From the NCBI RefSeq assembly GCF_009469605.1, contig NZ_SSXU01000004.1, forward strand, positions 1 through 64,000: 64,000 nucleotides of DNA, written 5' to 3'. The number at the start of each line of letters is the position of its first letter. Positions within the stretch are counted from its first letter, which is position 1. This document shows, one piece after another, positions 1 to 64,000 of this stretch. The translations under genes were made by a program, and so were the position numbers. The notes below the pieces were generated by a model. It did not search any database and was not told the DNA's origin. It saw only the letters and a list, made by a program, of their open reading frames with translations. The stretch comes from Zoogloea sp. 1C4 (GTDB taxonomy: Bacteria > Pseudomonadota > Gammaproteobacteria > Burkholderiales > Rhodocyclaceae).

Positions 1-1
1 G

Positions 2-112
2 CTTCGCACCATCGGCCAGGCGCGGGCGAACTTTGCGCTGACGATGATGGCGGCCTGCTACAACCTGAAGCGGCTGGTTTACTTCCAGAAGGCCGGAATC
101 AGGGCCTTCTGA
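2..112 (+). CDS. IS5-family transposase, C-terminal fragment
   Basis: The 36 visible codons include the peptides RTIGQARANF, MMAACYNLKRLVY and FQK before a TGA stop. This is the typical C-terminal helix of IS5-group DDE transposases, which catalyse cut-and-paste movement of the element. The catalytic DDE residues lie upstream of the window. The reading frame is open to the window edge, so this is a partial gene and not a demonstrated pseudogene. Confidence 0.8.
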   Translation, partial: LRTIGQARANFALTMMAACYNLKRLVYFQKAGIRAF

Positions 113-253
113 CGCCCGAAATGGGCCGAATCGCCGCTGCCCGAGGCGATTCGAGACAAAAACGGGACGGCACCGCCGAAGAAGGCGGTGATTTGCCGCA
201 GGAATTGAACCAGATTCGGTCGCGATCATCGTTGCGCGGTGGGAGTGACTGAA

Positions 254-279
254 AACCTCGGGTTATTCGAGGTGCCCTT
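254..279. repeat. Probable IS5-family terminal inverted repeat
   Basis: Read outward to inward, the sequence begins GGGCACCTCGAATAACC, which resembles the GGGCACCTC-type ends of many IS5-family elements. It contains the short palindrome CCTCG-N7-CGAGG. The partner end lies outside the window, so the assignment rests on family resemblance and position after the transposase. Confidence 0.45.
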
Positions 280-500
280 ACATGTCGCAAAGGCGAATGG
301 CGCACGATGAATGCCAGACGCGCTTCTCCGCGATCTCCGGCAGCGCCGGGCAAGGGTTGATTCCACGCGCATCGAGGCGCTGCAACTTGTCCGCAGGGGG
401 CGGTGGGCGATCGTCTGCTCTGAAGGGCGCTTTTTTATACTTTTTATACATCGGCGGTGCTACAAGGTGGGCCCTGCCAGCCCCCCAAAGATCGATCTCC

Positions 501-701
501 ATGCCGCCTCCAGATACTTCGATCCATTGGGTTGATATCGACGGATGTCTTCACGAAGTGTCAGTCATCGTGATCTCGGGACCGACGTGGTTCGCATATG
601 GGCAGATCGGGAAGATATCGATCGGCGTAACGGGTGCGTCGATTGATCAGGCGCTCAATACCTGGAAAAAAAATGCCACCGAACGGCGCTTCGCTCGCTA
701 G
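501..701 (+). CDS. Small hypothetical protein (66 aa)
   Basis: A 66-residue frame starting MPPPDTSIHW with a plausible globular beta-rich sequence (WVDIDGCLHEVSVIVISG, then a helix ending in NTWKK). Codon use is less GC-biased than its neighbours, as expected for DNA next to an IS end. I see no good Shine-Dalgarno sequence and no family I recognise. It may be a remnant of a longer gene broken by the IS insertion, or not a gene at all. The following 290 bp up to the beta-lactamase hold nothing I can support. Confidence 0.35.
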   Translation: MPPPDTSIHWVDIDGCLHEVSVIVISGPTWFAYGQIGKISIGVTGASIDQALNTWKKNATERRFAR

Positions 702-988
702 GGCGCTGCGTACTTCCGCCCAGGCTTTTCTCGATCGCCGTCCACCGCCCGGGCTCGGCCCCACGCTTCAACTCGGCGAGGAAGTTGGCGGCGGGCCAGA
801 GAGCCTAGCCCTGGCCGTCACCAATGCCCGGCAGCACGCTTAGGCGAGCGACAACCCGCTCATCGATCACGACGTTCAATCTAGGCAGTGGGTCCAGCTT
901 TAGCTGGGCGATTCTTCGCGTGTATTCACGCGCCGGTTTTCGCCCGCGGCTTCAGGACGCGCGCGATTTGCCGGCCTTTCCCGGCACT

Positions 989-1768
989 TCAGGGCGTGTC
1001 GGGGAGGATGCCGAGGGCTTTCAGCGAGGCCCTGGTAAGCGCCGGGCGCAGGGCCAGATCGGCCTGCTGGCGGATGTCGATGTTGGTGGCGAAGACCCAG
1101 GTGTCGTCCGGGGTTTCCACGTAGCCCACGTACCAGCCGATCTGCGGTGTGGCGCGGGCGGCCCAGCCGGTCTTGGCGTAGAGGGCGTAGGCCGGAGTGC
1201 GCTCGGCGAGCATCACGGCCTTGAGGGTGGCGTAGTTTTCGGCATCGAAGGGCAGTTGCCGGCGGACCACCTGCTTGAGAAACGCCACCTGCTCCTGCGC
1301 GCTGATCTGCAGCGCCCCATCCAGCCAGAAGGTGGTGGTGTCGAAAGGTTCGGTGAGCTCACCATAGCCGGCCTTGCGGATGTAGCGGCGGTAGGCTTCG
1401 CCGCCGACCCGCTCGGCCATCTGCTGGTAGCACCACACGCAGGAGACGCGGAAGGCGCTGGCCAGGGTCTGGTCGCGGTTCCAGTCGGGGATGTCATGCT
1501 GCCGGCCGTCCCACTTGAGCACGCTGTCGGCGGTGATGGCCTTTTCCTGCAGGGCGATCAGGGTATTGAAGACCTTGAAGGTGGACGCGGAGGCAAAGCG
1601 CCGCGCCGCCCGGGTGTCGTCGTGAATGAACGTGCGGCCGTCGCGCAGGGCGCTCACCACCAGCGTCCCCTCGACCTGCTGGCCGGCAAACACCGCGGCG
1701 ATGCGGGCGTCCTCGGCAGACGCAAGCTGGGCGAAGGCGAAAAGGGCGACGAAGACGAGGCGTTTCAC
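989..1768 (-). CDS. Class D (OXA-type) beta-lactamase
   Basis: Periplasmic serine hydrolase that opens the beta-lactam ring. A signal peptide of about 18 residues ends in ASA. Class D landmarks are in order: nucleophile motif S62-T-F-K65; S109-C-V as the SxV motif; Y135-G-E, where most class D enzymes have YGN; W148 in FWLDG, the tryptophan that stabilises the carboxylated lysine; and K199-T-G201. The length of 259 aa is normal. The YGE motif and the cysteines around SxV (SCVWCY) are unusual and may alter substrate range. It stands alone, about 700 bp from the IS5 end, with host-like codon use, so it looks like a resident chromosomal enzyme and not a cassette. Whether it confers resistance cannot be read from sequence. 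Confidence 0.9.
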   Translation of the reverse strand: MKRLVFVALFAFAQLASAEDARIAAVFAGQQVEGTLVVSALRDGRTFIHDDTRAARRFASASTFKVFNTLIALQEKAITADSVLKWDGRQHDIPDWNRDQTLASAFRVSCVWCYQQMAERVGGEAYRRYIRKAGYGELTEPFDTTTFWLDGALQISAQEQVAFLKQVVRRQLPFDAENYATLKAVMLAERTPAYALYAKTGWAARATPQIGWYVGYVETPDDTWVFATNIDIRQQADLALRPALTRASLKALGILPDTP

Positions 1769-1830
1769 GGGCGGGACGCAGGGCGTGGCGGGTCCGTCAT
1801 CTTACCGGCGCGACGGCCGCCATCGCCCAT

Positions 1831-1854
1831 GAAAACGCCGCCCTCAGGCGGCGT
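1831..1854 (-). terminator. Rho-independent terminator of the small secreted protein gene
   Basis: An 8-bp GC stem (ACGCCGCC / GGCGGCGT) with a 4-nt loop, followed on the minus strand by TTTTC. It lies 28 bp beyond the stop of the gene at 1882-2211. Confidence 0.7.
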
Positions 1855-1881
1855 GGGGTGGAACGACGATCGGGCTGGCGG

Positions 1882-2211
1882 TCAATTGGTGTCGCGGCCG
1901 CCGATCGGGCCAAGCTGCTGGTTCACATCGGACCACTGGGTCCAGCCGTAATAGGTGCCCTGATAGTAGCCGCCGCCTTGATAGGCATCGGAGTCCTTCA
2001 TCATGTCGGTCCTGACCGGGCCTTGCGAGCCACCCGCGGCGGTGGGCTCCATGCTGTCGTAGGGATCGCTCCCCATGCTGCGGTGCAGGCTCATGTCGTA
2101 GGAAAACGCCTGCAGGCTGTCGTAAAGATCGGCTGCGCCGGCGGGCGCGACGGCCAGAACGCTTCCCATCAGGAAACCGGCACCGATTTTCGCCAAGAGA
2201 CTCTTTTTCAT
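1882..2211 (-). CDS. Small secreted protein of unknown function
   Basis: 109 aa. A clear signal peptide runs from KKSLLAK to about residue 26 (APAGAA). The mature part of about 83 residues is rich in Tyr, Asp, Gly and Gln (YQGGGYYQGTYYGW) and has no Cys. A strong Shine-Dalgarno sequence (AAAGGAGG) sits 6 nt before the ATG, suggesting high expression. It has its own terminator and is probably monocistronic. I do not recognise a family. A periplasmic or surface-associated role is inferred only from the export signal. Confidence 0.75.
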   Translation of the reverse strand: MKKSLLAKIGAGFLMGSVLAVAPAGAADLYDSLQAFSYDMSLHRSMGSDPYDSMEPTAAGGSQGPVRTDMMKDSDAYQGGGYYQGTYYGWTQWSDVNQQLGPIGGRDTN

Positions 2212-2429
2212 GTTGTCCTCCTTTGGGTTTTCCTCCCTGAAAAAGAGTGGTGGAACAGCGCCCGGATGGACCCGGGAGCCACCCCCGATTGCAGGCGGGC
2301 ACCTGAATGCCCGCCTGCCATGACCACCAGATTGACCCGCCCAGGAGGCAGGTCCGGATCGGCTTCTGTCACCTTTTCATCATAGTCGACGGATTTACTC
2401 AACAAAGGAGAATCGCCACACCGGGGCGA

Positions 2430-3395
2430 TCACTTGGCGGCGGTGCGCAGCGGGCCGCTGCCCCGCTCGGGCGGCAACACGTCATCCAGCGCCAGCAGGG
2501 CCAGCACGCCGGCCACCAGCGAGCGGTGGGCCAGCGGGGTATTGGCATACCAGCGGGAGAGATAGCTGCGCAGGCTGCTGCGGGCGTCGTCGGGGTCGAG
2601 GTTCATGTAGCCGAGGGCCTGCCAGTTTTCCGGGTTGCGCTCGAAGAGGGGCAGCAGCAGATTGGCCAGCACCTCGTTCTTCTCGCGCAGATAGGGGTTG
2701 TGGCGCAGCTCGTCCTCGTGGGCCTGCAGCCAGGCAGCCAGCGGCGCGTCGGGCGGCAGGCGGCGGTGGCCTTCGGAGACCAGCAGGTCGAAGAAGCGCC
2801 GCAGCCGGTCGGCCTCGCCCGCCCATTCTGGCCCGGGTGGCTCCGATTCCCAGCGCTGGGCGAGATGACGCAGGGTGAACAGGGAGGCCGTCTCGCAGAG
2901 GGTTTCCTCGAACCACTGGTTATCCCGCCGGGGCGGGCTGCCTGCCGGGTGGGCGTCGTGGTTGGACATCACGTGACACAGCTCGTGGGCGAACTCGTAG
3001 GCGTAGAGGTGCCAGTTCTCGTCGCGGGCGTGCAGGCGGATGCGGAACTCGCCGCCAGGCCCGCGGCCGTACAGCGCCATCGGCGGGCCATCGGTGTGGG
3101 TGACGACGATGGGCGCGGTGAGCCCGCTCGGCAGGCGGGGCAGAAGCTCATCGGCCACGGCGTTCAGCACCGTCTCGATGGATTCCTTGCGCCCGCGCCC
3201 CCAGCCGCCGCCCTGCACCTGAATGCTCAGGCCGAGCTTGCGGCCTTGGGATTTCTTGACCGGCACCTCGCCGCCGTCGGCCCAGGCCAGGGAGCACATC
3301 ACCGAGGCCAGGATGAAGGGCACGCGCATGCCCCGCCGCAGCCAGTCGGCCGTGACGGCATCACGGAAGAACGAGCGTCTGCGCTTCCTGTTCAT
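2430..3395 (-). CDS. Putative secreted HExxH metallopeptidase-like protein
   Basis: Up to 321 aa. The N-terminus carries a basic stretch followed by a hydrophobic segment ending SLAWA, so export is likely. An internal start at residue 23 (MRVPFILAS) would give a more usual signal peptide; neither start has a strong ribosome site. The motif H137-E-L-C-H141 is followed about 24 residues later by WFEETLCETAS, which could supply the third zinc ligand (Glu) of a gluzincin. The C-terminal half is helical. I cannot name the family, and substrate is unknown. It stands alone between the secreted protein gene and a divergent DUF2167 gene. Confidence 0.7.
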   Translation of the reverse strand: MNRKRRRSFFRDAVTADWLRRGMRVPFILASVMCSLAWADGGEVPVKKSQGRKLGLSIQVQGGGWGRGRKESIETVLNAVADELLPRLPSGLTAPIVVTHTDGPPMALYGRGPGGEFRIRLHARDENWHLYAYEFAHELCHVMSNHDAHPAGSPPRRDNQWFEETLCETASLFTLRHLAQRWESEPPGPEWAGEADRLRRFFDLLVSEGHRRLPPDAPLAAWLQAHEDELRHNPYLREKNEVLANLLLPLFERNPENWQALGYMNLDPDDARSSLRSYLSRWYANTPLAHRSLVAGVLALLALDDVLPPERGSGPLRTAAK

Positions 3396-3497
3396 GTCAC
3401 CCGCGATCCGGCGACGGAGCCGGCCGGATGCCCGCCCCTCGTTCCATCATAGATCGCCCCGAAAGAATGCCAAGACGACCGGCAATCCGCCCTCCGA

Positions 3498-3511
3498 GTG
3501 CCAATTAGCAC
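3498..3511. promoter_or_regulatory. Palindrome in a divergent promoter region
   Basis: GTGCCAATTAGCAC, an interrupted palindrome (GTGC-N6-GCAC) in the 198-bp gap between two divergent genes. It could be an operator; no regulator in the window can be tied to it. Confidence 0.3.
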
Positions 3512-3593
3512 ACAAAGTCTCACCCACCGTGGGCGTTATCATCGGATGTGATCCGTTCTCGTCACACTTTTTCACCTCCGGATCGGCCCCTAG

Positions 3594-4499
3594 ATGATGA
3601 TCTCTGCCCTTCGCCGCTCCCTTCTCACGCTGGCGCTCTGCCTTCCCTGCCTGTCCACGGCCCTCGCCGTCGATGCCCCGCCGACGGCTGCCGAGGCACG
3701 CATCGAGGCCGCGGCCCTGGCCGCCCAGGCCGCCGTGCAGATGGGCCCGCGGGAGATCGAGCTGGGCGACCAGGGCGTGCTCAAGCTGCCCGAAGGCTTC
3801 GGCTTCATCCCGAAGGCCGAGGCCCAGGCGCTGATGGAAGCCCAGGGCAACAAGAACGGCGGAAAGGGTTTCCACGGGCTGGTGGTGAGCCCCGATCTGG
3901 CCGGCTTCGTGGCGGTGGAGTTCACCCCCGCCGGCTACGTGAAGGACGAGGAAGCCCGCGACTGGAACGCCGACGAGCTCCTCAAGAACCTCAAGGACGG
4001 CACCGAAGCCGCCAATGCCGAGCGTCGCAGTCGCGGCCTGCCAGAATTCAACGTGGTCGGCTGGGTCGAGGTGCCGAGCTACGACCCCGCCACCCACCGG
4101 CTGGTGTGGTCGGTGGCCGCCCGCGCCAAGGATCCCCAGGGCCGCGGCGACGGGGTCAACTACAACACCTACGTGCTGGGCCGCGAGGGCTACTTCTCGA
4201 TGAACCTCGTCACCAGCATGGATCGGGTCGAACTGGAAAAGCCCGCTACCCGCGAACTGCTGGCCGCCCTGACCTTCAACGAGGGCAAGCGCTACGCCGA
4301 CTTCAACGCCGCCACCGACCGCATGGCCGAATATGGCCTGGCCGCGCTGGTGGGCGGGATGGCCGCCAAGAAGCTCGGGCTGTTCGCCAGCCTCGGGCTG
4401 TTCGTCGCCAAGTTCTGGAAGGTCGGCCTGCTGGCGATGGTCGGTCTGGGCGCCGGCGCCAGCCGTGTGCTGGGCCGAAAGAAGGACACCACGCCCTGA
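3594..4499 (+). CDS. DUF2167 family membrane-anchored protein
   Basis: 301 aa with an N-terminal signal peptide (about residues 1-26), a periplasmic DUF2167 domain (roughly 45-235, with LPEGFGFIPKAEA, GFVAVEFTPAGYVKDEEA and ELLKNLKDGTEAAN), and a C-terminal hydrophobic region (about 245-290) followed by a basic tail (GRKKD). This is the usual domain order for the family, whose biochemical function is not established. The ATG at 3594 is followed directly by a second ATG; either would work. The gene is followed by a terminator, so it is probably a single-gene unit. Confidence 0.85.
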   Translation: MMISALRRSLLTLALCLPCLSTALAVDAPPTAAEARIEAAALAAQAAVQMGPREIELGDQGVLKLPEGFGFIPKAEAQALMEAQGNKNGGKGFHGLVVSPDLAGFVAVEFTPAGYVKDEEARDWNADELLKNLKDGTEAANAERRSRGLPEFNVVGWVEVPSYDPATHRLVWSVAARAKDPQGRGDGVNYNTYVLGREGYFSMNLVTSMDRVELEKPATRELLAALTFNEGKRYADFNAATDRMAEYGLAALVGGMAAKKLGLFASLGLFVAKFWKVGLLAMVGLGAGASRVLGRKKDTTP

Positions 4500-4589
4500 T
4501 GTGAGCGCTTTCGCCGCCAGTCGAGAACTTGCCCACAAGCGGCATGTCCAGGAGAATCCACTGGCAAACTAATTCGGCATCTCGGATGG

Positions 4590-4612
4590 ACGGCCCTGCG
4601 CGGGCCGTTTTT
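4590..4612 (+). terminator. Rho-independent terminator
   Basis: Stem ACGGCCC / GGGCCGT with a 5-nt loop and a run of five T. It ends only a few bases before the next start codon, so the M50 gene needs a promoter overlapping or upstream of this hairpin, or depends on readthrough. Confidence 0.75.
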
Positions 4613-4617
4613 CATGG

Positions 4618-5340
4618 ATGCACCCGGTCATGAAACTCCTCCTGCTTCTCCTCGGCGGCGCCAAGTTCGGCAAGCTGCTCACCACCGCCGGCACCATGCT
4701 GCTGTCCATCGGCGCCTACGCCCTGATCTGGGGCTGGCGTTACGCCGCCGGTTTTGTCGCGCTGATCTTCTGCCACGAGATGGGCCACTACCTGGCCGCG
4801 CGCCGGCGTGGCCTCAACGTGGGCGCGCCCACCTTCATCCCCTTCCTCGGCGCGTGGATCGAGCTGAAGGAGCAGCCCATGAACGCCGAGACCGAAGCCT
4901 ACGTGGCGATGGCCGGCCCCGTGGCGGGCACCGCAGCCTCGTTGCTGTGCTATTTCGTGGCCCGCTCGGAAGGCAGCGACCTGCTGCTGGCGCTGGCCTA
5001 TTCCGGCTTCTTCCTCAACCTGTTCAACCTGATCCCGGTGCCGCCGCTGGATGGCGGGCGGATGACCGGCGTGGTGTCGCCGAAGTTCTGGCTCGTCGGC
5101 GCGCCGGTGCTGATCGGGATCTTCCTGTGGCGCCCCAGCCCGATGCTGGTGATCGTCGCCCTGCTGGCCGCCCCCCACATGTGGCGCGCCTTCCGCGGCG
5201 AGGCCGCGCCTGCCCCCGGCTACTACGACACTCCGCCGGCCAAGCGCATCGAATACGCCGTGCTCTACCTGGGCCTGACCGCCTGGCTGGCCGTGATGAC
5301 CCACGACGTGCACGAGATGCTGTCCGCCGTGCGCGGCTGA
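4618..5340 (+). CDS. M50 (site-2 protease type) membrane zinc metalloprotease
   Basis: 240 aa, almost entirely transmembrane. The catalytic motif H53-E-M-G-H57 lies in the second hydrophobic segment. The second M50 motif is present as NLFNLIPVPPLDGGRM, where the Asp is the third zinc ligand. These features define the short intramembrane-cleaving or Spo IVFB-like proteases, which cut membrane-anchored substrates. No PDZ domain is present. The start is uncertain: ATG at 4618 or in-frame ATG at 4630 (MKLLLLLLGG), with no clear ribosome site for either. The substrate is unknown. Confidence 0.85.
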   Translation: MHPVMKLLLLLLGGAKFGKLLTTAGTMLLSIGAYALIWGWRYAAGFVALIFCHEMGHYLAARRRGLNVGAPTFIPFLGAWIELKEQPMNAETEAYVAMAGPVAGTAASLLCYFVARSEGSDLLLALAYSGFFLNLFNLIPVPPLDGGRMTGVVSPKFWLVGAPVLIGIFLWRPSPMLVIVALLAAPHMWRAFRGEAAPAPGYYDTPPAKRIEYAVLYLGLTAWLAVMTHDVHEMLSAVRG

Positions 5341-5394
5341 TCTCCCCTCCGGTCCATCGACATGGACTAAGCCGCGCCCCGATCCTATGCTGAA

Positions 5395-5415
5395 CGGAAG
5401 ACACCCCGTCTTCCG
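5395..5415 (+). other. Hairpin in front of a lipoprotein gene
   Basis: Perfect 8-bp stem CGGAAGAC / GTCTTCCG with a 5-nt loop, ending 11 bp before the next ATG and directly abutting an AGGA ribosome site. A TATGCT box lies just upstream. It may be a 5' UTR structure or a weak end for the M50 transcript; there is no T-run. Confidence 0.35.
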
Positions 5416-5426
5416 AGGATCGCGCC

Positions 5427-5753
5427 ATGCAAGCCCGCCGCCGGACATCCCCCGGCCTCATCGCCATCGCCCTCGCCTGCGGCGCCGCCCTGCTGGCGTG
5501 CGGCTGCACCACCGTCGTCATCCACAGCGACGGCGCGGTGAAGACCGAATCCCGCTTCGGCATCCTCCACCTGAACCTCGCCCCCGAACGCACCACCGCC
5601 GTTGCGGTGACGAGCGTGGGCGTTGTCGCCCTGCCGGGCAGCGTGAGCGTCGGCTATACGCGCTGGCAGGGCGTCGGACTGACAAGCGCGGACGGCAACC
5701 GCTGTCTGCTGGTTACCTTTGACTCACCTCAACAGACCGGAGCGGAAAAATGA
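5427..5753 (+). CDS. Small predicted lipoprotein
   Basis: 108 aa. The N-terminus is basic and then hydrophobic, with a lipobox-like LLAC followed by GC, so lipidation is likely. The mature part contains short beta-type segments (TTVVIHSDGAVKTESRFG, VGVVALPGSVSVGYTRW). It overlaps the next gene by 4 bp (ATGA), indicating translational coupling. No family recognised. The pair probably makes two envelope-associated partners. Confidence 0.7.
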   Translation: MQARRRTSPGLIAIALACGAALLACGCTTVVIHSDGAVKTESRFGILHLNLAPERTTAVAVTSVGVVALPGSVSVGYTRWQGVGLTSADGNRCLLVTFDSPQQTGAEK

Positions 5754-6439
5754 ACGCGAGAACCCCGCACTGCCACCTTGCCCTCTTCGCCGCGACGCTC
5801 GGCCTCGCCGGCTGCGTGACTGTCCCGATGGCGCCACTGGTGTATGGCTCGAAGACCGTCGGCGGACTGGACATCTCGACCAACACGAGCAGCGCAAACC
5901 CGGGCGTCAGCCTGTCGATCGGCTACAAACGGGACGACCTGGCGCTGGTGCCCGTTGCCGTGATGCAGAAGAAGGGACAGGCCGCCAACAGCAATGGCAA
6001 AGGCGGCGAAAAGCTGCGGATCGTCAGCGGCAACAACCTGGACAACGACGACGATGACGACGCCCCGCCGGCCACCGATCAAGCCCAGCCTGCGCTACCC
6101 GCCGGCACAGCCAAGAAGGGGAAGAACGCACCCAGGAACCCCGGCGGCAAGCAGGACGCGATGTCGGTCTTCGGCAGTTTCGAGGGGCGCGGATTCGGCA
6201 CCGCCAGCCCCGTTGGCGCCCAGGCGCTCGCTGCCAATTATTTCTCGACCGGCGTTGCCGCCCAGACTCTGGCCGAAGGTGTCGGCAATGCGCTCGCCGC
6301 CGATCAGCTGCGCAAGTGTTTCGAAACGGTCAAGGACATTGCCAGTGGCCTGGTCGAGGCCGAACGGCCGGCCTACCTGAAGAAAGGCATCGACGCCTGC
6401 AGTGCCGCGGGGCAGGTGCCCATCGCCGCGGCCAAGTAG
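5750..6439 (+). CDS. Predicted lipoprotein, unknown function
   Basis: 229 aa. Lipoprotein signal peptide with lipobox LAGC near residue 22. The segment YGSKTVGGLDISTNTSSANPGVSLSIGYKRDD suggests a beta-hairpin surface-type region. It is followed by a low-complexity acidic and Asn/Asp-rich linker (DNDDDDDAPP) and a helical C-terminal third containing a Cys pair. It is the second gene of a two-gene unit with the upstream lipoprotein. I recognise no family. Confidence 0.7.
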   Translation: MNARTPHCHLALFAATLGLAGCVTVPMAPLVYGSKTVGGLDISTNTSSANPGVSLSIGYKRDDLALVPVAVMQKKGQAANSNGKGGEKLRIVSGNNLDNDDDDDAPPATDQAQPALPAGTAKKGKNAPRNPGGKQDAMSVFGSFEGRGFGTASPVGAQALAANYFSTGVAAQTLAEGVGNALAADQLRKCFETVKDIASGLVEAERPAYLKKGIDACSAAGQVPIAAAK

Positions 6440-6465
6440 CCGGCTCCGCACATCCCGGCGCCCAA

Positions 6466-6497
6466 ACGACAAACGGCGCCGAAGCGCCGTCTGTCGT
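6466..6497. terminator. Bidirectional terminator between convergent genes
   Basis: Long imperfect stem: ACGACAAACGGCGC pairs with GCGCCGTCTGTCGT around a CGAA tetraloop. It lies between the lipoprotein gene and the 3' end of icmF and would serve both. Confidence 0.65.
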
Positions 6498-6533
6498 GTC
6501 TCCCCCTCCCGGAAGCGGAGAGGGCGTGGCGGC

Positions 6534-9500
6534 TTACATGCTCCGCCGGTACTGACCACCCACGTCGTACAGCGCGGTGGTGATCTGGCCCAGGGAGCAG
6601 TACTTCACCGCATCCACCAGCACCGCGAAGACGTTGCCGTTTTCGATGACGGTCTCTTTGAGCTTCGCGAGCCACTTGGGCGCTTCCTCGGCGTTGCGGG
6701 CCTGGAAGTCGGCCAGGCGCTGGAGCTGGCTCTGCTTTTCGTCTTCACTGGAGCGGGCCAGTTCGATTTCCTGCTGGGCCATGCCCTTCGGGTTGAGGAA
6801 GGTATTGACGCCGATGATCGGGTAGGAGCCGTCGTGCTTCTTGTGCTCGTAATAGAGCGACTCTTCCTGGATCTTGCCGCGCTGGAAGCCGGTTTCCATT
6901 GCGCCCAGCACGCCGCCGCGGGAGCTGATGGCTTCGAACTCCTTGAGCACCGCTTCTTCGACGAGGTCGGTGAGTTCCTCGATGATGAAGGCGCCCTGGT
7001 TGGGGTTCTCGTTGTTGGCGAGGCCCCATTCGCGGTTGATGATCAGCTGGATCGCCATCGCCCGGCGCACCGATTCCTCGGTCGGGGTGGTGATCGCCTC
7101 GTCGTAGGCGTTGGTGTGCAGCGAGTTGCAGTTGTCGTAGATGGCGATCAGCGCCTGCAGCGTGGTGCGGATGTCGTTGAAGTCCATCTCCTGGGCGTGC
7201 AGCGAGCGGCCGGAAGTTTGAATGTGGTACTTCAGCTTCTGGCTGCGCTCGTTGGCGCCGTACTTGTTCTTCATCGCCACGGCCCAGATGCGGCGGGCGA
7301 CGCGGCCGATCACCGAGTATTCCGGGTCCATGCCGTTGCTGAAGAAGAAGCTCAGGTTGGGCGCGAAGTCGTCGATGTGCATGCCGCGGGCGAGGTAGCT
7401 CTCGACATACGTGAAGCCGTTGGACAGCGTGAAGGCCAGCTGGCTGATCGGGTTCGCGCCGGCTTCGGCGATGTGGTAGCCGGAGATCGACACCGAGTAG
7501 AAGTTCTGCACCTTGTTATGGACGAAGAACTCCTGGATGTCGCCCATCATCTTGAGGGCGAATTCGGTCGAGAAGATGCAGGTGTTCTGGCCCTGGTCTT
7601 CCTTCAGGATGTCGGCCTGCACGGTGCCGCGCACGGTGGCGAGCACCCATTCGCGGATCTTCTGGTATTCGTCGTCGGTGGCGTCGCGGCCGTTCTGGGC
7701 CTTGAACTTGGCGAGCTGCTGCTCCAGCGCGGTGTTGAAGAACATCGCCAGGATGATGGGCGCCGGGCCGTTGATGGTCATCGACACGGAGGTGGTCGGG
7801 TTGACCAGGTCGAAGCCGTCGTACAGCACCTTCATGTCGTCCAGCGTGGCGATGGACACGCCGGAGTTGCCGATCTTGCCGTAGATGTCCGGACGCGGGT
7901 CCGGGTCGCAGCCGTAGAGCGTCACCGAGTCGAAGGCGGTGGAGAGGCGATGCGCGGGCATGCCCTCGGACACCTTCTTGAAGCGGCGGTTGGTGCGGAA
8001 GGCATCGCCTTCGCCGGCGAACATCCGGGTCGGGTCTTCACCTTCACGCTTGAAGGCGAACACGCCGGCGGTGAAGGGGAAGGAGCCGGGGACGTTTTCC
8101 TTCATCAGGAAGCGCAGGGTCTCGCCGTCGTCCTCGAAGCGCGGCAGGGCGACCTTGCGGATCTTGCTGCCCGAGAGGGATTCGGTGGTGAGGATGGTGC
8201 GGATTTCCTTGTCGCGGATCTTCACCACGTACTCGTCGGCCGAATACAGCTCGACGGTCTTCGGCCACATGTCGAGGAGCTTGCGGCTGGTGGCGGTGAG
8301 CTCGCCGTCCTTCCACTCGATGAGTTCGGCAAAGCTGCCGGCGTCCTTCTTGCAGCCTTCGAAGAGCTGCTTGGAGATACGCAGGGCCTGACGTTCGCGG
8401 GCGACGCGGGCCTGTTCGGACGTGTGCTTGTGGTAGCCACGCACGGTATCGGCGATCTCGGCGAGGTAACGGGTGCGCTCGGCCGGGACGATGGCACGGC
8501 CGCGGCTGGAGGCCTTCACCGCCACGATGGGCAGCTTGGCGCCGTGCAGCTTGAGGCCCTTGGCGGCGAGCGCCGGGGCCAGCGCCTGGTACAGGGCGGT
8601 CACGCCGTCGTCGTTGAAGCGGGCGGCCATGGTGCCGAACACCGGCATCTCGTCGGTGTTCTGGTTGAACAGCTCGCGGTTGCGCTGGTACTGCTTGCGT
8701 ACGTCGCGCAGGGCGTCTTCCGCGCCCTTGCGGTCGAACTTGTTGATGGCCACGAAATCGGCGAAGTCGAGCATGTCGATCTTCTCGAGCTGGCTGGCAG
8801 CGCCGAATTCGGGGGTCATCACGTACAGCGACACATCGACGAAGGGGACGATGGCGGCATCGCCCTGGCCAATGCCGGAGGTTTCGACGATCACGAGATC
8901 GAAACCGGCCAGCTTGGTGGCGGCGATGACTTCGGGGAGGGAGACGGAGACTTCCTTGCCGGTGTCGCGGGTGGCCAGCGAACGCATGAAGATGTTCGGA
9001 TGCTCGATGGCATTCATGCGGATGCGGTCGCCCAGCAGCGCCCCGCCGGTGCGCTTGCGCGACGGGTCGATGGAGATGATCGCAAGCTTGAGCTGGTCGT
9101 TCTGGTCGAGGCGGAAGCGGCGCACCAGCTCGTCGGTGAGGCTGGACTTGCCGGCGCCACCGGTGCCGGTGATGCCCAGCGCCGGGGTCTTGAGGCTCTT
9201 GGCGGCCTCGATGACCGCGGTCTTCACGGCGTCCGGGTAGGCGCCATTTTCAAGGCCGGTGATGATCTTGGCGAGCACGCGACGATCGCCCGACTTGAGG
9301 GCTTCCACCACGGCATCGGCACCCTGCGGGCCGGCGTGGGAGAGGTCCTGGTCGCACTTCTCGACGAGGTCGTTGATCATGCCCTGCAGGCCCAGCACCG
9401 CGCCGTCTTCGGGCGAGTAGATGCGGGTGACGCCGTAGTCATGGAGTTCCTTGATCTCGGCCGGGACGATCACGCCGCCGCCGCCGCCGAAGACCTTGAT

Positions 9501-9800
9501 GTTCTCGCCACCGTTCTCGCGCAGCAGGTCGATCATGTACTTGAAGAACTCGACGTGGCCGCCCTGGTACGAGGTGATGGCGATGCCCTGCACGTCCTCC
9601 TGGAGCGCCGCGTTGACGATCTCGCCCACCGCGCGGTTGTGGCCGAGGTGGATCACCTCGGAGCCGGTGGACTGGAGAATCCGCCGCATGATGTTGATGG
9701 ACGCATCATGCCCATCGAAAAGTGCTGCGGCAGTGACGAAACGCACCTTGTTCTTGGGCTTATAGGCGACGAGTTTCTTGGCAACGCTCAGGTCGGTCAT
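6534..9800 (-). CDS. icmF: Fused isobutyryl-CoA mutase (adenosylcobalamin-dependent) with G-protein domain
   Basis: Cytosolic enzyme that interconverts isobutyryl-CoA and n-butyryl-CoA by a B12 radical mechanism. The 1088-aa order is diagnostic of IcmF: an N-terminal cobalamin-binding domain with D29-G-H31; a MeaB-like GTPase chaperone domain with P-loop GTGGAGKSS (212-220), NKFD and ETSGIGQ; and a C-terminal mutase TIM barrel (about 560-1088, with [20 protein letters not shown]). Family length is about 1090 aa. A GGGGGAG ribosome site precedes the ATG. Related fused enzymes accept isovaleryl- or pivalyl-CoA, so the exact substrate is not fixed by sequence alone. A divergent AraC-type regulator starts 151 bp upstream and is a candidate controller. 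Confidence 0.95.
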
Positions 9801-9951
9801 GCTGTCTCCCCCAACTCATGTTTATCAGTCCTTGAATGGTAGAAGGCCGCCCACGCCTTTGCCATTGCCGTTGTCGACGGGATTCGTGCAAAATCCGCCA
9901 AACGGCAGGCAGCATCGCCAGCCCTGACTCCACCGGATCGGAGAACCCCCT

Positions 9952-11013
9952 TTGGCAAGCTCCGCAGCCCGCAAACGCACAAGCGTATCAATGGGTTTCG
10001 TCACCGGAATGCTTTCCGGAATGCTGCGTCGCAATATCGACCCAGCCCCCCACCTGGCCGGACTCGACATCGATCTTGCAGACGCGGCCAGTCGGGTGCC
10101 GGTCGACCGCTACGCAACCCTCTACAACCGGATCATCGCCGCCCTCGATGACGAAGGCTTCGGGCTGTTTTCCGGCAGCATGCGGCCGGGCAGTTTCGAG
10201 TTCCTGTGCCGCGGCATGCTCGGCGCCCCGACCCTCGCCGACGCCCTCGACCGCGCCCGGCGTTTCCTGTCCATCGTGCTGCCCGATCTGGCGGTGAGCA
10301 TCGAACGCCGCGACACCCGGGCCGAGCTGCACATCGTCGAATCCGCGCCCCTCACCGCCCACCCGGACGACCCGGCGCGGGTGTTCGCCTTCGAGTGGCT
10401 GCTGCGCCTCCTCCACAGCCTGTCGTGCTGGCTGGCCGGGCGCGGGCTGGCGCTGGATTCGGTGGATTTCCCGTTCAGCCGCCCGGACCACGCCGACGAC
10501 TACGTGCTGGTCTATACCGAACGCTCCAGCTTCGTCGGCGGGCAGCGCCTCACCGCCCACTTCAACGCCACCCTGCTGGACCTGCCGATCCGCCGCGATG
10601 AGGCCGCCCTCGCCAGCTTCCTCGAAGGCGCGCCGGGCCGCATCAGCATGCTCTACCGGCGCGACCGGGCCACCGTGCTGCGCGTGCGTGACCTGATCCG
10701 CGACGCCCTGCCGGCGAGCCTGTCGCAGGACGACGTGGCGAGCCGCCTGCACATGTCGCCGCGCACCCTGCACCGCCGCCTCGAAGAAGAAGGGGCAAGC
10801 TTCCGCGGCATCAAGGAAGCCCTGCGCCGGGACATCGCCCTGGCCCGCCTCACCAAGACCCGCCAGCCCATCGCCCAGGTGGCCGCCGACCTGGGCTACG
10901 CCGACACCTCGGCCTTCTACCGCGCCTTCACCGGCTGGACTGGCATGTCGCCCGAACGCTACCGACGGCAACTCGCCGGCCAAAGCCACGAAAAACGCGG
11001 CGACCCGTCCTAG
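9952..11013 (+). CDS. AraC-family transcriptional regulator
   Basis: 353 aa. The N-terminal 200 residues resemble the arabinose-binding-like (OruR/ArgR-type) ligand domain. The C-terminal 100 residues carry the double HTH (LSQDDVASRLHMSPRTLHRRL and IAQVAADLGYADTSAFYRAF). I chose a TTG start because GGAGA lies 8 nt upstream; an in-frame ATG at 9991 is the alternative. It is divergent from icmF across a short gap, the usual arrangement for a local regulator, so control of branched-chain or short-chain acyl-CoA metabolism is a reasonable inference. The next gene begins 29 bp after its stop. Confidence 0.85.
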   Translation: MASSAARKRTSVSMGFVTGMLSGMLRRNIDPAPHLAGLDIDLADAASRVPVDRYATLYNRIIAALDDEGFGLFSGSMRPGSFEFLCRGMLGAPTLADALDRARRFLSIVLPDLAVSIERRDTRAELHIVESAPLTAHPDDPARVFAFEWLLRLLHSLSCWLAGRGLALDSVDFPFSRPDHADDYVLVYTERSSFVGGQRLTAHFNATLLDLPIRRDEAALASFLEGAPGRISMLYRRDRATVLRVRDLIRDALPASLSQDDVASRLHMSPRTLHRRLEEEGASFRGIKEALRRDIALARLTKTRQPIAQVAADLGYADTSAFYRAFTGWTGMSPERYRRQLAGQSHEKRGDPS

Positions 11014-11042
11014 AATTGCGTCATCCGTCCGTCCGCCACATC

Positions 11043-13139
11043 ATGCCTCCTCCCCCACCTCTGACCGACGCCCTCGTCCGCGAAGCGGAGTCGCTGCTGC
11101 TCGGCCTGCTGCGCAACGACCTCATCGGCGTCTACGTCATCCAGGATCACGTGCTCCGCTACGCCAACCGGCGCTTTGCCGAGATGTTCGGCTATACCCC
11201 GGACGACATCAGCAACCAACCGGCGCTCGAGCAGTTCGTCGCGCCCCACGACCGGGAGCGGGTGCTCGCCAACGTGGCCCGGCGCATCCGCGGCGAAGCC
11301 AGCACGGCCCACTACACCTTCCGCGGCAAGCACCGCGACGGCCGCACCCTGGAGATGGAGGTCTTCGGCAACCGCACCCAGCTCGAAGGCCGCCCGGCGA
11401 TCATCGGCCTGATGCTCGACATCACCGCCCGCAAGGCCGCCGAACAGACCACCGTCGAGCAGCTGCACTTCATCGGCCAGCTGCTCGAGGCCATCCCCAG
11501 CCCCGTGTTCTTCAAGGACGATCAGGCCCGCTACCTGGGCTGCAACAAGGCCTTCGAGACCTACATCGGCCGCCAGCGGGGCGAGCTCATCGGACGCTCC
11601 GTGTTCGACATCTCCCCGCCCGAGCTGGCCGCCCGCTACCACGAGGCCGACCAGCAGCTCTTCGACCACCCCGGCGTGCAGACCTACGAAGCCTCCGTCG
11701 AATCCACCGACGGCATGCGCAAGGAAGTCATCTTCAACAAGGCCACCTGGCTGCGCTCCGACGGCAGCGTGGGCGGCCTCGTCGGCGTCATCACCGACAT
11801 CACCGACCGCAAGCAGACCGAAGCCCTGATCTGGATGCAGGCCAACTACGACCCGCTCACCGGCCTGCCCAACCGGCGCCTCCTCAACGACCGCCTCGCC
11901 GAGCAGATCAAGCGCGCCCAGCGCGACCAGGGCAGCCTGGCCGTGCTCTTCATCGACCTGGACCGCTTCAAGGAAGTGAACGACGCCCTCGGCCACGAAG
12001 CGGGCGACCAGCTGCTGATGGAAGCCGCCCGCCGCGTGGTGGGCTGCGTGCGCGGCACCGACACCGTGGCCCGCCAGGGCGGCGACGAATTCACCGTGCT
12101 GCTGCCCGGCCTGTCCGAGCGGGCGCCCATCGAGCGCATCGCCGAAGACATCATCCTGGCCCTCACCGAGCCCTTCCAGCTGGGTAACGAGCAGGCCTAC
12201 GTCTCCGCCAGCATCGGCATCACCCTCTTCCCCCAGGACGCCGACAACCCCGTCGCGATCCTCAAGCAGGCCGACCAGGCCATGTACCACGCCAAGGAAG
12301 AAGGGCGTAACCGCTTCTCGTACTTCTCGCCCGCCATGCAGGAGCGCGCCATGCTGCGCGTGCAGCTGGGCAAGGACCTTCGCGCCGCCCTCGCCGAGCG
12401 CCAGCTCAGCCTGCAGTTCCAGCCCATCCCCAGCCTGTGCAGCGGCAGCATCCACAAGGCCGAAGCCCTGCTGCGCTGGACCCACCCCCAGCGCGGCCCG
12501 GTGCCCCCGGCCGAGTTCATTCCGGTGGCCGAAGAGCTCGGCCTCATCGACGCCATCGGCGCCTGGGTGTTCCGTCAGGCGGTGGCCACCGTCGCCCGCT
12601 GGCGCGACATGCAGCCCGCGGGCGCGACCGACGAGGTGCAGATCACCGTCAACGCCTCGCCCCGCCAGTTCGCCACCGGCACCTCGCTCGAAGTGCTGCT
12701 CGACGAGCTCGACCGTCGCAAACTGCCCGGCAGCTGCATCGCGCTGGAGATCACCGAAGGCCTGCTGCTCGACGAGCGCCCCACCGTCACCGCCCAGCTC
12801 GCCCGCCTCTCCGCGGCCGGCATCCAGATTTCCCTCGACGACTTCGGCACCGGTTACTCGGCGATGGCCTACCTCAAGCGGATGGACATCCACACCCTCA
12901 AGATCGACCGCTCCTTCATCCGCGACCTCACCACCGACCCGAGCGACCTCGCCATCACCGAGGCCATCATCGCCATGGCCCACAAGCTCGGGCTGGAGGT
13001 GGTGGCCGAAGGCGTCGAGACCGAAGCCCAGCGCGACTGCCTCATCGCCGCCCACTGCGACTACGGTCAGGGCTACCTGTTCGCCCGCCCGATGCCCGAG
13101 GACGCCTTCCTCGAACTCATCGCCTGCCAGCCCGCATGA
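11043..13139 (+). CDS. PAS-PAS-GGDEF-EAL cyclic di-GMP signalling protein
   Basis: 698 aa, predicted cytosolic. Two PAS domains (about residues 20-140 and 145-265), then a GGDEF domain with an intact GGDEF signature near residue 345, then an EAL domain with EALLR near 473 and DDFGTGYS. Both the synthase and hydrolase signatures look intact, so the net activity cannot be predicted. I prefer the ATG at 11043 over an upstream in-frame TTG at 11016. The stop overlaps the next start by 4 bp (ATGA), coupling it to the hybrid kinase. PAS ligands are unknown; redox or oxygen sensing would be typical. Confidence 0.9.
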   Translation: MPPPPPLTDALVREAESLLLGLLRNDLIGVYVIQDHVLRYANRRFAEMFGYTPDDISNQPALEQFVAPHDRERVLANVARRIRGEASTAHYTFRGKHRDGRTLEMEVFGNRTQLEGRPAIIGLMLDITARKAAEQTTVEQLHFIGQLLEAIPSPVFFKDDQARYLGCNKAFETYIGRQRGELIGRSVFDISPPELAARYHEADQQLFDHPGVQTYEASVESTDGMRKEVIFNKATWLRSDGSVGGLVGVITDITDRKQTEALIWMQANYDPLTGLPNRRLLNDRLAEQIKRAQRDQGSLAVLFIDLDRFKEVNDALGHEAGDQLLMEAARRVVGCVRGTDTVARQGGDEFTVLLPGLSERAPIERIAEDIILALTEPFQLGNEQAYVSASIGITLFPQDADNPVAILKQADQAMYHAKEEGRNRFSYFSPAMQERAMLRVQLGKDLRAALAERQLSLQFQPIPSLCSGSIHKAEALLRWTHPQRGPVPPAEFIPVAEELGLIDAIGAWVFRQAVATVARWRDMQPAGATDEVQITVNASPRQFATGTSLEVLLDELDRRKLPGSCIALEITEGLLLDERPTVTAQLARLSAAGIQISLDDFGTGYSAMAYLKRMDIHTLKIDRSFIRDLTTDPSDLAITEAIIAMAHKLGLEVVAEGVETEAQRDCLIAAHCDYGQGYLFARPMPEDAFLELIACQPA

Positions 13140-15187
13140 TCGCCCGCATCGCCACGCCGTTCATCAAGCCCAGCTCCCCCGAAGAGCTGCGCCGCTACGA
13201 CCTGCTCCTCGCCGGCTTCGACCTGCTCGACCAGGCCATCGCGGTATTCGACGCCACGCCCAAGCTCGTCACCTGGAACAAGGCCCTGCTGCGCCTGCTG
13301 GATTTCCCCGAGGATCTGGTGCGCGTCGGCACGCCCTTCGAGGAGTTCCTGCGCTTCAACTTCCAGCGGGGCGAATACGGCAGCGGCGACGTGGAGCGCC
13401 TGATCGCCGAGCGGATGGCATCGGTGCGCGCCTTCCAGCCCCACAGCGCCGAGCGCACCCGCCCCAACGGCCAGGTGCTGGCGATCCGCGGCGTCCCAAT
13501 CCCCAATCTGGGTTTCGTGTCGCTGTGGACCGACATCACCGAACAGCGCCGCTACGAGCGCCTGATCGAGAGCCAGAACGCCGAGCTCGAAACCCGCGTC
13601 CGCGCCCGCACCGCCGAGCTCGAAGCCGCCACCGCCCGCCTCGACGCACTGGCCGGGCAGCTGTCCCGCAGCGAAGAGCGCCTGCGCCTCATCATGGACG
13701 CCATCCCCGCCCTCATCGCCTACGTGGACGCCGGCGAGCGCTACCGCTTCGCCAACCGCGGCTACACCGAATGGTTCGGCTTCGACCGGGACGCCATCGT
13801 CGGGCGCAGCATCGAGGAAGTCTTCGGCGCCGAGGCCTACGCCCAGATCAAGCCCTACCTCGACCAGGCCGCCACCGGCGAGCAGGTCAGCTACGAATAC
13901 TCCCGCACCAACGCCGCCGGCAAGCAGGTGTACGCCCGCAGCGCGGTGGTGCCCGAAGCCTCGGTGGCTGGCGGCGTGCAGGGCTACTTCGTGCTCTCCA
14001 TCGACATCACCGAACAGAAGGCCAGCCAGGCCGCGCTGATCCAGGCCCAGAAGATGGAAGCCGTCGGCCAGCTCACCGGCGGTCTTGCCCATGATTTCAA
14101 CAACCTGCTCACCATCATCACCGGCAACCTCGCCACCCTGCAGGACAAGCTCCCCGCCCACCAGGGCTACGAGGACTACCTCGCCCCGGCGCTCTCCGCC
14201 GCCCGCCGCGGCACCGAACTGATCCGCCGCCTGCTCACCTTCTCCCGCCAGCAGCCGCTGGAGCCCAGCCCGGTGGAAGTCGGCGCCCTGGTGCACGGCA
14301 TGACCCAGCTCCTGTCGCGCTCCCTCACCGAGCGCATCGCGATCCACCTGGAGCTCCCCACCGAGAAGCTCTACGCGCTGGTGGACCCGCACCAGCTCGA
14401 AAACGCCCTGCTCAACCTCGCCATCAACGCCCGCGACGCCATGCCCGAAGGCGGCGAGCTGCGCATCGCCGTGGCCCGCCGCCATGTGTCGGCCAGCCTC
14501 GCCCTGCTGGTCGAGGTGCCCGCCGGCGAATACGTGCAGTTCGATGTCTCCGACACCGGCACCGGCATCCCGCCCGAGCTCCTGCCCCGGCTCTTCGAGC
14601 CCTTCTTCACCACCAAGGCCTTCGGCACCGGCAGCGGGCTCGGGCTGGCGATGGTGTATGGCTTCATCCGCCAGTCCGGCGGCAACATCCGCATCCTCAG
14701 CACCCCGGGCAAGGGCACCAACGTGCGCTTCATCGTGCCGATGACCGCAGCCCCCGCCGCCAGGCCCGTCGCGCCGCCGCCCGAGACCATCGACCTCGCC
14801 GCCGAAAGCCGCCTGGTGCTGCTGGTCGAGGACGAGCCCGAGGTGCGCAAGGTGATCCGCCAGCAACTCACCGAGCTCGGCTTTCCGGTGATCGAGGCCG
14901 CCAACGGCTTCGAGGCCCGGGCCATGCTGGAGGCCGTCGAGGACATCGCCCTCCTCGTCTCCGACACCGTGATGCCCGCCATGGGCGGCCGCGAATTGGC
15001 CGCCGCCGCCCGCAGCCTTCGGCCTACACTGCCCATACTGCTGATCACCGGCTACGCCACCGGCGACGCACCGCCGGGCACGCCCGACATCCCGACCCTG
15101 CGCAAACCCTTCGACCGGGCCGCCCTCGCCGCCGCCATCCGCGGCGCCGTGGCGCCCTTCGCCCCCTCGGAGCCCACCGCCCCATGA
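13136..15187 (+). CDS. Hybrid sensor histidine kinase (PAS-PAS-HisKA-HATPase-REC)
   Basis: 683 aa, no transmembrane segment. Two PAS-type sensor regions are joined by a coiled coil (about residues 140-180). The HisKA motif GLAHDFNN has the phospho-accepting His near 316, the ATPase domain contains [19 protein letters not shown] and [12 protein letters not shown], and a C-terminal receiver domain has its Asp near residue 610 ([12 protein letters not shown]). The overall type resembles cytosolic NtrB-like hybrid kinases. The start overlaps the preceding GGDEF-EAL gene and the stop overlaps the following regulator gene, both as ATGA, so the three proteins are made together and probably form one pathway. 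Confidence 0.9.
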
Positions 15188-15906
15188 CCACACCCGACAA
15201 GGACACGCCGCTCATCTTCGTCGTCGAGGATGAAGCCGACATCGCCCGGCTGATCGCCGGCACCCTCGCCGAATACGGCTTCCGCAGCGAAACCTTCGGC
15301 ACCGGCCGGGCCCTGCTCTCCCGCGCCCGCCGGGAGCAGCCCGAACTCGCCATCCTCGACCTGGGCCTGCCCGACATGGACGGCCTGCAGGTGCTGCGCG
15401 AACTGCAGGAGAACCACCCCTGCGCGGCGCTCATCCTCACCGGCCGCGACGGCCTCACCGACCGGGTGCTGGGCCTCGAGCTCGGCGCAGACGACTACCT
15501 CGTCAAGCCCTTCGAGCCCCGCGAGCTGGTCGCCCGGGTGCGCTCCATCCTGCGCCGCTACCAGAAGGCCCCCGCCAGCGAACCCGCCGGCCACAGCGCC
15601 GTGCGCTTCGCCGGCTGGCATTTCGACATCGGCCGCCTCAGCCTCACCCACGAAGACGGCCGCGAGGTGAGCCTCTCCGCCGCCGAGGCCGCGCTGCTCC
15701 AGACGCTCCTCAAGCGCCCCAACAAGATCCTCACCCGCGAGCAGCTCATCGGCGAACGCGAGCTCGACCCCTTTGACCGCAGCATCGACGTGCGCATCTC
15801 CCGCCTGCGCCGCAAGCTCGAGGACGACCCGCAGGACCCGAAGATCATCAAGACGGTTTATGGCGCCGGCTACCTGCTGTGCGCCAGCGTCGAGTGGCTG
15901 GGCTGA
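15184..15906 (+). CDS. OmpR-family two-component response regulator
   Basis: 240 aa. Receiver domain (residues 8-125) with acidic pocket E15-D16 and phospho-acceptor D59 in ILDLGLPDMDG, plus the conserved Lys in DYLVKPFEPRE. The C-terminal winged helix (about 140-235) contains LSAAEAALLQTLLKRPNKILTREQL and IDVRISRLRRKLEDDP. It is the third gene of the coupled signalling operon, so the upstream hybrid kinase is its likely partner, possibly through the kinase's own receiver domain. A terminator follows. Confidence 0.92.
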   Translation: MTTPDKDTPLIFVVEDEADIARLIAGTLAEYGFRSETFGTGRALLSRARREQPELAILDLGLPDMDGLQVLRELQENHPCAALILTGRDGLTDRVLGLELGADDYLVKPFEPRELVARVRSILRRYQKAPASEPAGHSAVRFAGWHFDIGRLSLTHEDGREVSLSAAEAALLQTLLKRPNKILTREQLIGERELDPFDRSIDVRISRLRRKLEDDPQDPKIIKTVYGAGYLLCASVEWLG

Positions 15907-15918
15907 TCGGCCAACAAA

Positions 15919-15950
15919 AAACCCGCCCCGCCTGAGGGCGGAAGCGGGTT
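15919..15950. terminator. Terminator between convergent genes
   Basis: Stem AACCCGC / GCGGGTT enclosing an inner hairpin (CCGCC / GGCGG), with an A-run on the left side that becomes a T-run on the minus strand. It serves the peroxidase gene best and can stop both convergent transcripts. Confidence 0.65.
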
Positions 15951-15972
15951 CGGGATCGACGCGAAAACAGCC

Positions 15973-16977
15973 TCAGTCGAAGGGCTTGGGCCGCGGCGTG
16001 GCATCGGCCGACGGCGGCAGGATCGGCATCGCAAACTGCGGCTGCTTGCCGGTCAGCGTCTTCAGGAAGGCCACGATGCGGGCGTTCTCCTCGGCGCTGA
16101 ACTTGCGGCCCAGCTGCACCCGACCCATGGTGTCCACCGCTTCCGGCAGCGTGTTGGCCGCGCCGTCATGGAAGTACGGGTAGGTGAGCTCCACGTTGCG
16201 CAGGGTCGGCACCTTGAAGTTGAAGCGGTCGGCGTCCTGGCCGGTCACCGCCACGCGGCCCTCGGCCGGGCTGCTGGCCTTGTACGGCTCCACCACGCCC
16301 ATCTTCTGGTACGAATTGCCGCCCACCGCCGGGCCGTTGTGGCAGGCCACGCAGCCGCTGTCCTTGAACAGCTTGTAGCCGGCCAGTTCGTCGGCGGTCA
16401 GCGCCTTCTTGTCGCCCTTCAGCCACTTGTCGAAGCGCGAATCCGGCGTCACCAGGGTTTCCTCGAAGGTGGCGATGGCCTGGGTCACGCGGTCGATGGT
16501 CACCTCGTCGCTGCCAAAAGCCTTCTTGAAGGCGCCGCGATAGCCGGGGATGGTCTTCAGGGTGCTCACCGCCAGGTCATGGCTGTAGGCCATCTCGCCC
16601 GGGTTGGCGATCGGGCCGCCAGCCTGGGCCTTCAGGTCAGCCGCACGGCCATCCCAGAACTGGGCCAGGTTGAAGCGCGAGTTGAGCACCGTGGGCGCGT
16701 TGATCGGGCCCTTCTGCCAGCCGTGGCCGATGGACGACTTGAGGTTGTCGCTGCCACCCATCGACAGGTTGTGGCACGAGTTGCACGAGATGAAGCCGGA
16801 CTTCGACAGACGCGGATCGAAGAACAGCATCTTGCCCAGCTCGGCCGTGGCCGGGCTGGCGACGCGGGCGGGGGCGATCGGCTGGATGGGCTCGCCGCCG
16901 GCGGCAGCATTGGCTGCCGACAGCGGGGCAAGCAGGCAGGCAAGCAGCGCAAGGCCGGGCTTGAATTCGAATTTCAT
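15973..16977 (-). CDS. Diheme cytochrome c peroxidase (CcpA/MauG family)
   Basis: 334 aa, periplasmic. A signal peptide (about residues 1-25, ending ANAAA) precedes two CXXCH heme sites: C65-NSCH69 and C209-VACH213. The SCNSCHNLSMGGSDN segment and GCVACHNGPAVGGNSYQ are typical of bacterial diheme peroxidases, which reduce hydrogen peroxide with electrons from small c-type cytochromes; MauG-like members instead oxidise proteins. The start at 16977 is supported by GGAG 7 nt upstream and gives a proper signal peptide. About 100 bp upstream is a copy of the 16-bp motif shared with rodA and the antiporter gene. Confidence 0.9.
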   Translation of the reverse strand: MKFEFKPGLALLACLLAPLSAANAAAGGEPIQPIAPARVASPATAELGKMLFFDPRLSKSGFISCNSCHNLSMGGSDNLKSSIGHGWQKGPINAPTVLNSRFNLAQFWDGRAADLKAQAGGPIANPGEMAYSHDLAVSTLKTIPGYRGAFKKAFGSDEVTIDRVTQAIATFEETLVTPDSRFDKWLKGDKKALTADELAGYKLFKDSGCVACHNGPAVGGNSYQKMGVVEPYKASSPAEGRVAVTGQDADRFNFKVPTLRNVELTYPYFHDGAANTLPEAVDTMGRVQLGRKFSAEENARIVAFLKTLTGKQPQFAMPILPPSADATPRPKPFD

Positions 16978-17071
16978 GGGACGCTCCAGTGGGTGATGAC
17001 GGCGCCCGACATGCCCGCCGAAAGCTGCACGACAGGCTGGGCCGGACAGCCTTTGATTATCCCGCGCAAAA

Positions 17072-17100
17072 CTTAAGCAATGCTTAAGCGATACCCGAAT
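17072..17100. promoter_or_regulatory. Shared 16-bp motif (copy A) with adjacent palindrome
   Basis: TAAGCGATACCCGAAT, matching 14 of 16 bases with the copy before rodA and 12 of 16 with the copy before the antiporter gene. It overlaps the palindrome TTAAGC-AAT-GCTTAA. It lies about 100 bp upstream of the peroxidase start and 150 bp upstream of the VOC gene. A regulator site is inferred from recurrence. Confidence 0.5.
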
Positions 17101-17250
17101 GTCGTCACCACCCGAAAACAAAGGCAAACCGGCCACCCATCGAAACACCCCGGGCGGCGCGACCCCGCCATCGGCACCGCGCCCCTTCCTCGCCCCGCCC
17201 CCCGCTCGTACAATTTCCGGTTCTGACTAAATAAACGAGGGAGAACAACC

Positions 17251-17724
17251 ATGACCAGACCTTTCAAGATTCTCGGCGTCCAGCAGATCGCCATCGGCGG
17301 CCCGTCCAAGGATCGCCTGCGCACCCTGTGGGTGGACATGTTCGGTCTCGAGATCACCGGCAACTTCAAGTCGGAGCGCGAGAACGTGGACGAGGACATC
17401 ACCGCCATGGGCAAGGGCCCGTTCAAGGTCGAGGTCGACCTGATGCAACCCCTCGACCCCGAGAAGAAGCCCGCCGTGCACACCACCCCGCTCAACCACG
17501 TGGGCCTGTGGGTGGACGACCTGCCGAAGGCCGTCGAGTGGCTGAGCGCCAACGGCGTGCGCTTTGCGCCGGGTGGCATCCGCAAGGGCGCGGCCGGTTT
17601 CGACATCACCTTCCTGCACCCCAAGGGCAACGAGGAGTTCCCCATCGGCGGTGAAGGCGTGCTGATCGAGCTGGTCCAGGCGCCGCCGGAAGTGGTGGAC
17701 GCCTTCGCCAAACTCGCGGGCTGA
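17251..17724 (+). CDS. VOC-superfamily (glyoxalase-like) protein
   Basis: 157 aa. Two beta-alpha-beta-beta-beta half-modules: the first begins [13 protein letters not shown] and the second [21 protein letters not shown], ending [10 protein letters not shown]. Candidate metal ligands are His in LNHVGLW and Glu in VLIELVQ. The fold covers glyoxalase I, dioxygenases and epimerases, and the reaction here cannot be chosen from sequence; methylmalonyl-CoA epimerase-like or lactoylglutathione lyase-like activities are possible. A strong ribosome site (GAGGGAG) precedes the ATG, and a TACAAT box lies about 37 bp upstream of it. Confidence 0.75.
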
Positions 17725-17819
17725 TTCACCCGCCGGGACAGATCATCGTCCCGGCATGCCCAAGGCGCGGGAAAACGAATACCATTCGCATTCCTGCGCC
17801 ATTCAACCAGATTGATGCC

Positions 17820-19742
17820 ATGAATCACTCCAGCCAGGCTCTGGCTGCACGCCTCGTTCGCCTGCTGCTGCTCTGTCTGGCCATTGCCGGATATCTCGCC
17901 TCATCGGTGGCCAGCGCCGCCCGCAACGAAACCGACTGGGACGGCGATCCGGTGACGCGTTTCCGGGCCAGCCCCAGTCAGGCCGAGCTCATGTGGCTGG
18001 ACGCCCACCCCGAACTGCGGGTCGGCAACGGGCCCGACCACCAACCCTTCTATTCATGGCGCGACAAGCGCTACACCGGCCCCAGCGCCGACTACCTCGA
18101 GCTCCTCAGCCGGCGCACCGGGCTGCGCTTCACGTTCACCCGTTACGACGACTTCCCCAGCGCGCTGCAGGCCCTGGAGCACGGCAAGGTGGATATCATC
18201 CCCACCCTCACCCCCACCGAATCGCGTCGGCGCAAGTTCCTGTTCACCGGCGGCTACCTGCACTCCCCGCCCATCATCGTCACCCGCAGCGGCAACGGTG
18301 CGGTCGCCCTGCCGGGCAACCTGGAAGGCATCCGGATCGCCATCGAAAAGGGGCATGCATCCCTCGACGTCCTGACGCGCAGCCGCCCCAAGGCCATCTT
18401 CGTCGAAACCGCCACCTCCGCCGACGCCCTGCGCGCCGTCTCCAATGGCGACGCCGACGCCTACGTGGGCATGCTGGCGGTCGCCCATTTCTACATCGAG
18501 CAGCTCGGGCTGGCCAACCTGCAGGTGCGCCAGCGCTTCGACGCCGACCTCTCGGCGCTGGCCGTCGCGGTGAGCAACACCCAGCCGACGCTGATGGGCA
18601 TCCTGCAAAAGGCAATGCGTTTCATCAGCGAGGAAGAGGGCAAGGCGCTGGTGCGCCGCTACCTGCCCCCGGGCGACGGCATTCCCGGCGTGTCCTTCCA
18701 GCTCACCGCGGCCGAACAGGCCTGGCTGCTCGGCCACGGGCCGGTACGGATGGGCTACGACCAGGCCTTCTATCCCCTCAGCTACACCAACCGCCACCAT
18801 CAGGCCGAGGGCTACTCCATCGAGCTGTTCCGGCTGCTGCGCGACAAGGCCGGACTCACCGTCAACGAGACCGCCGGCCCGTGGTCATCGGTGCTCAAGA
18901 AGGCTTTCGGCGGCGACATGGACGTGCTGGTGGCCGTCGCCAACACCCCCGAACGCCGCGAGCACCTGCACTTCATCGGCCCCTATCTGTCGTCCCCCAC
19001 CGCCATCGTCACCCGCAGCAACTTCCAGCAGGTGTGGGATCTGGCCAGCTTCACCGGGCGCAAGCTGGCCCTGCTGAAAGATCACTTCCTGATCAACCGC
19101 ATCCGCAGCGCCTACCCCAGCATCCAGCTGATCGAGGTGACCACCCAGGAGGAAGCCCTCAGCCTGGTGGCCGCCGGCTCGGCCGACGTGGCCATCGGCA
19201 ACCTCCACGCGGTCAATCGGCTCATCCAGTCGCGCTTTCTCGGCACCCTCTACATCGCCGGCCACGTGCCCGACGGCGACAGCGAGCTCTACTTCGGCGT
19301 CACCAAAGACGCCCCCGAGCTCGCCGCCATCCTGCGCCGGGCGCTCGAATCGGTCACGCCCACCGACATCGCCACCGCCAAGAACCGCTGGCTTGACACG
19401 GTGTACAACCCCGGCCAGCCGAGCACGCCGATCACCACCATCCAGCCGCTGCACCTGTGGCTCGGCCTCGCCCTTGCGGCCGGCTGCCTCCTCCTGGGGT
19501 TCGGGCTGACCCGCGAGCGCCTCGCCCGCCGCGAGACCGACGCGCGCCTGACTGCGCTCACCCGCGCCCTCGCCCCCCTCAACCAGAACCTCGGCCGCGA
19601 TGCCGCCGCCCTGCAGCGGGCGCTGATGGACGACGACCCCGCCCTCGCCATCGACCTCGCCGGGCTCATCCAGACCACCCAGCACGGGCTCGAAGCCGCC
19701 CTTCGCGACGCCGTAAACGGCAAACCGCCGGCAGACACCTGA
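17820..19742 (+). CDS. Membrane protein with two periplasmic SBP_bac_3 (Venus-flytrap) domains and no output domain
   Basis: 640 aa. Signal peptide or anchor to about residue 35; first solute-binding-like domain about 55-285 (LRVGNGPDHQPFYSWRDKRYTGPSADYLELLSRRTG); second about 300-535 (VRMGYDQAFYPLSYTNRHHQAEGYSIELFRLLRDKAG); one transmembrane helix (about 545-565); then about 75 cytosolic residues predicted helical. This is the sensory half of BvgS-type kinases or of EAL/GGDEF sensors, but the chain ends before any kinase or cyclase. The next genes are not signalling genes. It may regulate through a separate partner or be a truncated sensor. Confidence 0.85.
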   Translation: MNHSSQALAARLVRLLLLCLAIAGYLASSVASAARNETDWDGDPVTRFRASPSQAELMWLDAHPELRVGNGPDHQPFYSWRDKRYTGPSADYLELLSRRTGLRFTFTRYDDFPSALQALEHGKVDIIPTLTPTESRRRKFLFTGGYLHSPPIIVTRSGNGAVALPGNLEGIRIAIEKGHASLDVLTRSRPKAIFVETATSADALRAVSNGDADAYVGMLAVAHFYIEQLGLANLQVRQRFDADLSALAVAVSNTQPTLMGILQKAMRFISEEEGKALVRRYLPPGDGIPGVSFQLTAAEQAWLLGHGPVRMGYDQAFYPLSYTNRHHQAEGYSIELFRLLRDKAGLTVNETAGPWSSVLKKAFGGDMDVLVAVANTPERREHLHFIGPYLSSPTAIVTRSNFQQVWDLASFTGRKLALLKDHFLINRIRSAYPSIQLIEVTTQEEALSLVAAGSADVAIGNLHAVNRLIQSRFLGTLYIAGHVPDGDSELYFGVTKDAPELAAILRRALESVTPTDIATAKNRWLDTVYNPGQPSTPITTIQPLHLWLGLALAAGCLLLGFGLTRERLARRETDARLTALTRALAPLNQNLGRDAAALQRALMDDDPALAIDLAGLIQTTQHGLEAALRDAVNGKPPADT

Positions 19743-19773
19743 GGCATCCGCCGGCGGCCTGGCTCACGCGCCG

Positions 19774-20631
19774 CTACAGCGAACGCGCCTGGAAGGTGTT
19801 GCAGGCGTTCAGCTGGCCCGATTCCATCCCGCGCCGGAACCACCGCACCCGCTGCTCCGCCGAGCCGTGGGTGAAGCTGTCGGGCACCGCATAGCCCTGA
19901 GCCTGCTTCTGCAGGCTGTCATCGCCGATCGCCGTGGCGGCGCGCAGCGCCTCGTCCACATCGCCCGCCTCGAGGATGCCCCGGGCCGCGTCGGCGTTCT
20001 TCGCCCACACCCCGGCCAGGCAGTCGGCCTGCAGCTCGAGCCGCACCGACAGCGCATTGGCTTCCCGCTCGCTGGCGCGCTCCCGCGCCGCCTGCACCTT
20101 CTCCGAAATCCCCAGCAGGTTCTGCACGTGGTGGCCCACCTCATGGGCAATCACATAAGCCTGGGCGAAGTCGCCCGGCGCCTTGAAGCGGGTCTTCAGC
20201 TCCTGGTAGAAGGCCAGGTCGATGTACACCTTGCGGTCGGCCGGGCAATAGAACGGCCCCATCGCCGCCTGCCCCACGCCGCAGGCGGTGCGGGTGGCGC
20301 CGGTGAACAGCACCAGCGTCGGCTCGACGTATTCCTTGCCGCCGGCGCGGAAAAGCTGGGTCCAGGTGTCTTCGGTCTCGGCCAGCACGTGGCGGATGAA
20401 CACCGTCTCCGCATCATTGGCCGGCGGCCCCGCGGGGCGCGACGCGCTGGGCGCCGGCGCCTGCACCGCCTGGTTCAGCACGACGCTCGGATCGACCCCG
20501 AAATACATTGCCACCAGCGCCAGCACGATCGTGCCCAGGCCGATCCCCCGCCCGCCGATGGGCATTCCACCGCCACCTCCGCCGCGCCGGTCCTCGACGT
20601 TGCTGCTCTCCCGGCTGTTGTCGAAACGCAT
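19774..20631 (-). CDS. Neutral zinc metallopeptidase, YpfJ/KPN_02809 family
   Basis: 285 aa. The short basic Gly-rich N-terminus (RRGGGGGGMP) is followed by one membrane helix (about residues 28-50) and then a peptidase domain with HEVGHH (zinc motif HExxH) and the family segments GPFYCPADRKVYIDLAFYQEL, SVRLELQADCLAGVWA and THGSAEQRVRWFRRG. Members are membrane-anchored with the catalytic domain outside the cytosol; physiological substrates are not established. It appears to be a single-gene unit whose promoter lies in the 408-bp gap shared with the divergent helicase gene. Confidence 0.9.
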   Translation of the reverse strand: MRFDNSRESSNVEDRRGGGGGGMPIGGRGIGLGTIVLALVAMYFGVDPSVVLNQAVQAPAPSASRPAGPPANDAETVFIRHVLAETEDTWTQLFRAGGKEYVEPTLVLFTGATRTACGVGQAAMGPFYCPADRKVYIDLAFYQELKTRFKAPGDFAQAYVIAHEVGHHVQNLLGISEKVQAARERASEREANALSVRLELQADCLAGVWAKNADAARGILEAGDVDEALRAATAIGDDSLQKQAQGYAVPDSFTHGSAEQRVRWFRRGMESGQLNACNTFQARSL

Positions 20632-20801
20632 CGATGTTCCTTTTTGGATGAGGGGTCAACAATAATCGGGGCGCCGCCCCGGCGCGAGGAAGCCCGCCAC
20701 CCGCGCCCTTTTCGACACACAAAGTAACGCATCTGACGACTGGCTGCTGCGCAGCAGCGCCGCCTCGGGCCGGTTGATTTTTTTGCGTCGCAACATTTTC
20801 C

Positions 20802-20830
20802 TTGTGTCGCCTTGACATTATCGCTATAGT
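20802..20830 (+). promoter_or_regulatory. Predicted sigma-70 promoter of the DEAD-box helicase gene
   Basis: TTGTGT, a 17-bp spacer and TATAGT. A TTGACA also lies within the spacer but at the wrong distance from TATAGT. Transcription would start near 20837, leaving a leader of about 200 nt. The gap upstream also holds a perfect 16-bp palindrome (GCTGCTGCGCAGCAGC, 20743-20758). Confidence 0.5.
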
Positions 20831-20836
20831 GCTCGG

Positions 20837-21039
20837 TCCGGTGCAAAGCGGTTCGCACCGAGTCACATCGTCCCTGACCTTCTATATCTCCCGTATTCGA
20901 CGAGAGGTTGTCCTGATCGGTTAGTGCCGATATGCCAGTCAGGCAGCCTTATTGTTGCGCGCACATCCTGCGCCGCGACGCGTTGCCGTTTTTTCTTCGC
21001 GGGCACCGCATCCGCAGTACAAAGATAAAGGAAGCGAAC
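20837..21039 (+). other. Long 5' leader of the helicase gene
   Basis: About 200 nt without a convincing gene. It contains a hairpin (ATCGG-N6-CCGAT, 20917-20932, extendable by CTG/CAG pairs) and AT-rich stretches. Long structured leaders are common on cold-shock DEAD-box helicase mRNAs, so RNA-level control is plausible but inferred. Confidence 0.4.
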
Positions 21040-22605
21040 ATGGATTTCGCCAGCCTCGGCCTGTCCGAGAACATTGTCAAAGCCGTCAACGAAGCCGGCT
21101 ATACCGACCCCACCTCCGTTCAGCAAGCCGCCATCCCTGCCGCTCTCGCCGGCAAGGATCTCGTCGTCTCCAGCCAGACCGGCTCCGGCAAGACGGCCGC
21201 CTTCATGCTGCCCTCCCTCGAGCGTCTGACCACCGAGCCGACCATCAAGGCCCGCGGCCCCCGCGTGCTGGTGCTCACCCCGACCCGCGAACTGGCCGTG
21301 CAGGTCACCGAAGCCACCAAGCGCTACGGCAAGAACCTGCGCTACGCCAAGGCCGTCAGCGTCGTCGGCGGCATGCCCTACCCGGTGCAGAACAAGCTGC
21401 TGTCCAGCCCCTATGAAATCCTCGTGGCCACCCCCGGCCGCCTGATGGACCAGATGAACAGCGGCCGCATCGACTTCGCCCGCCTCGAGATCCTGATCCT
21501 CGACGAAGCCGACCGCATGCTCGACATGGGCTTCGTGGACGACATCGAGGCCATCTGCGCCAAGCTGCCCGCCAGCCGCCAGACCCTGTTCTTCTCGGCC
21601 ACCCTCGACGGCCAGGTTGCCCGCATGATGCAGCGCCTGCTGAAGGATCCGGAGCGCATCGAGATCGATTCCGCCCAGACCCGCCACGAGAACATCGAAC
21701 AGCGCCTGATGGTTGCCGACGACATCGGCCACAAGAACCGCCTGCTCGACGGCCTGCTGCGCGATGTCGGCGTGGATCAGGCCATCGTGTTCACCGCCAC
21801 CAAGCGTGACGCCGACGCCCTGACCCTCAACCTCGAGTCCATGGGTCACTCGGTTGCCGCCCTGCACGGCGACATGAACCAGCGCATGCGCACCCGCACC
21901 CTGGATCAACTCCGTCGCGGCCACCTGCGCGTGCTGATCGCCACCGACGTTGCCGCCCGCGGCATCGACGTGCGCACCATCAGCCACGTCATCAACTACG
22001 ACCTGCCCAAGGTCGCCGCCGATTACGTCCACCGCATCGGCCGCACCGGCCGTGGCGGCTCCAGCGGCATCGCCATCAGCCTGGCCGAGCGCCGTGACGT
22101 GCGCCTGCTGCGCGCCATCGAACGCTACACCCGCCAGCCCCTGGCCGTGCACACCCTGCCGGGCCTCGAGCCGCGCAGCACCATGCCCGCCGACGACCGC
22201 CGCCCCGGCGGCCCCCGTCGCGAAGGCGGCCGCAGCTTCGGCAACGCACCGCGCTTCGGCGACAAGCGTCCGTCCGCCGGCCACGGTGGCGCCCGCTTCG
22301 GCGACAAGCCCGCCGGCGGTTTCGGCGGTGGCCGTTTCGACCGCAACGAGCGTCGTGACGACACCCGTGGCGACAGCCGTCCGGCCAGCCCGTGGGCCGG
22401 CCGCAGCGAAGGCACCCGTGATTTCGGCGACAACCGTCGCACCGAATTCGCCGACCGTCCGCGTCACCCGGAACACCGCACCGAGTTCCCCCATGTGGCC
22501 AAGCGCAGCTCGACCCACCACAACGCCGGCAGCGGCTTTGGCGGTGGCCGCAGCGGCGACGGCGGCAAGCCGCGTGCCGGCCGCACCTTCAACCGCGACC
22601 GCTAA
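21040..22605 (+). CDS. DEAD-box ATP-dependent RNA helicase (RhlE-like)
   Basis: 521 aa. The core (about residues 1-375) has all the motifs: Q motif, SQTGSGKT (I), PTRELAVQV (Ia), TPGRLMD (Ib), LDEADRML (II), FSATLDG (III), and HRIGRTGRGG (VI). The C-terminal 145 residues are disordered, basic and rich in Gly, Arg and Phe-Gly/Asp repeats (RFGDKRP, GFGGGRF), typical of RNA-binding tails that promote condensates or ribosome association. Expected roles are ribosome assembly and mRNA unwinding at low temperature. ATG chosen from the AAAGGAAG ribosome site. A strong terminator follows. Confidence 0.93.
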   Translation: MDFASLGLSENIVKAVNEAGYTDPTSVQQAAIPAALAGKDLVVSSQTGSGKTAAFMLPSLERLTTEPTIKARGPRVLVLTPTRELAVQVTEATKRYGKNLRYAKAVSVVGGMPYPVQNKLLSSPYEILVATPGRLMDQMNSGRIDFARLEILILDEADRMLDMGFVDDIEAICAKLPASRQTLFFSATLDGQVARMMQRLLKDPERIEIDSAQTRHENIEQRLMVADDIGHKNRLLDGLLRDVGVDQAIVFTATKRDADALTLNLESMGHSVAALHGDMNQRMRTRTLDQLRRGHLRVLIATDVAARGIDVRTISHVINYDLPKVAADYVHRIGRTGRGGSSGIAISLAERRDVRLLRAIERYTRQPLAVHTLPGLEPRSTMPADDRRPGGPRREGGRSFGNAPRFGDKRPSAGHGGARFGDKPAGGFGGGRFDRNERRDDTRGDSRPASPWAGRSEGTRDFGDNRRTEFADRPRHPEHRTEFPHVAKRSSTHHNAGSGFGGGRSGDGGKPRAGRTFNRDR

Positions 22606-22632
22606 GTCGCGGCGGTAGCTGCAAGCCAGATC

Positions 22633-22660
22633 AAGGGACGTCCTCGGACGTCCCTTTTTT
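22633..22660 (+). terminator. Strong rho-independent terminator
   Basis: Perfect 9-bp stem GGGACGTCC / GGACGTCCC with a TCG loop and six T, 30 bp after the helicase stop. Confidence 0.9.
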
Positions 22661-22813
22661 CATCCCCCGGCCGGGCCGCCAAGCGCGGGAAAGCCGTCAA
22701 AAAACCCCTCTTCTCCCGGGGTTGATTCCCCCCGCCCCGCCTATGATGAAAGTACGCATCCGAAGGCGCGGACATCCGTGCCCGTCCGCGCTCACACCAA
22801 AGGGGGAACAACC

Positions 22814-23242
22814 ATGAAAATCACCAGTCCTGTCGTCGGCGAAATGGAAGTCTCGGCCGACCGCGTCATCGACTTTCCGGCCGGCCTGCCGGGCTTCGAG
22901 AACTGCCGCCAGTTCACCCTGGTGCATACCGCCGACACCGATGCGCCCAAGCTGTTCGTGCTCCAGTGCCTGGACGATCCCCAGGTCGCCTTCACCGTCA
23001 CCACGCCGGACATCCTCGGCCTCAACTACGAATTCACCCTCGGCGATGACGAGGTCGCCGCCCTTCAGTTGGGCAGCGCCGACGACGCCAGCGTGCTGCT
23101 GATCGTCAGCCGCGGCGAAGGCGCCTCGCCGGTGCGCGCCAACGTGATGGCCCCGCTGGTGCTCAACACCGCCACCCGTCGTGGCCTGCAGAAGATCATC
23201 GGCAAGGTGGACGCCAGCGTCACCCTCAAGGCCATCGGCTGA
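22814..23242 (+). CDS. fliW: Flagellar assembly factor FliW
   Basis: 142 aa. The sequence VIDFPAGLPGFENCRQFTLVHT and the end segment NVMAPLVLNTATRRGLQKII are characteristic. FliW binds and inhibits the translational repressor CsrA, and binds flagellin, so that flagellin synthesis matches export. Neither csrA nor any flagellar structural gene is in the window, so this copy is detached from its usual neighbourhood. The ATG at 22814 has AAAGGGGGAAC upstream and matches the family's normal N-terminus. A TATGAT box lies about 70 bp upstream but no good -35 element was found. It has its own terminator. Confidence 0.9.
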   Translation: MKITSPVVGEMEVSADRVIDFPAGLPGFENCRQFTLVHTADTDAPKLFVLQCLDDPQVAFTVTTPDILGLNYEFTLGDDEVAALQLGSADDASVLLIVSRGEGASPVRANVMAPLVLNTATRRGLQKIIGKVDASVTLKAIG

Positions 23243-23264
23243 CCCCGCCGCCAGCCGATGTAAC

Positions 23265-23290
23265 AAGGGCGCCACCAGGGCGCCCTTTTT
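23265..23290 (+). terminator. Rho-independent terminator of fliW
   Basis: Stem GGGCGCC / GGGCGCCC with a short ACCA-containing loop and a five-T tail. The flanking AA/TT extends the stem, and the hairpin could also serve the convergent DUF1343 gene. Confidence 0.85.
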
Positions 23291-23308
23291 CATTGCGGCC
23301 AGCCGCGC

Positions 23309-24517
23309 TCAGTAGAGCAGGAAGGGCCGCCGGGTTTCGTCCCACTCGCGCTCGTCGGCCTGGGCCAGGGCGTCCAGATCGCCGGGGCGCGAGTTGCGGT
23401 CGTCCACCCACTCGCGCAGGATCTCCGAGCCGTTGATGAGGTCGATCGCCAGCCGGTCGTGCTCGTATTCGTAGGGGAAATCGCGCCACAGGGGGTAATC
23501 CCGGCGCAGGTGGCGGATCGCCTTGAAGGCCAGCGCCTGCACGCGCCACGGGCGGAAGGCCTCGTGGTTATAGTGGAGCGGATCTTCCACGTGGATCTGC
23601 ACGCCGTTGCACAGCTTGCCGGCGTGCTTGTGGAAGGTGGGCTCGAACCAGCATTCGCGCAGCTTGCAGCCGGCCAGCCACTTGGGGGCGATGGTTTCCA
23701 TGTGGGCGATGATCTGGCGGGCGTCGAGATCGGGCGCGCCGAAGAGCTCCAGCGGCCGGGTGGTGCCGCGGCCTTCCGAGAGCGTCGTGCCTTCCAGCAT
23801 CACCGTGCCGGCGTAGGCGCGGGCCATCGACAGGTTGGGCGCGTTGGGGCTGGGGTTGATCCAGCTGCGCTCCGCCAGCGGCCAGCCGTAGCCCGGCGCG
23901 GCCTCGGGCTCCCAGCCCTGCATCGCGATCACCTCGCACTCCACATCCAGCTTGAGGGTGGCGATGAACCACTTCGCCAGCTCGCCCATCGTCATGCCGT
24001 GGCGCATGGGCAGCGGGCCGGCGCCCACGAAGCTCTCCCAGCCGGGCTGGAGCAGCGTGCCTTCAATCGGCCGGCCGGCGGGGTTGGGGCGGTCGAGCAC
24101 CCACACCGCCTTCTTGTGCTTCGCGGCGGCCTCCAGCACATAGCGCAGGGTGGTGATGAAGGTGTAGATGCGGCAGCCGAGATCCTGCAGATCCACCAGC
24201 AGCACGTCGAAGCGGTCGAGCATGGTGGCCGTGGGGCGGCGCACCTCGCCGTACAGGCTGAACACCGGAATGCCGTGCTGGGGATCGAAGTAGTCGGGCG
24301 ACTCGACCATGTTGTCCTGCTTGTCACCGCGCAGGCCGTGCTGGGGGCCGAAGGCGGCGGTGATGTGCAGATCCTGCAGGGCCATCAGGGCATCGAGGGC
24401 GTGGGTCAGGTCGCGGGTGACGGAAGCCGGGTGGGCGAGCAGCGCCACGCGCTTGCCGGCCAGCGGCTTGCGCAGGGCGGGGTCGGCGAGCAGACGGTCG
24501 AGGCCGAATTGGATCAT
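23309..24517 (-). CDS. DUF1343 protein (exo-beta-N-acetylmuramidase NamZ-like)
   Basis: 402 aa. Family landmarks: FGPQHGLRGDKQDNM, PVFSLYGEVRRPT, LVDLQDLGCRIYTF, WVLDRPNPAGR and EGTTLSEGRGTTRPLELFGAP. Characterised members release N-acetylmuramic acid from muropeptide fragments (NamZ, GH171), pointing to cell-wall recycling. No signal peptide is visible from the chosen start (MIQFGLDRLLADP), so this copy appears cytosolic, while several characterised homologues are secreted. The start overlaps the stop of the upstream DOMON-like gene by 4 bp, so the two are co-translated. Confidence 0.85.
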   Translation of the reverse strand: MIQFGLDRLLADPALRKPLAGKRVALLAHPASVTRDLTHALDALMALQDLHITAAFGPQHGLRGDKQDNMVESPDYFDPQHGIPVFSLYGEVRRPTATMLDRFDVLLVDLQDLGCRIYTFITTLRYVLEAAAKHKKAVWVLDRPNPAGRPIEGTLLQPGWESFVGAGPLPMRHGMTMGELAKWFIATLKLDVECEVIAMQGWEPEAAPGYGWPLAERSWINPSPNAPNLSMARAYAGTVMLEGTTLSEGRGTTRPLELFGAPDLDARQIIAHMETIAPKWLAGCKLRECWFEPTFHKHAGKLCNGVQIHVEDPLHYNHEAFRPWRVQALAFKAIRHLRRDYPLWRDFPYEYEHDRLAIDLINGSEILREWVDDRNSRPGDLDALAQADEREWDETRRPFLLY

Positions 24518-25080
24518 GAGTTCACAGCTTTCAGGGCGAGGGCAAAGCCGTCGCGATGGTGGAAATCGGGCTGGGCGGCGGGATGGCGCAGGGCCCAGTA
24601 AGCGTGGCTGCCATCGGCGTGTTCGACGACGGCGGTGAGGCCGATCGATAGATCGCCCGGCGGAAACTGTTCGACGCCCAGGGTGACATCCAGTTCCAGC
24701 CCGGCGGCATCCCGGCGGGTTTCGATGCGCGGCGCGGGGCTGGCCGGCGACGCAATGCGCTGGCGGTAATCCGCAAAATCGAAGCGCATCCACTGGCCAT
24801 TGGGCGAGAAGTTGAACTCCCGGTAGCCCGCCACGCCCGCCTGGGCGACGAACAGCTCGAAGCAGGTGTAAGCCCACAGGCGCTCGGGCGGCAGCGGCGT
24901 GGCCGGGTCGGGCACGCGCAGCGCGGCGAGGTCGCCGTCGAGGCGGTAGCGGATGACCAGCCCGTCCGGGCCGGCGGCCAGCGTCACGGCGATGCCGCTC
25001 ACCGCGCCGTCCGGCAGCGCCGGGTGGCAGACGAGGGAGCGCAGTTCGAGCGGTTCGGTCGGGAACACGGCAGCGGGCAT
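24514..25080 (-). CDS. DOMON-like domain protein
   Basis: 188 aa, beta-rich, no signal peptide. The segments LWAYTCFELFVAQAGVAGYREFNFSPNGQWMRFDFADYR and AYWALRHPAAQPDFHHRDGFAL match the single-domain DOMON-like proteins found in proteobacteria, a fold related to carbohydrate- or heme-binding modules. The ligand is not known. Its overlap with the downstream NamZ-like gene suggests a shared role, perhaps with sugar-containing wall fragments, but this is inference. Confidence 0.75.
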   Translation of the reverse strand: MPAAVFPTEPLELRSLVCHPALPDGAVSGIAVTLAAGPDGLVIRYRLDGDLAALRVPDPATPLPPERLWAYTCFELFVAQAGVAGYREFNFSPNGQWMRFDFADYRQRIASPASPAPRIETRRDAAGLELDVTLGVEQFPPGDLSIGLTAVVEHADGSHAYWALRHPAAQPDFHHRDGFALALKAVNS

Positions 25081-25176
25081 GGTGTCGGATCGAGATCGGG
25101 CGGCCCGGCAGTTTAGCCGGTCTCGCCCGGCGCGTTAAACTCCGCAACCCTCTCAGTTTGTAACCAGCCCCGCCCC

Positions 25177-25626
25177 ATGTCCGCCACCGCGCCCGCCCTG
25201 CGCAGCCTGCCCGACCGCCTCCGCCAGATCGCCCTGTTTGAAGTGGGCGGGCTGCTGCTCATCACGCCGCCCTTCGTGTGGCTGTCCGGCGTTCCGCCGA
25301 AGGAATCCCTCACCCTGCTGGCCGTGCTGGCCCTGATGGCGGCCGTGTGGAACGGCGTCTACAACAGCAGCTACGACTGGATCGAAGGCCGCCTCACCGG
25401 CCGCACCGCCGACCGCCGCCCGTGGCCGCTGCGCATCCTCCACGCGGCCGGCTTCGAAGGCGGGCTGCTGCTCATGACCCTGCCGGTGATCGTCTGGTGG
25501 ACCACCATGGGCTGGATCGAGGCGCTGGTGGCCGACCTGGGCCTCGCCGCCGCCTACACCGCCTACGCCTTCGTCTTCAACGTGGCCTACGACCGCCTCT
25601 TTCCCATCGAACCCCGCGCCCACTGA
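25177..25626 (+). CDS. PACE-family small efflux transporter (AceI-like)
   Basis: 149 aa with four predicted transmembrane helices arranged as two bacterial transmembrane pair repeats. Motifs include RLRQIALFEVGGLLLITPP (with the functional Glu in helix 1), WNGVYNSSYDW between helices 2 and 3, and the repeat-two counterpart FEGGLLLMTLPVIVWW. PACE proteins export biocides such as chlorhexidine, and short-chain diamines are proposed natural substrates. It lies divergent from the DOMON-like gene and 26 bp upstream of a small HMA-like gene, possibly one transcript. Confidence 0.88.
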   Translation: MSATAPALRSLPDRLRQIALFEVGGLLLITPPFVWLSGVPPKESLTLLAVLALMAAVWNGVYNSSYDWIEGRLTGRTADRRPWPLRILHAAGFEGGLLLMTLPVIVWWTTMGWIEALVADLGLAAAYTAYAFVFNVAYDRLFPIEPRAH

Positions 25627-25652
25627 GCGCACATCCACCCCCGGAGCCCGCC

Positions 25653-25856
25653 ATGCCCACCACCACCCTCACCATTTCCGGCATGCAGTCGGACGAATGC
25701 CTGCGCACCGTGATGAACGCCATCCAGGATCTGCCCCACATCGGCTACGTGGAGGTGTCCCTCGAAACCGGCCACGCCGAGATCGAGCACGGCACCCTGG
25801 TATCCGAAGGCGACATCCGCGCAGCGATCGAGGACGCCGGCTTCCCCACCCGCTGA
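25653..25856 (+). CDS. Small HMA-like (heavy-metal-associated fold) protein lacking one metal cysteine
   Basis: 67 aa with the ferredoxin-like pattern of CopZ/HMA domains (TTLTISGMQSDECLRTVMNAIQ, VEVSLETGHAEIEHG, IRAAIEDAGF). The normal metal motif MxCxxC reads MQSDEC, so the first Cys is Ser. Binding of Cu(I) in the classical way is therefore doubtful. It follows the PACE transporter closely. REP-like repeats begin directly after its stop. Confidence 0.75.
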   Translation: MPTTTLTISGMQSDECLRTVMNAIQDLPHIGYVEVSLETGHAEIEHGTLVSEGDIRAAIEDAGFPTR

Positions 25857-25872
25857 CGCCCCCGAACCTGCA

Positions 25873-25892
25873 GGTAGGACTTCAGTCCGACA
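25873..25892. repeat. REP-like element, degenerate single copy
   Basis: GGTAGGACTTCAGTCCGACA, lacking one base of the GTAGGTCGGAC consensus. It is an unpaired half of the palindromic repeat seen five more times in this window. Confidence 0.65.
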
Positions 25893-25938
25893 GCGCCCCC
25901 GGCTCACCCGCACGAATCCCGAGCAGTGCGCCCCCGGT

Positions 25939-26013
25939 CCTGTAGGTCGGACTTCAGTCCGACATCGGGGCTTCGATCCAACGACGTTGTCGGACTGAAG
26001 TCCGACCTACAGG
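25939..26013. repeat. REP-like inverted pair
   Basis: Left arm CCTGTAGGTCGGACTTCAG and its inverted copy form a 75-bp pair with 26-bp perfectly complementary arms. Each arm also contains the inner palindrome TCGGACTTCAGTCCGA. Extragenic, upstream of psd. Confidence 0.85.
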
Positions 26014-26057
26014 ACCTACACGAACTCAGCCCGCGCGCCTCGGCCGGGCTCGGCGGC

Positions 26058-26063
26058 TATAAT
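26058..26063 (+). promoter_or_regulatory. Consensus -10 box of psd
   Basis: A perfect TATAAT in an otherwise GC-rich gap, 31 bp before the GTG start. No recognisable -35 hexamer sits 17 bp upstream, so the promoter may be activator-dependent or rely on other contacts. Confidence 0.45.
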
Positions 26064-26093
26064 CCGCGCCTTCACCACCGCCGGGATCGCGCC

Positions 26094-26942
26094 GTGTCCG
26101 ACCGCCTGAAAGTTCTCCCCCAATACCTCATCCCCAAGCAGGCGCTCACCATCCTGGCCGGCAAGCTGGCCAGCGCAAAGGCCGGCGGGCTCACCACCTC
26201 GGTCATCCGCTGGTTCGTCGGGCGCTACGGGGTGAACATGGCGGAAGCCGCCAACCCGGACATCGCCAGCTACCCGAGCTTCAACGAATTCTTCACCCGC
26301 CCGCTCAAGGCCGGCGCGCGGCCCTTTGCCAGCGCCGACTACCTGTGCCCGGTGGATGGCGCCATCAGCCAGTTCGGGCGCATCGAGCGCGACCAGATCT
26401 TTCAGGCCAAGGGCCACACGTATTCCACCACCGCGCTGGTGGGCGGCGATCGGGATCTCGCCCTGTGGTTCCACGACGGCGAGTTCGCCACGCTCTACCT
26501 CAGCCCGCGGGATTACCACCGCATCCACATGCCCTGCGACGGCCGCCTCACCCGGATGATCTACATCCCCGGCGAGCTGTTCTCGGTCAACCCGACCACC
26601 GCCCGCGGCGTGCCCGGCCTGTTCGCCCGCAACGAGCGGGTGGTGTGCGTGTTCGAGAACGACGAGACCGGCCCCTTCGTGCTGGTGCTGGTGGGCGCCA
26701 CCATCGTCGGCAGCATGGCCACCGTGTGGCACGGCCAGATCAACCCGCCGCGCCCCGGCACCATCAAGGAATGGGACTACGCCCCGGGCCAGGTCACGCT
26801 TAAAAAGGGCGACGAGATGGGCCGCTTCCTGCTCGGCTCCACCGTCGTCATGCTCTTTCCCAAGGGGCGCCTCAGCTTCAACCCCGACTGGTCGCCCACC
26901 CGCGCGATCCGCATGGGCGAGGCGATGGGCAGCCGCGCCTGA
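26094..26942 (+). CDS. psd: Phosphatidylserine decarboxylase proenzyme
   Basis: 282 aa from a GTG start, which aligns with the E. coli Psd N-terminus (LQYILPK versus PQYLIPK). It makes phosphatidylethanolamine from phosphatidylserine at the inner membrane. Landmarks: SYPSFNEFFTRPLK, CPVDGAISQFGRI, YHRIHMPCDGRL, LFSVNPTTARGVPGLFARNERV, and the self-cleavage site LGST with Ser249 predicted to become the pyruvoyl group, leaving an alpha chain of about 34 residues. REP-like pairs flank the gene on both sides. pssA is not in the window. Confidence 0.95.
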   Translation: MSDRLKVLPQYLIPKQALTILAGKLASAKAGGLTTSVIRWFVGRYGVNMAEAANPDIASYPSFNEFFTRPLKAGARPFASADYLCPVDGAISQFGRIERDQIFQAKGHTYSTTALVGGDRDLALWFHDGEFATLYLSPRDYHRIHMPCDGRLTRMIYIPGELFSVNPTTARGVPGLFARNERVVCVFENDETGPFVLVLVGATIVGSMATVWHGQINPPRPGTIKEWDYAPGQVTLKKGDEMGRFLLGSTVVMLFPKGRLSFNPDWSPTRAIRMGEAMGSRA

Positions 26943-26961
26943 CCCCGAGCATCCTGCAGGT

Positions 26962-27035
26962 CCTGTAGGTCGGACTTCAGTCCGACAACACAGCCAGACC
27001 AGCGCGATGATGTCGGACTAAAGTCCGACCTACAG
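26962..27035. repeat. REP-like inverted pair
   Basis: Same family as the pair upstream of psd: CCTGTAGGTCGGACTTCAG and its inverted partner, in which one base differs (GACTAAAGTC). It sits 19 bp after the psd stop and could act as a transcript end or mRNA-stabilising structure. Confidence 0.85.
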
Positions 27036-27061
27036 AAGCGCGAACCACCGGAGCCCTGCCG

Positions 27062-28255
27062 ATGCGCCTGCCTGCGCTGCCCCTCATCGTCGTCGCCCAG
27101 CTGTTCGGCACGTCCCTGTGGTTCTCGGCCAACAGCGCCGGCGCCGATCTCATGCGCGCCTGGCAGCTCCAGCCGTCCGATCTGGGCCAGCTCACCAACG
27201 CGGTGCAGCTGGGCTTCATCGCCGGCACCTTGGGCTTCTCCCTCTCCGGCCTCGCCGACCGCTTTGCGGCGAGCCGCATCTTTGCCATCTGCGCGGTGCT
27301 CGGTGCGCTGGCGAATGCCGCCTTCGCGCTGCTGGCCGACGGCCTCGGCGCCGCGCTGCCGCTGCGCTTTTTCGTGGGGCTGGCGCTGGCCGGGGTGTAC
27401 CCGCTGGGGATGAAGCTGGTGGTGAGCTGGGTGCCCCAGCAGGCCGGCGCGGCGCTGGCCTGGCTGGTGGGCATGCTCACCCTCGGCACCGCGCTGCCCC
27501 ACGGGGTGCGCTTTCTCGATACCGGCTGGGGCTGGCAGGCCACGGTGCTGGTGTCGTCGGGCCTTGCGGTGCTGGCCGCCGGCCTCATCACGCTCCTGGG
27601 CGACGGGCCGCATCTGGTGCGCAAGCCCGGCGCCCCCACCCTGCGCCTGGGCCGGGTGATCCTCGCCTTCTTCGAGCCCCGCCTGCGGGCCTCGGCCGGC
27701 GGCTACTTCGGCCACCAGTGGGAGCTCTATGCCTTCTGGACCCTCGTGCCGCTGCTGGTGGGGCAGGTGACCGCCGGCAGCCCGTCCGGCCCCTCCTTCG
27801 CGGTGATCGGCATCGGCGCCGTCGGCTGCGTGGCAGGCGGTTTCCTCAGCCGGCGGATCGGCAGCGCCCGGGTCGCGGCCATCGCGATGGCGGTCTCGGC
27901 CCTGTGCTGCGCGATCTACCCCTTCCTCAAGGGCAGCCCGGAGTGGCTGCTGGGCGCGGTGATGCTGGTGTGGGGTGCCAGCGTGGTGGCCGATTCGCCG
28001 CACTTCTCCGCGCTCTCGGCCCGCGCCTGCCCGCCGGAGATCGTCGGCAGCGCGCTGGCCTTCCAGAACGCCATCGGCTTTGCGATCACCATGGGCTCCA
28101 TCGCCCTCACCACCCGCCTGTGGCCCGCGCTTCACGAGCAGGTGGCGTGGATCCTCCTGCCCGGCCCGCTGCTGGGGCTCGTCGCCCTGTGGCCGCTGGT
28201 CAGGCAGGGAGGCGCAGAATCCGCACCGCCCCCGCCAGCACCATCGCCCCGATGA
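27062..28255 (+). CDS. Major facilitator superfamily transporter
   Basis: 397 aa with about twelve hydrophobic helices. The N-terminus ([20 protein letters not shown]) and the loop between helices 2 and 3 ([10 protein letters not shown]) fit the DHA1-like or cyanate-permease-like MFS group. The C-terminus is Pro/Ala-rich. The substrate cannot be predicted. Its 3' end overlaps the convergent CDF transporter gene by 56 bp, an unusually large antisense overlap. Confidence 0.85.
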
Positions 28256-29093
28256 GGCTGCCGATCAGCCAGTCGGGCCACTGGGCGCCGGTCCATGCCA
28301 CCAGCAGGCCGGCGACGATCACCCCGATATTGGCCAGCACGTCGTTGGCCGAGAAGATGTAGCTCGCCTTCATGTGGGCGCCGCCGTCCCGGTGGCGCGC
28401 CACCCTCAGCAGGCAGGCCACGTTGGCCGCCAGCGCCAGCACCGACACCCCCATCATCGCCCCGGCCAGGGGCGCCGCGCCGTGCAGGATGTGCTCCGTC
28501 ACCTGGGCGAACAGCCCCAGCGCCAGCACCACCTGCAGCCAGCCCGCCAGCCGCGCCGCCTGCCGCTGCATGCCGGCGCCGCGCCCCACCGCGTAGAGCG
28601 CCGTGCCATACACCGCGGCATCGGCAAACATGTCCAGCCCGTCGGCCAGCAGACCCGACGAATCCGCCCACCAGCCCGCCACCACCTCGACCACGAACAT
28701 CACCCCGTTGATCGCCAGCAGCCACCACAGGCTGCGCCGCTCGGCGGCTGGGTCGGACGCCGGGGCCGCAGGCATCGGCGCGGTGGCCGGGCCGCTGTCG
28801 ACGAGCTCGGCGCCCATCCCCAGCTTCTGCAGCCGCCCCAGCACCACGCCCACCGGCACCGCGTGATCCACCACCAGCGTGCGCCCCGGCAGGTCGAAGC
28901 GCAGTCCCTGGGCCAGCCCGCCCAGCGCGGCGCGGATCTGCACCTCCTCCGACGGGCAATCCATGCCCGGCACCCGGAAGGTCGACCGGAAACGCGCCGC
29001 GCCTGCAGCCGGCTCACCGGCCGGCACCTGAGCCGACACCCCACCCTGCGGCCCGCAGCCGCAACCCGCCGAACACGACGCTCCGTCCTTCAT
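28200..29093 (-). CDS. Cation diffusion facilitator with N-terminal Cys cluster and HMA domain
   Basis: 297 aa. It has a short Cys-rich N-terminus (CSAGCGCG), an HMA-like domain (about residues 30-95) whose metal motif reads MDCPSEE, and a six-helix CDF membrane domain (about 115-295) with GLDMFAD in helix 2 and [12 protein letters not shown] in helix 5. The protein exports divalent metal ions, probably zinc, cobalt or cadmium. The start was set by GGAGG 7 nt upstream; an upstream in-frame ATG at 29108 is less likely. The nearby PACE and HMA genes make this a small detoxification neighbourhood, though no metal regulator is present. Confidence 0.85.
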
Positions 29094-29161
29094 CCCGCAC
29101 CTCCGCAATCCAGTCGTCCGATGGTAGCCTCATCGACTGCACCGCAGCAAAGGCCCGCCCC

Positions 29162-30058
29162 ATGTCCAGCATCCCCATCCGCTACGTCGAACCCGTCTTC
29201 CGCCCGCCCTCCGAGGCCCAATCCCTGATCCTGCCCGTCACCGACGGCTGCTCCTGGAACCACTGCACCTTCTGCGAGATGTACACCGCCCCGCAAAAAG
29301 CCTTCCGCGCCCGCGCCGAGGACGAGGTGCTGGAGAGCATCCGCCGCACCGGCCAGATGTATGGCGACCAGATCCGCCGCGTCTTCCTGGCCGACGGCGA
29401 CGCGCTGGTGCTTCCCACCCGCCGCCTGCTGGCCATCCTCGACGCCATCCGCCAGCACATGCCCGCGGTGCATCGCGTCTCCAGCTACTGCCTGGCGCGC
29501 AACCTCAAGAAGAAGAGCGTGGAAGAGCTCGCCCAGCTCCGCGCGGCCGGGCTGGCGATGGTCTATCTGGGCGCCGAATCCGGCGACGACACGGTGCTCG
29601 AAAAGGTGAACAAGGGCGAGACCTTCGACTCCACCCGCAGCGCACTCGACAAGCTCGGCGAGGCCGGCATCACCCGCTCGGTGATGATCCTCAACGGCCT
29701 GGGCGGGCAGGTGTATTCCGCCCAGCACGCCGACAACTCCGCCCGCCTCGCCAACGCCACCCAGCCGGAGTACCTGTCCACGCTGGTGGTGAGCTTCCCC
29801 AAGGGCGAGGCACGCTTCCGTGAGGGCTTTGCGGAGTGGGAGCCGCTGGATCAACCCGCCCTTTTCCACGAGATGGAACGCTTCCTCAGTCAGCTCGACC
29901 TGCGCCGCACCGTGTTCCGCTCCGACCACGCCAGCAACTGGCTGGTGCTGAAAGGCACGCTGGGAGCCGACAAGGAACGCCTGCTCGCCCAGGTGCGGCA
30001 GGCGATTGCCGAACCGGGTGGCGCCCACCTGCGGCCGGCCTGGGCGCGGGGGCTGTAG
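29162..30058 (+). CDS. Radical SAM protein
   Basis: 298 aa. The 4Fe-4S motif is CSWNHCTFC (Cx4Cx2C) followed by EMY, a spacing seen in a defined radical SAM subfamily. Further landmarks are LADGDALVLPTRRLLAIL, a GAESGDD glycine-rich region and MILNGLGGQVY. No extra Fe-S domain or B12-binding domain is present. The reaction is unknown. It is a single gene, divergent from the CDF gene. Confidence 0.85.
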   Translation: MSSIPIRYVEPVFRPPSEAQSLILPVTDGCSWNHCTFCEMYTAPQKAFRARAEDEVLESIRRTGQMYGDQIRRVFLADGDALVLPTRRLLAILDAIRQHMPAVHRVSSYCLARNLKKKSVEELAQLRAAGLAMVYLGAESGDDTVLEKVNKGETFDSTRSALDKLGEAGITRSVMILNGLGGQVYSAQHADNSARLANATQPEYLSTLVVSFPKGEARFREGFAEWEPLDQPALFHEMERFLSQLDLRRTVFRSDHASNWLVLKGTLGADKERLLAQVRQAIAEPGGAHLRPAWARGL

Positions 30059-30141
30059 CGCACGCCCCGGCGCCCCTTGCCCGATGGGCGCCGCCGCAGC
30101 GCCCGGTGTAACCTACCCGCCTTTCCCGGGCTTGCGCGTCA

Positions 30142-30160
30142 GACGCATGCAACATGCGTC
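30142..30160. promoter_or_regulatory. Perfect palindrome upstream of hsdM
   Basis: GACGCATG-CAA-CATGCGTC, 8-bp perfect arms, 40 bp before the hsdM start. It may be an operator for the restriction operon or a 5' leader hairpin. No controller gene is adjacent. Confidence 0.45.
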
Positions 30161-30200
30161 CACGCAGCAGCCCTGACCGACGCCTCACCCTCGCATCCCC

Positions 30201-31748
30201 ATGCTCGACGACATCAAGAAGATCCTCTGGGCGGCAGCCGACAAGCTGCGCGCCAACATGGATGCAGCCGAATACAAGCACCTGGTGCTGGGCCTCATCT
30301 TCCTCAAATACGTCTCCGACACCTTCGCCGCCCGCCGGGCCGAGCTGACCCGCCGCTTCCTCGACGAAGCCGACGACTACTTCCTGCACGAGTGCGACGA
30401 CGAGATGCTCGCGGATGAGCTCGAAGACCGCGACTACTACAAGGAGGTCAACGTCTTCTGGGTGCCCGAAGCCGCCCGCTGGGAGCAGCTGCGCGCCGCC
30501 GCCAAACAGACCGACATCGGCAAGCGCATCGACGAAGCCCTCACCGTCATCGAGCAGGAGAACCCCAAGCTCAAGGGCATCCTCGACAAGCGTTACGGCC
30601 GCGCCCAGCTGCCCGACGGCAAGCTCGGCGAGCTGGTGGATCTCGTCTCCACCATCGGCTTTGGCGACGACCCCGGTGCCGCCCGCGACGTGCTGGGCCA
30701 GGTGTACGAATACTTCCTCGGCCAGTTCGCCAGCGCCGAGGGCAAGAAGGGTGGCCAGTTCTACACCCCGGCCAGCATCGTCAAAACCCTCGTGGCCGTG
30801 CTCGCCCCGCACCACGGCAAGGTGTACGACCCCTGCTGTGGCTCCGGCGGCATGTTCGTGCAGTCCGAAAAGTTCATCGAGGCCCACGGCGGCAAGCTGG
30901 GCGACGTGTCCATCTACGGGCAGGAATCCAACCCCACCACCTGGCGCCTCGCCGCGATGAACCTCGCCATCCGCGGCATCGACTTCAACCTGGGCAAGGA
31001 GCCCGCCGACACCTTCACCCGCAACCAGCACCCGGACCTGCGCGCCGACTTCATCCTCGCCAACCCGCCTTTCAACATCAGCGACTGGTGGCACGGCAGC
31101 CTGGAGGGCGACCCCCGCTGGCTGTATGGCGACCCACCCCAGGGCAATGCCAACTACGCTTGGCTCCAGCACATGCTGCACCACCTCGGCCCCACCGGCC
31201 GCGCCGGCATCGTGCTCGCCAACGGCAGCATGAGCTCCAGCCAGAACAACGAAGGCCAGATCCGCGCCGCGATGGTCGAGGCCGACGTGGTGGAGGTGAT
31301 GATCGCCCTGCCCGGCCAGCTCTTCTTCAACACCCAGATCCCCGCCTGCCTGTGGTTTCTGGCCAGAAAGAAGACCGCCCGCCCCGGCGAGGTGCTGTTC
31401 ATCGACGCCCGCAAGCTCGGCCGCATGATCAGCCGGGTGCAGGCCGAGCTGACCGACGAAGTCATCGACCGCATCGCCGCCACCGTCGCCGCCTGGCGCG
31501 GTGAAGCAGGCGACTACGCCGACCAGCCCGGCTACTGCCGCAGCGTCGCGCTCGCCGAGATTGCCGGGCACGGCCATGTGCTCACCCCCGGCCGCTACGT
31601 GGGCGCCGAGGCGGTGGAGGACGACGACGAAGCCTTTGCCGACAAGATGCGCTCGCTCACCGAAAAGCTCGGCGAGCAGATGGCGAAGGGGGCGGAGCTG
31701 GATGCCCTGATCCGCCAGAAGCTGGGAGTGCTGGGCTATGAGTTCTGA
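30201..31748 (+). CDS. hsdM: Type I restriction-modification system, methyltransferase subunit HsdM
   Basis: 515 aa. It has an N-terminal helical domain (about residues 1-130, [34 protein letters not shown]) and a gamma-class N6-adenine methyltransferase domain with SAM motif [12 protein letters not shown] (near 210) and catalytic N288-P-P-F291. Together with HsdS it methylates adenine in both strands of a bipartite target. It is the first gene of a four-gene operon, and its stop overlaps the hsdS start by 11 bp. No clear ribosome site precedes the ATG. Confidence 0.96.
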
Positions 31749-33192
31749 CCGCCCACCCCAAACCATGAGCACCCCAACCCCCACCGTAGGTCGGGTTAGC
31801 CCACAGGGCGTAACCCGACAGGACACCGCCGCCGAAGTGGCAGCCGATGTCGGGTTACGCGAAGCTAACCCGACCTACGGGGCTGATTGCTCCTGGCCTC
31901 AGATGACTCTCCGCGAGGCGGGAGTCACCCTCATCGACTGCGACCACCGTACGCCTCGTACAGCTGAAAATGGTTATCCCTATATTGCGATTCCGCAGCT
32001 TAAAGATGGGCATATCCATCTGGACGGTGTTCGCCGAATCTCTCCAGCCGACTATTTCGAATGGACAAAGAAGCTCAAGCCACAGGAGCACGATGTAATC
32101 GTTGTTCGTCGCTGTAGCTCCGGTGACAGTGCCGTCATTCCAGCCAAGCTTGAATGCGCGATTGGCCAAAATTTAGTTGTGCTGCGAGCGGACGGACGGC
32201 ATGTTTATCCGCCCTTCCTAAGGTGGCTTGTACGTGGTCCTGACTGGTGGAACCAGGTTGGCAAGTACATCAATGTCGGGGCTGTGTTCGATAGCCTTAA
32301 GTGTCGCGAAATACCGCATTTTGAACTTAGAGTCCCGCCTCTTCCGGTTCAGCGCGAGATTGCGTCTCTGCTTGGTGCCCTCGACGACCGCATCGCCCTC
32401 CTGCACGAAACCAACGCCACCCTCGAATCCATCGCCCAGGCGCTGTTCAAGTCCTGGTTCGTCGACTTCGACCCCGTCCGCGCCAGGCAGCAAGGGCTCG
32501 CCCCGGAAGGGATGGACGAGGCGACGGCAATGCTGTTTCCGGATGAGTTCGAGGAGTCGGAGTTGGGGCTGGTGCCGAGGGGGTGGAGGCTGATACCTCT
32601 GTCGAAAGCATTCGAAATCAATCCGAGCCGGAAGCTGAAGAGGGGCGAAACGGCCCCCTACCTCGACATGGCGAGCGTCAGCACGCAGGGACACATCGTC
32701 GGCGCTCCGATAGAGCGAGAGTTCGGCTCAGGTACCAAATTCGTCAATGGCGATACGCTCCTGGCGCGGATCACGCCTTGCCTCGAGAATGGTAAGACCG
32801 CTTACGTCGATTGCTTACCGGACGGTCAGACTGGCTGGGGTTCGACCGAATTCGTTATCCTGAGGCCTCAGCCGCCTTTGCCGTCGTACTACGCTTACCT
32901 TCTTTGCCGGCACGGGGCCTTCCGTAATTTCGCCATCCAAAGCATGTCCGGCACCAGTGGCCGTCAGCGCATCCAGAACGATGTGCTCGGCCGCTATCCT
33001 ATCGCCGTCCCGCCACCAGCCTTGGCCGACGCGTTCGGACAGGTGGTTAGTGGGCTTCAGTCGACGATCGCAGCGAACCACGCCACCGCCCAAACCCTCT
33101 CCACCCTCCGCGACACCCTGCTCCCCCGCCTGATCTCCGGCCAGCTCCGCGTGCCCGAGACGGAATCGCAAATCGAGGAGGCCACCGCATGA
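31738..33192 (+). CDS. hsdS: Type I restriction-modification system, specificity subunit HsdS
   Basis: 484 aa. It has two target-recognition domains (about residues 56-200 and 275-425), each followed by a conserved helical spacer: [40 protein letters not shown] in the middle and [17 protein letters not shown] at the end. It determines the bipartite DNA target for HsdM and HsdR. The first 47 codons before [11 protein letters not shown] are largely supplied by a palindromic repeat (31786-31878) read in frame, so the N-terminus is extended. An internal ATG at 31903 could start a repeat-free form. The first recognition domain is clearly more AT-rich than its surroundings, a sign of exchange. Confidence 0.93.
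31786..31878. repeat. REP-like inverted pair (second family) embedded in the hsdS start
   Basis: Left unit GTAGGTCGGGTTAGC..GCGTAACCCGACA and inverted right unit TGTCGGGTTACGC..GCTAACCCGACCTAC enclose about 27 bp. This palindrome type is widespread in proteobacterial intergenic DNA. Here it lies inside a coding frame and keeps it open. Confidence 0.85.
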
Positions 33193-34244
33193 CCCCCGCC
33201 CCCCATGCCCCGAATCTCCCCGAGGACTACCCGGCGTGGCTGATCCGGCTCAAGACCGACATCCGTCATGCCCGTCAGCGTTCAGCGCTGGCCGTCAATG
33301 CGGAGATGGTCCAGTTGTACCGGCGCATCGGTCAGGAGATTCTGGCCCGTCGGGCCGAGCAGGGCTGGGGTACCAAGGTGATCGAGCGGCTGGCCAGGGA
33401 TCTGAAGGATGCCTTCCCGGACATGCGCGGCTGGTCGGCCAGCAACCTGAAATACATGCGCTTCTTTGCCGAGCATTGCCCGGATGGCAAATTTGGTCAG
33501 CAGCCTGCTGACCAATTGCCGTGGTTCCACATCGTGACCCTGCTGACCAAACTGGCCAGCCCCGGGGAGCGGGCGTGGTACGCCGTGCGGGCCGTGCAGC
33601 TGGGTTGGTCGCGGCCCACGCTGGAACTCCACATCCGCAATCGCCTGATGGAACGGCAGGGCACTGCCGTAACCAACTTCGAGGCCCGCCTGCCCTCCCC
33701 TGATTCGGCCCTTGCGGCCGAAACCCTGAAAGACCCTTACCTCTTCGACTTTCTGGGTTTGGGAGACGATGCCCACGAGCGGGATATCGAAAACGGCCTG
33801 ATCCGCCATATCACCCGCTTTCTGCTGGAGTTGGGGTCCGGCTTCGCCTTCATCGGACGGCAGTTCCGGCTGGAGGTGGCGGGCGACGAATTTTTCATCG
33901 ACCTCCTTTTTTATCACACGCGCCTGAAGTGCTATGTGGTGGTCGAGCTGAAGGCGACGGCCTTCAAGCCCGAACATGCAGGCCAGCTCAACTTTTACCT
34001 CTCTGCGGTGGATGCGCAGGTGAAGGCGCCGGACGACAAGCCGACCATCGGCCTGCTGCTGTGCAAGCAGCAGAACCGGCTGGTCGCCGAGTACGCCCTG
34101 TCGGGGATCGAGAAGCCGATGGGCGTAGCGGAATACCAGCTGCTGCGCGACCTTCCCGCGTCGTTCGAGCGCAGCCTGCCCAGTATCGAAGCGATCGAGG
34201 CCGAGCTGACCGAAGAGATCGACAAGCTGGACCCGCAGAAATGA
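33189..34244 (+). CDS. YhcG/DUF1016 family PD-(D/E)XK nuclease
   Basis: 351 aa. The N-terminal DUF1016 helical domain (about residues 10-170) contains [32 protein letters not shown] and a core [18 protein letters not shown]. The C-terminal nuclease domain (about 180-335) has [10 protein letters not shown] and VVVELKA, giving the D...ExK catalytic set. It overlaps hsdS by ATGA and hsdR by ATGA, so it is made as part of the restriction operon. Family members often sit in type I loci, but their mechanistic role there is not settled. Confidence 0.9.
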
Positions 34245-37200
34245 CCGAAGACCAGCTCGAACACGAAGCCCTCGGCTGGCTGGCCGAGGTGGGTTACACG
34301 CCGCTTTACGGCCCGGAGCTGGCACCGGACGGCGAGCGCCCGGAGCGCAGCAGCTACCAGCAGGTGCTGCTTGTGGAGCGCCTGCGTGCGGCCATCGCCC
34401 GCCTGAACCCGCAGCTCACCACCGCAGCGCGGGAAGACGCGCTGCAACAGGTGCGGGATCTGGGCATCCCGGCGCTGCTGTCGGCCAACCGGCGGTTCCA
34501 CCAGCTGCTGGTGACCGGCGTGCCGGTCGAGGTGCAGCGTGGCGGCGAAACGCTGGGCGACTTTGCCCGCCTGATCGACTGGGTCGATCCATCGAACAAC
34601 GAATGGCTGGCGATCAACCAGTTCACCGTGAAGGGCCCGCACCACACCCGCCGGCCAGACATCGTGCTCTTCGTGAATGGCCTGCCGCTGGTGGTCATCG
34701 AGTTGAAGAACCCGGCCGACGCCAACGCCGACATCTGGAAGGCCTTCGAGCAGCTCCAGACCTACAAGGCCCAGACGCCGGACCTGTTCCAGTACAACGA
34801 GGTGCTGGTGATCTCCGACGGCTCGGACGCCCGCATGGGCTCCCTGTCGGCCGACGCCGAGCGCTTCATGCAGTGGCGCACCATCGACGGCATCGCCCTC
34901 GACCCGCTGGGTGAGTTCAACGAGCTGGAGACCCTGATCCGCGGCGTGCTCGCCCCGGCGCTGTTGCTCGACTACCTGCGCTACTTCGTGCTTTTTGAGG
35001 ACGATGGCGGGCTGGTCAAAAAGATCGCTGGCTACCACCAGTTCCACGCGGTGCGGGCGGCGATCCAGCAGGTGATCGCGGCCTCGCGCCCCGGCGGCGC
35101 TGCGGCAACCAAGGGCAAGGGCGGCGTGGTATGGCACACCCAGGGCAGCGGCAAGAGCATCACGATGACCTGCTTCGCCGCGCGGGTGATGCAGGCCACG
35201 GCGATGGAGAACCCCACCATCGTGGTCATCACCGACCGCAACGACCTGGACGGCCAGCTCTTCGGCGTGTTCTCGCTGGCCCAGGACCTGCTGCGGGAGC
35301 AGCCGGTGCAGGCAGGCACCCGGCAGGATCTGCGCCGGCTCCTGGCCAAGCGCCCGTCCGGCGGCATCGTGTTTGCGACGATCCAGAAGTTCATGCCGGG
35401 CGAGGACGAGGACGTCTTTCCGCTGCTCTCGGACCGGCACAACATCGTGGTCATCGCCGACGAGGCCCACCGCACCCAGTACGGCTTCGAGGCGAAGCTC
35501 AAGACCTTCAAGCCCAGGGCCAGCGCCAACGACGCCGAGGGCCAGCTGGCCGCCGAGCCCCGGGCGGCCTATGTGGTCGGCTACGCCCAGCACCTGCGCG
35601 ACGCGCTGCCCAACGCCACCTTCGTGGCCTTCACCGGCACGCCGGTATCCAGCGAGGACCGGGACACCCGCGCGGTGTTCGGCGACTACATCCACATCTA
35701 CGACATGCAGCAGGCCAAGGAGGACGGCGCCACGGTGGCGATCTACTTCGAGTCGCGGCTGGCCAAACTGTCGCTGAAGGCCGACGAACTGCCCCACATC
35801 GATGACGAGGTGGATGAGCTGGCCGAGGACGAGGAGGAAAGCCAGCAGGCCCGCCTGAAGAGCAAGTGGGCGGCGCTGGAGAAGGTCGTCGGCGCCGAAC
35901 CCCGCATCGCCAGCGTGGCGGCGGATCTGGTGGCCCACTTCGAGGAGCGCAACAAGGCCCAGACAGGCAAGGCGATGGTGGTGGCGATGAGCCGCGACAT
36001 CTGCGTGCATCTCTACAACGAGATCGTGAAACTCCGGCCCGACTGGCACGACGATGACCCCGAGAAGGGCGCGATCAAGATCGTGATGACCGGATCGGCC
36101 AGCGACAAGGCGCTGCTGCGCCCGCACCTCTACAGCAAGCAGGTCAAGAAACGCCTGGAGAAGCGCTTCAAGGACCCGGCCGACCCGCTGCGGCTGGTGA
36201 TCGTCCGCGACATGTGGCTGACCGGCTTCGACGCGCCCTGCGTGCATACCCTGTATGTGGACAAGCCCATGAAGGGCCACAACCTCATGCAGGCCATCGC
36301 CCGGGTGAACCGCGTCTTCAAGGACAAGCAGGGCGGGCTGGTGGTGGACTACATCGGCATCGCCAACGAGCTGAAGTCGGCACTGAAGGACTACACCGCC
36401 AGCAAGGGCCGCGGCCGCCCGACCGTGGATGCGGCCGAGGCATACGCCGTGCTGGAGGAGAAGCTCGACATCCTGCGCGGGCTGCTCCACGGCTTCGACT
36501 ACGCCGACTTCCTGAGCGCCGGCCATCGGCGTCTCGCGGGCGCGGCCAACCATGTGCTGGGCATCAAGGACGGCAAGAAGCGTTTTGCTGATCAGGCGGT
36601 GGCCATGTCCAAGGCCTTCACCCTGTGCTGCACGCTGGACGAGGCCAAGGCGGTGCGCGAGGAGGTCGCATTCTTCCAGGCGGTGAAGGTGATCCTCACC
36701 AAGCGCGACCTGACCCACAAGAAGAAGACCGACGAGGAGCGCGAACTGGCGATCCGCCAGATCATCGGCTCGGCGGTGGTGTCGGAAGATGTGGTGGATG
36801 TGTTCGAGGCGGTGGGCCTCGACAAGCCCAACATCGGCATCCTCGACGATGAGTTCCTGGCCGAGGTGCGCAACCTGCCGGAACGCAATCTGGCCGTCGA
36901 GTTGCTGGAGCGCCTGCTGGAAGGCGAGATCAAGAGCCGCTTTGCGGGCAACGTGGTGCAGGAGAAGAAGTTCTCCGAGCTGCTGGCCAACGTGGTCAAG
37001 CGCTACCAGAACCGCGCCATCGAGACCGCTCAGGTGATCGAGGAGCTGATCGAGATGGCGAAGAAGTTCCACGCCGCCGCCACCCGAGGCGAGGAACTGG
37101 GCCTCTCCGAAGACGAGATCCGCTTCTACGACGCGCTGGCCAATAACGAATCGGCGGTGCGCGAACTCTCCGACGAGACGCTGAAGAAGATCGCCCACGA

Positions 37201-37390
37201 ACTCACCGAGAACCTGCGCAACAACCTGACCGTGGATTGGTCGGAGCGCGAGAGCGTGCGCGCCAGGCTGCGCCTGATGGTCAAGCGCATCCTGCGCAAG
37301 TACAAGTACCCACCCGACCAGCAGGAAGGCGCCGTCGAGTTGGTGCTCCAGCAGGCGAAGGCGCTGGGCGAGGCATGGATGGCGGCGTGA
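34241..37390 (+). CDS. hsdR: Type I restriction-modification system, restriction subunit HsdR
   Basis: 1049 aa. The N-terminal endonuclease domain has the PD-(D/E)XK set [11 protein letters not shown] and VVIELKNP. The SF2 translocase follows: Walker A GSGKS near residue 301, DEAHRTQ near 406, and [14 protein letters not shown], with helicase domain 2 containing [11 protein letters not shown] and [10 protein letters not shown]. The C-terminal helical region binds the methylase. HsdR moves DNA with ATP and cuts far from unmethylated sites. The true start is the ATG that overlaps the nuclease gene stop. The frame is intact, so the system looks functional. Confidence 0.96.
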
Positions 37391-37395
37391 TCGGC

Positions 37396-37463
37396 AGTCG
37401 GACTTCAGTCTGACGACACGGCCGTACCGGAGAGGGGTGTCGGACTGACGCCCGACCCACGGG
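37396..37463. repeat. REP-like inverted pair, degenerate
   Basis: Same family as the psd-flanking pairs but with several changes in both arms (AGTCGGACTTCAGTCTGAC and GTCGGACTGACGCCCGAC). It lies directly after hsdR and just before the 21-bp palindrome array. Confidence 0.7.
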
Positions 37464-37489
37464 GCGGGGGGTGATTTTTCATCGACGGA

Positions 37490-37714
37490 GGGTGATTGCC
37501 ACCCTCCGTCGCCTCATTATTAGGCGACGCTGCCTTATTTTTAGGCGACCGAGGGTAATCGGGACCCTCGATTGCCTAACTTTTAGGCGACGTCGCCTAA
37601 AGTTTAGGCAGCGCTGCCTAATTATCAGGCGGCATTGCCTAAGAATTAGGCAGCAGAGGGTAACGGAGACCCTCGGTCGCCTAAAAATGAGGCAATCGAG
37701 GGTCTCCGTTACCC
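37490..37714. repeat. Array of eleven 15-bp palindromes in exact 21-bp register
   Basis: Units start at 37490, 37511, 37532, 37553, 37574, 37595, 37616, 37637, 37658, 37679 and 37700, each 15 bp long with a 6-bp spacer. Seven are type A (GCCT-N7-AGGC, AT-rich core, consensus GCCTAANNNTTAGGC) and four are type B (GGGT-N7-ACCC, mixed core). The order is B A A B A A A A B A B. All arms are perfect. A degenerate unit precedes it at 37469. Some spacers are palindromic too, giving 18-bp perfect palindromes at 37583-37600 and 37604-37621, so half-sites alternate every 10.5 bp. An 87-codon Arg-rich frame crosses it but is probably a by-product. It could be a cooperative protein-binding platform, a chain of RNA hairpins, or a mobile repeat. 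No function is known to me. Confidence 0.95.
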
Positions 37715-37727
37715 CCTCCCGGATCGA

Positions 37728-37805
37728 CCCGTAGGTCGGACTTCAGTCCGACAACACGGGTTGATGAGCGGGGGGGAATGTCGGACTGAAGTCCGACCTA
37801 CAGGG
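37728..37805. repeat. REP-like inverted pair overlapping the end of hflX
   Basis: CCCGTAGGTCGGACTTCAG and inverted partner ending GTCCGACCTACAGGG. It closes the array on its right side. The TAG stop codon of hflX (minus strand) is formed by the right arm. Confidence 0.85.
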
Positions 37806-39126
37806 ATGGGGTGCTGCCCTCGCCGGCCTCGCCGATCTGCGTGCGCAGCTTTTCCAGCACATCGGCCTCGGTGCGCACGTGGAAGAAGGCGCCGGCTTCG
37901 TCGGCGCGTTCTTCGAGCACCTGGCAGTGGGCAAACACGGCCTGGCGCAGTTGCTGGGCGGACCAGGGGAGGAAGAGCTCGGCTTCGACCAGATCGCGCT
38001 GGAAGAAGGTGACGATGGTGCCGTGCAGGCGCATCACGTCGTCGGGGCGGCGGGCGCTCATCACGATGCAGCCGGGGTAGCGGGCCTCCAGTGCGGCGGC
38101 GTGTTCGGCCTGGGCTTCGGCGTCGCCCACGTGGTCGATCTTGTTGAACACACGGATGCGGGGCACTTCGTCGGCGCCGATCTCGGCGAGCACGGTGTCG
38201 GTCACTTCCAGCTGGCGCTCGAAGCCGGGGTCGCTGGCGTCGATCACGTGGAGCAGCAGCTCGGCTTCGAGGGCTTCGTCCAGGGTGGATTTGAAGGACG
38301 CGACGAGGCCGTGGGGCAGGTTCTTGATGAAGCCGACGGTGTCGCTCACCAGCACGCGGGGCACGCTCTCGGGGTAGAGGACGCGGACGGTGGTGTCGAG
38401 GGTGGCGAAGAGCTTGTTGGCCACCAGCACCTCGCTGCCGGTGAGGGCGCGCATCAGGGTGGATTTGCCGGCGTTGGTGTAGCCCACCAGCGCCACGCTG
38501 GCGAGGCCGCGGCTGCCCTGGCGGCGGGCGCGCTGGGTCTTGCGCTCGGCGTCCATAGCGATGATCTCCTGCTGCAGCTCGGCGATGCGGTCGCGGATCT
38601 TGCGGCGGTCGAGCTCGGTGAGGGATTCGCCCGCCCCACGGCCACCACCGCCGCCCCGCTGGCGCCCCTGGGAGCCGGCCAGCTTGGCCATCTCGCGCAG
38701 GCGCGGCGCCATGTAGCCGAGGCGGGCGATCTCCACCTGGGCCTTGGCGGCGCGGGAGCGGGCATTGCGGTGGAAGATCTCGAGGATGACCATGGTGCGG
38801 TCCATCACCTCGCAGCCCACTTCAACCTCCAGGTTGCGCGCCTGGGAGGGCGACAGCTCGTGATCCACCAGCACGAATTCGATCTCGCGGCCATCGTCGC
38901 CGGCCACGTAGTCGCGGACTTCCTGCCGCTTGCCGGCCCCCAGGTAGGCCGCCGTGTCGAACGTGGTGCGCTTCTGGACGAAGCTGTGGACGACCTGCAG
39001 GCCCAGAGTCTTGGCGAGTTCGCGCAGCTCGGTGAGCGAGGCGTCGAACTCGAAGTCGGGTACGTTGGGCAGCTGGACTGCGGCGATGACGGCGTAAATG
39101 GGGGTATCTCGGGCTTCGGTTTGCAT
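37798..39126 (-). CDS. hflX: Ribosome-associated GTPase HflX
   Basis: 442 aa. It has an N-terminal HflX domain (about residues 10-200, TFDTAAYLGAGKRQEV, VLVDHELSPSQARNLE, DRTMVILEIFHRNARSRAAKAQVE, then a Gly-rich GGGGGRGAGE segment) and a GTPase domain with G1 GYTNAGKST, G3 DTVGF and G4 NKID. HflX splits stalled or heat-damaged 70S ribosomes. The downstream REP-like repeat supplies the stop codon, so the last residues may have been set by repeat insertion. hfq, often adjacent in proteobacteria, is absent here. Confidence 0.95.
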   Translation of the reverse strand: MQTEARDTPIYAVIAAVQLPNVPDFEFDASLTELRELAKTLGLQVVHSFVQKRTTFDTAAYLGAGKRQEVRDYVAGDDGREIEFVLVDHELSPSQARNLEVEVGCEVMDRTMVILEIFHRNARSRAAKAQVEIARLGYMAPRLREMAKLAGSQGRQRGGGGGRGAGESLTELDRRKIRDRIAELQQEIIAMDAERKTQRARRQGSRGLASVALVGYTNAGKSTLMRALTGSEVLVANKLFATLDTTVRVLYPESVPRVLVSDTVGFIKNLPHGLVASFKSTLDEALEAELLLHVIDASDPGFERQLEVTDTVLAEIGADEVPRIRVFNKIDHVGDAEAQAEHAAALEARYPGCIVMSARRPDDVMRLHGTIVTFFQRDLVEAELFLPWSAQQLRQAVFAHCQVLEERADEAGAFFHVRTEADVLEKLRTQIGEAGEGSTPSL

Positions 39127-39231
39127 GCGGCGCGGGGCGTCTCTCGAATGGTCAAAAGTGGAGTGTACCCGCCATGGGGCCGGGGGCCGCGAAGTTTGGT
39201 GACAGGGCGGGAAGAGGATGGGGTACGTGCT

Positions 39232-39310
39232 GCCCTGTAGGTCGGACTTCAGTCCGACAATACGGCCGGATCGGAGGGGGGATGTCGGACTGAAGTCCGA
39301 CCTACAGGGC
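39232..39310. repeat. REP-like inverted pair
   Basis: GCCCTGTAGGTCGGACTTCAG-type arms with perfect inverted partner, the longest arms of the family in this window. It lies between hflX and the divergent CPBP gene. Confidence 0.85.
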
Positions 39311-39368
39311 CCAAAGGGCCTGCATGGCGTTCTACAATCCGCCGCATCCCCACACCCTGCATGCCGCC

Positions 39369-40136
39369 ATGTCCCTTCCGCGCCTTGCGCCCGGCATCGT
39401 CCCTGCCCTGATGGCGTGGATGCTGTACGGGCTGATCACCTTCGTCATCCAGTCGAGCAGCGGCATCTCGTATCTGGACTGGTTCAGGACGGCGGCCAAT
39501 GCCTGGCGCACCGGGGTGCTGTCCCTCGCGGTGGGCAGCGTGGTCCTGCTGGGCTGGCTGGCCATCACCCGCTGGGATCACCTGTGGCGCGATCCGCGGC
39601 GGCTGCCGGTCAGCGGGGTGATGAAGGCGGCGATGGGGTTCTGGTGGGCGGCCATCGCGCTGCGCCTGGCCGGCGTGGACTGGCAGGCCGTGCCCCTCGA
39701 CCTGCTGCTGGCGGTCGTGGTGTCCGGGGTGCTGGTGGGCTTTGCGGAGGAGACGCTGTTCCGCGGCTTCGTGCTGCGCGCCCTGCGGGAGGGCGGCCGG
39801 GCAGAATCCAGCGCGGCGCTATGGACGGCCGTCTGCTTCGGCCTGTTCCACCTGCCCAACGTGCTGATGGGCACCGGCGCGGTGGGGGTGATCCAGGTCT
39901 TCATCGCGGCCCTGAGCGGCAGCGTGCTGTACGTCTTCCGCCGCCACACGGGCCGCCTGTGGCCGGCGATGGTGGCCCACGGCGTGTGGGACATCTCGAC
40001 CTTCCTCGCCGGCGGCTATGCCCAGCCCTGGCTCACCGCCACCACCCTTCCCATGCTGGGCCTGTCGGTGCTGGTGGGGATCGTGGTGCTCGCGAACATC
40101 GTGCGGGGCGACCGGCATGTGGTGATGCTCCCTTAA
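39369..40136 (+). CDS. CPBP-family intramembrane metalloprotease
   Basis: 255 aa, seven to eight hydrophobic segments. The Abi/CAAX-protease-like motifs are present: EETLFRGFVLRAL (motif 1), FGLFHLPN (motif 2 His) and HGVWDIS (motif 3). Family members process prenylated proteins or bacteriocin-type peptides; the bacterial substrate is usually unknown. I prefer the ATG at 39369 because a TACAAT -10-like box at 39332-39337 would place the transcript start after the upstream in-frame ATG at 39324. The REP-like pair ends 58 bp upstream. Confidence 0.87.
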   Translation: MSLPRLAPGIVPALMAWMLYGLITFVIQSSSGISYLDWFRTAANAWRTGVLSLAVGSVVLLGWLAITRWDHLWRDPRRLPVSGVMKAAMGFWWAAIALRLAGVDWQAVPLDLLLAVVVSGVLVGFAEETLFRGFVLRALREGGRAESSAALWTAVCFGLFHLPNVLMGTGAVGVIQVFIAALSGSVLYVFRRHTGRLWPAMVAHGVWDISTFLAGGYAQPWLTATTLPMLGLSVLVGIVVLANIVRGDRHVVMLP

Positions 40137-40157
40137 CCCCAAGACCGACCACCGCCC

Positions 40158-40571
40158 ATGCCCCATCAGCAGATCCTCAGCTTCACCACCCGCCCCCGCG
40201 CCACCCGCGACATCACCGCCGACGTAGCCGCGGTGGTGCGCGCCGCCGGCATCGATTGCGGGCTCGCCCACGTCTTCGTGCAGCACACCAGCTGCTCGCT
40301 GCTCATCACCGAAAACGCCGACCCGGACGTGCGGCGCGACCTCGAAACCGTCTTCGCCCGCCTCGCCCCCGACGGCGACCCGGCCTACCGGCATGATCTC
40401 GAAGGCGACGACGACATGGCCGCCCACGCCCGCAGCGTGCTGTCCGACGTGAGCCTCACCGTGCCAGTGGGCGGCGGCCGCCTGCTGCTGGGCACCTGGC
40501 AGGGCATCTTCCTGTGGGAGCATCGGGCGCAAAGCCACAGCCGGCGGGTGGTTGTGACGGTCATGGGCTGA
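40158..40571 (+). CDS. yjbQ: YjbQ family protein (UPF0047)
   Basis: 137 aa. Family motifs: FVQHTSCSLLITENADPDVRRDLE (conserved His and Cys region) and LGTWQGIFLWEHR near the C-terminus. YjbQ proteins have weak secondary thiamine-phosphate synthase activity and can suppress loss of ThiE; the physiological role is unsettled. It lies 21 bp after the CPBP gene on the same strand, probably co-transcribed. Confidence 0.9.
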   Translation: MPHQQILSFTTRPRATRDITADVAAVVRAAGIDCGLAHVFVQHTSCSLLITENADPDVRRDLETVFARLAPDGDPAYRHDLEGDDDMAAHARSVLSDVSLTVPVGGGRLLLGTWQGIFLWEHRAQSHSRRVVVTVMG

Positions 40572-40653
40572 TTGCTCCGCGATGGCCAGCGGACGTTTCG
40601 GGGCGCATACTTTTCGAGCCGGCCTCCATGCCCGGTCGGACGGAGCCCACCCC

Positions 40654-40914
40654 ATGAACCCCTCCGCAAAGCACGACACGCAATATCTGCTCGCCGCCGC
40701 CACCCTCGTCATCTTCGCGTCCATCGGCATGGCCTTCTGGTCCTGTCAGGACGGCAGCCACGAGGCCTGCCTGTACAACATCGGCCTCACGCCGGTGCTG
40801 GCCGTCGTCTTCTACGTGGTCGTCGGCGCCCCGCTCGCCCTTCTCGCCGCCTTCCTGCGCGACGAGGTCTTCGCCGACCAGCCCGACGACGACAAGTCAC
40901 CGCCCGCCCAATAG
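40654..40914 (+). CDS. Small membrane protein
   Basis: 86 aa with two predicted transmembrane helices (about residues 12-30 and 42-65), a Cys-containing loop between them (WSCQDGSHEACLYN, likely outside the cytosol and able to form a disulfide), and an acidic C-terminal tail. The ATG at 40654 is chosen because GGAG lies about 10 nt upstream. Family unknown. Confidence 0.65.
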   Translation: MNPSAKHDTQYLLAAATLVIFASIGMAFWSCQDGSHEACLYNIGLTPVLAVVFYVVVGAPLALLAAFLRDEVFADQPDDDKSPPAQ

Positions 40915-41074
40915 GTGCCGACGCCCCCGCGGCCCGCCGCCATTTGTGACGATGGTTGGCTGATCGCCCGAACCCCAAGCCCGTCACGGGGATTCGGCGG
41001 CGCCGGTGCTATGCTCGGGGGATTAGCCACTGGCCGTGCCGCCACCGGCCATCGCGTCTTCCGGAGTACCGTTC

Positions 41075-43009
41075 ATGAGATCCGCCCAGAAATCCCCCCT
41101 GTCCCTGCGCCCGCTGGTCGTGGCCACTGCCCTGGCGCTGGCCACCCCGGCCGTGCTGGCACAGACGGCCGCCAAGCCGGCCCCTGCGGCACCCGCCGCT
41201 GCGCCCACCGCCGCCGCTGCCAAGCCGGTGGCGACGCCCGCGCCTGCTCCGGCGACGGCCAAACCGGCCGCGCCTGCGGCGCCTGTCGCCCCCGCGCCGG
41301 CCACCGCTGCCGCCCCCGGCGCCCCGGCCGACCCGAACGCTGCCCCACCGGCGCCGCCTCCGCCGCCCCTGTCGGACATCATCCTCACCAACGGCGACAT
41401 CATCACCCTCGACGACAAGCGCCCGAGCGCCCAGGCCATCGCCATCAAGGGCACGAAGATCATCGCGGTGGGCAAGAGCAAGGACATCCTGGCCCGCTGG
41501 AAGAGCGAGGGCACCGAGGTGGTGGACCTGGCCGGCAAGACCGTCGTGCCGGGCTTCATCGACGCCTGGGGCCAGATGTCGCGCCTGGGCCTCGCCACCG
41601 TGGCGGCGCAGCTGCAGTCGCCGCCGGAAGGCAGCGTTGCCGACGTGAATGGCCTGCTCCGCGCCCTGCGTGACTGGAGCCGCGGCGAGCTGGCCCAGCG
41701 TTTCGGGTGGACCATCGGCTTTGGCTACGACGACAGCCGCCTGCGCGAGCAGCGGCCCCTCTCCCGCACCGATCTCGACAGCGTCTCCCGCGACAAGCCG
41801 GTGCTGATCGTCCATGCCTCCGGCCGTCAGGTGGTGGCCAACAGCGAGGCGCTCAAGCTCGCCGGCATCACCCGCGACAGCATCGACCCGCCGGGCGGCA
41901 GCATCGGCCGCTGGCCGGGCTCGAAGGAGCCGGATGGCGTGCTCGAAGGCGCCGCCGCCACCGCCCTGCTCGGCGCGCTGCCGCAGCTCCCGAAGGACGA
42001 GCGGATGGCGATGATCCAGCAGGGCCAGAGCCTGATGCTGCAAAGCGGCTACACCACCGCCGTCGAGGCCCGCGCCACGCCCGACGACCTCGCGCTCTAC
42101 ACCCAGGCCGCGGATGCCGGCCTCCTCAAGCTCGACGTGGCCTTCTACGCCGATCTGGCCAGCGCCGGCAGCGTGCTCAAGGGCCACAAGAGCATCGGGC
42201 CCAAGTACTACAAGAGCCGCCTGCGCCTGGCCGGCGTGTCCTTCGCCCTGGATGGCGTAGCCGAAGACCGCAGCGCCTGGCTCACCCAGCCCTACCAGCT
42301 GCCGCCGCCGGGCAAGCGCACCAAGTTTGCCGGTTATCCCGGCGCGACGGACGAAGTGGCCACCGAGCTCGCCACCCGCGCCTACGCCAACGGCTGGCAG
42401 GTGGCGGTTCAGGCCAACGGCGACGCGGCCATCGACCAGTTCATCGGGGCGATCCGCGCCGCCGCCGCCAAGCACCCGGCCAAGGATCGCCACCCGCTGC
42501 TGGTGGGCGCCCAGACCATCCGCGACGACCAGCTCGACGCCCTCAAGGAGGCCGGCGCCAGCCTGAGCTTCGCGCCCCAGCGGCTGGTGCTGTCAAAGCC
42601 CGCGCTGGCCGATTACCTGCTCGGTCCCGAGCGCACCGCCCGCTTCGCCCCGGCGGGCAGCGCCCACGCCCGCGGCATCGCCACCCTGCTCCACGCCGAT
42701 CCGGCCCTCACCGCCCCGTCGCCCTTCGGCGTGATGGCCGCGGCGGTGAAGCGCCCGGTGGGCGAAGACCAACAGCTCGATCCGCTTACCGCCCTGAAGG
42801 CCCTCACCCTGCTGCCGGCGCGGCAGCTGGGCGAAGAGAAGATCAAGGGCAGCATCGCCGCCGGCAAGCTCGCCGACATCACCGTGCTGTCGGCCAACCC
42901 CCTCAAGACGCCCACCGACAAGCTGGGCGAGATCCGCGTCACCGGCGTGGTGAAGGAAGGCGCCGCCGTCTTTGGCGGGCCGGACGGCGGGGTGCCGATC
43001 ATCCGCTGA
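41075..43009 (+). CDS. Amidohydrolase-3 family (YtcJ-like) protein lacking metal-binding histidines
   Basis: 644 aa. It has a signal peptide ending VLAQ, an Ala/Pro-rich linker (about residues 32-95), then the composite amidohydrolase fold. The N-terminal metal motif, normally D-(A/S)-H-x-H, reads DAWGQM. The usual VHANGDAAI reads VQANGDAAI, and the EHAQ or IHGQ-type His is replaced in LLVGAQTIRDDQL. The late Asp remains in LHADPAL. With most His ligands gone, metal-dependent hydrolysis is unlikely. The overall length and remaining motifs are intact, so it is conserved as a protein and not a decayed gene. GGAG 9 nt before the ATG supports the start. Confidence 0.85.
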   Translation: MRSAQKSPLSLRPLVVATALALATPAVLAQTAAKPAPAAPAAAPTAAAAKPVATPAPAPATAKPAAPAAPVAPAPATAAAPGAPADPNAAPPAPPPPPLSDIILTNGDIITLDDKRPSAQAIAIKGTKIIAVGKSKDILARWKSEGTEVVDLAGKTVVPGFIDAWGQMSRLGLATVAAQLQSPPEGSVADVNGLLRALRDWSRGELAQRFGWTIGFGYDDSRLREQRPLSRTDLDSVSRDKPVLIVHASGRQVVANSEALKLAGITRDSIDPPGGSIGRWPGSKEPDGVLEGAAATALLGALPQLPKDERMAMIQQGQSLMLQSGYTTAVEARATPDDLALYTQAADAGLLKLDVAFYADLASAGSVLKGHKSIGPKYYKSRLRLAGVSFALDGVAEDRSAWLTQPYQLPPPGKRTKFAGYPGATDEVATELATRAYANGWQVAVQANGDAAIDQFIGAIRAAAAKHPAKDRHPLLVGAQTIRDDQLDALKEAGASLSFAPQRLVLSKPALADYLLGPERTARFAPAGSAHARGIATLLHADPALTAPSPFGVMAAAVKRPVGEDQQLDPLTALKALTLLPARQLGEEKIKGSIAAGKLADITVLSANPLKTPTDKLGEIRVTGVVKEGAAVFGGPDGGVPIIR

Positions 43010-43064
43010 CCCCTGCAGCCGGGCGCCAGCCGGTGCCCGGCCCTGCCCTCGTTAAGGGACACCC

Positions 43065-43103
43065 CTAAGCAGGAAACCTAAGCGACTCCCGAATTATCCC
43101 GGG
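43065..43103 (+). promoter_or_regulatory. Shared 16-bp motif (copy B) upstream of rodA
   Basis: TAAGCGACTCCCGAAT, preceded by a second CTAAGC half 14 bp upstream and followed by TATCCCGGG. It lies about 60-95 bp before the rodA start, with a TATAGT box at 43117-43122 just downstream, so an activator or repressor bound here would contact the promoter. Confidence 0.5.
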
Positions 43104-43162
43104 CGCGGCGGATGGCTATAGTCGATGGTCACCGGCCAGTGATGGCCAGCCGCCCTGCCCGC

Positions 43163-44332
43163 ATGAACAATTCGCTGCTCCTCAAGGCCGGCAGCGCGTG
43201 GCGCACCTTGCTCGCGCCCCTCGACCGGCCCCTCCTGCTGCTCACCGTCGTCCTGCTCGCCTTCGCCACGCTGATCATCTCCAGCGCGTCACCCCAGCGG
43301 ATCAACGCCCACCTCACCAATCTGGCGGTGGGCGTCGCCTGCCTGCTCGCGGCGGCCCACGTGACACCCCAGCGCCTGCGCGTCGTCACGCCGCCGCTCT
43401 ATATCGTGGGCATTGTGCTGCTCATCGCCGTGGCCCTGTTCGGCGACATCTCGAAGGGCGCCCAACGCTGGCTGAACCTGGGTTTCACCCGCATCCAGCC
43501 ATCCGAGATCCTCAAGATCGCCGCGCCGCTGATGCTGGCCTGGTTCTACTTTCATCGGGACGGGGTGCTGCGCCACCGCGACCACCTCGCGGCGGTGGCC
43601 CTGCTGATGTTGCCGGTGCTGCTCATCGCCAAACAGCCCGACCTCGGCACGGCGATCCTGGTCTTCCTGGCTGGGTTCTTCGTGCTGTTTCTGGCCGGCA
43701 TCCCGTGGAAGTGGATCGCCCCGCTGGTGGTGGGCGTGCTCGCCATCGTGGTGGTGCTGCTGCTGTTCGGCGACAGCCTGTGCGAGAAGGACCGGCCCTG
43801 GCCGCTGCTGCGCGAATATCAGAAGCATCGGGTATGCACCATGCTCAACCCCACGTCCGACCCGCTGGGCAAGGGTTTTCACATCATCCAGGCGATGATC
43901 GCCACGGGGTCGGGCGGGGTGTGGGGCAAGGGCTGGGGGCTGGGCACGCAGACGCAGCTCGACTTTCTGCCCGAGCGCCACACCGACTTCATCTTCGCGG
44001 TACTGGCCGAGGAGCTCGGGCTGGTCGGCGCGCTGGTGCTGCTGGCAATCTACATCCTGCTCGTGCTGCGGGGCATGTCCATCGCGCTCGCCACCAAGGA
44101 CCGCTTCAGCCGCTACCTGGCGGGCAGCCTCACCCTCAGCATCTTCTCCTACGCCTTCGTGAACATGGGCATGGTGACGGGCATGCTGCCGGTGGTCGGC
44201 GTGCCGCTGCCCTTCATGAGCTACGGCGGCACCGCGCTGGTGATCCTGTGCATCTCGCTGGGGATGCTGATGTCCATCGCCCACGACCGCAACGCCGGCC
44301 GGGCGAGCAAGGCCGCCCTCAGCCCAGGCTGA
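43163..44332 (+). CDS. rodA: Peptidoglycan glycosyltransferase RodA (SEDS family)
   Basis: 389 aa, about ten transmembrane helices. SEDS motifs: GFTRIQPSEILKIAAPL, IAKQPDLGTAILVFLAGF, LPERHTDFIFAVLAEELGLVG and MGMVTGMLPVVGVPLPFMSYGGTAL. RodA polymerises glycan strands for cell elongation together with a class B penicillin-binding protein. mreBCD and mrdA, its frequent neighbours, are not here. Its 3' end overlaps the convergent response regulator gene by 14 bp. The ATG at 43163 gives the normal family N-terminus. Confidence 0.92.
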   Translation: MNNSLLLKAGSAWRTLLAPLDRPLLLLTVVLLAFATLIISSASPQRINAHLTNLAVGVACLLAAAHVTPQRLRVVTPPLYIVGIVLLIAVALFGDISKGAQRWLNLGFTRIQPSEILKIAAPLMLAWFYFHRDGVLRHRDHLAAVALLMLPVLLIAKQPDLGTAILVFLAGFFVLFLAGIPWKWIAPLVVGVLAIVVVLLLFGDSLCEKDRPWPLLREYQKHRVCTMLNPTSDPLGKGFHIIQAMIATGSGGVWGKGWGLGTQTQLDFLPERHTDFIFAVLAEELGLVGALVLLAIYILLVLRGMSIALATKDRFSRYLAGSLTLSIFSYAFVNMGMVTGMLPVVGVPLPFMSYGGTALVILCISLGMLMSIAHDRNAGRASKAALSPG

Positions 44333-44918
44333 GGCGCACCAGCTCGGCCACGCTGGCCACCCCCAGCTTGTCCATCATCCGCGCCTTGTGGACCTCGACG
44401 GTGCGCGGGCTGATCGCCAGCTCGGCCGCGATCTCGCGGTTGTGGCGCCCGGCCACCACCCGCTCCATCACCTCGCGCTCCCGCTGGGTCAGGCCGTCGA
44501 TGCGGCGGCGCGCCTGGTCGCGGCTCGCCGCGGCGTCGAGGGTCTCGCGCTGGCGCGAGAAGGCTTCGCTGATGGCCGCCAGCAGCCGCCCCTCGTCGAT
44601 GGGCTTCTCGAGGAAATCCACCGCCTGGGCACGAAACGCCGCCCGGGCCGAATCCACATCTCCGTGGCCGGTCATGATGACCACCGGCAGGCTGGCGCCC
44701 TGATCGAGCAGGGTGCGCTGCAGGGTCAGCCCATCCATGCCGGGCATGCGGATGTCCAGGAGCAGGCAGCCGCGCCAGTGGGGCTTGAAAGCCCGCAGGT
44801 AGCTGTCGGCGTCGGCGAACATGGCCACCCGGTAGTCGTGAATGCCCAGCAGCAGCCCCAGCGCGTCGCGCACCGAGGGGTCGTCGTCGACGATGAATAC
44901 GGTCAGATTGTCGGTCAT
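44319..44918 (-). CDS. FixJ-type two-component response regulator (REC-LuxR HTH)
   Basis: 199 aa. Receiver domain with D11-D12-D13 and phospho-acceptor D55 in LLLDIRMPGMDGL, a TGHGDV switch region and EKP. The LuxR-type HTH (about residues 135-195) has LTQREREVMERVVAGRHNREIAAELAISPRTVEVHKARMMDKL. It overlaps the partner kinase gene by ATGA. The shared 16-bp motif found before rodA, before the antiporter operon and near the peroxidase gene is a candidate target. Signals and targets are otherwise unknown. Confidence 0.93.
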   Translation of the reverse strand: MTDNLTVFIVDDDPSVRDALGLLLGIHDYRVAMFADADSYLRAFKPHWRGCLLLDIRMPGMDGLTLQRTLLDQGASLPVVIMTGHGDVDSARAAFRAQAVDFLEKPIDEGRLLAAISEAFSRQRETLDAAASRDQARRRIDGLTQREREVMERVVAGRHNREIAAELAISPRTVEVHKARMMDKLGVASVAELVRLSLG

Positions 44919-46474
44919 GGTGTGATGGCTTCCCGGATCGGCAGGACGAGCCTGAACTGCCCGTGGCCGGCGACCTCGCCCGTCAGGCTGCCGCCGTGCG
45001 CCTCGGCAATGGCCCGGCTGATGGCCAGCCCCAGGCCCATCCCGCTCGACTTGCCGGAATAGAAGGATTCGAAGACGAGCCCGAGCTCCCGCGCCGTGAG
45101 GCCGGGGCCGGAATCCTCGACGCAGATGCAGACCTGATCGTCCGCCGGGACGTCGGCCCTGAGGCTGACCCAGCGAGGCCCCGTGGCCTGCGCCTGCACC
45201 GCGTCGAAGGCATTGGACAACAGGTTGCGCAGCACGACTTCCAGCTGGAGCCGGTCGGCCAGCAGGTGGATGTCCGGCACCTCGTTCACCGTGAAGGCGA
45301 TCCCCGCCGCGGCGGCCTTGTCCCGGTAATGTTCGGCGGCGGCCTCGACGAGGCTGCCCAGCGCCACGTCCTCGAGACGGGTGGCCCCGGTGCGGAAGAA
45401 ATCCCGCAGCCGCTGGACCACCTCGCCGGCCCGGCGGGCCTCGCTGCGCATGCCGTGGATGGCCGCATCGAGCCGCGCCCCGCTCTCGCCCCGCGCCTTG
45501 AGGGTGTCGTAGGCCGAGGCGTAGGCGCCCATCGCGGTGAGCGGCTGATTGAGCTCGTGGGCCAGGGCGCCCGCCATCTCGCCGGCGGCGGCGAGGCGCA
45601 GGGTCTGGCGAAGCTCGTCGCTGGTGCGGCGCTGTTCATCCACCACGCCGCCGATGAGAAAGCCGATCAACGCCATCACGAAGGCCAGCATCTGCAGCTC
45701 GGCCACCGTCACCGCGCTGAAGTCGAGCCACTGCACCGCCACGATCACCCCGATCTGCAGCAGCATGGCCGAAACAATGGCGCCGGCCATGCCCTGGCGC
45801 GCCGCCGCCCAGGCGATCGGCACGAACAGCCAGTAGAACAGCTTGAACCCGCTGCCGCCGCCCAGCCCGAAGGCCACCAGCAAGGCCACCACGCACAGCA
45901 GCGCGTAGCCCAGGGTTTCCCAGCGCAGCAGCGCCGCCTTCAGCATCAGGCGGCCGCGCTCGCCGGCCAGCCACCAGAACAGCGGCATCGCCAGCGCAAT
46001 GCCCACCATGTCACCCACCCAGAACTGCAGCACACCACCGCGCCAGCCCTCGGCCGGCAGCAGCCCCAGCGCGCAGAGGCCGGTGATGAAGAACACGCTG
46101 TTGAGGAGCGTGCCCAGCACCACCGGCACCATCCAGCCCAGCAGCGCCGAGCGCCCGTCGAGCAGCGATCCGGGCTCCATGCGCCGGCGGAGCACTTCCG
46201 CCAGGGCCAGATAGCCGCCGGCGAGCATCAGCGCCGACAACAGGCTGCGCCACCATTCGGGGGATACATCCCGCACGAGGAACTCGCTGGCCACCACCGC
46301 CACGACGAACGCCCCGCGCGCCAGGGGCCCCTGGCGCAGCACATAGACCAGCCCGAGGGCCGGCGCAGGGTTCCAGGGCGTGATGTTCAGTCCGTGCAGC
46401 GGATGGATGAAACTCGCCGCATCCAGGGCGATGTACAGGCTGACGAAGACGAGGGGGAGCAGACGCTTGCGCAA
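44915..46474 (-). CDS. MASE1-domain sensor histidine kinase
   Basis: 519 aa. The N-terminal 290 residues are an integral membrane MASE1-type sensor of about eight helices (NITPWNPAPALGLVYVLRQGP, LQFWVGDMVGIALAMPL). It is followed by HisKA with ALAHELNQPLTA (His near 306) and an HATPase domain (LLSNAFDAVQA, VEDSGPGL, GMGLGLAISRAI). MASE1 ligands are unknown. It is the first gene of a kinase-regulator operon and is divergent from an antiporter operon across 157 bp, which suggests joint regulation. Confidence 0.92.
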   Translation of the reverse strand: MRKRLLPLVFVSLYIALDAASFIHPLHGLNITPWNPAPALGLVYVLRQGPLARGAFVVAVVASEFLVRDVSPEWWRSLLSALMLAGGYLALAEVLRRRMEPGSLLDGRSALLGWMVPVVLGTLLNSVFFITGLCALGLLPAEGWRGGVLQFWVGDMVGIALAMPLFWWLAGERGRLMLKAALLRWETLGYALLCVVALLVAFGLGGGSGFKLFYWLFVPIAWAAARQGMAGAIVSAMLLQIGVIVAVQWLDFSAVTVAELQMLAFVMALIGFLIGGVVDEQRRTSDELRQTLRLAAAGEMAGALAHELNQPLTAMGAYASAYDTLKARGESGARLDAAIHGMRSEARRAGEVVQRLRDFFRTGATRLEDVALGSLVEAAAEHYRDKAAAAGIAFTVNEVPDIHLLADRLQLEVVLRNLLSNAFDAVQAQATGPRWVSLRADVPADDQVCICVEDSGPGLTARELGLVFESFYSGKSSGMGLGLAISRAIAEAHGGSLTGEVAGHGQFRLVLPIREAITP

Positions 46475-46558
46475 GAATGACGCCGAACAGATTGAGATGG
46501 CGCCATTGTGAAGCCGGCGCCCCGATCGCGTAACAAGGGAAACACGTACATGATTCCG

Positions 46559-46584
46559 CTAAGTGCTTCCCGGATTTCCCGGGG
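46559..46584. promoter_or_regulatory. Shared 16-bp motif (copy C) between the kinase and antiporter genes
   Basis: TAAGTGCTTCCCGGAT followed by TTCCCGGGG, matching copies A and B in spacing and most bases. It lies about 50-75 bp before the antiporter start and 85-110 bp before the kinase start. Confidence 0.5.
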
Positions 46585-46631
46585 CGGCGCGGCCGGGTAC
46601 CGTAAGGCCAACTCCTCACTGTTCCCGGATC

Positions 46632-47900
46632 ATGCTCTCCCTGGCCGCATCTGCGCCTGAAATCGCCGCTGCCGCAATCTTTGCGGTCGCCGTCGCCCAC
46701 ACGTTCTCGACCCGCTTCTTCGCCCATCTGGCTCACCTCCAGCCCCGTCACGCCGGGCTGTGGCACCTGCTCGCCGAGGTGGAGGTGGTGTTCGGGCTAT
46801 GGGCATTCGTACTGGTCGCCACCCTGTTCTGCCTGTCGGGGCAGGATGCCGCGGTGGCCTACCTGGAAGGACGCAACTTCACCGAACCGATGTTCGTGTT
46901 CGTGGTGATGGTGATCGCCGCAAGCCGCCCCATCGTCAGCACGGTGATCGGCGTGGTACGCCTGCTGGCGTCGGTGATTCCGATCCATCGCGCCGTGGCG
47001 ACCTACTTCCTGTGCCTGTCGGTGGTCCCGCTGCTGGGCTCCTTCATCACCGAACCGGCCGCCATGACCCTCGCGGCGCTGATGCTGCGCGACGGTTACT
47101 ACCAGCAGGGCCTGTCCAACCGGCTCAAGTACGCCACCCTGGGGATGCTCTTCGTGAATGTCTCCATCGGCGGCACGCTCACCCATTTCGCCGCGCCGCC
47201 GGTGCTGATGGTCGCCGCGAAGTGGCAGTGGGACACCCTCTACATGATCTCCCACTTCGGCTGGAAGGCGGCCGTCGCAGTGTTTGCGAATGCCATCATC
47301 CTCACGTGGTTCTTCCGCGAGGAGCTTGCCGAGCGGGGCCAGATCGACCCGGACACCCAACGCGCCCCGGTCCCCGTCACGATCAGCGGCATTCATCTCG
47401 CCTTCCTGATCGGGGCAGTCTTCTTCGCCCACCACCCGGTGGTGTTCATGGGGCTGTTCCTGTTCTTCCTGGGCTTCACCGAAGCCTACAAGACCCACCA
47501 GGACCGCCTGATCCTGCGCGAAGGCCTGCTGGTGGCGTTCTTCCTGGCCGGGCTGGTGGTGCTCGGCGGGCTCCAGCAGTGGTGGCTGCAACAGGCGCTG
47601 GTCGGCGTGGAGCCGACCCTGCTGTACTTCCTCGCCACCGCGCTGACCGCCCTGACGGACAACGCCGCACTGACCTACCTGGCCTCTCTGGTGGACGGCG
47701 TGTCGCCCGAATTCAAGTACGCCATCGTCGCCGGCGCGGTGACGGGCGGCGGCCTCACCTTCATCGCCAATGCGCCGAACCCCGCCGGCGTGGCGATCCT
47801 CAAATCGAACTTCGACGACGAATCCATCAGCCCGATGGGCCTGTTCCTGGCCGCGCTGCCCCCCACCTGCGTCGCCATCCTGGCCTTCCAGGTGCTGTGA
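46632..47900 (+). CDS. Putative Na+/H+ antiporter (PF07399 type)
   Basis: 422 aa, about eleven hydrophobic helices. Segments such as VATYFLCLSVVPLLGSFITEPAAMTLAALMLRD, GGTLTHFAAPPVLMVAAKWQWD and ALTALTDNAALTYLASLVDG match the putative Na+/H+ antiporter family of proteobacteria. TEP and TDNA in half-helices may be the ion site. Function is assigned by family only. It is the first gene of a three-gene operon (stop/start overlap TGATG with the next gene). Confidence 0.82.
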   Translation: MLSLAASAPEIAAAAIFAVAVAHTFSTRFFAHLAHLQPRHAGLWHLLAEVEVVFGLWAFVLVATLFCLSGQDAAVAYLEGRNFTEPMFVFVVMVIAASRPIVSTVIGVVRLLASVIPIHRAVATYFLCLSVVPLLGSFITEPAAMTLAALMLRDGYYQQGLSNRLKYATLGMLFVNVSIGGTLTHFAAPPVLMVAAKWQWDTLYMISHFGWKAAVAVFANAIILTWFFREELAERGQIDPDTQRAPVPVTISGIHLAFLIGAVFFAHHPVVFMGLFLFFLGFTEAYKTHQDRLILREGLLVAFFLAGLVVLGGLQQWWLQQALVGVEPTLLYFLATALTALTDNAALTYLASLVDGVSPEFKYAIVAGAVTGGGLTFIANAPNPAGVAILKSNFDDESISPMGLFLAALPPTCVAILAFQVL

Positions 47901-48271
47901 TGTCGGCCGCCAGCCCGATCCTCCGGTCACGCTGGCTGCAATGGGTGCTGGTCAGCCTGTTCCCACGCCTGCGGGCCTGGCCCGTGCGCGACTGGCCGGG
48001 CGTGCTGGAGAAGGCAAGATCGATCGAAGCGGACGTTGTCGAGCGCATCTCGGTGATCGCCAGCCTGGTGCTGGTGACCTGGCTGCTGCGCCCGCCGACT
48101 GGCCTCGACGTACCGCAACCCCTGCTCTTTCTGGCCCAGATGGTGATGGCGATGCCGGCATTGGTCGCGCTGACCGGGCCGTTCTACCTGCGACGGCTCC
48201 GCCGCGGCCTGCAGGCGGCCTACCGCCGGGATCATCCCCCCGCCGCGCCGCCCGGCGCCGACGCCCCCTGA
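47900..48271 (+). CDS. Small membrane protein linked to the antiporter
   Basis: 123 aa with two hydrophobic segments (about residues 48-63 and 72-95) between an Arg/Trp-rich N-terminus (LFPRLRAWPVRDWP) and a basic, Pro-rich tail. The start codon overlaps the antiporter stop, so it is translationally coupled. No family recognised. A regulatory or accessory subunit of the transporter is a possible role. Confidence 0.7.
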   Translation: MSAASPILRSRWLQWVLVSLFPRLRAWPVRDWPGVLEKARSIEADVVERISVIASLVLVTWLLRPPTGLDVPQPLLFLAQMVMAMPALVALTGPFYLRRLRRGLQAAYRRDHPPAAPPGADAP

Positions 48272-48287
48272 CACGGAGCGCGCGACC

Positions 48288-48770
48288 ATGAACACCGCCG
48301 CCGCACAACCGGAAGACCACGCCCATCACCGGCTGCTGATCCCCATCGACGCCACCGCGGCGTCGAAGTGGGGGATTACCCACGCGCTCCGGACTCATCG
48401 GGAGGCCGGGCCGGTGGCGGTGTATCTGCTCTACATCGTCGCGCCGGTGTGCCACTGGACGGTGCGGCGCTTCCGCACCGAGCAGGAGATCCACCGCCAC
48501 TTCGAGGCCCGGTCACGCGTATTTCTGGAAGAAGCCGCCCTGCCCCTGCGGGACGCCGGCATCGTCTGCCGCAGCCTGTTCCGCGAAGCGCCGCCCGTGC
48601 CTGGCATCCTCGATCTGGCCGAGCAGCTCGGCTGCACGGGAATCGTGGTGCCGGACCCCGGCTGGCCTGATCTGCTGGGCCGAAGTCTTGCCCGACGACT
48701 GCAGCGCGCCCGGCGCGGCATCCCCATCACCCCGGCCCGCCCGCCAGCAGCCCTGGAGCGGACTACTTGA
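48288..48770 (+). CDS. UspA-like protein with a degenerate nucleotide-binding motif
   Basis: 160 aa. The Usp fold is suggested by RLLIPIDATAASKWGITHALRT, the central EIHRHFEARSRVFLEEAALPLRDAG helix and LAEQLGCTGIVVP. The ATP signature of UspA proteins (G-2x-G-9x-G-S/T) is not kept: the region reads VPDPGWPDLLGRSL. It is therefore probably a non-ATP-binding Usp. Third gene of the antiporter unit; its 3' end overlaps the convergent cytochrome gene by 8 bp. Confidence 0.72.
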   Translation: MNTAAAQPEDHAHHRLLIPIDATAASKWGITHALRTHREAGPVAVYLLYIVAPVCHWTVRRFRTEQEIHRHFEARSRVFLEEAALPLRDAGIVCRSLFREAPPVPGILDLAEQLGCTGIVVPDPGWPDLLGRSLARRLQRARRGIPITPARPPAALERTT

Positions 48771-49416
48771 GGCTGGACAGGTAGGCCACCACCGCCTCGA
48801 TGTTCTGCTCGCCCAGGGCCATCACCGCGGCGGTCATCGGCGGGTAGATGCGCTCCGGGCCGCCCTTCAGGTAGCGCTTGAGGGTCTGGCGCAGGTATTC
48901 CGGCTGCTGGCCGGCGAGGCGCGGGAAGTTCTCGCCGCCGCGTGCCTCGGGGCCATGACAGCGCACGCAGTTGCGGGCAAACAGCTGGCCGCCCTCGGCC
49001 GAACGCGGGCCCGGCGTGGCCACCGACGGCGTCGCCGGCAGGTTGGCGTAGTAGTAGGCCACGCTGGCCTTCTCTTCCGCGCTCAGGGCCTTGCCCAGCC
49101 CCTGCATGAAGGGCTCCAGGCGCCGGCCGGTGCGGAACACCTCGATCTGGTTGAGCAGGTAAAGGGGATGCTGGCCGGCCAGGTTGGGCAGCTCGGCATA
49201 GCGGGCGCCGGCCTGCTCGCCGTGGCAGTTGGCGCAGAACTGGGCCACCTTGCGGCCGGCGTCGATGGCGGCCTTCTGCTCGACCGGCGTGCCTTTCTGC
49301 AGCCGCGCGAGGATGTCGCGTCCATCCGCCGGCGTCGCCGCCGCGGCCGGCAAGGCCAGCCCACATAACGCAGCGACCAGCAGTGTCGCCGCGGCCTTCG
49401 GTTTGATACCCATCAT
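48763..49416 (-). CDS. Diheme cytochrome c (c4-like)
   Basis: 217 aa, periplasmic. A signal peptide of about 27 residues precedes two tandem class I cytochrome c domains with heme sites CANCH and CVRCH. Likely axial Met residues lie in EPFMQGLG and YPPMTAAVMALG. Two-domain cytochromes of this size transfer electrons to cbb3-type or other terminal oxidases, or to peroxidases such as the diheme enzyme at 16 kb. Two adjacent ATGs at the start are equivalent. It is a single-gene unit. Confidence 0.9.
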   Translation of the reverse strand: MMGIKPKAAATLLVAALCGLALPAAAATPADGRDILARLQKGTPVEQKAAIDAGRKVAQFCANCHGEQAGARYAELPNLAGQHPLYLLNQIEVFRTGRRLEPFMQGLGKALSAEEKASVAYYYANLPATPSVATPGPRSAEGGQLFARNCVRCHGPEARGGENFPRLAGQQPEYLRQTLKRYLKGGPERIYPPMTAAVMALGEQNIEAVVAYLSSLK

Positions 49417-49525
49417 CGGAAACCCCTCTGTGGCTGGCTGGCGATATGACCCGCCGCGCCTGATATGGGCATTGTAGCTGCCCGCCTCGAACTACAATTC
49501 CGCCTTTGTCACAGTCATCGACCGC

Positions 49526-50812
49526 ATGTCCGCCGCCTCCGCCCCCTCTCGCAGCACCGTTCGCGTCGCCATCATCGGCGGCGGGCCGGCCGGCCTGATG
49601 GCCGCCGAAACCCTGGCCGCCGCTGGCATTCATGCGGATGTCTTCGACGCCATGCCGTCGGTGGGGCGCAAGTTCCTGCTGGCCGGAAAGGGCGGGCTCA
49701 ACATCACCCATTCCGAGGCGTTCGAGGCTTTCGTGTCCCGTTACGGCACGCGCCGCGCCCAGCTTGAACCGATGGTGACGGCATTTTCGCCCCAGGCCCT
49801 GCGCGACTGGGTCGAGGCGCTGGGCGTGACCACCTTTGTGGGCACCTCGGGCCGGGTGTTTCCCGCCGAGATGAAGGCCGCGCCGCTGATGCGGGCGTGG
49901 CTGCACCGCCTGCGCGAAGCCGGCGTGCGCATCCACGCGCGCCACCGCTGGACCGGCTGGAACGCCGACGGCAGCCTGGCCTTCACCACGCCCGCCGGGC
50001 CCCTGGCGGTGACGGCCGACGCCACCCTGCTGGCCCTGGGCGGCGGCAGCTGGGCCCGGCTCGGCTCCGACGGCGCGTGGGTGCCGTGGCTGGCGGAAAA
50101 GGGCATCGCCGTGGCCCCCCTGCGCCCGGCCAACTGCGGCTTTCTGGTGGCCTCGCCCCGCGCTGCGGCGGGCTGGAGCGAGCACCTCGCGAGCCGCTTT
50201 GCCGGCCAGCCCCTCAAGTCGGTGGCGATCCGCCTCGCCGGCGACGCGGCCCCACCCCGGGTCGGCGAAGCCATGCTCACCGCCGACGGCATCGAGGGCA
50301 GCCTGATCTACGCCCTGTCGGCCGCCATCCGCGAGCGCATCGAGGCCGCTGGCGAGGCGTGGCTGGAGATCGACCTCGCCCCCGGCCGGCCGCTGGAGCG
50401 GGTGCTGGCGGAAGTCGCCCATCCCCGCGGCGCCCGCTCGCTGGCGAGCCACCTGCAGAGCCGGGTCGGCATCGCCGGGCTCAAGATGGCCCTGCTGCGC
50501 GAATGCGTGCCCTCCGAAGATCTGGCCGATCCCGCCCGCCTGGCCAGCGCCATCAAGGCCCTGCCGGTGCGCCTCGTCGCGCCGCGGCCGCTGGACGAAG
50601 CGATCAGCAGCGCTGGCGGGGTGCGCTTCGAGGAACTGGACGACGGCCTGATGGTGAAGCGCCAGCCCGGCCTGTTCTGCGCCGGCGAGATGCTCGACTG
50701 GGAGGCGCCCACCGGCGGCTACCTGCTCACCGCCTGCTTCGCCAGCGGCCGGCGGGCCGGCGAGGGCGTGCGCGACTGGCTCGCGGCGCGGGCGGAGCGT
50801 CACACGATTTAA
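49526..50812 (+). CDS. NAD(P)/FAD-dependent flavoprotein (BaiN/HI0933-like, TIGR03862 type)
   Basis: 428 aa. It has an N-terminal FAD-binding Rossmann motif VAIIGGGPAGLMAAETLA, followed by GRKFLLAGKGGLNITHSE and GGGSWARLGSDGAW, and a C-terminal APTGGYLLTACFASGRRAGEGVRDW that closes the FAD site. The family is common in proteobacteria and its substrate is not established. A TACAAT box lies about 30 bp upstream of the start. It is a single gene, divergent from the cytochrome gene. Confidence 0.87.
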   Translation: MSAASAPSRSTVRVAIIGGGPAGLMAAETLAAAGIHADVFDAMPSVGRKFLLAGKGGLNITHSEAFEAFVSRYGTRRAQLEPMVTAFSPQALRDWVEALGVTTFVGTSGRVFPAEMKAAPLMRAWLHRLREAGVRIHARHRWTGWNADGSLAFTTPAGPLAVTADATLLALGGGSWARLGSDGAWVPWLAEKGIAVAPLRPANCGFLVASPRAAAGWSEHLASRFAGQPLKSVAIRLAGDAAPPRVGEAMLTADGIEGSLIYALSAAIRERIEAAGEAWLEIDLAPGRPLERVLAEVAHPRGARSLASHLQSRVGIAGLKMALLRECVPSEDLADPARLASAIKALPVRLVAPRPLDEAISSAGGVRFEELDDGLMVKRQPGLFCAGEMLDWEAPTGGYLLTACFASGRRAGEGVRDWLAARAERHTI

Positions 50813-50866
50813 CCTGCCGGTCATCGGTCGGGGGCTAGAGTGGCCCTTCTGCTTTTCACCTGAAGG

Positions 50867-51115
50867 ATGACCGCCATGCTCTCCACCATCATCATCGGCC
50901 TCCTCGTCGGTCTCGTCGCCCGCTTCATCAAACCCGGCGACGACAACATGGGCTGGATCAAGACCATCCTGTTCGGCATCGGCGGCTCCTTGGCCGCCAC
51001 CTACGGCGGTCAGGCGCTGGGCCTCTACCAGGCCGGCCAGGGCGCCGGCTTCATCGGCTCGGTGGTCGGCGCCGTCGTGCTACTGATCGTCGCCGGGAAG
51101 CTCGGCCTGAAGTAA
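50867..51115 (+). CDS. GlsB/YeaQ/YmgE family stress-response membrane protein
   Basis: 82 aa with three short Gly-rich hydrophobic helices. The pattern IIIGLLVGLVARFIKPG, GWIKTILFGIGGSLAATYGG and GSVVGAVVLLIVAGKL is characteristic of the family formerly called transglycosylase-associated proteins. Induced by stress in several bacteria; mechanism unknown. An internal ATG three codons in is an equally good start. Confidence 0.88.
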   Translation: MTAMLSTIIIGLLVGLVARFIKPGDDNMGWIKTILFGIGGSLAATYGGQALGLYQAGQGAGFIGSVVGAVVLLIVAGKLGLK

Positions 51116-51205
51116 ACCGCAAGCCCGCCGGGGCAGTTTTGTTCAAGACGCCCGGCGGACATCGCCGCTACCTTGGGGTTTGTACCCTGCGAACTCCAAC
51201 CGGTG

Positions 51206-51793
51206 ATGTCCATGAACCTCGTCCTCTCGATGGCCGCCTTTGCGCTGGCGGCCTCCCTCTCCCCCGGCCCGGTGAATCTGGTGGCCCTCGGCGCCGGCGC
51301 CCGCCACGGCTTTCGGGCCAGCCTGCGCCACGTGACCGGCGCCACGGTCGGCTTCACCGTGCTGCTGGTGCTCACCGGCCTCGGCCTGCAGGAGATCCTC
51401 CAGCGCTGGCCGGGCCTGACCGACATCGTGCGCTGGGCCGGCGTAGCCTTTCTGGTGTATCTGGCGATCCGCCTGGCGGCCGATGATGGCCGGCTCGCTG
51501 CCGGGCCGGCCGACGCGGGGCCAACGCTGCTGGCCGGCGCGGTGATGCAGTGGCTCAACCCCAAGGCCTGGCTGGCCGCGGTGGCCGGCACCGGCGCCTA
51601 TCTGGCCGACGGCGATCCGGCCCGGGTGTGGCTGTTTGCGGGGATCTACTTCGTGATCTGCTATCTGTCGGTGGGCAGTTGGGCCTACGCCGGCGCCCAC
51701 CTGCGCCGCCACCTGGACAGCCCGGCGCGCATCCGCGCCTTCAACCGCCTGATGGCCGCGCTGCTGGCGGGCAGCGCACTGTTCCTGCTCTAA
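51206..51793 (+). CDS. LysE-family translocator
   Basis: 195 aa, about six hydrophobic helices. The N-terminal SLSPGPVNLVALGAGARHGFRASLRHVTGATVGF motif and MQWLNPKAWLAAVAGTGAYL are diagnostic for LysE/RhtB exporters, which pump out amino acids or related metabolites. The substrate is not predictable. Start at 51206 (or 51212). Its stop overlaps the stop of the convergent AraC regulator gene by 4 bp, an arrangement common for LysE-type exporters and their regulators. Confidence 0.85.
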   Translation: MSMNLVLSMAAFALAASLSPGPVNLVALGAGARHGFRASLRHVTGATVGFTVLLVLTGLGLQEILQRWPGLTDIVRWAGVAFLVYLAIRLAADDGRLAAGPADAGPTLLAGAVMQWLNPKAWLAAVAGTGAYLADGDPARVWLFAGIYFVICYLSVGSWAYAGAHLRRHLDSPARIRAFNRLMAALLAGSALFLL

Positions 51794-52632
51794 GCTGGGG
51801 CCCGGTACTGCCCCGGCGTGGCCGCCACCAGCCGCTTGAAGGCCCGGTGGAGGTGGGCCTGATCGGCAAAGCCGGCGTCCGCCGCCACCTCGGCGATGGC
51901 ATGGCCACGACGCAGGCGGGCCCGGCTGTAGCGGATGCGCCGGTCGATGAGGAAGGCGTGGGGCGTGAGGCCGTAGCGCCGCTGGAAGGCGCGGATCAGG
52001 TAGGACTCCGACAGCCCCGCCGCGGCGCAGATGTCGCCCAGGCTGAGAGGCCGGGTGCAGTTGTCGGCGATGAACTCGGCGGCCCGGGCGAGCCGGTCGT
52101 CGGCGCCTGCGGGCACGGCCGGCGCCGGATCCAGGCGGGCCTGCAGCAGGGCGGCGAAGGCCACCGCCGCGCTCTCCTTCTCGAGCTGCTCGGCCTGCCC
52201 GTCGTGGAGCAGCGCCTGCAGGCGCATCAAGCCTTCGGCCAGCAGCGGATCGCGGCTTGCCGCGGTGGCAAAGGGCTGGAAATCCCGCCCGTCCGGGAGC
52301 CCCAGCGCCGCCTGCTGGCGGGCCAGCCACGCCGCGTCGAGGAACAGCATGTGGTACGCCCAGGGCTGGCCATCCACCGGGTTGCAGGCATGGACTTCCT
52401 CGGGATTGACCACCACCACCGAGCCCGGCCCCACCCGCTCGCGCAGGCGCCCGTTGGCATAGGTGCTGACGCCGCCGGTGATCACGCCGATGGAGAAGCT
52501 GTCGTGGGAATGGGGCGCGTAGCACACCCGCCGGCCGTCCTCGACCGAGCGCAGCTCGACGTGGGGCAGCGCCGCGTCGCGCCAGAAACGGGGCGCAGAC
52601 GCAGCCGGCCGCTCAGCGTCCGCCGGCCACAT
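51790..52632 (-). CDS. AraC-family transcriptional regulator (cupin N-terminus)
   Basis: 280 aa. The N-terminal cupin-type ligand domain (HSHDSFSIGVITGGVSTYANGR, VVVNPEEVHACNP) is followed by a C-terminal double HTH (LSLGDICAAAGLSESYLIRAFQRRYG and IAEVAADAGFADQAHLHRAFKRLV, ending TPGQYR). The start at 52632 lies 20 bp inside the preceding SDR gene, so the two are probably co-transcribed. The neighbouring LysE exporter is a plausible target. Confidence 0.85.
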   Translation of the reverse strand: MWPADAERPAASAPRFWRDAALPHVELRSVEDGRRVCYAPHSHDSFSIGVITGGVSTYANGRLRERVGPGSVVVVNPEEVHACNPVDGQPWAYHMLFLDAAWLARQQAALGLPDGRDFQPFATAASRDPLLAEGLMRLQALLHDGQAEQLEKESAAVAFAALLQARLDPAPAVPAGADDRLARAAEFIADNCTRPLSLGDICAAAGLSESYLIRAFQRRYGLTPHAFLIDRRIRYSRARLRRGHAIAEVAADAGFADQAHLHRAFKRLVAATPGQYRAPA

Positions 52633-53368
52633 CGAGGATGCTTCCGGTGGTGTAACTGGCCTCATCCGACAGCAGCCACAGCACGGCGCGAGCCACTTCG
52701 TCCGGCGTGCCGCCCCGCTGCATCGGCACGCCCGGCGCCAGCCGCGCCACCCGGCCGGGTTCGCCGCCACTGGCGTGGATCTCCGTCTCGATGAGGCCCG
52801 GCGCCACCCCATTGACGCGGATGCCCTCGGTCGCCACTTCCTTGGCGAGGCCCAGGGTGAGGGTGTCGATGGCGGCCTTGGAGGCGGCGTAATCCACGTA
52901 TTCACCGGGCGAGCCGATCCGCGCCGCCCGGGACGACAGGTTGACGATGGCGCCGCCGCGCCCGCCGTGGCGGGTGGACATCCGCCGCACCGCCTCGCGG
53001 GCGCACAGGAAGGCGCCGGTGATGTTGGTGGCAAAAACGCGCTCGAGGCGCGCGGCGTCCATCTCGTCCACGCGCATCTGGCGGGCCAGGATGCCGGCGT
53101 TGTTCACCAGCGCATCCAGAGGGCCGAGGCGCGCGTCGGCTTCGGCGAAGAGCCGCAGCACGTCCGACTCGACCGCCACATCGGCCTGCACCGCGACGGC
53201 CGTTCCGCCCTGGGCGGCGATCTCGGCCACCACGGCTTCGGCGGCGCTGTGGTCGGTGTGATAGCTGAGGCACACGGCGTACCCCCGCGCGGCAGCCAGC
53301 CGGGCGATGGCGGCGCCGATGCCCCGGGAGCCGCCGGTGACGAGGAGATTCCGGCCCATCGAAGCCAC
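52613..53368 (-). CDS. Short-chain dehydrogenase/reductase (SDR)
   Basis: 251 aa, cytosolic classical SDR. NAD(P) motif TGGSRGIG (residues 11-18), NNAG, catalytic Ser in NLSSRAA, Y-x3-K in YVDYAASKA, and a C-terminal GSILDVAGG. Closest in pattern to glucose-1-dehydrogenase or FabG-like reductases; substrate unknown. Two codons separate its start from the stop of the upstream NYN gene, so NYN, SDR and AraC genes form one transcript. Confidence 0.9.
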   Translation of the reverse strand: MASMGRNLLVTGGSRGIGAAIARLAAARGYAVCLSYHTDHSAAEAVVAEIAAQGGTAVAVQADVAVESDVLRLFAEADARLGPLDALVNNAGILARQMRVDEMDAARLERVFATNITGAFLCAREAVRRMSTRHGGRGGAIVNLSSRAARIGSPGEYVDYAASKAAIDTLTLGLAKEVATEGIRVNGVAPGLIETEIHASGGEPGRVARLAPGVPMQRGGTPDEVARAVLWLLSDEASYTTGSILDVAGGR

Positions 53369-53370
53369 CG

Positions 53371-54573
53371 TCAGGATTCGGTCTTGCGGGTGCGGCGGCG
53401 GCGGGTGGCCGGCTTGGGCTCGGCGGCCGGCGCCTCAGGGGCGGGCTCCGGCGCGGCCGGGGCGGCTTCGGTGGCCTTGGTGCTCTTGCGGCTGGGGCTA
53501 CGCTTGCGCCGGGTGTCGGCCTTGGGCTGCGCTTCGGGCTCGGGTTCGGGGGCTAGCGCGGGTTCGGGCGGCGTTTCGATCACCGGCTCCGGCGCGACTT
53601 CGGCGGCCTTGGCCGACTTGCGGCTGCTGGTGCGCTTGCGGCGGCTGTCGGGCTTGGCGGCGGGGGCTTCGGGCACGGCGGGCGGCTCGGCGATTTCCGT
53701 GTGGTGTGCGACGACTTCGGACACCGGCAGGTCCACCGGCACCTGCTCATGGCGCGCGGCGCTGCTGCGATACACGTAGGCGCCGGATTTCTCGTCGCGA
53801 CCGAACTCCAGCAGGCCGCGGGCCTGGGCTTCTTCGAGCAGGTTGCCGAAGGCCCGGAAACCATAGCGGGTCTCGCTGAAATCCGGCTTGCGGCGCTTGA
53901 TGGCTTCCTTCAGCACCGACGCCCAGATCTTGCCGGTGTCGCCCCGCTCGGCCACCAGCGCGTCGAAGATCTGCACGGCGATCTCGATGCCCTTGGTGCG
54001 GCGGGCCTCCACGTCCTCGCGGCGCGGGCGGTCCTCGTCGTTGCGGCGCGACGGCTGGGCTTCCCTGGGTTCGCGGCGGGCGGCGGCGCGCTGGGTTTCG
54101 CGCACCAGGTCGTCGTAGAAGATGAACTCGTCGCAGTTGGCGATGAGCAGATCGGAGGTGGATTGCTTGACGCCCACGCCGATCACCTGCTTGGCGTTCT
54201 CGCGCAGCTTGGACACCAGCGGCGAGAAATCCGAATCGCCCGAGATGATCACGAAGGTATTGACGTGGCTCTTGGTGTAGCAGAGGTCCAGCGCGTCCAC
54301 CACCAGCCGGATGTCGGCGGAATTCTTGCCCGACTGGCGCACGTGGGGAATCTCGATCAGCTCGAAGTTGGCCTCGTGCATCGTGGCCTTGAAGCCCTTG
54401 TAGCGATCCCAGTCGCAGTAGGCCTTCTTGACGACGATGCTGCCCTTCAGGAGCAGGCGCTCGAGCACCAGCTTGATGTCGAACTTCTCGTACTTGGCGT
54501 CGCGCACGCCGAGGGCCACGTTCTCAAAATCGCAGAACAGGGCCATGCTGGTGGATTCGGGCGAAGTGGCCAT
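53371..54573 (-). CDS. NYN-domain (PIN-like) RNase with OST-HTH/LOTUS domain and basic repeat tail
   Basis: 400 aa. The NYN domain (about residues 8-165) has the acidic metal site: FCDFENVALG, GKNSADIRLVVDALDL and SGDSDFSPLV. The LOTUS/OST-HTH domain (about 205-275) reads GKIWASVLKEAIKRRKPDFSETRYGFRAFGNLLEEAQARGLLEF. The tail (about 300-400) repeats a basic SRRKR-x-SSRKS-AKAAE unit between Pro/Glu-rich spacers and ends RRRRTRK. NYN proteins of the LabA type cut structured RNA; LOTUS domains bind RNA or helicases. The repeated basic tail suggests nucleic acid tethering. The biological target is unknown. Confidence 0.88.
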   Translation of the reverse strand: MATSPESTSMALFCDFENVALGVRDAKYEKFDIKLVLERLLLKGSIVVKKAYCDWDRYKGFKATMHEANFELIEIPHVRQSGKNSADIRLVVDALDLCYTKSHVNTFVIISGDSDFSPLVSKLRENAKQVIGVGVKQSTSDLLIANCDEFIFYDDLVRETQRAAARREPREAQPSRRNDEDRPRREDVEARRTKGIEIAVQIFDALVAERGDTGKIWASVLKEAIKRRKPDFSETRYGFRAFGNLLEEAQARGLLEFGRDEKSGAYVYRSSAARHEQVPVDLPVSEVVAHHTEIAEPPAVPEAPAAKPDSRRKRTSSRKSAKAAEVAPEPVIETPPEPALAPEPEPEAQPKADTRRKRSPSRKSTKATEAAPAAPEPAPEAPAAEPKPATRRRRTRKTES

Positions 54574-54660
54574 GGGCGTCTCCTGTCGTGAATGGCTGGC
54601 AGCTTACTCGCAATGGCTCACCCGTGTTAGGTTTCCCACCCCGCTTCGCAAGGCTCCCGC

Positions 54661-55050
54661 ATGAACCGCCCCCTTCCACCGGCCGACGCCCGCGGCACCC
54701 GCGTCGCCCTGATCTTCGCCCTCGTCGCCGAACGCCTGTCGCTGTGGTACGAGCACGGCCAGTGGCCCACCGAGGCCCAGGGCGCCACCCTGTGCGCCGA
54801 CTGGCTCGGCCGCACCAAGCGCAGCCTGCCGCTCACCGACCGGCGCCACCTGTCGGATCTGAGCGACCGGCTGGCCCGCCAGATCGCCGGCAGCCTGTCC
54901 CGCGAGGCCGGGCTGTACACCGTGCACGAGATGATGGAATCCCTCGACCCGAACCACGAATCCGAACTCGGCCAGACCTTGATGGCCGAATGCGAGCGCA
55001 TGCTGGATGCCTCGCCCCCGCCGGGCGCCGACACCCCGCCCGGGTGCTAG
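54661..55050 (+). CDS. Conserved-looking hypothetical protein
   Basis: 129 aa, predicted helical and soluble, no signal peptide. Segments such as RVALIFALVAERLSLWYEHGQWP and RLARQIAGSLSREAGLYTVHEMMESL give a regular amphipathic pattern. I do not recognise a family. It is divergent from the NYN gene and ends 31 bp before the DsbA-like gene on the same strand, so the two may be co-transcribed. Confidence 0.6.
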   Translation: MNRPLPPADARGTRVALIFALVAERLSLWYEHGQWPTEAQGATLCADWLGRTKRSLPLTDRRHLSDLSDRLARQIAGSLSREAGLYTVHEMMESLDPNHESELGQTLMAECERMLDASPPPGADTPPGC

Positions 55051-55081
55051 ACTCGGGTCATCCCCACCGCGGAGCCAACCC

Positions 55082-55693
55082 ATGAGCGCCAAGACCCTGG
55101 ATTTCTGGTTCGAGTTCGCCAGCTCGTATTCCTATCTTTCCGTGATGCGCATCGAGCCCCTGGCCCGCGACGCCGGCGTGACGATCAACTGGCGGCCCTT
55201 CCTGCTCGGGCCGGTGTTCCTGTCCCTGGGCTGGAACGACTCGCCCTTCAACATCTACCCGCCCAAGGGCCGCTACATGTGGCGGGATCTCGCCCGGCTG
55301 GCGGCGCGCTACGGCCTGCCGCTCACCATGCCCTCGCGCTTCCCGCGGAGCGGCGTGCTCGCCGCGCGGGTGGCGATCCTCGGCGCCGCCGAGCCGTGGA
55401 TCGGCGATTTCGCCCGGGCGGTGATGAGCGCCAACTTCGCCAACGACCAGGACATCGCCGATCCGGCGGTGATCCACGCCATCCTCACCCGCCTCGGCCT
55501 GCCCGCCGACGCCCTGCTGGCCGACGCCACCGCCGAGCCCAACAAGCTCGCCCTGCGCCGCCAGACCGAGCAGGCCACTGAGCGGGGCCTGTTCGGCGCG
55601 CCCAGCTTCATCACCCCGGACGGCGAGATGTTCTGGGGCAACGACCGACTCGAAGACGCCCTGGCGTGGGTGGTGGACGGGCCGACGATCTGA
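55082..55693 (+). CDS. DsbA-fold 2-hydroxychromene-2-carboxylate isomerase family protein
   Basis: 203 aa, cytosolic. The N-terminal thioredoxin-like strand with DFWFEFASSYSYLS has Ser instead of CxxC, as in glutathione S-transferase kappa and HCCA isomerases. Further landmarks are INWRPFLLGPVF, YPPKGRYMWRDLARLAARYGLP, and a C-terminal RGLFGAPSFITPDGEMFWGNDRLEDAL. Members use glutathione, often in aromatic compound degradation; no naphthalene-type pathway genes are nearby, so the substrate is open. Confidence 0.87.
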   Translation: MSAKTLDFWFEFASSYSYLSVMRIEPLARDAGVTINWRPFLLGPVFLSLGWNDSPFNIYPPKGRYMWRDLARLAARYGLPLTMPSRFPRSGVLAARVAILGAAEPWIGDFARAVMSANFANDQDIADPAVIHAILTRLGLPADALLADATAEPNKLALRRQTEQATERGLFGAPSFITPDGEMFWGNDRLEDALAWVVDGPTI

Positions 55694-55712
55694 ACGCCCG
55701 CCGCCCATGAGA

Positions 55713-55732
55713 AAGGGGGCACGCGGCCCCCT
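55713..55732. terminator. Hairpin between convergent genes
   Basis: Stem AAGGGGGC / GCCCCCTT with a 5-nt loop, between the isomerase gene and the coiled-coil protein gene. The T-run is weak (TTGCTTT), so efficiency is uncertain. Confidence 0.55.
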
Positions 55733-55756
55733 TGCTTTACCAGCCGGCGAACCCGG

Positions 55757-56407
55757 CTACTTCGGCTGCTGTTCGGCGGCCTTCTTCGCCTTCTCGGCCT
55801 TCTTCTCGGCGTTCTTCGCTGCCCGCTCTTCGTAGTCGGCCTTGTCGCCGCGGGCCTGTTCGGCGCGCTGGGCAGCGGCCTGGGCCTCTTCGGCGCGGCG
55901 CTGGGCGTCGGCGGCTTCCTTGCGGTGGCGGGCTTCGGCTTCGAGCATGCCGCGACTCTTGGCCTCCTGCTCGGTCTTGATGCGCTCGGCGTCCTTTTCA
56001 GACAGGTGACGCAGGCGCTCTTCGGTCTCGGCGCGGTTGCGGGCTTCGGTCTCGGCGCGCTCGACGGCCTTCTGGGGCGCGGTGGCGGCCTCTTCGGTCT
56101 TGCGTTCGGTGTAGCGGCGGTTCTTGTCGGCCAGCTCGATGCGGCCGGCTTCCAGGTCCATCTGGCGGGCGCGGCGGATCTCCAGCACGCGGCGCTCCTT
56201 GGCCTGATCGAGGCAGCGATTGACCAGGAAGCGCTTGTAGCAGCCGATCTCCTCGTCGGTGAAACGCGCCTCGGCGGCATCGCGGATCGCGCCCGCCTCG
56301 GTGCGCAGCGCGGCGGCGCGGGCCATGTCGGGGGCCGGCTCGTCGGCGGCGAGGGCCGGACCGGCTAAAAAGAGGGCGCAAAGGGCGGCAGAAACGGGCA
56401 GGCGCAT
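55757..56407 (-). CDS. Exported coiled-coil protein
   Basis: 216 aa. Signal peptide (LPVSAALCALFLAGPALA) followed by a long highly charged helical region rich in Glu, Ala, Lys and Arg (about residues 60-210), predicted coiled coil. Near its start is EIGCYKRFLVNRCLDQAKERR, with two Cys nine residues apart, a signature I have seen in other betaproteobacterial proteins but cannot name. The high charge suggests a periplasmic rod or scaffold. It is divergent from yheS across 70 bp. Confidence 0.75.
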   Translation of the reverse strand: MRLPVSAALCALFLAGPALAADEPAPDMARAAALRTEAGAIRDAAEARFTDEEIGCYKRFLVNRCLDQAKERRVLEIRRARQMDLEAGRIELADKNRRYTERKTEEAATAPQKAVERAETEARNRAETEERLRHLSEKDAERIKTEQEAKSRGMLEAEARHRKEAADAQRRAEEAQAAAQRAEQARGDKADYEERAAKNAEKKAEKAKKAAEQQPK

Positions 56408-56477
56408 GGTGCAGCAGGGCGATGGACAACGGGACCGCTTACAATACCGGATTTGCCGCCTTCTTTCCTCCGCTCCC

Positions 56478-58388
56478 GTGATCCAGTTTCGTAACCTGCG
56501 CCTCGCCCGCGGCGTGAAGACCCTCATCGAAGGCGCCAGCCTGCAGATCCACCCCGGCTGGAAGGTCGGCCTCACCGGCGCCAACGGCTGCGGCAAATCC
56601 AGCCTCTTCGCGCTCCTGCGCGGCGACCTGCACCAGGACTCGGGCGATCTCGAGATCCCCGCCGCCTGGACCATCGCCCATGTGGCCCAGGAAACCCCGG
56701 CCCTCGCCCGCCCCGCCATCGACTACGTGCTCGACGGCGACGCCGAGCTGCGCCGCATCGAAGCCGCCCTTGAGGCCGCCGAGGCCGCCCACGACGGCGA
56801 GGAGATCGGCCACCTCCACGGCCGCCTGCAGGAGATCGGCGGTTACGCCGCCCGCGCCCGCGCCGCCGCGCTGCTCGACGGCCTGGGCTTTTCCGGCCCC
56901 GACATGGAGCGCCCGGTGGCGGATTTCTCGGGCGGCTGGCGGATGCGCCTCAACCTCGCCCAGGCGCTGATGTGCCGCTCCGACCTGCTGCTGCTCGACG
57001 AACCCACCAACCACCTGGATCTCGACGCGGTGATCTGGCTCGAGCAGTGGCTCGGCGACTACCGCGGCACGCTGGTGCTGATCTCCCACGACCGGGATTT
57101 CCTCGACGCGGTGGTCAATCAGATCGCCCACATCGAATTCCAGCGCCTCACGCTCTACACCGGCGGCTACTCCGACTTCGAACGCCAGCGGGCCGAGAAG
57201 TTGTCTCAGCAACAAGCTTTGTTTGAAAAGCAACAGCGCGAGCGCGCCCACCTGCAGAAGTACGTGGACCGCTTCCGCGCCCAGGCCACCAAGGCCCGCC
57301 AGGCCCAGAGCCGCATCAAGGCCCTGGAACGGATGGAGACCATCGCCGCGGCCCACATCGACACGCCGTTCAGCTTCAGCTTCCGCGAGTGCGGCGCCGC
57401 GCCCGATCCGCTCCTGCAGATCGAAGACGCCGCCGTCGGCTACGCCGACAAGCCGATCCTGGCCGGCATGAAGCTCACCATCCGCCCCGGCGAGCGCATC
57501 GGCCTCCTGGGCCGCAACGGCGCCGGCAAGTCGACCCTCATCAAGCTGCTCTCGGGCGGGCTCAAGCCCACCGCCGGCGAGCGCCGCGAAGGCAAGGGCC
57601 TCGCGCTCGGCTACTTCGCCCAGCACGCGCTGGAGAGCCTGCGCCCCGAAGAGTCGCCGCTCCAGCACATGCTGCGCCTCGACCCGCAGACCCGCGAGCA
57701 GGAGCTCCGCGACTACATCGGCGGCTTCGATTTCCGGGGCGACATGGCCACCACGCCCTGCGGCCCGTTCTCGGGCGGCGAGAAATCCCGCCTCGCCCTG
57801 GCCCTGCTGATCTGGGGCAAGCCCAACCTGCTGCTGCTGGACGAACCCACCAACCACCTCGACCTGGAGATGCGCCACGCCCTCACCCTGGCGCTGCAGG
57901 ATTACGAAGGCGGGATGGTCATCGTCTCCCACGACCGGGCGCTGCTGCGCGCCACCTGCGACCGCTTCCTGCTGGTGGACGATGGCCGCCTGCAGCCCTT
58001 CGACGGCGACCTGGACGACTACAAGGCCTGGCTCGCCCAGAAGCGCAGCGCCGATGCCGCCGCCGCCCAGTGCCCGGACAAAGCCGCCGACAAGGCCAGC
58101 CGCAAGGCCGAACGCGAAGCCGCCGCCGCCGACCGCCAGGCCCGCCTCGCAGCCCGCCGCCCGCTGCTGAAGGAGCTCGAACAGCTCGACAAGAAGCTCG
58201 TCCCCTGGAACGCCGAGAAGGCCAAGCTCGACGAGCGCCTCGCCGACCCGGACCTCTACACCGGCCCCGACGCCGGCGAGGTGCCCAAACTCCTCAAGCG
58301 CCAGGCCGAGCTCACCGAGAAGATCGACGAAGCCGAACTGCGCTGGCTCGAACTCCACGAGGCCCTCGAAGCCATCCCCGCCGACTGA
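56478..58388 (+). CDS. yheS: ABC-F family ATPase, YheS type
   Basis: 636 aa with two ABC domains and no membrane segment. Walker A sequences GANGCGKSS and GRNGAGKST; signature motifs DFSGGWRMRL and PFSGGEKSRLA; Walker B with LLLLDEPTNHLDL in both. The interdomain linker (QQALFEKQQRERAHLQKYVDRFRAQATKARQAQSRIKAL) carries the P-site tRNA interaction motif of ABC-F proteins. A charged coiled-coil C-terminal domain follows. ABC-F factors act on stalled ribosomes. GTG start. A TACAAT box lies about 30 bp upstream. Confidence 0.92.
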   Translation: MIQFRNLRLARGVKTLIEGASLQIHPGWKVGLTGANGCGKSSLFALLRGDLHQDSGDLEIPAAWTIAHVAQETPALARPAIDYVLDGDAELRRIEAALEAAEAAHDGEEIGHLHGRLQEIGGYAARARAAALLDGLGFSGPDMERPVADFSGGWRMRLNLAQALMCRSDLLLLDEPTNHLDLDAVIWLEQWLGDYRGTLVLISHDRDFLDAVVNQIAHIEFQRLTLYTGGYSDFERQRAEKLSQQQALFEKQQRERAHLQKYVDRFRAQATKARQAQSRIKALERMETIAAAHIDTPFSFSFRECGAAPDPLLQIEDAAVGYADKPILAGMKLTIRPGERIGLLGRNGAGKSTLIKLLSGGLKPTAGERREGKGLALGYFAQHALESLRPEESPLQHMLRLDPQTREQELRDYIGGFDFRGDMATTPCGPFSGGEKSRLALALLIWGKPNLLLLDEPTNHLDLEMRHALTLALQDYEGGMVIVSHDRALLRATCDRFLLVDDGRLQPFDGDLDDYKAWLAQKRSADAAAAQCPDKAADKASRKAEREAAAADRQARLAARRPLLKELEQLDKKLVPWNAEKAKLDERLADPDLYTGPDAGEVPKLLKRQAELTEKIDEAELRWLELHEALEAIPAD

Positions 58389-58493
58389 ACCCTGCGTCAC
58401 CAATCGCGACGGATTCGGCATAAGCCGTGCCGGTCTGTTTGCTAGAATCGCCCTTTCGCCAAAATCAACCGTCGTAATCTGGAGCTACCCGCC

Positions 58494-59102
58494 GTGCAAC
58501 TCGTCTGTCTCGACCTCGAAGGTGTCCTCGTCCCTGAAATCTGGATCGAATTCGCGGAGCGCACCGGCATCCCCGAACTGCGTCGCACCACCCGCGACGA
58601 GCCCGACTACGACAAGCTGATGAAGTACCGCCTGGATCTGCTCAAGCAGCACAAGCTGGGCCTGCCCGACATCCAGAAGGTCATCTCCGAGATGGGCCCC
58701 GAACCCGGCGCCAAGGATTTCCTCGACGCCCTGCGCCAGGATTTCCAGGTCATCATCCTGTCCGACACCTTCTACGAATTCGCCATGCCGCTGATGCAGC
58801 AGCTGGGCATGCCCACGCTGTTCTGCCACAAGCTCGAAGCCGACGCCGAGGGCTACCTGGTTAACTACCACCTGCGCATGGCCAACCAGAAGAAGGAAGC
58901 CGTCCAGCGCTTCAAGGAGATCAACTTCAAGGTCATCGCCGCGGGCGATTCCTACAACGACACCGCGATGCTCAAGGAAGCCAACGCCGGCATCCTGTTC
59001 CGCGCCCCGGACAACGTCATCGCCGAGTTCCCGCAGTTCCCCGTCGAGCGCGAATACAGCGGCCTGATGGCCCAGATCCGCGCCGCCTCCGCCCGCATCT
59101 GA
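58494..59102 (+). CDS. thrH: Bifunctional phosphoserine phosphatase/homoserine phosphotransferase ThrH
   Basis: 202 aa, GTG start. HAD fold: nucleophile motif CLDLEGVLVPE (Asp followed by Glu at the second position, typical of ThrH), motif II ILSDTFYEF, Lys in ANQKKEAV, and motif III AAGDSYNDTAML. ThrH dephosphorylates phosphoserine and can transfer the phosphate to homoserine. A TAGAAT box lies 45 bp upstream of the start. It stands alone, separated from purU by 56 bp. Confidence 0.93.
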   Translation: MQLVCLDLEGVLVPEIWIEFAERTGIPELRRTTRDEPDYDKLMKYRLDLLKQHKLGLPDIQKVISEMGPEPGAKDFLDALRQDFQVIILSDTFYEFAMPLMQQLGMPTLFCHKLEADAEGYLVNYHLRMANQKKEAVQRFKEINFKVIAAGDSYNDTAMLKEANAGILFRAPDNVIAEFPQFPVEREYSGLMAQIRAASARI

Positions 59103-59158
59103 TCTCCCCACAGCACCCGGTCGCGGCCCACCGGCCGCCGGCCGGTGCCGGACCCGCC

Positions 59159-60034
59159 ATGCATCGCGAACGCTTCTACACCCTCTCCGCTTCCTGCCCC
59201 GACCGCACCGGCATCGTCGCCAAGGTCTCCGGCTTCATCGCCGAGCACAAGGGCTGGATCCTCGAAACCGCCCTCCACGCCGAGCCGGCCGTCGACGCCG
59301 ACAGCCGCGGGCGCTACTTCATGCGCATCGAGATCCGCGCCGACTCGCTGCCCTTCATGCTCTCCGAGTTCCGCGAGCGTTTTCGCCCGATCGCCGAAGA
59401 GCTGAACATGGACTGGAAGATCACCGACTCGGCGGTCAAGAAGCGCGTGGTGATCCTCGTCTCCAAGCAGGAACACTGCCTCTACGACCTGCTGGCCCGC
59501 TGGCAGTCGAAGGAGCTCGACATCGAGATCCCCTGCGTGATCTCCAACCACGAGACCTTCCGCGGCTTCGTGGAGTGGCACGGCATCCCCTTCCACCACG
59601 TGCCCGTCACCCCCGACAACAAGGCCCAGGCCTACGCCGAAGTGCAACGCCTGTTCGAGGAATCCCGCGGCGACACCATGGTGCTGGCGCGCTACATGCA
59701 GATCCTCTCCCCCGAGCTGTGCGCCGCCCACCCGGGCAAGATCATCAACATCCACCACAGCTTCCTGCCCAGCTTCGTCGGCGCCAAGCCCTATCATCAG
59801 GCCTACACCAAGGGCGTCAAGCTGATCGGCGCCACCTGCCACTACGTGACCGCCGACCTCGACCAGGGGCCGATCGTCGAGCAGGACGTGATCCGCATCG
59901 ACCACTCCGATTCGGTCGAGGACATGGTCCGCTACGGCAAGGACATCGAGAAGGCCGTGCTGGCCCGCGGCCTGCGCTACCACCTCGAAGACCGGGTGCT
60001 GATCCACGGCAACAAGACCGTCGTGTTCCGCTGA
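59159..60034 (+). CDS. purU: Formyltetrahydrofolate deformylase
   Basis: 291 aa. N-terminal ACT domain (about residues 5-85, LSASCPDRTGIVAKVSGFIAEHKGWI) and C-terminal formyltransferase-like domain (about 95-285) with VISNHETFRG, ARYMQILSP, NIHHSFLPSFVGAKPYHQAY and GATCHYVTADLDQGPIV, including the catalytic Asn/His/Asp set. It hydrolyses 10-formyl-THF to formate and THF, balancing one-carbon units with glycine and methionine. A strong terminator follows. Confidence 0.95.
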   Translation: MHRERFYTLSASCPDRTGIVAKVSGFIAEHKGWILETALHAEPAVDADSRGRYFMRIEIRADSLPFMLSEFRERFRPIAEELNMDWKITDSAVKKRVVILVSKQEHCLYDLLARWQSKELDIEIPCVISNHETFRGFVEWHGIPFHHVPVTPDNKAQAYAEVQRLFEESRGDTMVLARYMQILSPELCAAHPGKIINIHHSFLPSFVGAKPYHQAYTKGVKLIGATCHYVTADLDQGPIVEQDVIRIDHSDSVEDMVRYGKDIEKAVLARGLRYHLEDRVLIHGNKTVVFR

Positions 60035-60072
60035 CACCCGCTCCGCGGTCCGCCACCACCCCGCGTCGCCCC

Positions 60073-60099
60073 GCCGGCCTTTCGAGGCCGGCTTTTTTT
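60073..60099 (+). terminator. Strong rho-independent terminator of purU
   Basis: Perfect 8-bp stem GCCGGCCT / AGGCCGGC with a TTCG tetraloop and seven T. Confidence 0.92.
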
Positions 60100-60523
60100 C
60101 GTCCGGCCCCGGCGACCGGAATGGGTCATTCATCGACCGTGAAATAAGTCGCTGTAAGGATTTTCGACAGACCCGAATCGGGCGGAGCAACGGGAAACCC
60201 CCAGAACATTTCACTCCCCGGCTGCGCCCCAATTCGGGCCGCACGCGGCAAGGGCTCGACATCAAATCAATTTCCGCCGCGCAGAAGATCACACCCCAAC
60301 CACGAATATGGCTTGCCATCTATTTCGACACAATTGGTCGAATTCCTTCGCTGCAATTCCATCGCGCGAAATTATGCACAGACCGGGCATTCACACCCTG
60401 CCAGACCGGCGTTACGCCCCCCAAGTCGGGGTGTTTTACATATTTTTGTAAATTAATTGCAAGCCACTTTGAGCAAACCAGATAAGACCATGAATTGAAA
60501 GAACTCTCAGCAGAATCAGCGGC
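60100..60523. other. AT-rich upstream region of the PEP-CTERM gene
   Basis: About 420 bp with distinctly lower GC than anything else nearby and no convincing gene on either strand. It contains short palindromes (GGTCATTCATCGACC-like near 60124, CCCC-N6-GGGG near 60417, TTTACA-N6-TGTAAA at 60435) and ends at a sigma-54 promoter. It looks like an enhancer region for an activator of the sigma-54 class. Confidence 0.5.
60435..60452. promoter_or_regulatory. Candidate enhancer-binding site TTTACA-N6-TGTAAA
   Basis: A perfect 6-bp inverted repeat with an AT-only spacer, about 70 bp upstream of the sigma-54 promoter, the normal distance for an enhancer-binding protein. The protein is not in this window. 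Confidence 0.4.
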
Positions 60524-60539
60524 TGGCATGCCGATTGCT
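60524..60539 (+). promoter_or_regulatory. Sigma-54 (RpoN) promoter
   Basis: TGGCATGCCGATTGCT matches TGGCAC-N5-TTGCW with GG and GC separated by exactly 10 bp. Transcription would start near 60550, about 48 nt before the ATG. In Zoogloea, PEP-CTERM genes are known to depend on RpoN and the PrsK/PrsR pair, which fits. Confidence 0.75.
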
Positions 60540-60597
60540 AATAATGGCTGAACAAATCCGATTCAATCATCAAAATCAAGACGCAGGCCAGACAATC

Positions 60598-61398
60598 ATG
60601 ACTTTCAAGAAAGCCGCACTATCCATTCTCTCCGCTGGCCTGTTCGGCCTTTGCATGCAGTCGGCCAATGCCTCACCCTTTGCAGCATTGGCCGACATTG
60701 AAGGCAGCAACGCAGCCTTCACTACCACCAACCCCCATAGTGGCTCGGTGAACGACGGCGGCTTCGATGCCTTCGATACCTTCGGTTATTACCCCGACGG
60801 CCTTCCGTCCGGCATCAGCCTTCAGCGCACCGTCAATCTGCTGGCCGGTACCAATACCTACCGCTGGGTGGACAGCTTCACCAACACCGGCAGCAGCACC
60901 TTCTCGGGCCAGGTCCGTTTCTACGGCAACCTCGGATCGGACGGAAATGAGGTGGTGACCACCAATACTGGCTTCATGAAAGTCAGCAACGAATACTGGG
61001 CAGGCTCCGGCACCTGGGACCCGGTGCTGGCGCTGGTCAACGGCAACAACGCCTGGACGCTCGCCAACACCGCGGCACCCATAACCCCCAACGATTACAA
61101 CGACTACATCACCCTGAGCCTCGCCGCCGGCCAATCGATCTCCGTGGCGCACTTCGCGATTCTGGTTCGCCCGGACGATTCCTTCAACTACTACAACGCG
61201 AGCGCTTCGGTCGCCAGCGCCACGGCCCTGGCCAATGCCCTGATTGCCGACCCGAGCGCCTACTGGACCGGCCTCTCCGCCAGCCAGGTCAGCCAGATCG
61301 CCAACTTCAGCACCAACGCCGTGCCGGAACCCGCCAGCCTGGCGCTGCTGGGCATCGGCCTGGCGGGCCTGATGGGGGCCCGTCGCAAGCAGGCTTGA
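60598..61398 (+). CDS. PEP-CTERM sorting-domain protein
   Basis: 266 aa, exported. Signal peptide (about residues 1-24, ending ANA), a beta-rich extracellular domain, and a C-terminal PEP-CTERM tripartite signal: VPEP, a hydrophobic helix (LALLGIGLAGLMG) and basic ARRKQA. Exosortase (EpsH-type) would cut near PEP and transfer the protein to the surface or matrix. Such proteins are tied to exopolysaccharide and floc formation. The core is rich in Asn, Thr and Ser (possible glycosylation). No exosortase gene is in the window. It is monocistronic with its own terminator. Confidence 0.9.
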   Translation: MTFKKAALSILSAGLFGLCMQSANASPFAALADIEGSNAAFTTTNPHSGSVNDGGFDAFDTFGYYPDGLPSGISLQRTVNLLAGTNTYRWVDSFTNTGSSTFSGQVRFYGNLGSDGNEVVTTNTGFMKVSNEYWAGSGTWDPVLALVNGNNAWTLANTAAPITPNDYNDYITLSLAAGQSISVAHFAILVRPDDSFNYYNASASVASATALANALIADPSAYWTGLSASQVSQIANFSTNAVPEPASLALLGIGLAGLMGARRKQA

Positions 61399-61415
61399 GC
61401 CTTTCCAGCGCAAGC

Positions 61416-61444
61416 AAAAAAGGCCACGCATTGCGTGGCCTTTT
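61416..61444. terminator. Bidirectional terminator
   Basis: Perfect 8-bp stem GGCCACGC / GCGTGGCC with an ATT loop, A-run on the left and T-run on the right. Serves the PEP-CTERM gene and the convergent yjdM-trmA unit. Confidence 0.88.
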
Positions 61445-61466
61445 CTATTTCGGGGCTGGCGCAGGT

Positions 61467-61799
61467 TCAGGCCTTCTTCACGAACTCCGACTTCAGCTGC
61501 ATCGCGCCGAAACCTTCGATCTTGCAGTCGATGTCGTGGTCGCCATCCACCAGGCGGATGTTCTTGACCTTGGTGCCAACCTTGACCACCGACGACGAGC
61601 CCTTGACCTTCAGATCCTTGATCACGGTGACGCTGTCGCCATCCTGCAGCACGTTGCCGTTGGCGTCGCGCACCACCTTGGCCTCCTCGACCGGCGCGGT
61701 CTTGGGCCACTCGTGGGCGCATTCGGGGCAGACGAAGTTGTCGCCGTCTTCATAGGTGAATTCGGACGAACACTGGGGGCACTTGGGCAGGCTGCTCAT
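61467..61799 (-). CDS. yjdM: YjdM/PhnA-family zinc-ribbon protein
   Basis: 110 aa. N-terminal zinc ribbon with CPQC and CPEC, then the YjdM domain ([60 protein letters not shown]). Despite the old PhnA name, phosphonate metabolism is not established for this family. Its start overlaps the trmA stop by 4 bp (trmA is upstream on the minus strand), so it is translated from the same mRNA. Confidence 0.92.
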
Positions 61800-62905
61800 G
61801 CGGGTTCCTTGGCGGCGGCGCGGCGCTTAAGCAGCAGGCCGCACTCGAGGTGATGGGTGTAGGGAAACTGGTCGAAGGCCGCGGCGGCGGCGATCTCGTG
61901 GGTGTCGTGGAGGGCCGCGACGTTCTCCTGCAAGGTGTTGGGATTGCAGGAGATGTACAGGATGTGGTCGAAACCCCGGGCCAGGGCGACGGTGCCGGCG
62001 TCGAGGCCGCTGCGGGGCGGATCGACGAACAGGGTCGAGAACCGGTAGCCGGCCAGATCGACGCCCTGCATGCGCCGGTATTCGCGGCCGCCGGCCAGCG
62101 CGTCGCTGATCTCCTGGCTGGCCATGCGCACCATGGTCACGTTGGCCACGCCGTTGGCCTCGAGGTTGAAGTGGGCGGCCTGCACCGAGGGCTTGCTCAT
62201 CTCGGTGGCCAGCACGCGGCCGAACAGCGGCGCCAGGGCGATGGTGAAGTTGCCGTTGCCGCAGTAGAGCTCCAGCAGGTCGCCGCCGATGCCGGCCACC
62301 TGGGCGCGGGCCCAGCCGAGCATCTGGCGGTTCACGCCGCCGTTGGGCTGGGTGAAGCTGCCTTCGATCTGCTTGTACTTGAGCTGGCGGCCATCAAGCT
62401 CGAACTCCTCCAGCAGCCAGTCGCGGCCGATGACGATCTTCTGCTTGCGGCTGCGGCCGATGAGCTGCACGCCCATGTCGGCGGCAAGCTCGGTGGCGGC
62501 GGCCTGCCAGGCGTCGTCGAGGGGACGGTGATAGACCAGGCTGATCATCAGCTCGCCCGACAGCGTGGCGAGGAACTCCACCTGGAAGATCTTGCGCTTG
62601 AGCGGCTCGCTGGCCATCAGCCGGTCGCGCAGCACCGGCATCGCGGCGGCGATGGGGCCGGCAGCGGGCGCGAAGGCGTCGAGCACGATGGCCTGCTTGG
62701 GGTCGGCCGGGTCGAACATGGCGTAGTCGACCCGCGGGCCCTCGTGCCACATGCGGAACTCGGCACGCAGGCGATAGGCCTCGCGCGCGGATTCGAAGAC
62801 CGCCGGCTCGGGCAGCCCGAAGGCGGCAAAATCAGCCTTGTAGCGCGCCACCTTGTCGGCAAGCTGGGCGGGGTAGTCGGCGGGGTTGAAACTGGGCAGG
62901 GGCAT
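61796..62905 (-). CDS. trmA: tRNA (uracil-54-C5)-methyltransferase
   Basis: 369 aa. It aligns along its length with E. coli Trm[48 protein letters not shown] motif [26 protein letters not shown], catalytic Cys in YISCNPNTL, and [13 protein letters not shown]. It makes ribothymidine at position 54 of tRNA and related sites in tmRNA. The start at 62905 matches the family's N-terminus. Confidence 0.96.
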
Positions 62906-63022
62906 GTCACGCACGGAACGGCCGACGGGGCCGGTCCGATCAGAAATATGGGTGGGGGCGAGGGGCGGAATATACGCCTGTCGGCCGGACAAGGGAAAAC
63001 ACCGCCCCCGGCCGGGCCCGCG

Positions 63023-63499
63023 TCACACCAGCCGGACCTGCCAGCGATACCACCGGGCGGACAGCCGTTCGGCCAGGGCGCCGGCCATCGCGTCGAGCTG
63101 GGCGTCGAAGCTGCCGTCCTTGCCCCCCGCCAGGAAGGCGATCTTGTTGCTCCAGCCCACCTTCACACCGGGGCAGAGCCGGCCATCCACATCGACCGCT
63201 TCGTACTCGAAATCGGCCCGCCCCCACTGCTCGATGTTGAAGATGCGCGCCATCTCGCCGCTCTGCACGGCGATCACGTAGGTTTCGACGTAGGCGGCAA
63301 AATCCTGCTCGTCGGCGTATTCGCGCACATCCGCTTCGGGCGGGCGTTCGACGGCGTTGCAGGGGCCGAGGGCGATGACGAGGCAGGCGTCCTTGTAGAG
63401 CGCCTGCATGCGCTGCATGAGATTTTCGCTGGGGCCGTTCTCGGCCAGCGCCTTGAGCAGGGCGTCCTGCTCGATCTTGAACTGTTCGTACTTGTCCAT
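63023..63499 (-). CDS. Hypothetical protein
   Basis: 158 aa, soluble, alpha/beta pattern, no signal peptide. It starts MDKYEQFKIEQDALLKAL and contains ACLVIALGPCNAVERPPEADVREYADEQDFAAYVETYVIAVQSGEMARIFNIEQWGRADF. The Cys residues do not form a recognisable motif. I know no family. It lies between trmA and amtB on the same strand, with a terminator-like hairpin separating it from amtB. Confidence 0.65.
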   Translation of the reverse strand: MDKYEQFKIEQDALLKALAENGPSENLMQRMQALYKDACLVIALGPCNAVERPPEADVREYADEQDFAAYVETYVIAVQSGEMARIFNIEQWGRADFEYEAVDVDGRLCPGVKVGWSNKIAFLAGGKDGSFDAQLDAMAGALAERLSARWYRWQVRLV

Positions 63500-63613
63500 G
63501 CGTGGTCGGGTGCGCCGCGATCCGGGATGGCCCGCGTCCGCGCCCGTCGATAAGAAAACCGGCGGAGACTAGCAGGTTGTCGCCCATCCTGCAGGCCTGC
63601 CCCGAAAACAGGA

Positions 63614-63633
63614 CGGGCGCCCGAAGGCGCCCG
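63614..63633 (-). terminator. Terminator-like hairpin downstream of amtB
   Basis: GGGCGCC-TTC-GGCGCCC stem on the minus strand, followed by TCCTGTTTT. It lies 28 bp beyond the amtB stop. The T-run is interrupted, so efficiency is uncertain. Confidence 0.6.
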
Positions 63634-63660
63634 CTCTGCTTGCTACCGGAGGAAAGCCGC

Positions 63661-64000
63661 TTACATGTGGTACGCGGTTTCGCCGTGGGAGGTGATGTCG
63701 AGGCCTTCGCGCTCTTCGTCTTCCGGCACCCGCAGACCGATGAACATATCCACCAGCTTGTAGGCGATGAAGGCGACGACGGCGGACCACACGACAGTGA
63801 TGCCGACGGCGGTAGCCTGGATGATGACCTGGTCGGCGATCGAGTAGCCGTCAGCGACCTTGTTGCCGACGTAGTCCCAGATGCCAGCGCCGCCGAGGGA
63901 CGGGGAGGCAAACACGCCGGTCAGGATCGCACCGAGGATGCCGCCGACGCCATGCACGCCGAACACGTCGAGGGAGTCATCGGCACCGAGCATGCGCTTC
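63661..64000 (-). CDS. amtB: Ammonium transporter AmtB, C-terminal part (runs off the window)
   Basis: The visible 112 codons carry the motif FGVHGVGGILGAILTG (the pore His region of helix 10), the last transmembrane helix, and the conserved cytosolic tail ending EDEEREGLDITSHGETAYHM, which binds the PII protein GlnK. The start lies beyond the window. glnK, normally upstream in the same operon, would be to the right. The RVPEDEEREGLD segment is the usual PII contact. Confidence 0.95.
   Translation of the reverse strand, partial: KRMLGADDSLDVFGVHGVGGILGAILTGVFASPSLGGAGIWDYVGNKVADGYSIADQVIIQATAVGITVVWSAVVAFIAYKLVDMFIGLRVPEDEEREGLDITSHGETAYHM

Follow-up and report, generated by a model that had tools for sequence, protein, structure and literature searches.

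A phased array of short palindromes in the genome of Zoogloea sp. 1C4, together with a multicopy gene that we call geneX, hints at an undescribed protein-and-array partnership. Arrays of one geometry, 4-bp arms around a 7-bp core (4-7-4) at a 21-bp period, recur downstream of geneX copies, with arms that are specific to each locus. In gene-linked arrays the arms change more slowly than the cores, insertions and deletions of exact units occur, and some arrays stand as orphans away from the gene. From these patterns we infer that the array is bound as double-stranded DNA, that the GeneX protein is its reader, and that the pair has some cellular role. Our tentative reading, to which we assign a likelihood a little short of even, is that the array is a double-stranded DNA site read by its cognate GeneX or by a complex containing it, and that the array studied here is an orphan member of such a two-part unit.

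The window is the whole 64,000-nucleotide stretch of DNA that was analyzed. At positions 37490-37714, with no assignable strand, eleven 15-bp units follow one another in an exact 21-bp register, all of them with perfect 4-bp arms. Seven are GCCT/AGGC units and four are GGGT/ACCC units, in the order G C C G C C C C G C G (G, GGGTN7ACCC; C, GCCTN7AGGC). An earlier note had described eleven perfect-arm units at a 21-bp period without a slip, and both direct reading and a chain score for phased palindromes bear this out: the array scores 33 and is the sole chain in the window to reach 9 at the 4-7-4/21-bp geometry. Across 290 pairings of period and core length, with the best chain kept for each, any pairing that did not return the array itself scored at most 12 among the best 25 listed. 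A 21-bp leader (GGGTGATTTTTCATCGACGGA, 37469-37489, no strand) precedes the array in the same register; it resembles the GATG/CATC units of other Zoogloea arrays and recurs, slightly altered, at L009:7237-7257. The same note held that the arms are fixed and that cores and spacers vary. The arms stand as described, but the cores and spacers are not free, since those of the GCCT units have a consensus: the core is mostly [AC]A[AT]N[AT]T[TG] across 76 units from 11 arrays, related arrays included, and the spacers between GCCT units are mostly RRCGYY (n = 43).

The array lies right after a type I restriction operon and between REP-like palindromes, just as had been noted. The operon (30201..37390) comprises hsdM (30201-31748), hsdS (31738-33192), a DUF1016/YhcG nuclease gene (33189-34244) and hsdR (ending at 37390), all on the plus strand, and we report it as context only, as no evidence ties it to the array. 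To the left of the array are REP-like palindromes at 37397..37414 (plus strand) and, diverged, at 37439..37456 (minus strand); to the right is a GTAG-tagged pair at 37735..37752 (plus strand) and 37780..37797 (minus strand). The right-hand pair reads GTAGGTCGGAC and therefore looks like the GTAG-tagged REPs of PMC3733652. Further REPs of the GTCGGACTTCAGTCCGAC type occur at window positions 25874-26006, 26969-27029 and 39241-39301, and the window holds 21 matches to this type (at most 3 mismatches, both strands counted) against 0.05 expected. A GTPase gene that is HflX-like by its domains (37798..39126, minus strand) converges on the array. Homology with the window stops in the 3' end of this HflX-like gene at 17 of 18 other Zoogloea loci, the 18th ending at a contig edge; the array and the restriction operon were thus not found at that site elsewhere. 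In the 16 of those 18 loci where 1,500 bp downstream were scored, the highest score at period 21 was 22 or less, compared with 36 for the window.

A pattern search of the strain's own genome yielded a second array, at L009:7258-7482, whose units stand in the same order as those of the window array. The two arrays share their spacers largely and their leader nearly so; their cores differ, and two units of the L009 array have an imperfect arm. In a nucleotide comparison they are 84% alike over 296 bp, the right-hand REP included. The L009 array lies directly downstream of a geneX of 154 amino acids, and a geneX profile has no match anywhere in the window, which makes its array an orphan copy without geneX.

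The link to geneX holds well beyond this locus. We took 70 geneX copies from Zoogloea, 68 with enough downstream and 68 with enough upstream sequence, and compared the best nine-unit score at period 21 with 200 dinucleotide shuffles per copy. At p<0.01 an array was found in 30 of 68 downstream regions and in none of 68 upstream regions, and at p<0.05 in 35 and 3 of 68, respectively. Within 500 bp downstream, a score of at least 23 was reached by 24 of 68 copies at period 21 and by none of 68 at each of periods 17-20 and 22-25. No array reached p<0.01 behind 38 of the 68 copies. Six orthologues of the L009 gene divide evenly, those in G000, G036 and G200 passing p<0.01 and those in G202, G211 and G190 failing, with remnants of units visible in the latter three. 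In another family of the same class, that of G246, we assembled 72 geneX loci (29 from the search, 40 fetched, 3 earlier), mostly near-full-length and with most short fragments omitted; here 15 of 71 testable downstream regions and 2 of 72 upstream regions passed p<0.01, and 13 of 71 against 1 of 72 scored at least 23, with no array at p<0.01 behind 56 of 71 copies. Without shuffles, arrays were also seen behind geneX in G050, G1029 and G904 (scores of 25, 24 and 22). None stood out behind the copies in G695 and G722, one copy in G246 (L200), the relative on a Thiodictyon plasmid, a second G050 copy with little sequence left, or several other copies in G904 and G1029. The earlier note had proposed to see whether arrays sit near restriction loci or a fixed gene. 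The link is to the multicopy geneX and not to the restriction operon; we rejected the operon as the cause of the array because other arrays lie behind geneX.

Period 21 predominates but is not universal. In the family of G246, when periods 16-29 and cores 3-13 were left to compete without shuffles, 23 downstream loci reached a score of 25, and period 21 was the best in 21 of these; a period other than 21 reached at least 23 in 2 of 71 loci, one with a 22-bp and one with a 20-bp array. In all, 4-7-4 units at a 22-bp period occur at three loci, G036:C52 and G212:C141 (in both about 480 bp behind geneX, with 800 bp examined) and L280, and at a 20-bp period at one, L309, so that exactly two turns of B-DNA are not universal. 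Of the proposal that 21 bp represents two helical turns, what survives is the alternation of half-sites, which reverse orientation every 11 and 10 bp; an obligatory two turns does not. The same variants bear on the notion that the array encodes a protein repeat of seven residues, 21 bp being seven codons. One forward frame is indeed open over 252 bp in both the window array and the second array, but a coding repeat sits poorly with the 22- and 20-bp arrays, the 87-aa frame has no Pfam match, and the palindromic arms would go unexplained, all of which makes this notion scarcely credible.

Behind other copies of geneX the geometry is the same and the arms are others: GCAG/CTGC, AAGC/GCTT, TGAT/ATCA, ATCC/GGAT, CGAG/CTCG, CCAT/ATGG, TGAG/CTCA and TCAA/TTGA. 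The earlier note had suggested a search of related genomes; the geometry recurs there, with arms that are not the same everywhere. The arms are locus-specific, common to close orthologues and unrelated between distant paralogues. Among 33 arrays, mean arm similarity is 0.62 for protein pairs of at least 80% identity (10 pairs) and 0.26 to 0.28 below 60% identity (491 pairs), near the value of 0.25 for random letters. Between 60 and 80% identity it averages 0.37 (27 pairs), and in the register used, three of the five pairs at 70-80% differ in their arms. The cores behave differently. A-tract cores (CAAAAAG/CTTTTTG) and CTCGGAG-like cores recur under different arms in both families, each as a small share of the total: CTCCGAG/CTCGGAG makes up 10 and CAAAAAG/CTTTTTG 7 of 119 cores in the family of G246, and CAAAAAG/CTTTTTG makes up 6 of 234 in Zoogloea. 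Three orphan arrays of G1161 switch between A-tract and CTCCGAG-like cores from unit to unit, as far as their units were listed. From the recurrence under different arms, the arms would seem specific to each locus, and the cores of a more general kind. As a variant of the spacer, a strong palindrome of the CCGAAACTTCGG type serves as spacer in L106, L107 and L135 (G094, G208 and G207).

Nine pairs of orthologous arrays were compared. In five gene-linked pairs, picked afterwards from the nine and with sites that are not independent, substitutions affect 35 of 352 arm positions, 66 of 306 core positions (p = 5e-5) and 31 of 234 spacer positions. Over all nine pairs, orphans included, the counts are 82 of 639 for arms and 109 of 558 for cores (p = 0.002). 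Two of the three CGGA pairs show the reverse, with more change in arms than in cores, perhaps because the core there is part of the conserved word. A gap of exactly 21 bp occurs in three of the nine pairs; smaller gaps, of 1-2 bp, number three, and in places a slip of one base is seen in the arrays of L114 and G904 (L215). The slower change of the arms in gene-linked arrays and the exact-unit gaps uphold the earlier proposal of selection on arms and spacing. They also bear on the possibility that the arrays are a neutral minisatellite, a functionless 21-bp duplication by slippage whose starting place geneX merely marks. Such an origin would account for the exact-unit gaps, for the near-perfect tandem repeats of some arrays (L350), and for the many geneX copies without an array, and tandem duplication naturally gives a fixed unit length. 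It would not account for arms that diverge less than cores, for unrelated motifs that share the 4-7-4/21-bp geometry in two families with period 21 best in 21 of 23 loci, or for a tie to one gene and to one side of it only, and we judge it very improbable. The L350 array itself (L350:2151-2354, on G000 contig C64 near 187650-187860) is another 21-bp array of the strain's own genome, made of near-identical units (GAGAGAAGCAATCTC); it looks recently amplified, and no geneX lies near it in the fetched stretch. The three-unit GCCT pattern was found at 35 genome-contig loci, seven of them in Zoogloea (L028, L030, L032, L051, L053, L054 and L055). Those outside Zoogloea, among the loci listed, are mostly near-perfect tandem repeats or in another phase, and we excluded them from all counts.

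Whether the palindromes act as DNA or as RNA can be approached through their mismatches and cores. An array transcribed behind geneX as a 3' RNA, a chain of small hairpins with a regulatory or antitoxin-like part, would suit its position downstream of the gene, and the geometry would allow 4-bp stems closed by 7-nt loops. Stems in RNA should tolerate G-T and not A-C. Across 24 Zoogloea and 13 other arrays, the arm mismatches comprise 76 G-T and 63 A-C pairs, a slight excess of G-T that is not significant (p = 0.31) and so does not clearly favor RNA, beside 236 mismatches of other kinds and 1,037 matches. In 76 GCCT units, core positions 5 and 11 vary independently (p = 0.41), and at positions 7 and 9 equal bases outnumber complementary ones (43 versus 18, p = 0.0008), which amounts to runs of A or T. 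The plus strand of the window array, folded as RNA, is far more stable than shuffles (z of -15), though arrays of palindromes would fold strongly anyway, and the fold consists mostly of long-range helices, not eleven mini-hairpins. Rfam gave no match at its gathering score for the window and six further loci, its other matches lying below gathering scores, and RNA hairpins need no fixed 21-nt register. A 3' RNA is accordingly improbable in our estimation, and the chain of RNA mini-hairpins raised earlier is not supported. We take the balance of mismatches, the lack of covariation in the cores, and the fold as evidence for recognition of double-stranded DNA in which each helical turn presents one half-site; these three tests may also be compatible with a hairpin formed by single-stranded DNA. 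The other suggestion made at the outset, a multivalent DNA site, gains from the alternation of half-sites every 10-11 bp, the slower change of the arms and the exact-unit gaps.

Arrays that stand apart from the gene occur both in Zoogloea and in the other family. The geneX profile was run against the window, L009 and 37 loci retrieved as arrays or candidates, and matches only seven of these 39 sequences. Eleven further array loci have no intact geneX and one broken copy (L345) in fetched stretches of about 1.9 kb or more per side, and in the search that yielded them a control pattern gave no match in any of 11 genomes. CGAG-type arrays occur at four places each in G1161 and G1187, one in each genome being gene-linked; three of the others in G1161 and two in G1187 are orphans without geneX in the fetched stretch, and one more in G1187 has a broken geneX about 3.4 kb off. 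Orphan arrays away from geneX are thus present in G000, G1161, G1187 and G246. A two-unit GCCT pattern is abundant in G000, G036, G203 and G212 (8, 18, 12 and 8 matches) and a CGGA pattern in G199 (32) and G206 (8). All six of these genomes carry geneX, and the other 17 Zoogloea genomes, nine of them non-carriers of geneX, have at most two matches to either pattern. No cognate geneX was found for the CGGA arrays of G199 and G206, a point against strict pairing of gene and array. Beside many of these CGGA-type arrays there is a repeat of about 600 bp, in both orientations (L091:3373-3984, with copies in L093-L096, L099, L100, L101 and L108). L099 has this repeat and the orthologous G206 site L104 lacks it, so that it looks like an insertion beside the array.

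The orphans lend themselves to another explanation, in which the array is a non-autonomous mobile element, recognized as hairpin or duplex, that geneX or a partner copies in the manner of REP sequences and their RAYT genes, the orphans being offspring. Orphans do share the motif of a gene-linked array (the window and L009; G1161; G1187), closely similar copies lie at different sites in G199 (L090 and L092, 98% over 315 bp; L091 and L093, 90% over 1683 bp), decayed copies of geneX with its array are scattered through G904, and palindromic design and intergenic position are those of REPs. Against spreading stand a GeneX with neither a transposase family match nor an invariant histidine, a low number of copies (two to four loci per motif in G000, G036, G1161 and G1187, about a dozen in G199), and geneX paralogues that are mostly old. 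We hold spreading as the origin of the arrays to be unlikely, and the geneX unit may still act in a REP/RAYT-like way in spreading its orphan copies. In G904, scattered and partly truncated geneX copies, some with arrays, occur at L215, L219, L222, L224-L226, L228 and L232; in two copies, on C105 and C179, the matched parts lie in different frames and are separated by 41 bp near residue 44, and the same stretch is present in a third copy.

RAYTs need a pair of histidines, and no histidine is invariant in either GeneX alignment (A1, A2); together with the absence of any Pfam or NCBIfam match to a Y1 (HUH) transposase, this led us to reject membership of geneX among the RAYTs. CRISPR arrays combine constant repeats of 23-50 bp with unique spacers, and 15-bp units with variable cores and constrained 6-bp spacers likewise led us to set CRISPR aside; the structure of the units thus upholds the judgment of the earlier note that the array matches neither a CRISPR nor a REP design. 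With REP/RAYT systems as described in PMC3116915 and PMC3733652, the likeness consists in intergenic palindromes, a gene with its own type of palindrome nearby, several types of gene and palindrome per genome, and orphan copies. PMC3116915 reports tandem REP arrays in Pseudomonas fluorescens SBW25, with two REP types alternating 112 and 72 bp apart or evenly spaced, and PMC3733652 gives REPs as 20-40 bp long and high in copy number. The geneX arrays, too, include dispersed palindrome copies away from the gene. They differ in that they line up about 9-15 units of the 4-7-4 type at 21 bp, in low copy and on one side of the gene, and in that RAYTs are tyrosine transposases and geneX has no transposase family match. 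A GTAG/CGTC tag on a palindrome of 20-40 bp does not occur in the array, whose units are 15 bp long and without a constant tag, and is carried, as GTAG, by the REPs on its right flank.

Matches to geneX occur in 14 of 23 Zoogloea genomes, 12 of the 14 having several copies, with 8 in the strain's own genome (G000) and 12 in G036. Profile searches found relatives in 2 of 398 genomes of a phylum sample, 4 of 150 of an order sample and 5 of 369 of a class sample (the own genome in each), in 38 of 119 genomes of the family of G246, and in 2 of 39 of the family of G1029. Phages yielded no relative to one query, viral contigs no confirmed relative in two scans, and plasmids a single relative, that of Thiodictyon, without an array. 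Neither Pfam, NCBIfam nor PHROGs matches geneX beyond chance level; the protein may resemble multicopy hypothetical proteins of Bacteroidota. In a tree of 70 GeneX proteins, copies from different genomes mostly join before copies of the same genome, which indicates that most of the paralogues are old. Three copies in the strain's own genome (L155, L162 and L165) adjoin a methylase (C47), an AAA_15/DUF3696 gene (C75) and a DDE transposase (C107), and one in G211 (L256) lies beside a gene judged ATPase-like by eye; these neighborhoods look like defense or mobile islands.

AlphaFold models GeneX as all-helical, with a long helix at residues 73-124 and a low-confidence tail (mean pLDDT of 83.5, pTM of 0.62). 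The model has no fold match at E<=0.001 in PDB or BFVD, the best hit of a sequence profile in PDB (E of 0.085) points to no relative of known structure, and GeneX matches no DNA-binding, HTH, toxin or transposase family. The 70 proteins are acidic (median pI of 5.5), with the last 25 residues mildly basic (median of +3). Nineteen alignment columns are conserved within and variable between orthologue groups, among them columns 133, 136, 139 and 142, which share one side of the last helix, and this helix is a candidate for specific contact with DNA, no more. Counting against GeneX as the reader are its acidity, its lack of a fold match, the many copies without an array, and the two upstream regions that also passed p<0.01.

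The preferred reading of a DNA site for GeneX may be put as follows. The two-part unit would consist of geneX, the gene of a helical protein of about 155 amino acids, and, behind it, of an array whose half-sites alternate in orientation every 10-11 bp and make up the 4-7-4 palindromes at their 21-bp period. A protein would dock once per helical turn, in alternating orientation, along one face of a stretch of about 230 bp, with a dimer covering each palindrome. The half-site differs by locus and is common to close geneX orthologues, so that the cognate GeneX, alone or in a complex, would be the most likely reader. Orphan arrays would offer that reader additional sites or be what is left from copying of the unit, and the cellular role might be local control of the nucleoid, control of expression, or spread of the unit itself. 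Possibly, with a likelihood that we place noticeably under even, these loci form a self-addressed class of DNA and protein, in which each paralogue keeps a private half-site code that is reinvented between paralogues, the 21-bp geometry is kept, and orphans are extra addresses. Several such private codes, perhaps up to a dozen, would then run in parallel in one genome.

Several known systems share parts of this design. Partition centromeres (parC, tubC, parS) also set short sites in rows at helical spacing next to a small-protein gene, and each system has a specificity of its own. Here, however, there are many chromosomal copies per genome, and the sole plasmid relative has no array; ten neighboring frames of six geneX copies include no ParA/ParM/TubZ-type NTPase. 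The operators of 434-type HTH dimers, with indirect readout of the core, likewise place 4-bp arms about one turn apart around an A-tract-like core, but the sites described here come in rows of about eleven, downstream, with a GeneX that has no HTH family match. In type III toxin-antitoxin systems a small gene also adjoins a row of short repeats; those repeats lie upstream and act as RNA, whereas these lie downstream with no clear RNA constraint. We rejected that class, as upstream regions gave none of 68 at p<0.01 and geneX has no toxin match. Among the matches listed for the open-access literature, none describes gene-linked 21-bp palindrome arrays, and we know of no other design in which locus-private phased arrays follow one gene family.

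Even if another protein proves to be the reader, the link to the array provides a handle on a family that is named in none of Pfam, NCBIfam and PHROGs. If GeneX does read its own array, one small family would supply many natural pairs of protein and DNA specificity within a fixed geometry, and the evolution of DNA recognition would become directly testable. It would also point to an unrecognized layer of chromosome marking in bacteria.
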